NCBI GenBank assembly: GCA_024278175.1 | Contig: JAJRTS010000096.1 | Location: forward strand, 1-37,881 | Direction of reading: 5' to 3' | Source: Gemmatimonadales bacterium | GTDB lineage: Bacteria > Gemmatimonadota > Glassbacteria > GWA2-58-10 | Length of the DNA: 37,881 nt | Part shown: positions 1-37,881 of the stretch, piece by piece | Numbering within the stretch: position 1 is the first letter of the stretch | Layout of the letters: each line of letters starts with the position of its first letter | Translations under genes and position numbers: made by a program | Notes under the pieces: generated by a model | Databases searched by the model: none | What the model saw: the letters and a program-made list of their open reading frames with translations, nothing else | Told to the model about the DNA's origin: nothing

Positions 1-200
1 CGGGCCGCATGTCTGAGCCACAGCAAGGGTAGCGTGTAGTTGTCCCGGATCCCACCGGAGCTGCCGGAAGAAACATTGTCCGGGGTGCGATTCGCTTCCA
101 GCGTGCCAAGCACACGGGAGTGGAGTTTTGCCGATGGCACACCGCCCGGATTAAGAAAAACACAAGTTTGTGCGAGTTCGGCCCGGAAAAGGCTTTCGCT
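1..200 (-). other. Open frame entering from the left edge, no start codon visible
   Basis: Seen: on the minus strand one frame is open from just after a TAG at 203-201 to the window edge, about 66 codons. Its translation contains protein-like stretches such as AELAQTCVFLNPGG and GGIRDNYTLPLLW. It has no ATG; an in-frame GTG about 20 codons in (valine of GGVPSAK) is the only plausible start, and it has no clear ribosome binding site. I do not recognise the product. It could be the 5' part of a gene lying outside the window, a gene fragment, or part of a repeated element. The rest of 1-403, including the 224-403 leader of the epimerase gene, holds only the hairpin at 200-223 and no other gene I can support. 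Confidence 0.2.
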
Positions 201-223
201 CTACTTTTGGCCTCAAAAGTAGA
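200..223. repeat. Perfect 10-bp stem hairpin
   Basis: TCTACTTTTG at 200-209 pairs perfectly with CAAAAGTAGA at 214-223 around a GCCT loop. The stem is AT-rich and is not followed by a clear T tract on either strand, so terminator function is unproven. The minus-strand open frame at the left edge begins inside it. Confidence 0.5.
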
Positions 224-403
224 AGTACTCTCTCGTTCTTTTGCATAACTTGGGTTTTGAAATAACCTCTGATAGACGGGCGGCGTAAGAGTCTGGCCGA
301 CAGTGGTCCGCCAGGGGCTGATTCAGCTGATCCTGACTGCGGGAAAATAAAAAATTTTGAAGTAAGACCGGATGAATAAACAATTATGGAGGCGGGAACG
401 ATC

Positions 404-1435
404 ATGAGAATAAGCTGGGAGCCGGTATCGCTGGACACGAAACACACATTCAAAATCGCCCGGGAAGACCTGACGGGCGACAAGTTCGATAATGTGATCG
501 TGCGTCTGGAGCACGAGGGCGTGGAAGCCTGGGGCGAGGCCGCGCCGTTTTTCATCTACGGAGACAACCAGCGCACCGTGATCGCCGCGCTGGAAACGTG
601 GAAGCCTTTTATCGAACGCTGGCAGGACCCCTGGCAGGGGGAGGCGATGATGGCGGAGCTTGACAGTGTGTTAGAGCGCAATTTCGCCGCCAAGAGCGCT
701 ATCGACTGCGCGCTCTACGACCTGCAGGGCAAGCTGGCCGAACTGCCCGTGTACCGCATGCTGGGCCTGTCGCACGACGCGGTGCCGGTCTCCAGTTTCA
801 CGATCGGGATGGACAGTGCGGAAGTGGTGCGCCAGAAGGTCCGCGAGGCGGCAAGCTGCCCGGTGCTGAAGATCAAGGTGGGCGGGCCGGGCGATGTGGA
901 AGTCCTCGAAGTCGTCCGCCGGGAGGCCCCGGAAGCGACTATCCGGGTGGACGCCAACTGCGGCTGGGAGCCGCATCAGGCGTTGAAGATGATCCACCGG
1001 CTGGCCGACCAGGGAGTGGAGTTTGTCGAGCAGCCCCTGTCTGCCGATAATCTGGAGGGCCAGCGCTGGCTCTACCAGCGGAGCCCGCTGCCGCTGATGG
1101 CCGACGAGAGTTGCGAGCGTCTGGAGGATATCAAGCACTGTGTGGGCCGGTTCGACATGATTAATATCAAGCTCTCCAAGTGCGGCGGGCTGCGTCACGC
1201 CCTGAAAATGATCGGCGCGGCGCGGGCCCACAACCTGGAGATCATGCTCGGCTGCATGTTGGAATCAAGCATCCAGATTACCGCCGCGGCCCAGATCAGC
1301 CCGTTGGTGGACTACGCGGACCTCGATGGCGCCGCGCTGCTGGCCGAGGACCCGTTTACGGGAGTCGGATTCGACAACGGCAAGCTGGTTCTGCCCCACG
1401 GCCCAGGGCTGGGAGTGGAGCGGAGGCAGGTCTGA
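404..1435 (+). CDS. Dipeptide epimerase (L-Ala-D/L-Glu epimerase type), enolase superfamily
   Basis: A 343-residue protein of the mandelate racemase/muconate-lactonizing subgroup of the enolase superfamily, probably epimerising the alpha carbon of an L,D- or L,L-dipeptide from murein peptide recycling in the cytoplasm. The catalytic KxK is at K156/K158 (LKIKV), metal ligands at D183 (DAN), E209 (EQP) and D234 (ADES), and the second base K256 or K259 in INIKLSKCGG. The DLDG at 306-309 matches the DxD motif of the dipeptide epimerases, which in the family contacts the substrate amino group. An upstream in-frame ATG exists at 386, but GGAGG at 388-392 sits ahead of the ATG at 404, so 404 is chosen. 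The gene converges on tsaD. The dipeptide substrate cannot be read from sequence alone. Confidence 0.9.
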   Translation: MRISWEPVSLDTKHTFKIAREDLTGDKFDNVIVRLEHEGVEAWGEAAPFFIYGDNQRTVIAALETWKPFIERWQDPWQGEAMMAELDSVLERNFAAKSAIDCALYDLQGKLAELPVYRMLGLSHDAVPVSSFTIGMDSAEVVRQKVREAASCPVLKIKVGGPGDVEVLEVVRREAPEATIRVDANCGWEPHQALKMIHRLADQGVEFVEQPLSADNLEGQRWLYQRSPLPLMADESCERLEDIKHCVGRFDMINIKLSKCGGLRHALKMIGAARAHNLEIMLGCMLESSIQITAAAQISPLVDYADLDGAALLAEDPFTGVGFDNGKLVLPHGPGLGVERRQV

Positions 1436-1553
1436 GGCGATGGGCCCGGGCCGGAAGAACCACGGGTTGCGCAGGTTATGGACTGGTTATCCAGCTTGCA
1501 GGATGAGGTAGCTTGGTTTGGCGGATAGCTTCTATCGGCCGCCACTGCAAAAA

Positions 1554-2606
1554 TTACTTCGCCACGGGCCAGTCCAGCGCGCCGGTGGCGAACGCCCCCA
1601 CATCGAGGCCGTCGCGGCGGCCCTGGCGATAGTAATGAATTGCCGTCCGGGCCACCATCGCGGCGTTATCCGTACAGAGCTCCATCGGCGGGACGATAAC
1701 CCGGATGTCCTCGCGGCTGCCGGTGGCATCGAGGCGGTTGCGAAGCAGGGTGTTGCGGGCCACTCCGCCCGCCACCACCAGGCAGCGTGCGCCCGAGCGC
1801 TCGCAGGCGCGGATGGATTTATTGACCAGCACATCGGCCACCGCGGCCTGGAAAGAAGCCGCCAGGTCGGGGATCGCCTGCTCCAGCCCACCGCGTTCGG
1901 CCAGGTCCCGGGTTTCGTAGAGCACGGCGGTTTTAAGTCCCGAGAAACTCATGTCCAGCGAGTCGTCACGCATCATCGGCCGGGGGAACGGGAACGCGGA
2001 CGGGTTGCCGTCCTCGGCCGCCTTTTCGATCACCGGACCGCCGGGGTAACCCAACTCCAGCATCTTGGCCACCTTGTCGAAACTCTCGCCCACCGCATCG
2101 TCGCGGCTGCGCCCCAGGATCAGGTATTCCCCCCAGTCGTCGACCTCCACCAGCAGGGTATGGCCGCCGGAGACCAGCAGGGCTACGAACGGCGGCTCCG
2201 GCGGGTTGGGCAGCAGCATGTTGGCCATCAGGTGCGCTTCCACGTGATTGACCCCCACCAGCGGACGGCCCAGGGCCAGGGCCAGTGATTTGGCCGTGCA
2301 AATCCCCACCAGCAGCGCGCCGATCAGGCCGGGGCCGACAGTAACGCCGATCAGGTCGATATTGGCGGGAGAGAGGCCGGTCTCGGCCAGCGACCGCTCG
2401 ATCATCGGCAACAGGGCCTGCTGGTGCGCCCGGCTGGCCAGTTCCGGCACCACGCCGCCGTAGCGCTCGTGCTCCAGCTGGCTCAGCACCAGGTGGCTCA
2501 ACAGCTCGTTCTCGTCACGCAGCAGGGCCACGCTGGTCTCATCGCACGAGGTCTCTATGCCCAGAGTCAGCACGGGGGGACGCCTTCTTTCACCCGAATT
2601 ATTCAT
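1554..2606 (-). CDS. tsaD: tRNA N6-adenosine threonylcarbamoyltransferase TsaD
   Basis: TsaD (Gcp/YgjD/Kae1 family) transfers the threonylcarbamoyl group from threonylcarbamoyl-AMP to A37 of ANN-decoding tRNAs, working with TsaB and TsaE. The protein opens with the family signature GIETSCDETSVAL, has the metal-binding HVEAH, the nucleotide-binding SGGHT loop, FSGLKTAV, and AGGVARN near the C-terminus followed by CTDNAAM. Its length of about 350 residues is normal. The start is uncertain: ATG at 2606 is used, but an in-frame GTG at 2621 extends it by five residues (MSDIF); neither has a convincing Shine-Dalgarno. No tsaB, tsaE or tsaC is adjacent. Confidence 0.96.
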   Translation of the reverse strand: MNNSGERRRPPVLTLGIETSCDETSVALLRDENELLSHLVLSQLEHERYGGVVPELASRAHQQALLPMIERSLAETGLSPANIDLIGVTVGPGLIGALLVGICTAKSLALALGRPLVGVNHVEAHLMANMLLPNPPEPPFVALLVSGGHTLLVEVDDWGEYLILGRSRDDAVGESFDKVAKMLELGYPGGPVIEKAAEDGNPSAFPFPRPMMRDDSLDMSFSGLKTAVLYETRDLAERGGLEQAIPDLAASFQAAVADVLVNKSIRACERSGARCLVVAGGVARNTLLRNRLDATGSREDIRVIVPPMELCTDNAAMVARTAIHYYRQGRRDGLDVGAFATGALDWPVAK

Positions 2607-2700
2607 AAAAATATCGCTCACTTCTTTAACGGCAGGTACTGCGGATAACTTACTGGAATATTTCTCAAAGCTCGACCCGATTTGCCAATATGATCCCGCT

Positions 2701-2730
2701 AAGGTAAAAAAACAGCGATATTTTTACCTT
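2701..2730. repeat. Perfect 10-bp AT-rich hairpin between tsaD and the desulfurase gene
   Basis: AAGGTAAAAA at 2701-2710 is exactly complementary to TTTTTACCTT at 2721-2730, leaving a 10-nt loop. It lies downstream of the cysteine desulfurase stop and upstream of tsaD. It could help end desulfurase transcripts or be part of the neighbouring palindromic element; no decisive T tract follows. Confidence 0.45.
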
Positions 2731-2736
2731 CGGCTC

Positions 2737-2828
2737 GCCTGATTTGTCCGAATAGCTGCGTCATCGCAGAACTTGCGGTACATTGGTACAGCTACGTTCC
2801 CGCTTCCTTGCTCTCGAACAAATCGGGC
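2737..2828. repeat. 92-bp palindromic element with nested hairpins (REP/MITE-like)
   Basis: The outer arms 2737-2751 and 2814-2828 pair over 15 positions with one G-T pair and one mismatch. Inside are a perfect CTGCG-TCAT-CGCAG hairpin (2756-2769) and a GTAC-ATTG-GTAC motif. It fills much of the gap between the desulfurase stop (2871) and the tsaD start. The form is that of an intergenic palindromic repeat able to form a long cruciform or RNA hairpin. Only one copy is seen here. Confidence 0.5.
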
Positions 2829-2870
2829 TTCGTGAATGATTCGGGTTTCATCGCTTGTTGGCCGTGGAAG

Positions 2871-4052
2871 TCAGAACGAAAACCGTAGCGAGCGCAGGCG
2901 GTTGACCACGGTGATTATTTCCGCCACCGCACTGTCCAGCTGTTCTTCTGAGTTGGAGTGGCCGAGGCTGAAACGTACCGCGGCCTGGGCCAGAGTGGGG
3001 CTTACGCCCATGGCGGTGAGTACGTGCGAGGGCTCCAGCGAACCGCTGGCGCAGGCTGAGCCGCTGGAACAGGCGATCCCGGCCAGATCCAGGTTGAGCA
3101 GCAGGGCCTCGCCCTCCACGCCCTCGAAAGAAACGTTGAGCGTGTTGGAAAGACGATATTGCCTGTGGCCGTTGAGATGCACTCCCTCGAGCTTGCCGCT
3201 CAGACCGTTCCACAGCCTGTCGCGCAGAGCAGAGAGTTTCTTATCGCCGGACTCCAGTTCTTCCCCGGCCAACCGGCAGGCCTCGCCGATTCCGGCGATC
3301 CCGGCCACGTTCTCGGTGCCGGCGCGCATTTTCCGCTCGTGGGAGCCGCCCAGCAACTGCGGGGATACTTTGGTTCCGCGGCGGATAAACAGCGCCCCGG
3401 CGCCTTTGGGGCCGTAGAGCTTGTGGGCGCTGATGCTGAGCATGTCGACAGGGGAATCAGCCAGCTTGATCGGCAGTTTGCCGGCCGCCTGGACCGCATC
3501 GGTATGGATGTAGACACCACGGGCGCGGCAGATAGCGGCCAGCTCGTCGATCGGCTGCACGGTGCCGACCTCGTTGTTGGCCGAGATCACGCTGACCAGC
3601 AGGACGTCGTCATGCAGGGCGAGCATTTGCTCCAGTTCGTCCGGATCGACTCTGCCGCCGCTGTCCACGCCGAGTAAATGGAGGTCGAACCCCTTGGCCT
3701 GAAGGCGCCGCAGGGGCCGCAGCACCGCATGGTGTTCCACGGGAGTGCTGATCAGGGCGCCACCGGCCATGCCCGAGGCTTCCACCGCGCCGAAGATGGC
3801 CAGGTTATTGCTTTCGGTTCCGCCGCTGGTAAAGAAGATTTCCTCTTCGTCCGCACCCAGCAGCCGGGCCACGTGCGCTCTGGCCCTGTCGATCGCCGCG
3901 CGGGCCGCCCGGCCCTCGGCGTGGATACTCGACGGGTTGCCGAAACCGCCGTGCAGCCACGGCAGCATCGCATCGAGCACGCGCGGGTCGACCGGCGTGG
4001 TGGCGTTGTGGTCCAGATATATCCGGTCTTTGTGGGCGGCAGGTGAATTCAT
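2871..4052 (-). CDS. nifS: Cysteine desulfurase (NifS/IscS family)
   Basis: A PLP-dependent enzyme that removes sulfur from L-cysteine as an enzyme-bound persulfide, supplying Fe-S cluster assembly and tRNA thiolation. The 393-residue protein starts with the family motif YLDHNATTP (12-20), has TSGGTESNN and the EHHAV segment, the PLP-binding lysine K211 in SAHKLYGPKG, and the persulfide-carrying cysteine C334 in SSGSACASG. That longer mobile loop is typical of the NifS/IscS (group I) enzymes. The ATG at 4052 has only a weak purine-rich stretch ahead of it. No iscU/nifU scaffold gene is adjacent, so whether it serves Fe-S assembly or tRNA sulfuration is undecided; the symbol denotes the family. 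Confidence 0.94.
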   Translation of the reverse strand: MNSPAAHKDRIYLDHNATTPVDPRVLDAMLPWLHGGFGNPSSIHAEGRAARAAIDRARAHVARLLGADEEEIFFTSGGTESNNLAIFGAVEASGMAGGALISTPVEHHAVLRPLRRLQAKGFDLHLLGVDSGGRVDPDELEQMLALHDDVLLVSVISANNEVGTVQPIDELAAICRARGVYIHTDAVQAAGKLPIKLADSPVDMLSISAHKLYGPKGAGALFIRRGTKVSPQLLGGSHERKMRAGTENVAGIAGIGEACRLAGEELESGDKKLSALRDRLWNGLSGKLEGVHLNGHRQYRLSNTLNVSFEGVEGEALLLNLDLAGIACSSGSACASGSLEPSHVLTAMGVSPTLAQAAVRFSLGHSNSEEQLDSAVAEIITVVNRLRSLRFSF

Positions 4053-4269
4053 CGTATTTTTCCGTTGATTGTTCGGCTATCAGTAACACTAATAGTGGCG
4101 CCTGAGAACAACATCAAACGGCCCTGAAATCAATTTTCTCGATTTTTTGCTGTCAGGGGCGGATGGATCATCCCCTGGGTTGGGCTTAACTCTTGAGAAC
4201 TGAATTCCCAGGGCAACCATTTTTTTCGCGTTTTTACAGCCAGGCCTTTGAACCGAGAAGTGGAGTTTA

Positions 4270-4788
4270 CTACCGGCTGCCGGGTTTGTCAACAGAGGGC
4301 TCCGGCGGGGGCGGCTGGTTGTTGATGGCGCGGTATTTTTCGATGATGCGGAAGATTTCCTGGGAGAGGATGCTGCCGGGGTCGCGCTGGACGAACATGC
4401 TGAACGCCTCGGTGGCCTGCTCCGTGTCGCCCATCATATTGTAGGCGTAACCCATGTTCAGGTAGATTACCGGCCGGGCGAGATCGTAGCGGCTGGCTTC
4501 CCGCAGATAGTGCAGAGCGGCCTCCGGGTACTCGTTGGACAGGTACAGCGAGGCCATCATCACCCAGGCCAGAGCGGTGTCCTGGGGAGAAAAGGAGAGG
4601 TAGTTGAGCCAGCGCAGCGAGTCGGCGCTCTGAAGGTAGATCGACAACTCTTCCGCGGCCAGGATTTCTTCTTCCGTGCTCTCGCCGTCGCCGGCCTTGT
4701 CCTCACCGCCGCAGCCGGCCACGGCGGCGGCGAGAGCCAGGGCCACGGCCGTGGTGGCCAGCACTCGTTTAAGCGTTACCAGGGCCAT
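4270..4788 (-). CDS. TPR-like lipoprotein
   Basis: A 172-residue protein with a basic N-terminus (MALVTLKR), a hydrophobic stretch and the lipobox AVAGC, so probably a lipid-anchored envelope protein. The mature part contains helical TPR-like repeats: one around LAWVMMASLYLSNEYPEAAL and one around VIYLNMGYAYNMMGDTEQAT. It ends in a proline-rich tail. The frame could start at a TTG at 4809, but the ATG at 4788 gives a proper signal peptide. Its start overlaps the end of the upstream membrane-protein gene by 13 nt, so the pair is probably translationally coupled. The molecular role is unknown; TPRs suggest protein binding. Confidence 0.75.
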   Translation of the reverse strand: MALVTLKRVLATTAVALALAAAVAGCGGEDKAGDGESTEEEILAAEELSIYLQSADSLRWLNYLSFSPQDTALAWVMMASLYLSNEYPEAALHYLREASRYDLARPVIYLNMGYAYNMMGDTEQATEAFSMFVQRDPGSILSQEIFRIIEKYRAINNQPPPPEPSVDKPGSR

Positions 4789-5642
4789 TTTCCGTAGTAC
4801 CTGTCCCAAATGGTTTCGGATACGTCGTAATCTATTTCGAACTCGTTCAGACGGGCTACCAACAGTTCGCGGAAGTCCTTGATCATGAACTTGCTCTCGT
4901 TCACCAGTTCGGCGGTGTTGGCGAAATTGTCCGCACCGCCTTCATCGAGGAAGTCCTGGAAGGAGCTGACCGCGATACTGTCGTGGTAGGCGATATAATC
5001 GAGGCGGTTGTAGAGCTCAAGGGCCACATCGTGCTCCACCCGTCGTCGCAACATCCTGCGCCGCTGCTCGGTGGCCTTATAGTCGGGCAGCAGCTCTTTT
5101 TCGAACAAATCGCGCACCTGGGATGGCTGTTCCACGTACTTGTTGGCCATAATGCGGAACAACTCGTAGAAGCGGACAGTGGTAGCCATGTAGTGATCAA
5201 ACATTCTCGCGAGCAGGGCCAGTTCACTCCGCACGGCGAGCCGGTAAAGCTCGGCATCGCCCATTTTCTTCTGCAGGTGAATGTTGCGGGAGGAGCGGTT
5301 TTTGTTGCGTAGTTCACTGCGAAACATGGCTATTTCCCTGGCCCGTGAGGTGGAGATCAGCGGCCTGGCGGGTTCGCCCACCTGCGCGGTGGCGACGGCC
5401 TCGGGCGGCTGTTCTTCCCCGCCGCCGCCACCGAACATCAGCAGGCCCACCGCAACCGCGCTCAGCATACCGGCTGCGACAAAAGCGAGCAGCAATTTCA
5501 GTTTGCCACCGCTCAGCAGGTTTTTAAATCCGCCGTCCCGGTCTGCGGATTTGCCCCCGGCGGGGGAATCGCTGCCGGAAGTATCGAACTCATCGTTTTC
5601 GACAGGCTCGGTGTTGCCCGGCTCTGTATCTTTTTCCGCCAT
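4776..5642 (-). CDS. Single-pass membrane protein of unknown function
   Basis: A 288-residue protein not assigned to a family. It has an acidic, disordered-looking N-terminal region of about 50 residues, one transmembrane helix (KLLLAFVAAGMLSAVAVGLL), a glycine/proline linker, and a largely helical, charged C-terminal domain rich in Arg, Glu and Leu. This predicts a cytoplasmic tail and a periplasmic helical domain. The ATG at 5642 (MAEKDTE) is preferred; an in-frame GTG at 5711 would add 23 residues with no better ribosome binding site. The gene overlaps the start of the TPR lipoprotein, suggesting that the two products act together in the envelope. Confidence 0.7.
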   Translation of the reverse strand: MAEKDTEPGNTEPVENDEFDTSGSDSPAGGKSADRDGGFKNLLSGGKLKLLLAFVAAGMLSAVAVGLLMFGGGGGEEQPPEAVATAQVGEPARPLISTSRAREIAMFRSELRNKNRSSRNIHLQKKMGDAELYRLAVRSELALLARMFDHYMATTVRFYELFRIMANKYVEQPSQVRDLFEKELLPDYKATEQRRRMLRRRVEHDVALELYNRLDYIAYHDSIAVSSFQDFLDEGGADNFANTAELVNESKFMIKDFRELLVARLNEFEIDYDVSETIWDRYYGKWPW

Positions 5643-5991
5643 CTTGGAACTCTGTGCGGCAGAGGTTGAAGGGCATCTTTGCCTAGCGGCCGGATATTTC
5701 TCCGGCACCACGGTGCAAGTGCTGAAATCAGGCTATGCCTTAATTTAATATATTACAAGTAGTTAATAGTTTCACCAGTTTTTTTTCGTGTCAAATATCG
5801 GTTGTGGTACAGAACTTGCTCTTTCAGGCCGGCGAAAGACGATGACGGAAAATGCCGGCTTCGCTTACGGAGCAACATCGTTCGGCGCTGCCTCTGATTA
5901 GCCCCCGATCAGTAGAACCGCTGGTAGTAATATCGAAACTTTTACCCTAAAGATTTAATCCGAAGCAACGCTACAGTCAGAGGAGTGACTG
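5643..5991. other. Divergent intergenic region, no gene seen
   Basis: This 349-bp spacer separates the minus-strand membrane-protein gene from the plus-strand STAS gene, so it should carry a promoter for each. It is AT-rich at 5740-5790 and 5930-5960. I find no open frame with a credible start and no hexamer pair good enough to name as a promoter. AGGAG at 5981-5985 is the ribosome binding site of the STAS gene. Confidence 0.5.
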
Positions 5992-6369
5992 ATGACCATC
6001 ACCACGCATGAAGTCGATGACATCGCGGTAGCCGAGGTCAGCGGCCAGATCAACTTCCAGAACACCCAGACACTCAAGGACCTGTTCAGTGAACTGGAGG
6101 CACGCAACCAGAAAGCTATCGTGGTGGACCTCAAGGAGACAGAGTACATCGACGGGTTCGGTCTGAGCGTGCTGGTTAACCTGAGCCGTAGTGTCTACAA
6201 GGGCGGCGGTAAGCTTTCGCTCTCCAGTCTTAACCGGGAGTTGCAGCGAATTTTTACCAAGACCAAGCTCGACCGCTGGTTCGACATCTACGAGTCCCAG
6301 GAAGAAGCCTGCCGCAAGCTGAAAAGGGGCGGTGGCAAGCCCCGGACCCGCGAGCGCAAAAGCGCCTGA
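5992..6369 (+). CDS. STAS-domain protein (anti-sigma factor antagonist-like) lacking the phospho-serine
   Basis: A 125-residue STAS domain related to SpoIIAA/RsbV. It has the family pattern EVSGQINFQNTQTLKD, a central VVDLKETEYIDGFGLSVLVNL strand-helix unit and a basic C-terminal tail (KRGGGKPRTRERKSA). In canonical antagonists the motif is D-S-S-G-L and the first Ser is phosphorylated by an anti-sigma kinase. Here it reads D54-G55-F56-G57-L58, so that serine is replaced by glycine. The protein may be permanently in the unphosphorylated binding state or may serve another STAS role. AGGAG at 5981-5985 is 6 nt from the ATG. No kinase or sigma-factor gene is adjacent. It converges on the SH3 gene with a 2-nt gap. 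Confidence 0.85.
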   Translation: MTITTHEVDDIAVAEVSGQINFQNTQTLKDLFSELEARNQKAIVVDLKETEYIDGFGLSVLVNLSRSVYKGGGKLSLSSLNRELQRIFTKTKLDRWFDIYESQEEACRKLKRGGGKPRTRERKSA

Positions 6370-6371
6370 CT

Positions 6372-7292
6372 CTAATTGATCGATTTAGTGTAGCCTGCCT
6401 GCCGGGCCCGCTCTTCGCTGCGGAAGATTACACGGAGTTCTTCCGGTATCTTATCGTAGAAGATGCTGCCGGGCAGGTGGTACACACGGGTTGCCTTGTT
6501 AGCGATAATCCGCACCGAAGCGCCTTCGCCGGAATTGACGGCGGGGGCGTTTTCCGTCAGCGGTGAATTGCCGCCGCCCAGCAGCTTGCCGATCGCCTGC
6601 GCCGTCGTCGCCGTCGCGCCGCCCGTGCGCTGCATCTCCATCAGGGCCGCCTGGGTTTCGCGCAGGGTCTTGCGCAGGCTTTCCACCTCACGTTCCAGCC
6701 GGGCGATCCGCTCTTCCAGGCCGCCGGAGCCCGCGGCAGGCGTTGGCGGTTGCGCGGCCGGAGCCGGAGTTTGCGCGGCTGGTTCGGCGACCAGTTTCTC
6801 GTAGATGAAAGCAATCCGGTTGTCCGGCAGTTTGACCCGGTACCATTCCCCGCGCTTGATGAACTTCTCCAGCAAGTCTCCCTTGTACACCTTGCCGATC
6901 CGCTTGTAGTCAAGCCCCGGTCCCTCACGCACATTGGCGTATTCGTTGGCTACCACAAGGTAGCGGCCCGAATCGATTTTCAGCGCCGTGCCGGCTGCGG
7001 GCTTGCGGGATTCCGGCTGCGCTTGCGGCTGCTCGCCTGTTACGCTGTAGGGGATCACCCAGCCCTCGTATCCGCCGTAGCTGACAAGGTAAAAGCTGTC
7101 CTCGACCGCCAGCATGTTGACCTTGCTGTTTTTCTCCAGGTACTTGATAATCGGCGAGGAGATCGACGGGTCCTTGAACATCGGTGCTTTTTCCTGCACC
7201 ACGGTCAACTGCTGGGCGCTGGCGGCGGCATTGATCAGCAACGTGCAAACCAGGGCCAGCAGCGCGGATGTTGGGAATCGGCTGACTGTCAT
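6372..7292 (-). CDS. Exported SH3b-domain protein with coiled coil and degenerate Ada-like C-terminus
   Basis: A 306-residue secreted or periplasmic protein. It has a signal peptide ending near AAASAQQ, a first bacterial SH3 repeat (TVVQEKAPMFKDP to YGGYEGWVIP), a second (GRYLVVANEYANVREGPGLD to NRIAFIYEKLV), a Pro/Ala linker, a coiled coil (LEERIARLEREVESLRKTL) and a C-terminal segment RVYHLPGSIFYDKIPEELRV to QAGYTKSIN. Bacterial SH3 repeats usually bind peptidoglycan or peptides. The C-terminal segment resembles the Ada-type metal-binding fold, but its cysteines are absent. An open frame continues upstream, through the dispersed repeat, to 7529; the ATG at 7292 behind GGTGGAG (7304-7298) is the credible start. 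Confidence 0.78.
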   Translation of the reverse strand: MTVSRFPTSALLALVCTLLINAAASAQQLTVVQEKAPMFKDPSISSPIIKYLEKNSKVNMLAVEDSFYLVSYGGYEGWVIPYSVTGEQPQAQPESRKPAAGTALKIDSGRYLVVANEYANVREGPGLDYKRIGKVYKGDLLEKFIKRGEWYRVKLPDNRIAFIYEKLVAEPAAQTPAPAAQPPTPAAGSGGLEERIARLEREVESLRKTLRETQAALMEMQRTGGATATTAQAIGKLLGGGNSPLTENAPAVNSGEGASVRIIANKATRVYHLPGSIFYDKIPEELRVIFRSEERARQAGYTKSIN

Positions 7293-7343
7293 CATTACTC
7301 CACCGGGAATAATTGTTATCCAGAACGTTGCGTATGCGCCGCA

Positions 7344-7549
7344 GAGGGGCGCCCTCAATAAAACGTTCAACGCCCTCGAATGAAGATTTCGTCTGGGCAA
7401 GTTGTCAAGGGCAGGGCAAGCCGTTTCTTTTGCTGATCCTGTTACTTGCGATATACCCGGCAGTTGCATCACCCGCTTCGTTTTGAGCCGGCATAGCGGG
7501 AAACGGCCCTTGACAACTTCAATGCCCACACTTGTGTTTTTTCAACACG
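7344..7549 (+). repeat. Dispersed compound-hairpin repeat, copy A
   Basis: Orientation is defined from the GAGGGGCG end to the TTTTTTCAACACG end. It contains CAACGCCCTCGAATGAA (7368-7384), the left arm GTTGTCAAGGGC at 7401-7412 followed by CCGTTTC (7421-7427), and the right arm GAAACGGCCCTTGACAAC ending at 7517. The arms pair perfectly except for an 8-nt bulge on the left side. It lies between the divergent SH3-protein gene (start 7292) and the plus-strand gene at 7801. It matches the copies at 10809, 31023 and 37617. Confidence 0.85.
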
Positions 7550-7683
7550 CCTCTATGAGGATCGTTTTCAACGGCTCGTTACGGTTCAACTCAAAGTAAC
7601 TGTTACGTTTACACTAATCAGTCAGAATCAGCCGCGCAAGCTTTTGCCGCCGGCAGGAGCTGAATGGTAATCGAAAAAAGCGC

Positions 7684-7711
7684 TTGCACGCGTGTAACCG
7701 GTGATTATATT
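7684..7711 (+). promoter_or_regulatory. Candidate promoter for the gene at 7801
   Basis: TTGCAC (7684-7689), a 16-bp spacer and TATATT (7706-7711) face the plus-strand gene at 7801 across an AT-rich stretch. The -10 is 5/6 to consensus and the -35 is weak. Assigned by pattern alone. Confidence 0.35.
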
Positions 7712-7800
7712 CTAAATTAATATATTGTTCTGAAGTGCAATAGACGATATTCTCTTGCCCGGGTATGCAGAGCGGTCAACAAGCCAGCCAGGAGAGTGAG

Positions 7801-8340
7801 ATGGACAGGGAAAGCCTGACAGTCATCCTGGCCCAGATTCTGACCAGCGACGAGAAGTGGCAGCATGAAGTGGAACGTAATGTGATGCTGCAGAAGACTA
7901 TCGACGAGTTGTTCAGCAACAGCGTGTTTCATGTGCTGCTGGAAAACCAGATGCTGCCCAAGATGGGCGATACCGCTCTGCCGCATTTCAGGGCGGTCGA
8001 GTTGATCTGCGCTTTCCGCGAGCTGGCCGTGCAAAGGGCCGAGGGCACGTTGGACGAGAACGGCCTGGAGCGGGAACTGGAAGACCTCCATTTCAAGCTT
8101 TGCGACAAATACAACGCCTCCACTTCGTTCGCCCTGGAGTTGAGCTTCAAAGAAGCGATGATGGAGGCCGAACGTTTCGCCAGCCTCCACCACGCCGAGC
8201 CCCAGTTCGCCACCCGGCTGGATCGTTTCCGGCTGCTGTTGGTCCCCCTCTTCTCGGGCGGCGATGAGAATTCCTGCCGCTGCCAGCTCGTGCTGCTGGA
8301 GAATGTCCGTCCTCCGCGCAGCGCCTGGCGCAGGAAGTGA
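7801..8340 (+). CDS. Hypothetical helical protein
   Basis: A 179-residue protein I do not recognise. It looks mostly alpha-helical and charged, with no signal peptide or membrane segment; features include DEKWQHEVERNVMLQKTIDE at the N-terminus and a CRC pair near the C-terminus. It is probably cytoplasmic. The open frame extends to 7765, but GGAG at 7791-7794 sits 6 nt before the ATG at 7801, so this start is chosen. It is monocistronic, with a candidate promoter at 7684-7711 and a strong terminator at 8406-8436. It stands alone between a dispersed repeat and an AT-rich island. Confidence 0.7.
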   Translation: MDRESLTVILAQILTSDEKWQHEVERNVMLQKTIDELFSNSVFHVLLENQMLPKMGDTALPHFRAVELICAFRELAVQRAEGTLDENGLERELEDLHFKLCDKYNASTSFALELSFKEAMMEAERFASLHHAEPQFATRLDRFRLLLVPLFSGGDENSCRCQLVLLENVRPPRSAWRRK

Positions 8341-8405
8341 TATTTTTTCTTTCATACCTTGCTCATCCAGCTATTCGTCTCTGGATGAATTCATAAATAA
8401 AACAT

Positions 8406-8436
8406 ACCCGGACACGTGATCTGTGCCCGGGTTTTT
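8406..8436 (+). terminator. Rho-independent terminator of the gene at 7801
   Basis: ACCCGGaCAC (8406-8415) pairs with GTGcCCGGGT (8423-8432) with one internal mismatch and a 7-nt loop, followed by TTTTT. It ends the plus-strand gene 66 nt upstream and may also stop minus-strand transcripts from the converging lipoprotein gene. Confidence 0.85.
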
Positions 8437-8489
8437 AGTGTGATTACGGGAACTCAAGAGTGGTTCCGGGTTGTCACATTTTCCGAAGT

Positions 8490-9242
8490 TTATGGAAGCT
8501 GCAACCAGACATATGAATGATCCGATTCTTTCTCAACGGCATCATCCCATACAGAGCCATCTGCTTCGAATAAAGTCCAGGGAGCATCATAAGAATGGAA
8601 ATGGTATTGATATGCAAAATGGGCTTGGTAATCACTAAAGTACTCGTGAGAAACAACCCAATTATCCCAGGGCTCTCTTTTGTGGCTTTGCAGCTTGTGC
8701 GTCATTATTTCACCGATAAGGGGTGGATTGCCTGTCTCGCTATACATTTGTATTCTTGTTGCACCGACCTGCGCCCATCCAGCTTCAGCCCACCAGCCTC
8801 CCGACGCCAATTGAGCGTTAACCCTGGATTTGACTTTTCCCGCGGTACTTTGCTCACGATTTAACAGGGAACGGTAATGTTTCTCCGAGATAGCGTCGGC
8901 TTCCAGATATTTTGCCTTGTTGCTGAAACGATATAAAACTCCGGATTTCATAGGGCTGGTCCCGTCCCATTGCACTTCTCTCTGGAGCTTGACAACAGGT
9001 ATCTGGCCCTCTGTAAAAACTACGCTGATTCCATCCCAGCCTTCCTTGCTTTTTTCCAGACAATAACCCCTGACGTTTTCTCGAGTCAGTTCGGGGGCCA
9101 GGATTTTAACCGTGCCTGACGAGGCCAGCATTGAACCGGCTGGCTGAGATTCAGTTAATAAACTCGGCGATTTGTCGTTACAACTGGTAAGAGTAACGGA
9201 GAGAATTATAATGAAACAAATAAACATGGCGATTTTTTTCAT
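8490..9242 (-). CDS. Lipoprotein of unknown function in an AT-rich island
   Basis: A 250-residue protein with a classic lipoprotein signal (MKKIAMFICFIIILSVTLTSC, cysteine at residue 21). The mature domain is rich in Trp, Tyr and His (GGWWAEAGWAQVG, YQYHFHSYDAPW), suggesting a folded beta-rich extracytoplasmic domain; I cannot name the family. GAGGGATG lies just upstream of the ATG. The gene and the following 450 bp are clearly AT-richer than the flanks, with more AAA/AAT/ATA codons, which suggests recent acquisition. It converges on the hypothetical gene at 7801 and is transcribed alone. Confidence 0.75.
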   Translation of the reverse strand: MKKIAMFICFIIILSVTLTSCNDKSPSLLTESQPAGSMLASSGTVKILAPELTRENVRGYCLEKSKEGWDGISVVFTEGQIPVVKLQREVQWDGTSPMKSGVLYRFSNKAKYLEADAISEKHYRSLLNREQSTAGKVKSRVNAQLASGGWWAEAGWAQVGATRIQMYSETGNPPLIGEIMTHKLQSHKREPWDNWVVSHEYFSDYQAHFAYQYHFHSYDAPWTLFEADGSVWDDAVEKESDHSYVWLQLP

Positions 9243-9692
9243 TGTTTCATCCCTCTTTCATGTGTAAGCCGCTAATTAATTGCAAGAAACAGATAACAGC
9301 AGGATAGCAGTTATTGAGCATTACCTCCTGATTAGAGTGCGTGATACTAAAACCGAAGGTAAAATTATGTATTTATTACAGTTGTAGCTCATAAACATAA
9401 ATAAATACAACTATACAATAAGTATAAGCAACGCATCAAGCCGTGTCAATAAAAAGACATGATAATATCGCTTTCGGGATCCTGCTGCAGCTTGATCCAT
9501 TACTATCGTTAAAGTTGATTTTTTGTATCGCCCTAAGCGAATATGATTTTTTCAACGCTCAAGCGGCAAAGTTTAGCGGGGATATTAACTCAATCGTAAC
9601 GGATTATAAAACTGGCAAGCGGATTGCTCGGTTACTAACAGACATGGGATGGAATAGGGACAGATACTGAGGAATTACTTTTAACGGCAGGC
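9243..9692. other. AT-rich 450-bp spacer without a convincing gene
   Basis: This stretch separates the orphan lipoprotein from the PorV-like gene and has the lowest GC in the window. A plus-strand frame at 9443-9670 (75 codons, GTG start, no ribosome binding site) ends in GKRIARLLTDMGWNRDRY, which reads like the C-terminal end of a larger protein. It may be a fragment left by an insertion or deletion. A 7-bp inverted repeat AGTTGTA/TACAACT brackets about 9379-9411 and could be an operator. Confidence 0.4.
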
Positions 9693-10793
9693 TTAGAAGG
9701 CCAGTCCCAGGCTGAACATGTGTCTGGAGCCGAGCCGCCCCCAGTGGCGCCAGGCGTAGTCTATCTGGCCGCGGAAGAGCAGGAAATCGTAGCCGATCCC
9801 ACCTCCGGCAGAGAGGCCCCGCAGGCGGTTCGAGGACTCGAGCCCCAACTCGTCGCCACGCAGCTCCCAGCCCCCTCTGAGCGCGGTGGTAACTTTATCG
9901 CTCATCTTACGGGTCAATTCAGTACCTACGCTCCAGCTTACGGGCATGTTGTTGTTCTCGTTTACCTCCACGGCGGCCAGCCAGGCGTGGGAGCGGCCCT
10001 GACGGAGCACGTAGCTCACTCCGATATGGAAGCTGGTGGGCAGTTTGAAACTGGTGGCCCGCCGCATGCCCTCGCGGTCCTGGCGCGCGATATTGCCGCC
10101 GGGATAAAGGTCCTCCGGGTCAATACCGATCTTGAGCCCGTTGCCGCCGTAGGCCAGGTTGCCGCCGATATTACGGATCAGGAACGCCAGCCGAATCTCG
10201 CGCCCGGCCAACGTGGTGTGGTAGTTTGTGCCGATATCGAACGCGATTGTGCTCTGGGAGTTGCCCGCTATATTCTCGTGGATCCCCTTTATATTGATCC
10301 CGGCGCTGGCGCGGTCGCTGAAATTCCACGCCAGCGAGGCCCCGGCCTGCATGCTGTAGCTGCCGAACGTGGCTCCCGTGCCTCCCGGCTGGCTGACAGT
10401 GGTTATCTCCTGCTCACCCATCGTCAACACGCCCATCAGTCCGCCCAGCACCAGTTTACCCCCGGCCAGCGGCGCGGCCGCGGCGGCGTAGGTGTAGCTC
10501 ACGTCCAGCGGCTGGTTGGAAACGGTGAGCAACACCTGGGGACCGGTCAGAAACCCCAGCCCGGCGGGGTTCCACCACACGGCGCTGATCTCGTCCGCCA
10601 GCGCCCCGTACGCCCCGCCCAGCGCCACACCCCGGCCGCCCACCGGGATGGTCAGGAACTCCGCGGCGCGCGTACCGGCCTCGCTGAACCCCTTCGGGAT
10701 CCCGTCGCCGGGATTGAACGAACCGGAGCCGGCGGCCTGCAGAGCCGAACATGTCAGCGACAGAATAGCCGCTATTTTCAGTAATCTGGTCAT
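9693..10793 (-). CDS. PorV/PorQ-family outer-membrane beta-barrel protein
   Basis: A 366-residue outer-membrane protein with a signal peptide (MTRLLKIAAILSLTCSALQAAG). Its mature start carries the family pattern GTRAAEFLTIPVGGRGVALGGAYGALADEISAVWWNPAGLG, followed by alternating beta-strands and ending in the aromatic residue typical of barrels (MFSLGLAF). In Bacteroidetes PorV is a T9SS component that shuttles cargo with a C-terminal sorting domain; many FCB lineages have several paralogues of this UPF0164/PorV/PorQ group. It lies in the cluster with a protein that has such a C-terminal domain, which fits a secretion role, but paralogue identity is unproven. ATG 10793 is chosen over the frame start at 10829 because it begins the signal peptide. 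Confidence 0.82.
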   Translation of the reverse strand: MTRLLKIAAILSLTCSALQAAGSGSFNPGDGIPKGFSEAGTRAAEFLTIPVGGRGVALGGAYGALADEISAVWWNPAGLGFLTGPQVLLTVSNQPLDVSYTYAAAAAPLAGGKLVLGGLMGVLTMGEQEITTVSQPGGTGATFGSYSMQAGASLAWNFSDRASAGINIKGIHENIAGNSQSTIAFDIGTNYHTTLAGREIRLAFLIRNIGGNLAYGGNGLKIGIDPEDLYPGGNIARQDREGMRRATSFKLPTSFHIGVSYVLRQGRSHAWLAAVEVNENNNMPVSWSVGTELTRKMSDKVTTALRGGWELRGDELGLESSNRLRGLSAGGGIGYDFLLFRGQIDYAWRHWGRLGSRHMFSLGLAF

Positions 10794-10808
10794 GGAATCT
10801 CTATTAAA

Positions 10809-10944
10809 CGTGTTGAAAAATAACGGCAATAAGGGAATTTAGCTGTCAAGGGTCAGCCGTAGGCTGATTTACACGCTCTTGACAGCGAAAAAAGTAATAA
10901 ATTTGATTCAGGGACGTTGAATGTTTTTAATTCCAACGGCCCTC
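10809..10944 (-). repeat. Dispersed compound-hairpin repeat, copy D (short, diverged)
   Basis: Read on the minus strand, it begins GAGGGCCGTTGGAA at the methyltransferase stop codon (10946-10944). It continues with TTCAACGTCCCTGAAT, the arms GCTGTCAAGAGC and GACCCTTGACAGC (10886-10875 and 10854-10842), an inner TCAGCC/GGCTGA hairpin, and ends GTTATTTTTCAACACG. It fills the whole gap between the methyltransferase and the PorV-like gene. The middle is about 70 bp shorter than in the other copies. Confidence 0.7.
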
Positions 10945-11720
10945 TATTTCCGGGCGAATAAGTTCAGCCTTCTGAAAAGCTCGAAATATGTGCCGTCATC
11001 CCGGCGGGTTTCCTTCAGCATCCGTTCGACCACCATATTTCGGAATTCGCTTTTGTGCTCCGTTTCGATAACATGCAACAGGGGAACCAGGCTTGGCTGG
11101 TCCAGCCAGCCGATTATAGCGTCGGCGTCCGGGAAATACCTTTCCGCGTTTTCACTCCAGACCCGGGTCTGCTTAAAAGGGAACTGCTTAACCAATGCCT
11201 CGTATTCCCCGGGTTCAGGCATAAACCAAGGCCACTGGAAATCTGCGAAATAAGGCATGAATTCCTGCTGCTGCATCACTTCCCGGACAATCTTGAAAAA
11301 AGTCGCGCAGTTCCCCTTGCCGGCAAAGTTGAAACGAACAATTCCGTTTTCCTTCAAAGCGCGATAAACCCTGGACAGCAACGATTGATGGTCGGTTATC
11401 CAGTGCAACGCGGCGTTGGAAAAAACCAGATCGAATTCAGCGTTAAAATCCAGCAGATTGATATCCGCTATTTCAAAATTCAAATTCGGCTTTTTGATTT
11501 TTTCGGCCGTTTCTATCATACTCTGCGAGGCATCCAGCCCAAGCACAAATCCCCGGGGGACAAGCCCGGCAAGCCTGGCTGTCAGAACACCGTCGCCACA
11601 TCCCAGATCCAGGATGCGTTCATTGCCGTTCAGGGCGCATTCGTCAATTAAGCGTTGCCCCCACTCTTTTTGATGGGCGGAGGTTTTTTTGTATTTTGCG
11701 CCGTCGAATTCAAACGTCAT
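10944..11720 (-). CDS. Class I SAM-dependent methyltransferase (trans-aconitate methyltransferase-like)
   Basis: A 258-residue cytoplasmic methyltransferase. SAM motif I is ILDLGCGDGVLTARLA (about 36-51), followed by the acidic GLDASQSMIE strand end, then ADINLLDF and FDLVFSNAALHWI, which is the motif arrangement of trans-aconitate 2-methyltransferase and related small-molecule methyltransferases. The substrate is not determined by these motifs. The gene starts 13 nt after the large secreted-protein gene, so they are probably co-transcribed. It is AT-richer than the genes on either side, suggesting a different origin. Its TAG stop is also the first base of repeat copy D. Confidence 0.83.
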   Translation of the reverse strand: MTFEFDGAKYKKTSAHQKEWGQRLIDECALNGNERILDLGCGDGVLTARLAGLVPRGFVLGLDASQSMIETAEKIKKPNLNFEIADINLLDFNAEFDLVFSNAALHWITDHQSLLSRVYRALKENGIVRFNFAGKGNCATFFKIVREVMQQQEFMPYFADFQWPWFMPEPGEYEALVKQFPFKQTRVWSENAERYFPDADAIIGWLDQPSLVPLLHVIETEHKSEFRNMVVERMLKETRRDDGTYFELFRRLNLFARK

Positions 11721-11733
11721 TCAGCCGGTCCCC

Positions 11734-14700
11734 TTAATTAATAATCGAAAACTTGCCCAGGTATTTTTCGCCGGTGCGTGCGCTCTCCACGTGGAAATAG
11801 TACGTCCCGCTGGCCATCTCCTGGCCGAAGCGGGTGCGAAGGTTAAACCTGCGGGTGCCCCCGCCGGAGTCGAACGCGCTGAACCCGCTCTCGGCCACGC
11901 CGGGGCCGTGTTCGAGTACGTTGACCAGAATCCCGCTGATCGTGTAGATCCGGATCGTGGCCCGGGGGGGCAGGCCGGTAAAGAGCACGGTTTTGTCACC
12001 GGGGCCGCCGTCCAGCGCGCTGGAGACCAGATATGGGTTGGGCACCACGCGCACCTTGCGCAGGTTTTCGTTTTCCGGCAGGTCGGTGCCCCTGTTGAAC
12101 CGGTAGACCATCCGCTGTCCCGGCACGGGGCTTACCTGCGTGCCTGACGGGTCGTTGAACTCGCAGCGCAGCAGCCAGACGTCACCGGCGGCGGGCCGCC
12201 GGACGATACCGGTTACGAACAGCTCCACGCCCCGCACGTAGAGCGCCATGCTGATGCTGTCCGGGTTATCCGGGTGGGGAGCGTAAACGGCCGTGGGCTG
12301 AAGACGGTAGTTGCGCTCGGACTTGGGATGTACGTGCAGGCTCTGCCAGATCATGTCCTCGTGGTCGTGGGTATCCAGCGGCAGGAACCCCCAGCCGTCG
12401 TCCGTGAATGGGCTGAACCGGATCTCCACCCGGTGGGTCAGGTCGCGCACGCTCACCTCGGTCCCGCTCCGCCAGCGGATCTCGATATCGCCGGGAGCGA
12501 ACGCGGCCATGTTGCTGGTTGTGCGGGCGGCCTCGCCTGCCACGTACTCGCTGTTGAGCTGGTCGATATTCATCGGCTGGTACACAGTAAAGGGCATCCC
12601 GGCGAACCCCACCGCCGCCGGCACGGCCGTAAACTTGTACTGCGGATGAGGATAGGTGATTCCGGGGCTGAGCAGCGTTCCGACCTCTCCGTTGACCCGC
12701 AGCGGGGCCACCTTGGCGTCGATCCGGCCGCCGCGAAACAACTCCACCTGGCCGGAGTAAGTTACGCCGACGCTGTCCGAGCGGCCCTGGAAACTTACCG
12801 CCGCAATTTTCTCCGCTCGCTCACGGGCGAAATTTTTCTTCAGCAGGGAACCGGAGATGGTGTAGCCGCGGGAGTCCTGCCAGTGGTAATAGAGGTTGAA
12901 CAGCCGCGTGGCCGGGCCTGCCGCCTCGACACTGTCGATCTCCAGCCAGCCGGAGTCCGGCAGCAGCTCGCCGTAAACGATTTCCACATCGCCGGCAACC
13001 AGCGCGCCAACCTGAGCTCTGGCCGGGGAGGTGATATCCAGCACCAGGTTCTTGCGGTACACGGAGCGGTTGGTGGGGTCCAGCGGGTCGGTGCGCACGG
13101 TGTCCGAGCTGCTGCCCAGCGTGTCGGCGGTCAGGGTGACCGGGGCCGCCTCAAGCATGGTGCCGTCGCCGGCGGAGAGCAGGTGGCTGTATGTCCCGGC
13201 CCGGCGGCTGCTGGTCCCGGAGCGCGGAGCCACCTGCTGCACAAAGCGGCCCTGCTCATCCTGACGTTTGAACCCCAGGTTGGACTCGATTGACTCCGCG
13301 CCGGTGTTGAACGGGTTGAAATCGTAGCTGGTCACCGTGTAGAACAGCGGAATCCCGTTGATCAGCCCGCCGATATCCTCGCCCCGGTCGGTGAAACTGA
13401 ACGAGAGGCCGGTGTCCGTGCCCAGAGAAAGCACCAGCGGTCCCGTGCCGGTAAACCCGCCGCTGCTGAGTGTGCGGGTGACAGTGTAGTCGGTGATATT
13501 GTTGTCCAGGTCGAACTGGGCGATCAGCGCCGCGTCGCCGCGCTCACCGCTCAAGGAGCGGTAGACCCGGAAGCCCTCGAAATCCTCGGCCCGGTAGCTG
13601 TCGATATAGGGGAACGAGGGCGGCAGGCTGTCCCGGAGCGTAAGCTGCCGCGCGGCCAGCGTGCCCGCGTAGTCGTCGAGCGTGTTGTGCACGGGAAAAT
13701 CGTCCCAGGTAATCGTAACCTGACGGTCGCCGGGGATCAGCCGGAAGTCCGGTGCGGCGGGCGGTCTGGGCCGCAGGAACCCGGCCTCGAACGTTGCGCG
13801 GGCCACTTCGCCCAGGGCGATAGCGCGGCTGAATTCGCCCTCGGGAGTAAGCTTGCTCAGGTCGGCGCGGCGGCCGTTGAGCGCGGGGTCGTTGGTGGCC
13901 GGGCTGAAAAAGCAGGCCGCCCAGATATTTTGCTCAGCGCCGCCGGCGGGCAGATCGAACGGTCCCAGGACGATATTCTGCCGCAGGTCCTCGACAATGG
14001 TCGCCTCCAGAAAGTCCGCATAGGGGTCGAACGCGGGCAGCAGTGCCGCTCCCGGTTGAGCGCTCAGGATGCGGTAGGCTTCGGCGTCGCTGAACGGGTC
14101 GGGCCGCTGGTCGCCGTAGGTGAACATGGTGTAGAGAAAGAAACGCTCGGCCGGCAGGTTGCGCACGCTTTCCGGAAAAACGAGTGGCTCGCCCGTTACG
14201 GGATGGGTCAGGCCCGCGTCCATGATCCCGCCGAAAGTTTCGTCTACCAGGCCGTTGCCGTCTGGCTCAAGAGCCGTGGGGTTATCGAGTCCATCGTCCT
14301 CGGTGGGGCTCTGCAGGATCACCACGCCGTTGATCGCGGGCTGACGGCCGAAACTTTCCTCGTAGAAATCGGAGTCGTAGGCCAGGGCCAGTTGCCGGGT
14401 GGGCAGGATTGCCGACGCGTCGTCGGTGGGTGTGCCGATATCGAAATCGCTCTTGAGGTCGGCCAGCGCGGCGCGGATGTCGTAGGGCGTGCCGCCGGGA
14501 GCCTCGGAGGGGTCCACATACTCGCTGGCGTTGGATAGTTTCCAGTTAACAAATAAAATATCCCGCTCGGCCCCGGTGGAGATAAACACCGCCCGCCAGG
14601 CCACTTCCACGCCCAGGCGTTTGGTACCGGCGCTCTGGAACACCGGCCCGCCGACATCGGTGAAAAAGCCCACCACGTCCTGGTCGCCGATAACCAGCGG

Positions 14701-15207
14701 CACGTTCAGGCCGAACGTGGGGCTGTCCGGGTCGTCGTCCACCGTGCGGAACCGGTCGGGCCAGTTATCCAGGTCGGTGGCGCTGCCGGAGAAAAAGAGT
14801 GTGGCATCGGGATCGCTGCCGGTTCCCGAGGCCCGGCCCTCGCGCCATTCGGCGTCGTAGACCGCGCTGGTTTCCACCGTGTCGCCGTAGAGCCCGTCGG
14901 CGTCGGCGTCGATCAACCCCAGCACGTTGAGGCCGCTCTGGTAGATGTAGTTGTTGGTACTGCCCGAGGGCCAGAACCCGCCCGGCGCGAACGGACTGGT
15001 GGGGTTAACCGCCAGGAAACCCGTGTTGGAGAGGTAGAGCGCAATGTTGTTGCCCGAGCTCTGGCGCGCCTCGAAACGGGCCAGATGAGTAGCGGCGCTA
15101 CGTTTGAGCTTGGCGCGTCCGGGCGCGGCGGCCTCCAGCGGCACCACCGCGAGAGTGGCGGCGAGCAGGGCCGTGGCCGCAAGGGTTATGTAAGTTCGGT
15201 GTTTCAT
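11734..15207 (-). CDS. Large secreted protein with FN3-like region and T9SS-type C-terminal sorting domain
   Basis: An 1157-residue exported protein. It starts with a signal peptide (MKHRTYITLAATALLAATLA, cleaved near LEAAAPG); GGAG sits just before ATG 15207, which is preferred over the frame start at 15264. The central region carries an FN3-like module beginning near PAAPDFRLIPGDRQVTITWD and acidic Asp/Gly loops (DADADGLYGDTVE, EPDGNGLVDET). The last 90 residues (VRVVPNPYLVSSA, TIRIYTISGILVNVLEH, ASGTYYFHVES, GKFSIIN) have the strand pattern of the type A C-terminal domain that directs proteins through the type IX secretion system. It is probably cell-surface or released. It lies between a TonB receptor and a PorV-like protein. 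The enzymatic or binding role is unknown. Confidence 0.8.
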   Translation of the reverse strand: MKHRTYITLAATALLAATLAVVPLEAAAPGRAKLKRSAATHLARFEARQSSGNNIALYLSNTGFLAVNPTSPFAPGGFWPSGSTNNYIYQSGLNVLGLIDADADGLYGDTVETSAVYDAEWREGRASGTGSDPDATLFFSGSATDLDNWPDRFRTVDDDPDSPTFGLNVPLVIGDQDVVGFFTDVGGPVFQSAGTKRLGVEVAWRAVFISTGAERDILFVNWKLSNASEYVDPSEAPGGTPYDIRAALADLKSDFDIGTPTDDASAILPTRQLALAYDSDFYEESFGRQPAINGVVILQSPTEDDGLDNPTALEPDGNGLVDETFGGIMDAGLTHPVTGEPLVFPESVRNLPAERFFLYTMFTYGDQRPDPFSDAEAYRILSAQPGAALLPAFDPYADFLEATIVEDLRQNIVLGPFDLPAGGAEQNIWAACFFSPATNDPALNGRRADLSKLTPEGEFSRAIALGEVARATFEAGFLRPRPPAAPDFRLIPGDRQVTITWDDFPVHNTLDDYAGTLAARQLTLRDSLPPSFPYIDSYRAEDFEGFRVYRSLSGERGDAALIAQFDLDNNITDYTVTRTLSSGGFTGTGPLVLSLGTDTGLSFSFTDRGEDIGGLINGIPLFYTVTSYDFNPFNTGAESIESNLGFKRQDEQGRFVQQVAPRSGTSSRRAGTYSHLLSAGDGTMLEAAPVTLTADTLGSSSDTVRTDPLDPTNRSVYRKNLVLDITSPARAQVGALVAGDVEIVYGELLPDSGWLEIDSVEAAGPATRLFNLYYHWQDSRGYTISGSLLKKNFARERAEKIAAVSFQGRSDSVGVTYSGQVELFRGGRIDAKVAPLRVNGEVGTLLSPGITYPHPQYKFTAVPAAVGFAGMPFTVYQPMNIDQLNSEYVAGEAARTTSNMAAFAPGDIEIRWRSGTEVSVRDLTHRVEIRFSPFTDDGWGFLPLDTHDHEDMIWQSLHVHPKSERNYRLQPTAVYAPHPDNPDSISMALYVRGVELFVTGIVRRPAAGDVWLLRCEFNDPSGTQVSPVPGQRMVYRFNRGTDLPENENLRKVRVVPNPYLVSSALDGGPGDKTVLFTGLPPRATIRIYTISGILVNVLEHGPGVAESGFSAFDSGGGTRRFNLRTRFGQEMASGTYYFHVESARTGEKYLGKFSIIN

Positions 15208-15229
15208 CGTCTCCAGTTTGTTGGAATGC

Positions 15230-15283
15230 CGGGCGAACACAAGGGAAAGCCCCTCCGAGATCAATTAACAAGTTTATTCTACT
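15230..15283 (+). repeat. REP-like repeat, decayed copy next to the RAYT pseudogene
   Basis: CGGGCGAACACAAGGG followed by AAAGCCCC and TCAATTAACAAGTTTATTC. It matches the copy at 15839-15890 in sequence and orientation, but the right half of the GGGCGAAC/GTTCGCCC stem is mutated. It abuts the 3' end of the transposase pseudogene and the start of the large secreted-protein gene. Confidence 0.75.
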
Positions 15284-15823
15284 CGCTGCTCGTGGAATGA
15301 TTGTATGCGCGAGGATTAAAATTGATGTATTCCCGTGCGCTCTCAAGGTCATGATGGTTACGCAGCACATGCTCGTAGTATCCGCGCTGCCATAACTTTT
15401 CATTGTATTGCAACCAGCCGAATTTTTTTACTCCCTTACCATACTGCACGGTAGTTCGTGATTTAAAAGCCTGAGTTATTCGTCCCACAGAGCCACTCGC
15501 CGTACCGTAGGGGCGAACCTTGTGTTCGCCCGGTTTTGTATCATTCATTACGTGTGATTCCGAGGACAACAGGCAGAGAATACCATGAAAATGATCCGGC
15601 ATCACCATAAATTCATCCAATTTAAGCAAGGGAAACCTTTCCGGTAAATTCAGCCATTCACGCTCGATCATTGCCCCTGCGGCATTATAACCATACTGTC
15701 AGCGCTTATCTCGCCAAACAGCGCAAGGTTGCCCTGGACGGATAACGTTACAAAATACGCTCCCGGAGAGGAATAATCGTATTCCCGCAACCTTGTGGAG
15801 CGTCTGTTGGGAAAACCGGCCAT
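15279..15823 (-). pseudogene. REP-associated tyrosine transposase (RAYT, Y1 family) broken by one frameshift
   Basis: RAYTs are single-copy HUH nucleases related to IS200/IS605 TnpA that process REP palindromes. The N-terminal part reads from ATG 15823 through NRRSTRL, YDYSSPGAYFVTL and LALFGEI to a TGA at 15670-15668. The rest continues in the -1 frame from ATG 15671, with the HUH motif PDHFHGIL, LWQRGYYEHVLRN and the presumed catalytic Tyr in AREYINFNPRAYN. Joined, the two parts give about 181 residues, the normal family length, so a single missing base explains the break. The stop and restart overlap as ATGA, so reinitiation producing two peptides is an alternative. The repeat at 15508-15532 is inside the coding frame and encodes GEHKVRPYG. 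Confidence 0.85.
15508..15532 (-). repeat. REP palindrome embedded in the transposase coding sequence
   Basis: On the minus strand this is GGGCGAACACAAGGTTCGCC plus CCTAC. The GGGCGAAC/GTTCGCCC arms pair perfectly around ACAAG. It is in frame and translated. The same palindrome flanks the gene in the opposite orientation. Confidence 0.85.
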
Positions 15824-15838
15824 TCGGATAACCTTTTT

Positions 15839-15890
15839 CGGGCGAACACAAGGTTCGCCCCTACGACATCAATTAGCAAATTTGTTCCAC
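15839..15890 (+). repeat. REP-like repeat, intact copy upstream of the RAYT pseudogene
   Basis: GGGCGAAC (15840-15847), the loop ACAAG and GTTCGCCC form a perfect 8-bp stem, followed by CTACGACATCAATTAGCAAA. It is a direct repeat of 15230-15283, so the transposase is bracketed by two REPs in the same orientation. It lies just after the stop of the TonB receptor gene. Confidence 0.85.
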
Positions 15891-15917
15891 CCACACCATT
15901 GTAAAAATGGTAAAAAA

Positions 15918-18900
15918 TCAAAAATCCAGCCTGATTCCCAGCCTGACCTCGCGGGGGCGCATCCAGGAGCGGGGGTTATCCATCGCCGCCAGCAGGGCCG
16001 CCGTGCGTAGAGCGAACGTTTCCGAATACTCCACCAGCCCGTCTCCATCGATATCCCTGATCCGGGCCAGCAGCATCCGCTCGGCCGGGTCGGCGGAGAG
16101 TTCCGCGCGCCCGGCTTCGCGCGCCACCGTAACCGGCTCGGGAGGGGTGGTGAAGGAGGTCAGCGTATTTTCCAACTCACCGAGCAGGTATCTGTCCACG
16201 CCGGGCTGGCCGGTGGTGGGGTTGACCCTGCCGGAGCTGATATTGCGCTCGTTGAACAGGTTCATCACCTCCAGGAACACGCTCAGGCGGCGGTATTCGT
16301 CCAGCGGGAAGCGACGGGTGAGGCGCAGGTTGGCGAAACTTACGCTCCCGGTGCGGCTGTTGTTGTTCTCGCCGGTAAGCAGGTTGCCCTGCCGGTTTAC
16401 CACCGAGTAGGGTCTGCCGGAATGGAATTGCCAGGTCAGGAACGCATCGGTGCGGGCCAGGTACCTGTTGGCCCAGGTGCCGGCCAGGAAATCCGCCGGC
16501 AGGGTCAGCCGGGCCTGGAGGTTGAGCGAGTGGGTCTGGTCCGTGTCCGTGGGCGTTTTCCGGCTCGGCGGCTCGGGGTTTTTGTCGCGGCCGGTAACAG
16601 GGTCGCGGATAATCTGGCGGCCGAACGCGCGGGCGAACTCCTGCGGGTCGCTGGCGGTGGAGCGGGCGAACGTGAGCGAGTAGCTGGCGCTTACCGACCA
16701 GAGGCCCTTGTGACGGCGGCTGAAACTGAGGTCGAAGCCCTTGACGTTGCCGTGATCTCCATTGGTGGCCACGAACAGGTTCTTGCCGAAACGGGTACTG
16801 GCGCGGCCGGTGTCGCCCGCCAGGTCGAGCAACTGGGCGGGAGTCAGCCAGCGGTAGGCGATATTGCCGGTGATATCCTTGTTGTAGCCGACGAAGTCGA
16901 GCACGATATCCTCGGTGAGCAGAGTTGTCAACCCAGCCTCGAACGCGGTGGTACGGGGGATATCAAGCCGGCCGTTGCCGAAATAGTTATTGATATTGTC
17001 GCTGGCCAGGTCCTGCTGGACGTCGCGGGAGAGCAGGCTGTAGTAGTCGCTGAACGACGGGACCTGGGTGAACGTACCGTAGCTGAGCCGGAGCTGGCTC
17101 CTGTCGGTTACCGGGAAGCCGACCTCCACGCGCGGGCTGAGTTCGTTTTTCATCCCCGGCTGATAACGCGGGTCGCCGGGGAGCGCCTCGCCGGGCACGG
17201 AGGGGAAACTGACGGCCGGGTCGAACGCATCGAGCCGCAGGCCGGTATCGAGCACCAGGTCGCCCAGGTCCAGCCGGTTCTGCGCGTAGGCGGAATAGAG
17301 TTTCGGTTTTACGCGCCAGGCGTCCTGCAGCGGTCCGCCCACGTAAAAGAAGTGCCTGTTGTCGATCTCCATGCGCTGCATTTCCACGCCGGTCTTGAAA
17401 CGCACGTAGCGGTGAAGCTGGCCGTCGTAGTCGCCCTTGACTGTCAGGCGGTTTTCCTTGTCGTTGATCAGGCGCAACGGCAGGCCGCTCTCGTTAAAGA
17501 GCAGCAGGGGGTTGGCCGGGTTGCCCTGGCCGCGAAGGCCGGGCAGGGGAGTGAACGTGCTGGCGAACGGATTGAGGAAACCGCTGTTGTAGACCGGGTA
17601 GCTGGAGCCGTCGGGCTCCAGGCCCTCGGAGGCCCGGTAAATCTGGCTCAACCCGGTGCGGTTCTCGTCGATAAACACCAGGTCTCCGAAGCCGAAACCG
17701 CCGATTGTGGAGCGCTCGTAGCTGCTTGCCGCCAGAGCGCCGCCGTGCTGGTTGTTACTGTAAAAACTGGCCCTGAGGATCAGGTTGCTGCTTCTTTGTG
17801 CGCTTTGGGCCAGGTTGATATCCGCCCCCACAATCGTGTTGGAGGTCCGCACACGCTCGGCCGGGTTGCGCCTGGCCGGGGCGTTGAAAATGTTTTCGTG
17901 CTGGTAGTAGATCCGCTGGTTGCGACTGGTCGTGTAGTTGGCCAGCAGTTTGAGCCGGTCGGAGGCGTACCAGGTAAACTTGCCGGTAAGCGAGTAGATA
18001 TCCCCGCTGTTGCCCGGTAGGCGGGCCGGGTTGGGTTGGCTGAACACGCCGCTGCTGTTGAGTTGGCGTCCATCCGGGCCAAACTGATCGCCGGGGGTGA
18101 GCGTGCGCACCTCCGGCAGACCGTCGCCGTTTCCGTCGCTCCAGAGGACATTGGCGAACGAGTAGCGGTCCAGCCGCTGGATGCCGGGCTGCGCGGAGTT
18201 GGCATCGAGTACGCCCACCTTGCGCGCGGCCAGCGAGGACTGATCGTAGAGGCCCAACTGGTCAAGATAGCCGTTGAGCCGTCCCAGGAAGCGCTGGTCG
18301 ATCCCGCGGAAGCCGCCGTCGCTTGCTCCCGGATCGCTATCGGCCATGCCGCTGAGTTCCGTGGAGAGAAACAGGCTGGAGAAGCGGGGCAGGCCCACCG
18401 GCACGCTCAACTCACCGGAAAGCTCGTTGTAGCCATAGTCGCCGGAGCGGGGCATGGCGCCGTCGGAGATGAGCTGCAGGGCCCCGCCCAGTTTGTCCGC
18501 GCCCTCGCGGCTGATGATGTTGATCACTCCGCTCTGGGCCTGGCCGTACTCGGCGTTGAACCCGCCGGTGATCACGTTGACTTCCTCGACACTGTTCTTG
18601 CCCACCACCAGCGGGCTGTTGTCGGAAGACACCTTGTCACTGAGGTAGGACTGCTCGGAATAGGCCCGCACCAGGATCCCGTCGATATAGACCGCTTCCT
18701 TGCCCAGCCGACCGCCGCGGATACTGAAGCGCCCGGCCTCGTCCTGCACCACTCCGGCTTTGTATGAGAGCGCCTCGTTCAGCGTGTTGACCGGCATGTT
18801 CCCGCTGAAATCGCTTGGCAGGCGCTGCTTGGTCTGGACGTTGTCGCGGGGCACCATCGGTTCCGGGTCGGCCTCGATCACCAGTATTTCGAGCTGGATA

Positions 18901-19223
18901 ATGGCCATCTGCATGGCGGCGTTAACGCGGGCGGTATTACCGGCCATCACCTGTACTCCCTCGACCATCGCCGGGGTGTAGCCGGTGAAGTTGAAGCGTA
19001 CCGAGCGGGTGCCGGGCGGAACGTTGAGAATGAAATAATAGCCTTCGGAGTTGGTGATATTGCCCAGCGTGGTGCCCTGGACGCTGACCTGCGCGCCAGC
19101 CATCGGAGCGCCGGTCTCCCCGTCGGTGACAACGCCCTCGATCTTGCCGGTGCTCTGGGCAAGAGCGGTGGAGCAGGCAAGCAGGACAGGCATGATCGTG
19201 GTCAGCAGGCGTCTGGGGATCAT
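15918..19223 (-). CDS. TonB-dependent outer-membrane receptor with carboxypeptidase-regulatory-like domain
   Basis: An 1101-residue receptor. Order: signal peptide (MIPRRLLTTIMPVLLACSTALAQ); an N-terminal carboxypeptidase D regulatory-like domain (GKIEGVVTDGETGAPMAGAQVSV to VRFNFTGYTPAMVEGVQV); a plug with NTLNEALSYKAGVVQDEAGRFSIRGGR and NSVEEVNVITGGFNAEYGQAQSGVINI; then a long 22-strand-type barrel ending REVRLGIRLDF. It should import a large or chelated ligand using TonB-ExbBD energy; the TonB system is encoded directly upstream. A canonical EF-hand loop (DIDGDGLVEYSE, residues 1057-1068, bases 16020-16055) precedes the last strand, which is unusual. ATG 19223 is chosen over the frame start at 19325 because the promoter at 19278-19306 and the signal peptide fit it. 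Substrate unknown. Confidence 0.9.
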   Translation of the reverse strand: MIPRRLLTTIMPVLLACSTALAQSTGKIEGVVTDGETGAPMAGAQVSVQGTTLGNITNSEGYYFILNVPPGTRSVRFNFTGYTPAMVEGVQVMAGNTARVNAAMQMAIIQLEILVIEADPEPMVPRDNVQTKQRLPSDFSGNMPVNTLNEALSYKAGVVQDEAGRFSIRGGRLGKEAVYIDGILVRAYSEQSYLSDKVSSDNSPLVVGKNSVEEVNVITGGFNAEYGQAQSGVINIISREGADKLGGALQLISDGAMPRSGDYGYNELSGELSVPVGLPRFSSLFLSTELSGMADSDPGASDGGFRGIDQRFLGRLNGYLDQLGLYDQSSLAARKVGVLDANSAQPGIQRLDRYSFANVLWSDGNGDGLPEVRTLTPGDQFGPDGRQLNSSGVFSQPNPARLPGNSGDIYSLTGKFTWYASDRLKLLANYTTSRNQRIYYQHENIFNAPARRNPAERVRTSNTIVGADINLAQSAQRSSNLILRASFYSNNQHGGALAASSYERSTIGGFGFGDLVFIDENRTGLSQIYRASEGLEPDGSSYPVYNSGFLNPFASTFTPLPGLRGQGNPANPLLLFNESGLPLRLINDKENRLTVKGDYDGQLHRYVRFKTGVEMQRMEIDNRHFFYVGGPLQDAWRVKPKLYSAYAQNRLDLGDLVLDTGLRLDAFDPAVSFPSVPGEALPGDPRYQPGMKNELSPRVEVGFPVTDRSQLRLSYGTFTQVPSFSDYYSLLSRDVQQDLASDNINNYFGNGRLDIPRTTAFEAGLTTLLTEDIVLDFVGYNKDITGNIAYRWLTPAQLLDLAGDTGRASTRFGKNLFVATNGDHGNVKGFDLSFSRRHKGLWSVSASYSLTFARSTASDPQEFARAFGRQIIRDPVTGRDKNPEPPSRKTPTDTDQTHSLNLQARLTLPADFLAGTWANRYLARTDAFLTWQFHSGRPYSVVNRQGNLLTGENNNSRTGSVSFANLRLTRRFPLDEYRRLSVFLEVMNLFNERNISSGRVNPTTGQPGVDRYLLGELENTLTSFTTPPEPVTVAREAGRAELSADPAERMLLARIRDIDGDGLVEYSETFALRTAALLAAMDNPRSWMRPREVRLGIRLDF

Positions 19224-19277
19224 CGGAGCTTTCTGAACAATTAGAAACGCCGGATAACTGGAACAGAGCGTAGAAAT

Positions 19278-19306
19278 ATTGTATGCACGGCGCGCTTTAG
19301 TGTCAA
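19278..19306 (-). promoter_or_regulatory. Strong sigma-70-type promoter of the TonB-dependent receptor
   Basis: On the minus strand TTGACA (19306-19301), a 17-bp spacer and TACAAT (19283-19278) make a 6/6 and 5/6 consensus pair. The expected transcript start near 19271 leaves a leader of about 48 nt before ATG 19223. This decides against the longer reading frame start at 19325, which lies upstream of the promoter. Confidence 0.75.
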
Positions 19307-19428
19307 GCCTGGCACTCTGCTGCAACCGGATGCCGTTTCATAAATATTAGGAACAGGGGTTGCGGACAAGTCAGATCCCGCTTGGGGGGTGACGGGAGGG
19401 CGGGAGGGGGAAAAGCGCCCCGTTAGGG

Positions 19429-19463
19429 AAAAAAAGCGCCCCGCAGTTGCGGAGCGCTTTTTC
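19429..19463 (-). terminator. Rho-independent terminator after tonB
   Basis: GCGCcCCGC (19436-19444) pairs with GCGGaGCGC (19449-19457) around AGTT, with one internal mismatch, flanked by A-tract and T-tract on the two sides, so it can work in both directions. It closes the exbB-exbD-exbD-tonB operon 29 nt past the tonB stop and isolates it from the receptor promoter. The sequence AAAAGCGCCCCG is also repeated just beyond it at about 19411-19422. Confidence 0.85.
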
Positions 19464-19491
19464 TTGCGAATTGCTATCAGCCGCCCAGGTA

Positions 19492-20187
19492 CTAGCGCGA
19501 TTTCCACTGCACAGGCACCCGCACCCGCACCCGCACCGGTTCGCCACGGTTGAGCGCCGGGTGGAACTTGATTTTTTTGGCCCACTCCACCGCGATCTTA
19601 TCCAACTCGGGATAACCCGAGGAGGTGGCGATAGAGGTACGGTCTTGATCCACACTGCCGTTTTTGAGCACGTAGAAGTCAATCAGCGTGGTCACGTCGA
19701 CCCTGGCCCTGGCAATATAGGCGGGCATCTTGGGCTGAGGCGGCACGGTCTTGAACTTCGGCATCATTTCGGCCACCATCAGGAATTTCTCGACATCATC
19801 TTCCTGTCCGACATCGGGCATTTCCGGGATCAGGTCGGGCGGCGGCGGCGTGGTTTCCTCGATAGTGATATCCTCGTCAATTTCCTCTTCAGCCATCTGA
19901 GGGATGCTGGGCTTTGCCAGCGTTTTGGGTGGCGGTGGAATCACTACCTCGGGGGGCAGGTCGATAGCTTCCATGCTGGTTTCCTGCTGCATGCTGATGT
20001 CGGGATTGATCGCGGGCATCCCCAGGATGAACGCGATATGGCCGATCAGGGAAATGATGATGGCTATCCCGGTGTATTTGCCGTATTTCTGCTTGAAAAG
20101 AAAATTGGCGCTATGGCTCAACGATGCCGCTGTTACCTCGAATTTTGCGACACCCAGATCAGGCGTCTGCTGGTTGTTTTTCGTCAT
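19492..20187 (-). CDS. tonB: TonB energy transducer
   Basis: A 231-residue TonB-family protein. It has a cytoplasmic N-terminus, one inner-membrane helix (about 40-58, YTGIAIIISLIGHIAFILGM), a proline-rich periplasmic spacer (LPPEVVIPPPPKTLAKPSIP, TTPPPPDLIPEMPDV) and a C-terminal TonB domain (VDVTTLIDFYVLKNGSVDQ to IKFHPALNRGEPVRVRVRVPVQW). It transmits proton-motive energy from ExbB/ExbD to outer-membrane receptors. GGAGGG lies 5 nt before the ATG, and only 11 nt separate it from exbD, so it is the last gene of the operon. The receptor encoded next is a probable client. Confidence 0.92.
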   Translation of the reverse strand: MTKNNQQTPDLGVAKFEVTAASLSHSANFLFKQKYGKYTGIAIIISLIGHIAFILGMPAINPDISMQQETSMEAIDLPPEVVIPPPPKTLAKPSIPQMAEEEIDEDITIEETTPPPPDLIPEMPDVGQEDDVEKFLMVAEMMPKFKTVPPQPKMPAYIARARVDVTTLIDFYVLKNGSVDQDRTSIATSSGYPELDKIAVEWAKKIKFHPALNRGEPVRVRVRVPVQWKSR

Positions 20188-20198
20188 AAAATCCCTCC

Positions 20199-20705
20199 TT
20201 AACGGGACAGATCGAGGGCTTCTTTTTCGAGGTTCGTGGAGAACATTACCTGCACCGTGTTTGCCGCTTTGAGTATCTCCAGTACACGGTCGATCTTGTT
20301 GTACGGGATATTCTTGTCGGCGCGGAAGGCGATGAGTAACTTGCCCTTACGCTCGGTATACTCCTGGCGCAGTTTCTCGACCAACGCGTTGGTCTTGCCG
20401 CCGTCCATCGGGTTATAAGCCACATCGTCCACATAAACCCAGCCTTCCTCGTTGATACCGGGTGTGGAAGCGTCGTCCTGGTTGACCCAGACGTGGACGA
20501 TATTTTTGTTCTTGAACTCGGTCTTCTTAAGGGCCTCGGCTTCCGGCCACGCGATCTTCAATGGTTTTTCCTTGCGGAACACGGTGGTAACCATGAAGAA
20601 GATCAGCAGCAGGAAGGCGATATCGGCCATTGAAGATGTAGGGATAGTTTCCTGAACGCGAGACTTCCGCTTCAGCGAACCTTTCTTTTTTGCTTCAACC
20701 GACAA
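20199..20705 (-). CDS. exbD: ExbD/TolR-family biopolymer transport protein (first ExbD, longer form)
   Basis: A 168-residue inner-membrane protein with a basic N-terminus, one transmembrane helix starting SSMADIAFLLLIFFMVTTVF that carries the conserved proton-channel Asp in the MADIAF motif, and a periplasmic domain ending near YNKIDRVLEILKAANTVQVMF. It is longer than usual because of an insert around VNQDDASTPGINEEGWVYVDD. The start is TTG at 20705, supported by AAAGGAG about 7 nt upstream and the absence of any other start before the helix. It forms the motor with ExbB and, probably, the second ExbD. Confidence 0.9.
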   Translation of the reverse strand: MSVEAKKKGSLKRKSRVQETIPTSSMADIAFLLLIFFMVTTVFRKEKPLKIAWPEAEALKKTEFKNKNIVHVWVNQDDASTPGINEEGWVYVDDVAYNPMDGGKTNALVEKLRQEYTERKGKLLIAFRADKNIPYNKIDRVLEILKAANTVQVMFSTNLEKEALDLSR

Positions 20706-20775
20706 AATATGCTCCTTTCAACAGAAGCTCTAATCTCTAACGTCAAGTCAATGCCGAGCAGGGATTGCCGGGACG

Positions 20776-21195
20776 CTACTTGAGCATCTGCAGGCTGATT
20801 CGGCTGGCCTCGGCTTGCTGCAACTCGTCGAGCACCTGGACCATCTGGTCGTAGGTAGCGTCGGGGTTGGTTTTTACCGCAGCAATGATTTTCGGGTTCA
20901 GCGCAATTTCCTGACGCATGCGCTCGGCAAGCCCGTCCACCGGAATCGGCTGCTCTTCAGGGTTTTTACCCTTTTTGAGCGTGATTCGTCCGTCGGGGTT
21001 GACGATGATATGCAGCATGTTCTTCTGGCTGACCTGTATTTCCTGGGCCTTGGATTCGGGCAACAGCAGTTCGAGTCCCTTCTCCTCGTTGAACACCGTG
21101 GTGGTGAGGAAGAAGACCAGCAGCAGGAAAGCTATATCAGCCATCGATGCGTTAGGAATTTCAGCATCTACCTTGTTTTTCCTCTTAATCAGCAT
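20776..21195 (-). CDS. exbD: ExbD/TolR-family biopolymer transport protein (second ExbD)
   Basis: A 139-residue ExbD with N-terminus MLIKRKNKVDAEIPNASMAD, a transmembrane helix containing the conserved Asp (ASMADIAFLLLVFFLTTTVF), and a periplasmic domain ending DATYDQMVQVLDELQQAEAS. GGAG precedes ATG 21195. It lies between exbB (110 nt upstream) and the longer exbD (70 nt downstream). Two adjacent exbD paralogues in an exbB-exbD-exbD-tonB order are seen in FCB bacteria and suggest a heteromeric ExbD dimer; that is inference. Confidence 0.91.
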   Translation of the reverse strand: MLIKRKNKVDAEIPNASMADIAFLLLVFFLTTTVFNEEKGLELLLPESKAQEIQVSQKNMLHIIVNPDGRITLKKGKNPEEQPIPVDGLAERMRQEIALNPKIIAAVKTNPDATYDQMVQVLDELQQAEASRISLQMLK

Positions 21196-21305
21196 CTAAA
21201 CCGCTCTCCGGTTTTTTCGGGAGACATGTCAGAAATAACCCGACCGGATTATTAGCAGAGTTATCCGGCCGGAGTTGCTTGCTTTAACACCGTGCACAAC
21301 TGAAA

Positions 21306-21995
21306 TCAGGCGTCAGCAGCGGTTTTATTCCGAGCATCTTCCAGATCCATAACGGCTTCGACGATCAACTGCGAGCTTTCTTCCATGTCGAGGATCATCT
21401 TGTCGATACGGGTCACGAAATAGTTATGGGCGATCTGGATCGGGATAGCGATTGCCAGACCGGCGGCTGTGGTGATCAGTGCTTCCTTGATACCACCGGC
21501 CACGGCCTGGGGGCTGACCTCACCGAGTTTCTCAATCGAGGCGAACGCGTTGATCATACCGGTAACCGTACCCAGGAAACCGAACATCGGGGCCACGTTA
21601 CTCAGGGTGGCAAGCACCACGATACCGCGCTCCAGGAAAGCAAGCTCGATCGTGCCGGTGTTCTCGATAGCCTTGAGCACGCGCTCACTGCCCTCGCGGA
21701 CCTTACGCAGACCGGAAAGCAGAATAGCGGCAACGGGGCCGGTCGTGTTTTCGCACAATTCCACAGCGGCCTGCATGTCCTTCTCTTCCATGAAGCTGTT
21801 AATCTGGCTGAGCAGCTTCTTGGTTTTGATCGAAGCCATGGTCAGGGTTATCGCTTTAACTATGATGGTCGCAAGCCCAATTATAGAGCAGATAGCCAGC
21901 GGGACCATCCAAATGCCGCCGTTCCATGTCAATTCGCCCAGCGGGGTGCTGAAAAACCACTGGCTGAAATCGTTGTAGATGAGCCAATTAATCAT
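21306..21995 (-). CDS. exbB: MotA/TolQ/ExbB proton channel family protein
   Basis: A 229-residue inner-membrane protein with three predicted helices (about 27-50, 115-150 and 163-188) and the family core VLATLSNVAPMFGFLGTVTGMINAF, followed by GGIKEALITTAAGLAIAIP. It forms the pentameric proton channel that drives ExbD and TonB. GGAGG lies 9 nt before ATG 21995. It is the first gene of the operon, with two candidate promoters upstream (22075-22103 and 22166-22194). A small inverted repeat (CCGGAT/ATCCGG, 21244-21268) lies between it and the next gene. Confidence 0.93.
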   Translation of the reverse strand: MINWLIYNDFSQWFFSTPLGELTWNGGIWMVPLAICSIIGLATIIVKAITLTMASIKTKKLLSQINSFMEEKDMQAAVELCENTTGPVAAILLSGLRKVREGSERVLKAIENTGTIELAFLERGIVVLATLSNVAPMFGFLGTVTGMINAFASIEKLGEVSPQAVAGGIKEALITTAAGLAIAIPIQIAHNYFVTRIDKMILDMEESSQLIVEAVMDLEDARNKTAADA

Positions 21996-22074
21996 AGATC
22001 AAAGACCTCCACTCGTAAATGAATAGTGAAAGAACAGCACCAATAAGTTTACATACTTTGCTAAGAGGAATCTC

Positions 22075-22103
22075 AAGTTACCCCGCCATTTAATGAAAGT
22101 CAA
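22075..22103 (-). promoter_or_regulatory. Candidate proximal promoter of the exbB operon
   Basis: On the minus strand TTGACT (22103-22098), a 17-bp spacer and TAACTT (22080-22075) face exbB. The -35 is 5/6 and the -10 is weak. Confidence 0.4.
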
Positions 22104-22165
22104 GTTTTTTTTGGGCAACATTTTAGGTGCCCCGCTGAGATATTATTGCCACCGGAAAACAAACT

Positions 22166-22194
22166 ATTATACACGTTTCGCCCGTTAAGAGCAA
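22166..22194 (-). promoter_or_regulatory. Candidate distal promoter of the exbB operon
   Basis: On the minus strand TTGCTC (22194-22189), a 17-bp spacer and a perfect TATAAT (22171-22166). It lies just past the ABC ATPase stop at 22215 and would give a leader of about 160 nt before exbB. Confidence 0.55.
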
Positions 22195-22214
22195 ACTGTT
22201 TTAAGCCTCCTGGG

Positions 22215-23213
22215 CTATATGCTATTAGTTGTAGCGGCGGCCTCGCGGCAGGCGCAATAATGACCCGGATAAATCTCCCGTAGCGGTGGACTTCCATCAA
22301 GGCAATTGCTCCCGGCCAGCGGGCAGCGCGCCGAAAAAGCACAACCGGCCGGCATTGACAAACCGGCGTGGCCACCTGTTTGTGCCCTCACGGATGCGTC
22401 CGGTCCGCCGCGCCAGGGTTCGGGGCGAAGGACCGATTCGAGCAGCAGGCGGGTGTAAGGGTGAGCCGGATGCTCGAATATCCGCTCCGTTGCGGCAAGC
22501 TCCACCAGGCGGCCACGGTACATCACGGCCACCCGGTCGCTCACCTGGCGCACAACAGCCAGGTCGTGGGAGATAAACAGCATCGCCATTGCCAGCCGGC
22601 GGCGAAGCTCCATCAGCAGCCGGAGAATCTGGCCCTGGATCGAGATGTCGAGCGCGCTCACCGGCTCGTCGGCCACCACGAAATCAGGCTCCACGCTGAT
22701 CGCGCGCGCGATAGCGATCCGCTGGCGCTGCCCGCCGGAAAACTCGTGAGGATAGCGCCCGGCATGCGCGCTCTCCAGTCCCACCGACTCCAGCAGTTCG
22801 CGGATCCTCTTTTCCAGCCCCGAGCCGGAGAGCTTCAGATGAATCCGCAATGGTTCGGCCAGGGTGCGGCGCACGCTGAAACGGGGGTTGAGCGAGCCGT
22901 AGGGGTCCTGGAACACTATCTGCATCCGTTTGCGCAGAGCGCGCAGGCCCCGCTCACCCAGCGCCTGGAGGTCTGCCCAGTCGAACTTCACCGAGCCGGA
23001 GCTCGGCGGTTCGAGCCCAAGCAACAGCCGGCCGGTGGTGCTCTTACCGCAGCCGGACTCACCCACCAGGGCCAGTGTCTCGCCGGGGGCCACGGCAAGG
23101 TTTATCCCGCCCACCGCGGCGACGTGCGTCCCCCGGGGGGCAGCGAAGCCTCCGGCGGCGTAGGTTTTCATCAGGCCCGTGCATTCCACCAGCGGTTTAG
23201 CCGCCGCTCTCAT
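22215..23213 (-). CDS. Oligopeptide/dipeptide ABC transporter ATPase (OppF/DppF type)
   Basis: A 332-residue ABC ATPase of the peptide/nickel importer family. It has Walker A GESGCGKST, the Q-loop in VFQDPYGSLNPRFS, signature FSGGQRQR, Walker B VVADEPVSALD, and the H-loop LFISHDLAVV. The C-terminal extension GCAFSARCPLAG to HYCAC is the cysteine-containing domain found at the end of oligopeptide ATPases. ATG 23213 follows GGGAGG by 5 nt and is preferred to the GTG at 23219. It overlaps the upstream ATPase gene by 17 nt. No permease or binding protein is nearby. Confidence 0.9.
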   Translation of the reverse strand: MRAAAKPLVECTGLMKTYAAGGFAAPRGTHVAAVGGINLAVAPGETLALVGESGCGKSTTGRLLLGLEPPSSGSVKFDWADLQALGERGLRALRKRMQIVFQDPYGSLNPRFSVRRTLAEPLRIHLKLSGSGLEKRIRELLESVGLESAHAGRYPHEFSGGQRQRIAIARAISVEPDFVVADEPVSALDISIQGQILRLLMELRRRLAMAMLFISHDLAVVRQVSDRVAVMYRGRLVELAATERIFEHPAHPYTRLLLESVLRPEPWRGGPDASVRAQTGGHAGLSMPAGCAFSARCPLAGSNCLDGSPPLREIYPGHYCACREAAATTNSI

Positions 23214-24219
23214 CGCCACCTCCCACCCGGTTTTTCAGTCCCCCGGCCAGGTGGCAACGCACGAGCCGTCCACCGTGGCCGATGGCCTTCAGCCGCTGGG
23301 GCAGCTCGCAACCCCCGGCAGCCCGGGCGCAACGGTCGATAAACCGGCAGCCGGTCGGCCAGTGTCCGGGCCGCGGAACATTGCCGGGTATGGTCGGGGG
23401 CCGGCTGTGTACTCGCTCAAGGCTGGGGAGGCACTCGATCAGGGCGCGGGAATAGGGGTGCGCGGGAGCTGAAAACAACTCTTCGACCGTGGAGCACTCC
23501 ACGATCTGTCCGGCGTACATCATCAGCACACGGTCGGCCAGGCGCGCCACCACGGCCAGGTTGTGGGTGATCAGCAGCAGTGAGAGCCCGCGCTGCCGGG
23601 CCAGCCGGGCCAGCAGGTCCACGATCTGGCGCTGGACAGTAACGTCCAGGGCCGTTGTCGGCTCATCGGCGATCAGCAATTTTGGCTCCGTGGAGAGGGC
23701 CATGGCGATAAACGCCCGCTGGCGCTGGCCTCCGCTGAGCTGATGGGGATAGGAGCCGAACACCCGTGCGGCCTCCTCCAGGCCCGCCTCGCCAAGGCAG
23801 CGCATGGCCAGTTTGGTTGCAGCGGCGCGGGAGAATTTGCGATGGGCGCGGATAGTCTCCACAAGCTGGTCGCCGATTCTGAACAGGGGGTTGAAACTGG
23901 TGGTCGGATCCTGGAACACCATCGCCGCCTGGCCGCCGCGCAACCGCCTGAGATCGGAGCGACCCATCAGGTCTATCCGGCGGCCTTCGAATTCCATGCG
24001 GGCACAGTCGATCTTCTCCACGCCGGGAGGCAGGCTGCGCAGCAGGCTCAGCGCGGTCAGAGTTTTGCCGCAGCCGGATTCACCCACCAGGGCCACGCAT
24101 TCGCCGTGTCCGATCTGGAAATCGATACCATCCACCGCGCGGACTGCTCCGGCAAGCGTGACCGAGAGGTTTTCCACCCGAACCAGGACTGCGTTATCTG
24201 TGGCGGCAAGGACGGTCAT
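23197..24219 (-). CDS. Oligopeptide/dipeptide ABC transporter ATPase (OppD/DppD type)
   Basis: A 340-residue ABC ATPase, the usual partner of OppF/DppF. Walker A GESGCGKT is at 46-53, Q-loop in VFQDPTTSFNPLF, signature LSGGQRQR, Walker B LLIADEPTTALD, and H-loop LLITHNLA. The C-terminal GCRFIDRCARAAGGC and VRCH again match the cysteine-bearing peptide-transporter extension. The two ATPases would form a heterodimer energising a pair of permeases. Upstream lie a terminator and HU instead of permease genes, so the rest of the transporter must be encoded elsewhere or be lost. The substrate could be peptides or nickel chelates; sequence does not decide. Confidence 0.9.
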   Translation of the reverse strand: MTVLAATDNAVLVRVENLSVTLAGAVRAVDGIDFQIGHGECVALVGESGCGKTLTALSLLRSLPPGVEKIDCARMEFEGRRIDLMGRSDLRRLRGGQAAMVFQDPTTSFNPLFRIGDQLVETIRAHRKFSRAAATKLAMRCLGEAGLEEAARVFGSYPHQLSGGQRQRAFIAMALSTEPKLLIADEPTTALDVTVQRQIVDLLARLARQRGLSLLLITHNLAVVARLADRVLMMYAGQIVECSTVEELFSAPAHPYSRALIECLPSLERVHSRPPTIPGNVPRPGHWPTGCRFIDRCARAAGGCELPQRLKAIGHGGRLVRCHLAGGLKNRVGGGDESGG

Positions 24220-24393
24220 AACAGGGGCCGGTTCAGGTTTAAAGGCGCCGTGCGCTATGGAAGGAGCTTTTTATTCCAATGGAACTATAATAAGACACGA
24301 CCGGCGAGTCCGCCACAAGTTCAACAGCGTGGCGCGGCCACCGGGGCCTTGTCGCCGCCGTTGGGCGGCTTGCTCCGGGGAGGAAGGGAAACG

Positions 24394-24426
24394 AAAAACG
24401 GCGTGAACTGGTAGTCCACGCCGTTT
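24394..24426 (-). terminator. Rho-independent terminator of the HU gene
   Basis: ACGGCGTG (24398-24405) pairs perfectly with CACGCCGT (24417-24424) around an 11-nt loop. On the minus strand it is followed by a T run (24398-24394). It lies 42 nt past the HU stop and separates HU from the ABC ATPase pair. Confidence 0.87.
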
Positions 24427-24467
24427 AATGATCATCTCTGATGTAGCTTTCAATGCCTGATGGCCTC

Positions 24468-24740
24468 TTAGGCGACGGACTCCTTGAGGGCCTTGCCGAC
24501 CGTGAACTTGACCACGTTACGGGCAGGAATCCTAATCGTGGCGCCAGTCTGCGGGTTACGGCCTTCACGGGCGGCGCGGTTGGACACACCGAAAGTGCCG
24601 AAACCGACATGCGTGTACTTGTCGCCCTTTTTCAGGGTTTTCGTGATGTTCTCAAAGACGCTGTCGATAGCTTCGGCTGCGGCCTTCTTGGGAATACCGA
24701 CTTCAGCGGCTACGGCATCAATCAGGTCGGCTTTCGTCAT
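24468..24740 (-). CDS. hup: HU-family DNA-binding protein
   Basis: A 90-residue histone-like protein. The N-terminal MTKADLIDAVAAEVGIPKKA helix pair and the C-terminal DNA-gripping arm GRNPQTGATIRIPARNVVKF are diagnostic of the HU/IHF family. HU forms a dimer that bends and compacts DNA; the proline in IPARN is the residue that wedges into the minor groove in the family. GGAGG lies 8 nt before ATG 24740, which is preferred to the longer frame start at 24755. It is a single gene with its own terminator and an elaborate upstream region (palindrome 24959-24978 and two candidate promoters). Confidence 0.95.
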   Translation of the reverse strand: MTKADLIDAVAAEVGIPKKAAAEAIDSVFENITKTLKKGDKYTHVGFGTFGVSNRAAREGRNPQTGATIRIPARNVVKFTVGKALKESVA

Positions 24741-24844
24741 CGAGGAATCCTCCAAATATTAAGAGTTAAAATGGCGGGGAGCCATCATGAACTATCCGGA
24801 TACTCAAGAAGCAAGTTTCCTCAGGTATCCACATTACTCATACG

Positions 24845-24873
24845 ACTATATATACTCTGGGCTTGCCGTCCAA
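24845..24873 (-). promoter_or_regulatory. Candidate proximal promoter of the HU gene
   Basis: On the minus strand TTGGAC (24873-24868), a 17-bp spacer and TATAGT (24850-24845). The -10 is 5/6. The leader before HU would be about 100 nt. Confidence 0.45.
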
Positions 24874-24958
24874 GCCCGAGAAGGCAAAACAGGCACAAAT
24901 TAATAATGACTTATCGTGGGGAAAAAGACCCCGGAGCACTCTGATCGACTCAAAGGGC

Positions 24959-24978
24959 ACGTTTTATATATAAAACGT
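24959..24978. promoter_or_regulatory. 20-bp perfect palindrome, probable operator
   Basis: ACGTTTTATATATAAAACGT is a perfect 20-bp palindrome upstream of HU. It contains the -10 region of the candidate distal promoter, so a dimeric regulator bound here would block it. A second hairpin (CCGTCAA/TTGACGG, 24989-24995 and 25004-25010) sits beside it. Apart from these sites and the TolC terminator, the HU-tolC gap 24741-25162 holds no gene. Confidence 0.6.
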
Positions 24979-24995
24979 AGCGTAAGTGCCGTCAA
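24967..24995 (-). promoter_or_regulatory. Candidate distal promoter of the HU gene overlapping the palindrome
   Basis: On the minus strand TTGACG (24995-24990, 5/6), a 17-bp spacer and TATATA (24972-24967) inside the palindrome. The leader to HU would be about 220 nt, so it may instead serve an untranslated RNA. Confidence 0.45.
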
Positions 24996-25102
24996 GTGCT
25001 TATTTGACGGGTATCTCAGAAAAAACGAGCACCATCTACCAGCTTAAGTGTATGCTAATCACTGAGTTACGTGTTGCAGCGGATTCAAGGGCTCCTGCGA
25101 GC

Positions 25103-25137
25103 AAAAAAAAACCCGGTGGCACGCCGGGTTTTTTTGA
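25103..25137 (-). terminator. Rho-independent terminator after the TolC-family gene
   Basis: ACCCGG (25111-25116) and CCGGGT (25124-25129) form a GC stem, extended by A/T runs on both sides, with a TGGCACG loop. On the minus strand a long T run follows. It lies 26 nt past the TolC-family stop and could act in both directions. Confidence 0.88.
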
Positions 25138-25162
25138 CTCTGATCCGCTTAAAACACGGCTG

Positions 25163-26632
25163 CTAGCGCAATCCCTCCTGCAGCCACTCCACCCGTCGGC
25201 CCACGCTGCCCGACAAATTCGAAAGCGATGTGTGAAACTCGTACTTGGAGTTGATAAAATTGACTTCGGCCTGGGAATAATCCGTCTGGGCCTGGCGAAG
25301 ATCCAGCAGGCTGGCCGCGCCCAGGCGGTAGCGCTCCTGCTCCAGCTCCAGGGATTGCCGGCGAAGGTCGCGGCTCTCGGAGAGCGCCAGGTAACGCTCA
25401 TAGAGCCGCTGCACGTCCAGCCAGTAGGCGCGCACGTTTTGCTCAAGGTCCATTTTCGTGGCCGAAAGGTCGTAATTCAGGTTGTTGAGCTGGATTTCAA
25501 GATCGCGGTTGCGTTTATAGCGCCCGAAAGAGTCCCAGATGTTCCAGTTCACGTTCAGCCGCAGGCCGCGGCCCTTGTCACGGTTGGGAAACAGTTCCAG
25601 CCCGTCATCAGTGCGCGAGTAGCTCAAGCCGGTGCTGATCGTGGGCAGGTAGGACAGGCGGCCCATCCAGAGGTTATTGCGCTGCTGGCTGATCTGATGT
25701 TCCAGGGTGGCGACCCCGGGGTGGTTGGCTACCGCGTATTCGATCATCTTATCGAGATTCAGTTCCAGCCGCTCGATGCTGAACTGGTCCACAACCGCGA
25801 AATCACTGTCCAGCGCACTGCCCATCAGGCGGCTGAGCTGCATTTTGGCCTGCTCCAGGTCGTTACGGCGCTGGAGAATAATCAACTCCTGGTCCTTGAG
25901 GTCCACCTGGGCCTGGAGCACATCGAGACGGGTGACCGAGCCCACGGAGTGGCGGGCCTGGGCCAGGCGCAACTGTTCGCGGCGGTTCCCGGCCTGGCTC
26001 TCGGCGTCGGAGAGCAGTTGCTGCTGACGAAGGGCGTCGATATAGGCGCGGCGCACCTGGTCGACCAGGCTCAGCTCGCTGGCCGACAGGCGGCTCTCCC
26101 GCTCGCGGCGCAGCAACCGGGCGTTTTTGAGCTCGAAGTAGTGACGGGCCGAATCGAAGATGTTCAGGTCCATGCTCAGCGAACCGAAGGAAGATTTGCT
26201 GATACCGCCCGAAGTCCGCAGTACTCCGCTGGGGTCCAGAAAACTTGAAGTACGGTTGTTCTGGCCCAGCCCGTAGTTTGATCTCACGGTGGGGATGTAG
26301 TTGCCCCAGGCCGCCAGCATGGCGGGCCCCAGGCCGCGCATGTTCTCGCGGGCCTTGGCGTGGGCGGGATTGCCCGCCAGCGCCCGGTCGATACAATCGT
26401 CCAGGGTCAGCACCTGCGCCCCGTTGGCGCCGCGGCCGCTAACGGCCGCTCCCACCGGGAACAGGGCGGTCAGGTTGTAGGTGTGGAAGAAGGGAATACT
26501 TTCGGCCGGCAGCGCCGTCGGGGCGCTCTGGGCGTTATCCGGGCTATCGGCTTCCGCGGCCGGCAGGACCCCATGCAGCACAAGGATCAGCACGGTGGCG
26601 GCGAAAACCGGGCCCACGGTACGGTGAATCAT
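25163..26632 (-). CDS. TolC-family outer-membrane efflux/secretion channel
   Basis: A 489-residue exported protein with a signal peptide (MIHRTVGPVFAATVLILVLHGVLPAAEA). It shows the two long repeated coiled-coil/beta units typical of TolC: LTLDDCIDRALAGNPAHAKARE near the start of the first, LELNLDKMIEYAVANHPGV near the start of the second, and repeated heptad-rich segments such as RLDVLQAQVDLKDQEL and SLLDLRQAQTDYSQAE. TolC trimers form the outer-membrane exit duct of type I secretion and RND/MFS efflux systems. GGAGG lies 5 nt before the ATG. No inner-membrane pump or adaptor gene is adjacent, so the partner is unknown. Its own terminator follows. Confidence 0.9.
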   Translation of the reverse strand: MIHRTVGPVFAATVLILVLHGVLPAAEADSPDNAQSAPTALPAESIPFFHTYNLTALFPVGAAVSGRGANGAQVLTLDDCIDRALAGNPAHAKARENMRGLGPAMLAAWGNYIPTVRSNYGLGQNNRTSSFLDPSGVLRTSGGISKSSFGSLSMDLNIFDSARHYFELKNARLLRRERESRLSASELSLVDQVRRAYIDALRQQQLLSDAESQAGNRREQLRLAQARHSVGSVTRLDVLQAQVDLKDQELIILQRRNDLEQAKMQLSRLMGSALDSDFAVVDQFSIERLELNLDKMIEYAVANHPGVATLEHQISQQRNNLWMGRLSYLPTISTGLSYSRTDDGLELFPNRDKGRGLRLNVNWNIWDSFGRYKRNRDLEIQLNNLNYDLSATKMDLEQNVRAYWLDVQRLYERYLALSESRDLRRQSLELEQERYRLGAASLLDLRQAQTDYSQAEVNFINSKYEFHTSLSNLSGSVGRRVEWLQEGLR

Positions 26633-26761
26633 GTAACCTCCGGTAGATACGTTTTTCCGGTGTTTGCCGGTTGGTGCTACACCAATTTAAGACAACCGAA
26701 AGGACGGAAAGGTTTCATTATATTTTTCCGCCGTTGGTCGCCGGATGCGGGGTGGCAGAGG

Positions 26762-27601
26762 TCAGTTTACCGTTATGCCGGGAGTGACCCCCAGCATTTC
26801 GAACAGCGGGGCCAGGCGGGAAGAACTGATATGGAAATCGCCGAGGTTGAGCCTTCCGCCCTCGTAATGCCAGTCGCTGCCGCCGGTAAAAATCAGCTTG
26901 TGCTGGTGCGCTTTGCCACGGATAGCGTTGGCGGTGGAGCGGTAGACGCCGGGTCTCCAGAGTTCGATACCGTGCATGCCGGCCTCGCAGAGCGGGTCTA
27001 CACACTGTTCGACTTCCTCGCGCGAGGGATGGGCCAGCGCGCTGACTCCTCCCAGCTCACCGATCAGTTGGATCACTTTCAGCGCATCGGCGGGGCTGTA
27101 GGGTACGAAAGCGCTGCCGTTGTCTCCCAGGTAGACGTCGAAAGCCTCGTCGAGCGAACGCACGTAGCCGTAGTTGTAGATCAGGTCGGCGATCAGCACC
27201 CGCCCGATTGTTTTGTGGTGCGGGACTTCCTCGAGTTCATCGTGGGGAATCCGCACGTTGCGTTCGTTAAGCCGGCTGAGGATTTCATGGGCGCGTTCCT
27301 TGCGGCGCCGGCGCACACTCTCGATATGCCGGATCAGCCGCGGTTCGGTGGGATCGAGACCATAGCCCAGAATATGCAACTCGCGCTCACCCAGCCGGGT
27401 GCTGAACTCGGTGCCGCAGATCATCGTGATACCGTTGCTGGCCGCCGAGGCCAGTGAATCCGGGTAATGGTCCACCGTGTCGTGATCGGTGATTGCCAGT
27501 ATGCTGAGCCCGCGTCGGGCGGCCAGCGGGACCAGGTCGGTCACGCTCAGCTTACCGTCGGAGTAGGTGCTGTGCAGATGAAGGTCCGCTTTCAACGCCA
27601 T
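26762..27601 (-). CDS. PHP-domain metal-dependent phosphoesterase
   Basis: A 279-residue PHP protein. The metal-binding motifs are ADLHLHSTYSDG (D6, H8, H10, D15), ITDHDT (D39, H40, D41), GTEFST (E65), SALAHPS, and GGSDWHYEG near the C-terminus. The layout matches the stand-alone YciV/RnaAM-type PHP phosphoesterases, some of which degrade 3',5'-nucleoside bisphosphates or short 5'-ended RNA; the precise substrate is inferred only. The gene starts 50 nt after lepA, with AGGAAG upstream of the ATG, so the two are probably co-transcribed. Confidence 0.87.
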   Translation of the reverse strand: MALKADLHLHSTYSDGKLSVTDLVPLAARRGLSILAITDHDTVDHYPDSLASAASNGITMICGTEFSTRLGERELHILGYGLDPTEPRLIRHIESVRRRRKERAHEILSRLNERNVRIPHDELEEVPHHKTIGRVLIADLIYNYGYVRSLDEAFDVYLGDNGSAFVPYSPADALKVIQLIGELGGVSALAHPSREEVEQCVDPLCEAGMHGIELWRPGVYRSTANAIRGKAHQHKLIFTGGSDWHYEGGRLNLGDFHISSSRLAPLFEMLGVTPGITVN

Positions 27602-27651
27602 TGTTCTTACTTCCTGCTATTCAAGTGATACCCGCCATGATGCGGCGGAGT

Positions 27652-29442
27652 TCAGTCCATTTTCAGTACGGCCAGGAAAGCTTCCTGGGGAATGTCAACC
27701 TGGCCCACCTGCTTCATCTTCTTCTTGCCCTCGCGCTGGCGCTGGAGCAGCTTGCGCTTGCGGGATATATCTCCGCCGTAGCACTTGGCGGTCACGTTTT
27801 TGCGTAGCGGGCGGATTACCTCGCGGCCGATCACCCGGCCGCCGATAGCGGCCTGCAGCACCACCTCGAACATCTGGCGCGGGATCAGCTCTTTGAGCTT
27901 TTCGATCAGCCGCATGCCCCAGGTGCGGGCCTTATCGCGATGGATGATCGCGCTGAGGGCGTCCACCGGGTCGCTGTTGACCAGAATGTCCAGCCGGACC
28001 AGGTCGCCCGGGCGGTAGCCGGAGAGGTCGTAGTCGAAACTGGCGTAGCCCCGGCTAACCGTTTTGTGCCGGTCGTAGAAATCAAACAGAATCTCGGCCA
28101 GGGGCAGGCTGTAGACCAGCTCGACCCTGTGCTGGTCGAGATAAATCAACTCGCCGTAATCGCCGCGGCGCTCGTTGCAGAGTTCCATGATCGCGCCCAC
28201 GTATTGCGCGGGGACGAAAACGCGCACTTTCACGAACGGTTCCTCGATTCTCTCGATTGCCGCGCGGTCGGGCAGGCGCGAGGGATTGGAGAGCTCGACA
28301 GTTTCCCCATTGGTCATCCGCACCCGGTAGCGCACGTTGGGCACGGTGGCCAGGATTTTCACATCGTACTCGCGCTGGAGCCGCTCCTGGATAATCTCCA
28401 TGTGCAGCAGCCCCAGGAACCCGCAGCGGAAACCGAACCCCAGGGCCGTGGATGTTTCCGGCTCGTAGGTCAGCGAGGCGTCGTTAAGCTGAAGGCGCTC
28501 CAGGGCTTCCTTAAGGTTGTCGTAGTCGTCGTTGTCCACCGGGAACAGGGCCGCGAACACCATCGGTTTCACCTCGCGGTAACCCGGCAGGGGCGAGTCG
28601 GCCGGCCGGTCGCTGCTGGTAACCGTGTCGCCTACCCGCGCGTGGCCCAGCCGCTTGATCCCGGCCACGATATAGCCCACCTCGCCGGCTTCCAGGCTGG
28701 CGGTTTTCATCTGCTTCAGGCGCTGCAGGCCCACCTCGTCTACCTCGTACTCCCCATCGGTGGCGAACATGCGCATGGTCATGCCGGCGCTCAGACTGCC
28801 GTCGATTACCCGCACCAGCGGGATCGCCCCGCGGTACTGGTCGAAATAGCTGTCGAAAATCAGCGCCTTGAGCGGTGCGTCGGGGTTACCCGAGGGCGGC
28901 GGGACACGCTGGACAATCGCCTCTAGCACCTCGTCGATACCAAGGCCCTGCTTGGCGCTGACCGCCAGAATTTCCTCGCGCTCCACGGCCAGCAGTTCCT
29001 CGAGTTCCCCGCAGACTTCCTCAACCCTGGCCGCGGGCAGGTCGATCTTGTTGAGCACCGGGATGATGGCCAGGTCGTGGTCCATGGCCAGCAGCAGGTT
29101 GCTCATGGTCTGGGCCTGCACGCCCTGGGCCGCGTCCACCACCAGCAGCGCCCCCTCGCAGGCGGCCAGGCTGCGGCTGACCTCGTAGTTGAAATCCACG
29201 TGGCCGGGGGTGTCGATCAGGTTGAACTGGTAGCGCGTGCCGTCGTCGGCGGCGTAGTCCATCCGGATCGCGTGGGCCTTGATCGTGATCCCACGCTCGC
29301 GCTCGAGGTCCATGCTGTCGAGCACCTGCGCTCGCATCTCACGCCGGCCCAGGGTGTTGGTGGACTCCAGCAGACGGTCGGCCAGGGTGCTCTTGCCGTG
29401 GTCTATATGTGCAATGATGCAAAAGTTACGGATTTGCCGCAT
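27652..29442 (-). CDS. lepA: Elongation factor 4 (LepA) GTPase
   Basis: A 596-residue translational GTPase that acts on the ribosome in initiation or back-translocation. G1 is [15 protein letters not shown]2 lies in [11 protein letters not shown]3 is DTPGHVDF, G4 NKIDLPAA and G5 SAKQGLGI. The EF4-specific C-terminal domain is present ([26 protein letters not shown]) and ends [15 protein letters not shown]. Length is normal. ATG 29442 (MRQIRNF) follows GAGG by about 7 nt and is preferred to the frame start at 29457. The neighbours are trkH (111 nt upstream) and the PHP gene. Confidence 0.97.
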
Positions 29443-29553
29443 CGTTAATCCTCGCATACGAGATTACACCGCCCCAGTTTCGGGCAGAGTCTAATAAGAT
29501 AACTAATATCGGGAAAAATGAAAAGACATGAGGAGCGACAGCGGGGAGGGAGG

Positions 29554-31002
29554 TCAGAACTTGCGCCAGACTTCGGGCATAAACAGCACGATCACGGTAA
29601 AAACTTCCAGCCGGCCCAGCAGCATGCACAGCGAGAGCATCCACTTGCCAACGGAGGGCACGGCGGAGAAATTCTCCATCGGGCCCACTCCCGCCAGGCC
29701 GGGTCCGATATTACCCAAGGTTGCGGCCACACTGCTCGAGGCGGTGATCACATCGAGGCCCAGGCCGGCCATGACAAATGAGAAGAACAGGAACAGGGCG
29801 ATATAGAGGCTGAAAAAGCCCAGCACGTTGAGCATTACCTCGGGCCGCACCCTGATCCGGTTGATCTTTACCACCACCACCGCCTTGGGGTGGAGCAGTT
29901 TTTTCAGCTCGGTTTTGCCGTGCTTGAGCAGCAGCAGCAGGCGGATCATTTTCATGCCGCCGCCGGTGCTGCCCGCGCAGCCGCCGACAAACATCAGCGC
30001 CAGCAGCATCATCCTGTTCAGCGGCGCCCAGGCGTCGAAATCCGCCGTTGCGTACCCGGTGGTGGTTGTGATCGAGACCACTTGGAACACACTGTCGCGG
30101 AAATTCTGCTCGCTTGTTCCCGCGCCGTATATCCAGTTGACCAGGAACACCACGAGCGTGGCCCCGGCCAGGATACTGACATAGAACCGCCACTCGCGGT
30201 CGTGGAAATACGCGGCTGGCCCGCGGCCTGTGAGGCAGCGGTAGTGCAGGGAGAAATTGACCCCGGCCAGGAACATGAACAGGGCGATTACGTATTGGAT
30301 ATAGGCGCTCTGGTAGTGGCCCACCGAGACGTTCTTGGTGCTGAAACCGCCGGTGGCCATGGTGGTAAACGCGTGGTTGAGCGAGTCGAACAGGCTCATG
30401 CCGCCCAGGCGCAGCAGCAGGATTTCCAGTGTGGTCAGCAGCAGGTAGACTGCCCAGAGCAGCGTTGCGGTCTGGCTGATCCGGGGTTTGAGGCGGTCGG
30501 GGGTGGGGCCGGGGACCTCGGCCTTGAAAAGCTGCATGCCGCCCACGCCCAGAAAGGGCAGGATGGCGATAGAGAGCACGATAATGCCCATCCCTCCCAG
30601 CCACTGTGTCTGGCTTCGCCAGAGCAGAATCGACAGCGGCTGGCCTTCGATGTCGGTCAGGACAGAGGCGCCGGTGGTGGTAAAGCCGCTGAGCGTTTCG
30701 AAAAAGGCGTCGGTGAACGAGGGGATCGAGCCGGAGAGCATAAACGGCAGGCTGCCGAACGCAGCCGCGGCGATCCAGCCGAACGTGACGATGGCGAAAC
30801 CCTCGCGCACCCGGATATCGTCATCGCTGCGCGCCAGGGCGGCGATCACCGCTCCGCCCACGACCGAGATCGCCATCGACCACAGGATCGCCCCCAGCGC
30901 TCTCTCGTCGTAGTACCAGGCGCACCAAGCCGGCAGAGCCATCGTCAAGCCGATACAGACCTGCAGGAACCCGATCACATATAACACAAGCCTGATTTTC
31001 AT
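29554..31002 (-). CDS. trkH: TrkH-family potassium uptake channel subunit
   Basis: A 482-residue polytopic inner-membrane protein, the size of E. coli TrkH. The four selectivity-filter loops are visible: FTTTGASVL, TMATGGFST, ITTTTGYAT and TLGNIGPG, each with the conserved glycine. It conducts K+ (or Na+/K+) under control of a TrkA ring. An open frame runs upstream to 31116 into the dispersed repeat, but the family length and MKIRLVLYVIGFLQV point to ATG 31002; its ribosome binding site is poor. It is separated from trkA by 271 nt that hold repeat copy B. Confidence 0.94.
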   Translation of the reverse strand: MKIRLVLYVIGFLQVCIGLTMALPAWCAWYYDERALGAILWSMAISVVGGAVIAALARSDDDIRVREGFAIVTFGWIAAAAFGSLPFMLSGSIPSFTDAFFETLSGFTTTGASVLTDIEGQPLSILLWRSQTQWLGGMGIIVLSIAILPFLGVGGMQLFKAEVPGPTPDRLKPRISQTATLLWAVYLLLTTLEILLLRLGGMSLFDSLNHAFTTMATGGFSTKNVSVGHYQSAYIQYVIALFMFLAGVNFSLHYRCLTGRGPAAYFHDREWRFYVSILAGATLVVFLVNWIYGAGTSEQNFRDSVFQVVSITTTTGYATADFDAWAPLNRMMLLALMFVGGCAGSTGGGMKMIRLLLLLKHGKTELKKLLHPKAVVVVKINRIRVRPEVMLNVLGFFSLYIALFLFFSFVMAGLGLDVITASSSVAATLGNIGPGLAGVGPMENFSAVPSVGKWMLSLCMLLGRLEVFTVIVLFMPEVWRKF

Positions 31003-31022
31003 CTTCGGCGGTCCACGCTCTG

Positions 31023-31230
31023 GAGGGGCGTTGAAATAAAGACATCCAACGCCCTCGAATGAAAAATTTCGCTCGGGCAAGTTGTCAAGGGCAAGACAAG
31101 CCGTTCCTGTTACCAATACTGCTATCTGTGTTATACCTGGCAGTTACATTGCCCCGTCGGCTTTCGGCAAGCATAACGAGGAACGGCCCCTGACAACTCC
31201 AAGCCCATACTTTCGTTATTTTTCAACATG
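31023..31230 (+). repeat. Dispersed compound-hairpin repeat, copy B
   Basis: It starts GAGGGGCGTTG, which pairs with CAACGCCCTC (31047-31056) as a first hairpin, then GAATGAA. The left arm GTTGTCAAGGGC (31081-31092) with CCGTTCC (31101-31107) pairs with the right arm GGAACGGCCCCTGACAAC (31180-31197). The end reads GTTATTTTTCAACATG. Compared with copy A, the CCGTTTC/GAAACGG segment has changed on both sides to CCGTTCC/GGAACGG, keeping the pairing. It lies between trkA and trkH, in the opposite orientation to both. Confidence 0.87.
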
Positions 31231-31273
31231 CTTCCAACAGTTGACAGAGATTAAACACCGATGTCCGGGGTGA

Positions 31274-32617
31274 TCAGAGGAAGAACTTGCTCACCTTTTT
31301 AGCCTGACGGGTGAGGGTGAACACGATTATCTTGTCGCCGGGCAGAAGATGATCGTTGCCATGGGGGATGAACGTGTGGCCTTCGCGCACGACAGCACCG
31401 AGAATACAATCCGGCGGTAACTTGAGTTCCCGCAGCATCTTGCCCACGAACGGCAGGCCCTGGCGGATGAATATCTCCATGATCTGCACGCTCATTCCGT
31501 GCAGGGTGGCCAGGGACAGCAGGCGTTCGCTGTGGGTGGCGGCCAGGATCGCGTTTACGGTCGAGAGGTGCGGGCTCACGGAGGCGTCAACCCCTATTCT
31601 GGTGGCGAGGTTAAGGTATTCCAGGCGTTTGATCTGGCAGATAGTTTTGGTGGCGCCCATGTTCTTGGCCACCAGGGAACTGATGATATTACTCTCGTCG
31701 TTTTCGGTGAGCGCCACGAACCCGTCCACTCCGTAGACGCCCTCGCTCTCAAGCAGGTCCAGGTCGGTAGCGTCGCCGTTGAGCACCAGGCTGGCGGCGA
31801 GTTTTTCGGCCAGCACGGTACAGCGGGCCCGGTCGCTCTCGAAAATGATCGGAATCACGCCCTGGGCTTCGAGCAACTGGGCCAGCCGGACCGCCACGGC
31901 GGTGCCCCCGGCCAGCATCACGCGCTGAAGGCTGCGGTTCTCATAGCCTGCCAGGCGCAGCATGTCATCGGTGGCGTCACTTTTGCCGATTACGTAAAGC
32001 AGGTCGCCCTCGAGGATCACGTCCTCACCGTGGGGGATAATGGTCTGCTCCCCACGGCTGATCGCGGCCACCAGAAACTTTCGTTTCTCGAACTCGCCGG
32101 CGATTTTTTTCAGCGGCCTGTCGCGGTACAGGAAGCCGGCGTCGACTTTCATGCCCACCAGCACCACCTCGCCATCGGCGAACTCAGCCACGTCGGTGGC
32201 GGCGGCGAATTTGAGCAGGCGCCGGATTTCCTGTGCGCAGGCTTCCTGGGGGTTAACCAGTACGTCCACGCCCAATGAGCCGGCCATCGCCAGCGGAGAC
32301 TCCCCGTAGTAGTAGTCCGCGCTCACCCGGGCCACTTTTGTCTGGACCTGGTAGCGCGAGGCGAGCTGGCAGGCCAGAATATTGACCTCGTCGTCGTCGC
32401 TGACCGCGATCAACGTGTCCGCGCGAGCCACATCGGCGTGTTCCAGGATGCGATAGTCCACCCCGCTGCCCAGCAGGGCCTGCACGTCCAGATGGTCCTC
32501 GACCCGGTCCACCTTGGCCTGGTCGGTATCGACAACAACTATTTCCTCGCCCTGTTGCGAGAGACGGTTGGCGAGCTGGAATCCCACGTCGCCGGCCCCG
32601 ACAATGATTGCTTTCAT
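31274..32617 (-). CDS. trkA: Trk system potassium uptake regulator TrkA
   Basis: A 447-residue cytoplasmic protein with two tandem RCK units, the usual TrkA layout. The first Rossmann domain has MKAIIVGAGDVGFQLANRL and the acidic VVVDTD; the first RCK_C ends before about residue 220. The second Rossmann starts VMLAGGTAVAVRLAQLL, where the glycine motif is looser, with IIFESD as its acidic end; the second RCK_C ends GDKIIVFTLT. It binds NAD(H)/ATP and gates TrkH. Its ATG overlaps the stop of the upstream NYN gene as ATGA, so it is translationally coupled to that gene. Confidence 0.95.
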   Translation of the reverse strand: MKAIIVGAGDVGFQLANRLSQQGEEIVVVDTDQAKVDRVEDHLDVQALLGSGVDYRILEHADVARADTLIAVSDDDEVNILACQLASRYQVQTKVARVSADYYYGESPLAMAGSLGVDVLVNPQEACAQEIRRLLKFAAATDVAEFADGEVVLVGMKVDAGFLYRDRPLKKIAGEFEKRKFLVAAISRGEQTIIPHGEDVILEGDLLYVIGKSDATDDMLRLAGYENRSLQRVMLAGGTAVAVRLAQLLEAQGVIPIIFESDRARCTVLAEKLAASLVLNGDATDLDLLESEGVYGVDGFVALTENDESNIISSLVAKNMGATKTICQIKRLEYLNLATRIGVDASVSPHLSTVNAILAATHSERLLSLATLHGMSVQIMEIFIRQGLPFVGKMLRELKLPPDCILGAVVREGHTFIPHGNDHLLPGDKIIVFTLTRQAKKVSKFFL

Positions 32618-33834
32618 GCTGAATGCTCTTGTTGGCTGAGCCGGTCGTTATCCGGGGGTTTTTCGCTCTCGCCGGAGGAGTAATTACCGTATTCCTTAAG
32701 CAGCATCTCGCTGCCGATCTCGTTAAACTTGTCGACTGTTTCCCGCAGTTCACTGGAGAGGTTGTGGCTGAACGCGTAAAGCTCCACCACCGGCCCCAGC
32801 CGCTTGACCAGGTGAACCAGCGAAACGAAATCGCCATCACCGCTGACCAGCGCCACCACGTCCAGCTCCCGCGCGGACTCGATAATGTCGATTGCGATCC
32901 CCATGTCCCAGTCGCCCTTGGCCGAACCATCGGTGAACGACTTGAGTTCCTTGCGGCGCACCTGGTAGCCCTTTTTCTTAAGCAGGCTGATAAAGCCGCT
33001 CTGGTCGATCTCGGGGGATTCGACAACGTAGGCCACGGCCATGATCTGGCGGCGCTTGCCGATAATCAGGTCGAGGATCGACTCGTAATCCAGCCGCGCC
33101 CCGTCGAGTTTCTTGGCGGCGTAGAACATGTTCTGTACGTCGATAAACACGCCAACCCGGATATTTTCCTCCGGGATTTCATCCAGGTGGCGGCGCAGGG
33201 ACTCGCTGCCGGACTCGCCCGGCTGAACGCCGCCCTCGATCCGGCCGAGCTGCTTGCGTAGTGATTCTATCTCCCGGGTCTGTTCTATCAGCAGACCCTT
33301 CAGCTCACGTCCCATGCCCTCGATCCTCTCTTCCAGGGCCTGAATTTTGGACATGCAAAGCGGGCGCTGGGCCAGCAGACTGCTGCCGGAGTCACGGAAA
33401 CCGCGGCTGAGCAGGGTTTCGAATTCATCCAGCAGGACGGCCTGTTTCTCATGCAGCAGTACCCAGAGCAGGATACAGGCGGTTTTGCGGTCGATTGAGC
33501 CCTCGGACTGCAGGGCCTCCAGTTGCTCGCGCAGCTTGATATCTCCAAGGCCGAGATAGTTTTTCAACCGGCCGACCAACTCCTGGTCCACTGCTCCCCA
33601 GATGCTGCCGGAGGCGCGCTGGGGGCCAATCTTCCAGGCTTCGATCAGGATTTCGATCAACTCGTGGGTGCGGGCCTGGCGCAGGTCGAATTGCTCGTCG
33701 CGTGTTGTGCAGCGATGAGCGAGCTCCACCAGCCGCTGGCGCTCGAACAGGTTTTCCAGCAGCAGCCTGAGCTGCTCATTGGACGGGAAGCAGAGTTTGT
33801 CCCGGTCGGTGTCGGTTTCGTTTCCGGTGTGCAT
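32614..33834 (-). CDS. NYN-domain (LabA/DUF88, PIN-like) putative RNase with helical N-terminus
   Basis: A 406-residue protein. Residues 1-155 form a helical domain I do not recognise, 160-200 a coiled coil (KIQALEERIEGMGRELKG), and 225-380 a NYN domain: VGVFIDVQNM (D232, N235), AKGDWDMGIAIDI (D308, D310, D316) and VALVSGDGDF (D333, D335). These are the acidic residues of PIN-like nucleases, so Mg-dependent RNA cleavage is expected; NYN proteins of the LabA type act on RNA in bacteria. The tail is disordered. ATG 33834 has a weak AAAGG upstream. The gene overlaps trkA by 4 nt, an unusual pairing that implies co-regulation with K+ uptake. Confidence 0.85.
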   Translation of the reverse strand: MHTGNETDTDRDKLCFPSNEQLRLLLENLFERQRLVELAHRCTTRDEQFDLRQARTHELIEILIEAWKIGPQRASGSIWGAVDQELVGRLKNYLGLGDIKLREQLEALQSEGSIDRKTACILLWVLLHEKQAVLLDEFETLLSRGFRDSGSSLLAQRPLCMSKIQALEERIEGMGRELKGLLIEQTREIESLRKQLGRIEGGVQPGESGSESLRRHLDEIPEENIRVGVFIDVQNMFYAAKKLDGARLDYESILDLIIGKRRQIMAVAYVVESPEIDQSGFISLLKKKGYQVRRKELKSFTDGSAKGDWDMGIAIDIIESARELDVVALVSGDGDFVSLVHLVKRLGPVVELYAFSHNLSSELRETVDKFNEIGSEMLLKEYGNYSSGESEKPPDNDRLSQQEHSA

Positions 33835-33924
33835 TTTCGGTTATGCCTTTCTTTACGTGTAAATTGAGAATGAGATTAAATACCGCGCACTAAATATACA
33901 TATAACAGGCTTTCTCATGCAAAT

Positions 33925-35130
33925 TTAATCGTTAATCTCAATTCTTGCCAGCCGCAGTCCGACCAGGATAATAAACAGGAAGTTGAAAGCCAGCATCAGC
34001 ATCGCCTGTTCGTAGCCGATCATGGTCAGGAACAGGGCGCAGAAACCGGCGAAGCTGTTGAAGGAGTAAATCAGCAGCACGGCGTCGGCAGGCTTGAGTC
34101 CCATTCGCACCAGGCGATGGCTGCTGTGGTCCTTGCCCCCCAGTGACACGGGTCTGCCGCGGAAGATGCGGGTAAGCGTGACCAGTGTCACGTCGAAAAT
34201 GGGGTAGATCAGTACCAGCATCGGGATGGCCAGCGACAGCTTGAGCCCACCGCCCGGAACACCGGCGGCCGTGCCCCAACTGCCGATAATCGAGAGACCG
34301 GCGATGACAAAGCCGGTAAAGAGCGCTCCCGAGTCGCCCATGAAGATGCGGGCGCGCGGGAAGTTGTGCGGCAGAAAGCCTACACCGGCTCCCACGAGGA
34401 TGAAGAAAATATATCCCAGGTCGATCTGGCCGTTGACGAAACTGATCAGGCCGAAAAAGAAGCTGCTGGTGACCGCCACTCCGCAGGAGAGACCGTTCAT
34501 GTTGTCGATCAGGTTGAAAGCGTTGGTCAGGCCGATTATCCAGAGCACGGTGAACGGGTAGGCCAGCCAACTGAGCCAGGGCATGCCCCACATGACGCCC
34601 ACGTCGGTGAAAAAGGCCACGCTGATTCCATAGTAGATCAGAAAGAAGGCGGCGATAAGCTGGCCGGCGAGTTTGATGCGGGGATTGACTCCTCCGCGCG
34701 CGTCGTCCGCGTTGCCCACCAGCAGCAGGATAGTACCGCCGATCAGCAGGCCCAGCACCTTGTCCTCACCGTTGGCGGCGATAATCCCGCCCAGCGTGCA
34801 CCAGAGGGCGGCAATCGTGAAAAAGAGAATGCTCCTGCGCGGATGCCGGACGATCCCGTAGAGCTGAAACAACAGCCCGGTGAACATCGGCAGGGCTTCC
34901 CACACGCCCACCATCCCGCGGATCATCAACCCCAGCAGGAACGCCATGTAGATAGCGTTGCCGCCCAGCAGGGGCACGGCTTCGCCGTGGAAGCGGTCGG
35001 AGCGGGGATTGTCCACCACTCCCGCCTCAAGGGCGAGACGCTTGAAAATGAGCACGAGAATATAGGACAACACGCTCACTCCGGCCAGGATGATCAGGGC
35101 CGAAGTGATTATGTCTGTGGTGAAGATCAT
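33925..35130 (-). CDS. Polyprenyl-phosphate sugar-1-phosphate transferase (MraY/WecA/TagO family)
   Basis: A 401-residue polytopic inner-membrane enzyme that moves a sugar-1-phosphate (typically GlcNAc-1-P or similar) from a UDP-sugar to undecaprenyl phosphate, starting a surface polysaccharide. The early VDNPRSDRFHGEAVPLLGG is a family hallmark. Catalytic-region motifs are VGNADDARGG, TNAFNLIDNMNGLSCG, RIFMGDSGALFTGF and the cytoplasmic loop GKDHSSHRLVRMG. The family usually has DGxDGL or DNMDGL where this protein has DNMNGL, an Asp-to-Asn change. Roughly ten or more membrane helices are predicted. It precedes the NYN gene and follows the epimerase gene by about 55 nt, so it belongs to the polysaccharide operon. 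Confidence 0.88.
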   Translation of the reverse strand: MIFTTDIITSALIILAGVSVLSYILVLIFKRLALEAGVVDNPRSDRFHGEAVPLLGGNAIYMAFLLGLMIRGMVGVWEALPMFTGLLFQLYGIVRHPRRSILFFTIAALWCTLGGIIAANGEDKVLGLLIGGTILLLVGNADDARGGVNPRIKLAGQLIAAFFLIYYGISVAFFTDVGVMWGMPWLSWLAYPFTVLWIIGLTNAFNLIDNMNGLSCGVAVTSSFFFGLISFVNGQIDLGYIFFILVGAGVGFLPHNFPRARIFMGDSGALFTGFVIAGLSIIGSWGTAAGVPGGGLKLSLAIPMLVLIYPIFDVTLVTLTRIFRGRPVSLGGKDHSSHRLVRMGLKPADAVLLIYSFNSFAGFCALFLTMIGYEQAMLMLAFNFLFIILVGLRLARIEIND

Positions 35131-35185
35131 AAGGGGTCCCGGTTACAGTGCCACAAACGGACAGGCGATCCGTCCATCTCGCAGC

Positions 35186-36181
35186 TCAATCCCGGCCAGG
35201 GGCCAGCAGGGTTTCCGGGCCGGCCTGGCGAACGTAGTCGATTACCCGCCGCAGGATTTCATCAAGGTCGTGGCAGGGCTTGTAGCCCGTGGCCCGGTGG
35301 ACCTTGGAAATGTCGGGAATCCGGCGAAACATGTCCTCAAATCCTTTGGCGTAGGCTTCGTCGTAAGGGATCGTCACGATTTCCGATTCGCCGCCGCTCA
35401 TCGTTCTGATCTTTTCGGCCAGGTCGGCGATAGTGATTTCCTGGTTGTTGCCCACGTTGTAAATCTGTCCCTCGGCTTCGGGGAGTTTGCTGAGGCGGAT
35501 CAGGTATTCGACCGTGTCGGCCACGTAGGTGAAACAGCGGCTCTGCCTGCCGTTGCCGTAAACCTGGATCGGTTGGCCGAGCAGCGCCTTGGCCACGAAC
35601 CGGGGGATGACCATTCCGTAGCGTCCGGTCTGCCGGGGACCCACTGTGTTGAACAGCCTGGCGATCACTACCGGCAGATTTTTTTCCTGGTGATAAGCCA
35701 GCGCCAGGAACTCGTCCACCGCCTTGGAGCAGGCGTACGACCAGCGGTTTTTGGTGGTGGGGCCCATCAGGCTGTCGTCTTCCTCGCTGAAGGGGACCTT
35801 TTCGCTTTTGCCGTAGATTTCGCTGGTGGAGGTGATCAGGGTTTTCTTTCTGTAGCGGTTGGCCACCTTGAGCACCATTTCCGAGCCGAGGATGTTGGTT
35901 TCTATCACCTCCACAGGCCGGTTGACAATCAACTCGACACCCACGGAGGCGGCCAGGTGGAAAATGATGTCGCACTCGCAGACCAGCCGGTCCATCACTG
36001 TCTCGTTGAGAATACTCTCAATGGCGAAAGTGAATTCGGGGTTGTCCACCAACTGTTCTATGTTACTCATCCGGCCGGTGGAAAGGTCATCGATCACCGT
36101 GACCTGATGACCCAGCTCCAGCAATTTTTCGCACAGGTGCGATCCAATAAATCCGGCTCCACCGGTAACAAGCGCTTTCAT
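35186..36181 (-). CDS. NAD-dependent nucleotide-sugar epimerase/dehydratase (extended SDR)
   Basis: A 331-residue extended short-chain dehydrogenase. The NAD-binding GGAGFIGSHL is at 7-16, VIDDLSTGR follows, and the catalytic site has the Ser/Thr in TSTSEIYG and the YxxxK in YACSKAVDE. FNTVGPRQTGRYGMVIPRF and GNGRQSRCFTYVADT are typical of the UDP-glucuronate decarboxylase/UDP-glucose 4-epimerase branch. It makes or converts an activated sugar for the adjacent glycosyltransferases; the exact sugar cannot be read here. GGAG lies about 9 nt before ATG 36181. It sits between the GT4 gene and the sugar-phosphate transferase. Confidence 0.9.
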   Translation of the reverse strand: MKALVTGGAGFIGSHLCEKLLELGHQVTVIDDLSTGRMSNIEQLVDNPEFTFAIESILNETVMDRLVCECDIIFHLAASVGVELIVNRPVEVIETNILGSEMVLKVANRYRKKTLITSTSEIYGKSEKVPFSEEDDSLMGPTTKNRWSYACSKAVDEFLALAYHQEKNLPVVIARLFNTVGPRQTGRYGMVIPRFVAKALLGQPIQVYGNGRQSRCFTYVADTVEYLIRLSKLPEAEGQIYNVGNNQEITIADLAEKIRTMSGGESEIVTIPYDEAYAKGFEDMFRRIPDISKVHRATGYKPCHDLDEILRRVIDYVRQAGPETLLAPGRD

Positions 36182-36275
36182 CTGAATTCTCTCCGATCAT
36201 CGCAAAAACTTGTGAATAGTAAGGAGCCCGGAAAAGGTGGCCGGCCGGACACCGCCACATGCGGGCAGAGCGGAA

Positions 36276-36289
36276 TCCATCCGGATGGA
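36276..36289. repeat. 14-bp perfect palindrome between GT4 and epimerase genes
   Basis: TCCATCCGGATGGA is a perfect palindrome in the 159-bp gap. A short T run follows on the plus strand only (36294-36298), so it is not a good terminator for the minus-strand genes. It could be a protein-binding site. Confidence 0.3.
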
Positions 36290-36340
36290 AAGATTTTTCG
36301 CTGCGCCGGGGCAGATTGCGAACGTGACGGACAAAGAGGT

Positions 36341-37540
36341 TCAGCCAGGATAATTTCCCGCCTTTTCTCTGGTCAGCAGGCTGCGGTAGAGTCGATCGAT
36401 ATCTTCGAGCAGCCTGTTTTTATCGAACATCGGATAAGCTTTTCGCCGTCCGGCCTTCCCCATCATCTCCCGCCGCTGGGGTTTGGCCAGCAGGTACATG
36501 ATCGCCAGGGCCAGGGCGCGGTGATCGTTGGACGGGACCAGCAGGCCGTTGTCGCCATCGAGAATAAGGTCCCGCACTCCGCCCACATCTGTACTGACAA
36601 CCGGCTTGCCGGCTGCCATTGCCTCGATCAGCGCCACAGGCAACCCTTCGTTGAACGAACTCAACGTTACGACATCAAGCCCGGAGTAGATTTTGGTTAA
36701 GTTATGCTGGAACCCCATGAAAATCACCTTGGATTCCAGGCCGAACTCCCTGGTTTTTTGCTCCAGGTGCTCACGCAACTCGCCGTCGCCGATAATCAGA
36801 AAGCAAACGTTATCCATCTTCCCGGCGATAACGCGCGTCGCCTTGAGGAAGCACAGGTGGTTCTTGATCGGAACCAGCCGGGCGACTATTCCCACCAGCA
36901 GGGTACCAGGCGCCAGGCCAAGCTCCCGCTGGAGCAACTCGGGGTCGGCGTTTGTGCGAACGAACGGCTTCAGGTCCAGACCCAGCGGAACCGAAATAAC
37001 CTTTTCCGCCTCGGCGATCTTGTAACCCACTATCTCACGCCTTTGCTGTTCGCCCACGGTAATAATGACATCGGTGAATTTAGCCATCAGCCGTTCAAGC
37101 CACAAGAAAAATTTGGTGCGTAAATAGCCGAAATAGCTGTGAAATACATGACCGTGGAAGGTGTGGATGATCACGGGCACGCCGGTCAGTTTGGCTGCCA
37201 GACGGCCGACAAAGCCCGCTTTTGCGGTGTGGGTGTGGACTATATCCGGTTTTTCGCGACGGATCATGCGGATCAGGTTAACAAGCGCCCTCAGGTCGTC
37301 GCGGATGAATATCTCCCTGCCCAGAGCGTCGATTATGATCGGGTGGACGTTTTTCTGTTCGGCGAAGTCATTCATATTCCCTTCCGCCGGAGACTCGCGC
37401 CCGGTGACAAGCTGGCTGACGTAGGTGGACGAATCCAGCTCGCTGTTGAGAATGATCACGTGCAGGGCCGGCCCGCCGATATTGAGCCGGGCGATAATCC
37501 TCAGGATCTTGTACTTGCGTTCAGTCGCGGTTTTGGCCAA
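36341..37540 (-). CDS. Glycosyltransferase family 4 (GT-B fold)
   Basis: A 399-residue glycosyltransferase adding a sugar to a lipid-linked or surface polysaccharide. The N-terminal Rossmann half has ILRIIARLNIGGPALHV and PDIVHTHTAKAGFVGRLAAKL; the C-terminal half has GIVARLVPIKNH, FLIIGDGELREHLE, and the donor-site SSFNEGLPVALIEAMAAGKPVVSTDVGG, the EX7E motif of GT4 enzymes. The start is TTG at 37540, supported by AAAGG about 8 nt upstream; no in-frame ATG is near. It begins the cluster segment visible here, 280 nt below the end of another minus-strand gene, with repeat copy C between them. Confidence 0.9.
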   Translation of the reverse strand: MAKTATERKYKILRIIARLNIGGPALHVIILNSELDSSTYVSQLVTGRESPAEGNMNDFAEQKNVHPIIIDALGREIFIRDDLRALVNLIRMIRREKPDIVHTHTAKAGFVGRLAAKLTGVPVIIHTFHGHVFHSYFGYLRTKFFLWLERLMAKFTDVIITVGEQQRREIVGYKIAEAEKVISVPLGLDLKPFVRTNADPELLQRELGLAPGTLLVGIVARLVPIKNHLCFLKATRVIAGKMDNVCFLIIGDGELREHLEQKTREFGLESKVIFMGFQHNLTKIYSGLDVVTLSSFNEGLPVALIEAMAAGKPVVSTDVGGVRDLILDGDNGLLVPSNDHRALALAIMYLLAKPQRREMMGKAGRRKAYPMFDKNRLLEDIDRLYRSLLTREKAGNYPG

Positions 37541-37616
37541 CGTTTCAGCCTTTCCATCCCGGGGAGAGCGGGGAAAATGTCCGCTTAATAAAAAAAGTTG
37601 CGAAAAATCCTGAAAG

Positions 37617-37821
37617 CGTGGTGAAAAATACGGAGAACGGGCATAACGGTTGTCAAGGGCCGTTCCCCGTTATCCTGTCCGAAAGTCGTCGTGAACAATG
37701 TAACTACTTGGTTTAACACAAATAAAAGCGATATAAAAAGGAACGTCTTATCTTGCCCTTGGCAACCGACCAGGCAAAATATTTCATTCGAGGGCGTTGA
37801 ACGTGTTCTTTCAGCGCCCTC
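37617..37821 (-). repeat. Dispersed compound-hairpin repeat, copy C
   Basis: Read on the minus strand, it starts GAGGGCGCTGAA directly after the TAA of the right-edge gene and pairs with TTCAACGCCCTC as the first hairpin, then GAATGAA. The arms are GTTGCCAAGGGC and GCCCTTGACAAC; the central part TGTGTTAAACC to GTTACATTG and CTTTCGG to GGATAACGGGGAACGGCC closely matches copy B. It ends TTTTTCACCACG about 75 nt before the GT4 start. The gap 37541-37821 holds this repeat and no gene. Confidence 0.85.
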
Positions 37822-37881
37822 TTAAATCCAGTCTTTCCACCAGTAATCCAGGATCGCGGCGTATTCGTGCAACACAGCTCC
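37822..37881 (-). CDS. C-terminal fragment of a gene cut by the right edge
   Basis: The last 19 codons of a minus-strand frame, reading GAVLHEYAAILDYWWKDWI before TAA at 37824-37822. The residue make-up looks like a real protein tail and the frame runs off the window. Its place at the head of the polysaccharide cluster suggests a biosynthesis gene, but nothing in the fragment identifies it. Confidence 0.4.
   Translation of the reverse strand, partial: GAVLHEYAAILDYWWKDWI

Follow-up and report, generated by a model that had tools for sequence, protein, structure and literature searches.

To our knowledge, the targets of NYN proteins in bacteria are mostly unknown. Several described proteins can be compared with the one considered here. 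VPA0982 of Vibrio parahaemolyticus (PDB 2qip) is a LabA/DUF88-type NYN protein, and its solved chain (165 aa) is the NYN domain alone. The NYN domain of human and mouse MARF1 (6fdl, 5yaa) is a demonstrated metal-stimulated endoribonuclease with an acidic pocket needed for activity, according to the available part of PMC6294520. The available part of PMC2848206 describes bacterial proteins in which a NYN nuclease (LK-nuclease/DUF88) is combined with OST-HTH as an accessory domain, for which recruitment of RNA has been proposed.

The stretch of DNA that we analyzed (the window) is 37,881 nucleotides long and comes from a Gemmatimonadales bacterium (contig JAJRTS010000096.1). All window features with coordinates given below are on the minus strand. 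The gene of interest (32614..33834) has exact ORF bounds, with an ATG start, 406 open codons and a TGA stop, and codes for a 406-aa protein. The sole Pfam domain with a score over the cut-off was PF01936 (NYN) at residues 226-371 (32722..33159), with E 1.2e-29 and 104.2 bits compared to a cut-off of 24.2. For the NCBIfam NYN family TIGR00288, the score was 13.8 bits against a cut-off of 178.45, which places the protein outside that family. VPA0982 was the only PDB sequence relative found for the nuclease domain (phmmer E 7.2e-23, 155 residues aligned). The modelled domain had a PIN-like fold: the Foldseek comparison with 2qip gave E 3.2e-12 with a TM-score by target of 0.85, and the comparison with the MARF1 NYN domain gave E 1.7e-5 with TM-scores by target of 0.67-0.76. 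In the full-length model, pLDDT was 66-89 across most of the NYN domain and fell lower around residues 281-310.

We observed that the residues D232, N235, D308, D310, D316, D333 and D335 are all present, and that each of them is kept in 81-83 of the 83 NYN proteins from other loci, a comparison made across NYN proteins. Among them, D232, D308, D310, D333 and D335 make up the predicted metal-binding set. The protein is thus a candidate NYN RNase, with a nuclease activity predicted from domain, fold and residues. A preliminary description of this DNA had proposed a candidate NYN/PIN-type RNase with all the expected acidic residues, and on both points it was borne out.

Two other assignments of the nuclease were considered and rejected. 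For a PIN/VapC-type toxin-antitoxin pair, a small antitoxin gene directly upstream is lacking, and a gene for a 401-aa glycosyltransferase family 4 protein is found there instead. For a defence system, the generic NYN model of PADLOC matched the nuclease domain alone, and the annotated neighbours included no defence cassette.

Upstream of the nuclease domain, residues 14-153 (33376..33795) were modelled by AlphaFold2 as an all-helical domain of seven helices, with a mean pLDDT of 84.4 and a pTM of 0.78. The 56-row alignment behind this model consisted of the six proteins of the window's Gemmatimonadota family and 50 of 61 N-termini from Poribacteria, so that the model drew on a cross-phylum alignment. 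A first full-length model, made with six sequences, was poor at the N-terminus and showed one long 45-residue helix at residues 157-201 (33232..33366). This helix is a probable coiled coil, as judged from the modest-confidence model and a weak SlyX-like Pfam match. The helical N-terminus and, as probable, the coiled coil of the preliminary description hold at the level of models.

Scans against Pfam, NCBIfam, PADLOC and PHROGs matched nothing credible apart from the NYN domain and the coiled coil. Beyond NYN, the Pfam scans of the window protein produced sub-threshold matches only, with no match to OST-HTH. The thought that the N-terminal domain might prove to have an unrelated role found no support, as none of these scans gave it a role. 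A RepB match (E 0.0014, 19.2 bits compared to a 30-bit cut-off), seen in one of the three family N-terminal pieces scanned, was rejected. A PDB sequence search with a six-row profile of the N-terminus returned nothing up to E 10, and comparisons with solved folds returned weak matches only (best Foldseek E 3.4; best VIA-align Z 3.4, with an rmsd of 3.6 over 81 aligned residues). Several Bcl-2-type helical bundles and one TNFR1 death domain were among the fold matches; they were too weak, and we draw nothing from them. The missing PDB match does not show that the fold is new.

With a probable coiled coil in the model, the protein could also be a scaffold, in which the NYN fold binds RNA without cleaving it and the coil serves to assemble a ribonucleoprotein. 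The available part of PMC2848206 shows no activity for VPA0982-type proteins, which agrees with such a role. Against it stands the conservation of all the acidic positions, and we consider a non-cleaving scaffold very improbable.

Full-length orthologs were found in all six genomes of the window's Gemmatimonadota family, which represent five genera; the other five proteins are 58-78% identical to that of the window. With the window protein as query, none was found in 389 other genomes of the phylum, and no more than three of these gave so much as a partial NYN match. With a profile built on the N-terminal 160 residues, the same six genomes were matched, together with one place in another Gemmatimonadota family (E 0.0093, with an internal stop) that was rejected as chance-level. 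Rejected on the same ground was a match in a Scalindua genome (E 0.0096), from a search of the genomes that carry 30 of the 79 stand-alone NYN loci introduced below. NYN proteins as such are widespread: 367 of 395 Gemmatimonadota genomes, the six included, have one of some kind, and each of the six has a single NYN match. At the 24 best-scoring NYN loci outside the family, TrkA and TrkH were absent within flanks of up to 1.5 kb. The NYN protein of other Gemmatimonadota families is a different one; 23 of these 24 loci (L206-L229) had no tblastn match to the window protein, and one had a match.

In the six family genomes the gene lies in a block of constant order. Upstream of it are genes for a glycosyltransferase of group 1 (GT1, 36341..37540), a nucleotide-sugar epimerase/dehydratase (35186..36181) and a glycosyltransferase of family 4 (GT4, PF00953, 33925..35130); downstream are trkA (31274..32617; 447 aa, with TrkA_N and TrkA_C matches in two stretches each) and trkH (29554..31116; PF02386, 520 aa from the listed TTG start). 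The order GT1, epimerase, GT4, NYN, trkA, trkH was the same in 6/6 genomes. Elsewhere in the window, a PHP-domain protein gene follows lepA at 26762-27601; weak matches to the first 60-70 residues of this PHP-domain protein recur a few kb from several of the Poribacteria NYN genes.

The NYN gene ends with GCA TGA, and the ATG of trkA starts on the last base of GCA. This makes an ATGA at 32617-32614, a four-base overlap of the NYN stop with the trkA start, as the preliminary description had read it. The survey of related genomes that it called for showed NYN-trkA adjacency kept throughout the family, and not in this genome only. A stop/start overlap was present in all six genomes and was the only invariant junction of the block. 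In five genomes it was ATGA with an intact trkA; in the sixth (G001) the junction reads GTGATG, with either a GTG overlapping by four bases or an ATG overlapping by one. The GT4-NYN gaps varied from 86 to 150 bp and the epimerase-GT4 gaps from 52 to 151 bp; the trkA-trkH gaps varied as well, some of the trkH starts being uncertain TTG calls. The C-terminal tail of the NYN protein (residues 382-406, 32617..32691) was modelled with low confidence and is divergent; the residues ahead of the stop could not be aligned between genera, and the overlap was nonetheless kept.

The constancy of the overlap amid drifting surroundings suggests that translational coupling has been selected for, with the reservation that the six genomes share descent and are not six independent events. 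Overlaps of four bases are common and ordinary for codirectional bacterial genes. The overlap could be a chance feature, devoid of regulatory meaning, that was passed down within a block that rearranges slowly, and the retention of the entire block from GT1 to trkH, and not of the NYN-trkA pair alone, fits such an origin. It is at odds with the change in length of the other junctions and with the divergence of the tail before the stop, and we regard it as unlikely, if far from negligible. As the least variable junction of the block, the overlap could, on the other hand, point to a genuine functional connection with TrkA within this Gemmatimonadota family. Our search of the open-licence literature found no paper joining NYN with TrkA, or trkA with translational coupling and potassium.

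Between GT4 and the NYN gene there is a leader of 90 bp (33835-33924). It contains, in this order, a promoter-like TTTG-N21-TATATTT (33892..33923), the 11-mer TCATTCTCAAT (33863..33873) and GAAAGG. TATATTT and the 11-mer were kept in four of the six genomes (the window, L010, L011 and L012), while the rest of the leader has diverged; the 11-mer was located 26-28 nt before the start codon in these four, and TTTG was found 19-21 nt upstream of TATATTT in three genomes. We take the TTTG-N21-TATATTT arrangement to resemble the Bacteroidetes -33/-7 promoter. The comparison of leaders suggests that NYN-trkA has a transcription start of its own at a putative promoter. The 11-mer had 19 exact places in the six genomes compared to 2 for the backwards pattern. 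Only four of the 19 places are NYN leaders and the others are in mixed contexts, so no regulon is claimed.

Genome G001 has a damaged trkA beside a whole NYN gene. Its trkA (L013 10412-10837) is an in-frame remnant made of the first five codons followed by codon 309 onward; the loss of codons 6-308 sits at a short CATCATC-type repeat. A beta-helix-type gene is located between trkA and trkH, and a search of the genome found no other full-length TrkA. If the deletion, seen in one draft assembly, is real, then the NYN gene has been kept without a working TrkA. In the same genome, trkH (L013 12155-13622) is matched as two pieces slightly offset from each other, which suggests a frameshift.

Outside Gemmatimonadota, a related NYN domain was found at 80 contig loci. 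Stand-alone NYN proteins, 165-220 aa long, are encoded at 79 of them; the remaining locus, L016 from Poribacteria, codes for a protein of 525 aa. With the first 318 residues of L016, its N-domain and coil, as query, a match was found in 69 of 84 Poribacteria genomes; at the 61 loci that were read completely, L016 among them, the long NYN proteins have 515-594 aa. The hhalign comparison of the N-termini of the window's family with those of Poribacteria gave a probability of 81% with 21 sequences (score 37.2) and 76% with 61 sequences (score 35.4). The best score among controls was 21.2 for 100 column shuffles and 23.3 for 200, and the reversed control scored 12.1. The confident part of the match is mainly residues 18-72, and the second half of the domain aligned only under a relaxed setting. 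The Poribacteria HMM matched all six family proteins at 15-22 bits (within the six-sequence set). The converse search, with the six-row family model, brought only 3 of the 61 Poribacteria proteins to the inclusion threshold, and the six-row profile against a single Poribacteria sequence gave a probability of 8%, too weak to use.

A tree of NYN domains placed the six family rows and the Poribacteria rows on one side of a branch with 93/94 support, and 46 other rows on the opposite side. The tree was made with 13 of the 61 Poribacteria proteins and 47 of the 82 other NYN proteins; its root is for drawing only, and L008 is on a very long branch. The NYN protein of a contig labelled Maribacter (L068) falls among the Scalindua rows, probably a binning error.

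The preliminary description had tied the RNase functionally to potassium uptake, and the relatives lend this no support. At 20 of 20 Poribacteria loci, read over 8-18 kb each, we found neither TrkA nor TrkH near the long NYN genes. A full-length TrkA was present elsewhere in 18 of these 20 genomes, on another contig in 14 and on the same contig at least 160 kb away in 4; this search covered 50 genomes picked from those already in the analysis. Near the stand-alone NYN loci, again, no trk gene was seen (0/79). An enzyme dedicated to Trk would set trk mRNA stability or respond to ionic stress. The stop/start overlap in the six family genomes is in line with such a regulator; the loci of Poribacteria, the stand-alone loci and the NYN gene left intact beside the truncated trkA of G001 all argue against it, and we find it distinctly improbable. 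Given that its Poribacteria cousins show no connection with K+ uptake, the enzyme is unlikely to be dedicated to potassium regulation. Judged by gene neighbourhoods, there is no evidence of a role of the NYN RNase in K+ uptake beyond one lineage.

The Poribacteria loci showed another kind of neighbour. On the same strand upstream of the NYN gene, a UDP-sugar dehydrogenase gene was found in 16 of 20 loci (L120-L139), a PfkB/HldE-like kinase gene in 15 and a HAD/GmhB-like phosphatase gene in 15, and the long NYN genes close a run of PfkB kinase, HAD phosphatase and UDP-sugar dehydrogenase. A Wzc-like gene and a polysaccharide-export gene were present in 8 of 20 loci each. The names HldE, GmhB and Wzc are our reading of Pfam results. 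At least one such glycan gene was found in 19/20 Poribacteria loci compared to 2/79 stand-alone NYN loci, a linkage noticed after the fact, with probe genes taken from the loci themselves and control loci that are from other phyla and partly short. Taken on gene content, glycan genes are a better common denominator of the two phyla than trk, in two lineages at most.

The long NYN RNase may accordingly be a regulator of surface glycans, one that governs the transcripts of the polysaccharide cluster immediately preceding it in each of the two phyla, with trkA downstream by history. Its position directly after the GT4, epimerase and GT1 genes in all six family genomes speaks for this, as does the excess of glycan genes at the Poribacteria loci. 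The post hoc origin of the linkage and of its probes weakens the case; moreover, the glycan enzymes differ between the two phyla, shared descent leaves two observations at most, and the promoter-like leader may part the NYN gene from the glycan genes in the Gemmatimonadota family. A glycan regulator is, in our estimate, unlikely. A wider form of it would have scaffolded NYN endoribonucleases of two phyla cut surface-polysaccharide cluster transcripts by means of the helical docking domain, with one Gemmatimonadota lineage wired to TrkA by translational coupling, a link between K+/turgor control and envelope-glycan expression. This we offer as quite speculative.

The reading that we prefer, with a probability of about 0.6, is that of a scaffolded NYN endoribonuclease that is co-expressed with TrkA in one lineage and is not specific to Trk. 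The protein would belong to the NYN (LabA/VPA0982-type) superfamily and act as a metal-dependent endoribonuclease, with the N-terminal all-helical domain and the coiled coil most likely holding it as an oligomer or docking it to a partner. Its gene lies, in one Gemmatimonadota family, within a conserved block between the surface-glycan genes and trkA-trkH, and is probably transcribed from a promoter of its own within the 90-bp leader. The overlap of the NYN stop with the trkA start would let TrkA be translated by coupling (termination-reinitiation), so that TrkA and the RNase are made in a fixed ratio. The enzyme would act on RNAs other than those of Trk, with TrkA co-expressed in the Gemmatimonadota lineage.

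The added helical domain and coil, together with the repeated place beside envelope-glycan genes, are a concrete lead to the targets of NYN proteins. If the coupling to TrkA matters, the locus would be an example of an RNase whose dose is set jointly with that of an ion-transport regulator; if the coupling does not matter, the locus is a warning against inferring function from a single overlap.

Among the systems compared, the Poribacteria proteins have the same order of N-domain, coiled coil and NYN domain as the window protein, and the N-domains are related; their coil is much longer, and they have no trkA neighbour. The likeness to VPA0982 is in the sequence and fold of the nuclease domain; in the window protein a helical domain and coil, about 225 residues in all, come in addition. 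The likeness to MARF1 is in the fold, the MARF1 NYN domain having no match to the window protein in sequence by phmmer or profile; MARF1 also has RRM and LOTUS domains, unlike the window protein. With the bacterial NYN and OST-HTH proteins, the window protein shares the pairing of a NYN nuclease with an accessory domain. In those proteins, as the available part of PMC2848206 has it, the nuclease is N-terminal and the accessory OST-HTH domain is a winged helix; in the window protein, the accessory domain is N-terminal and all-helical.
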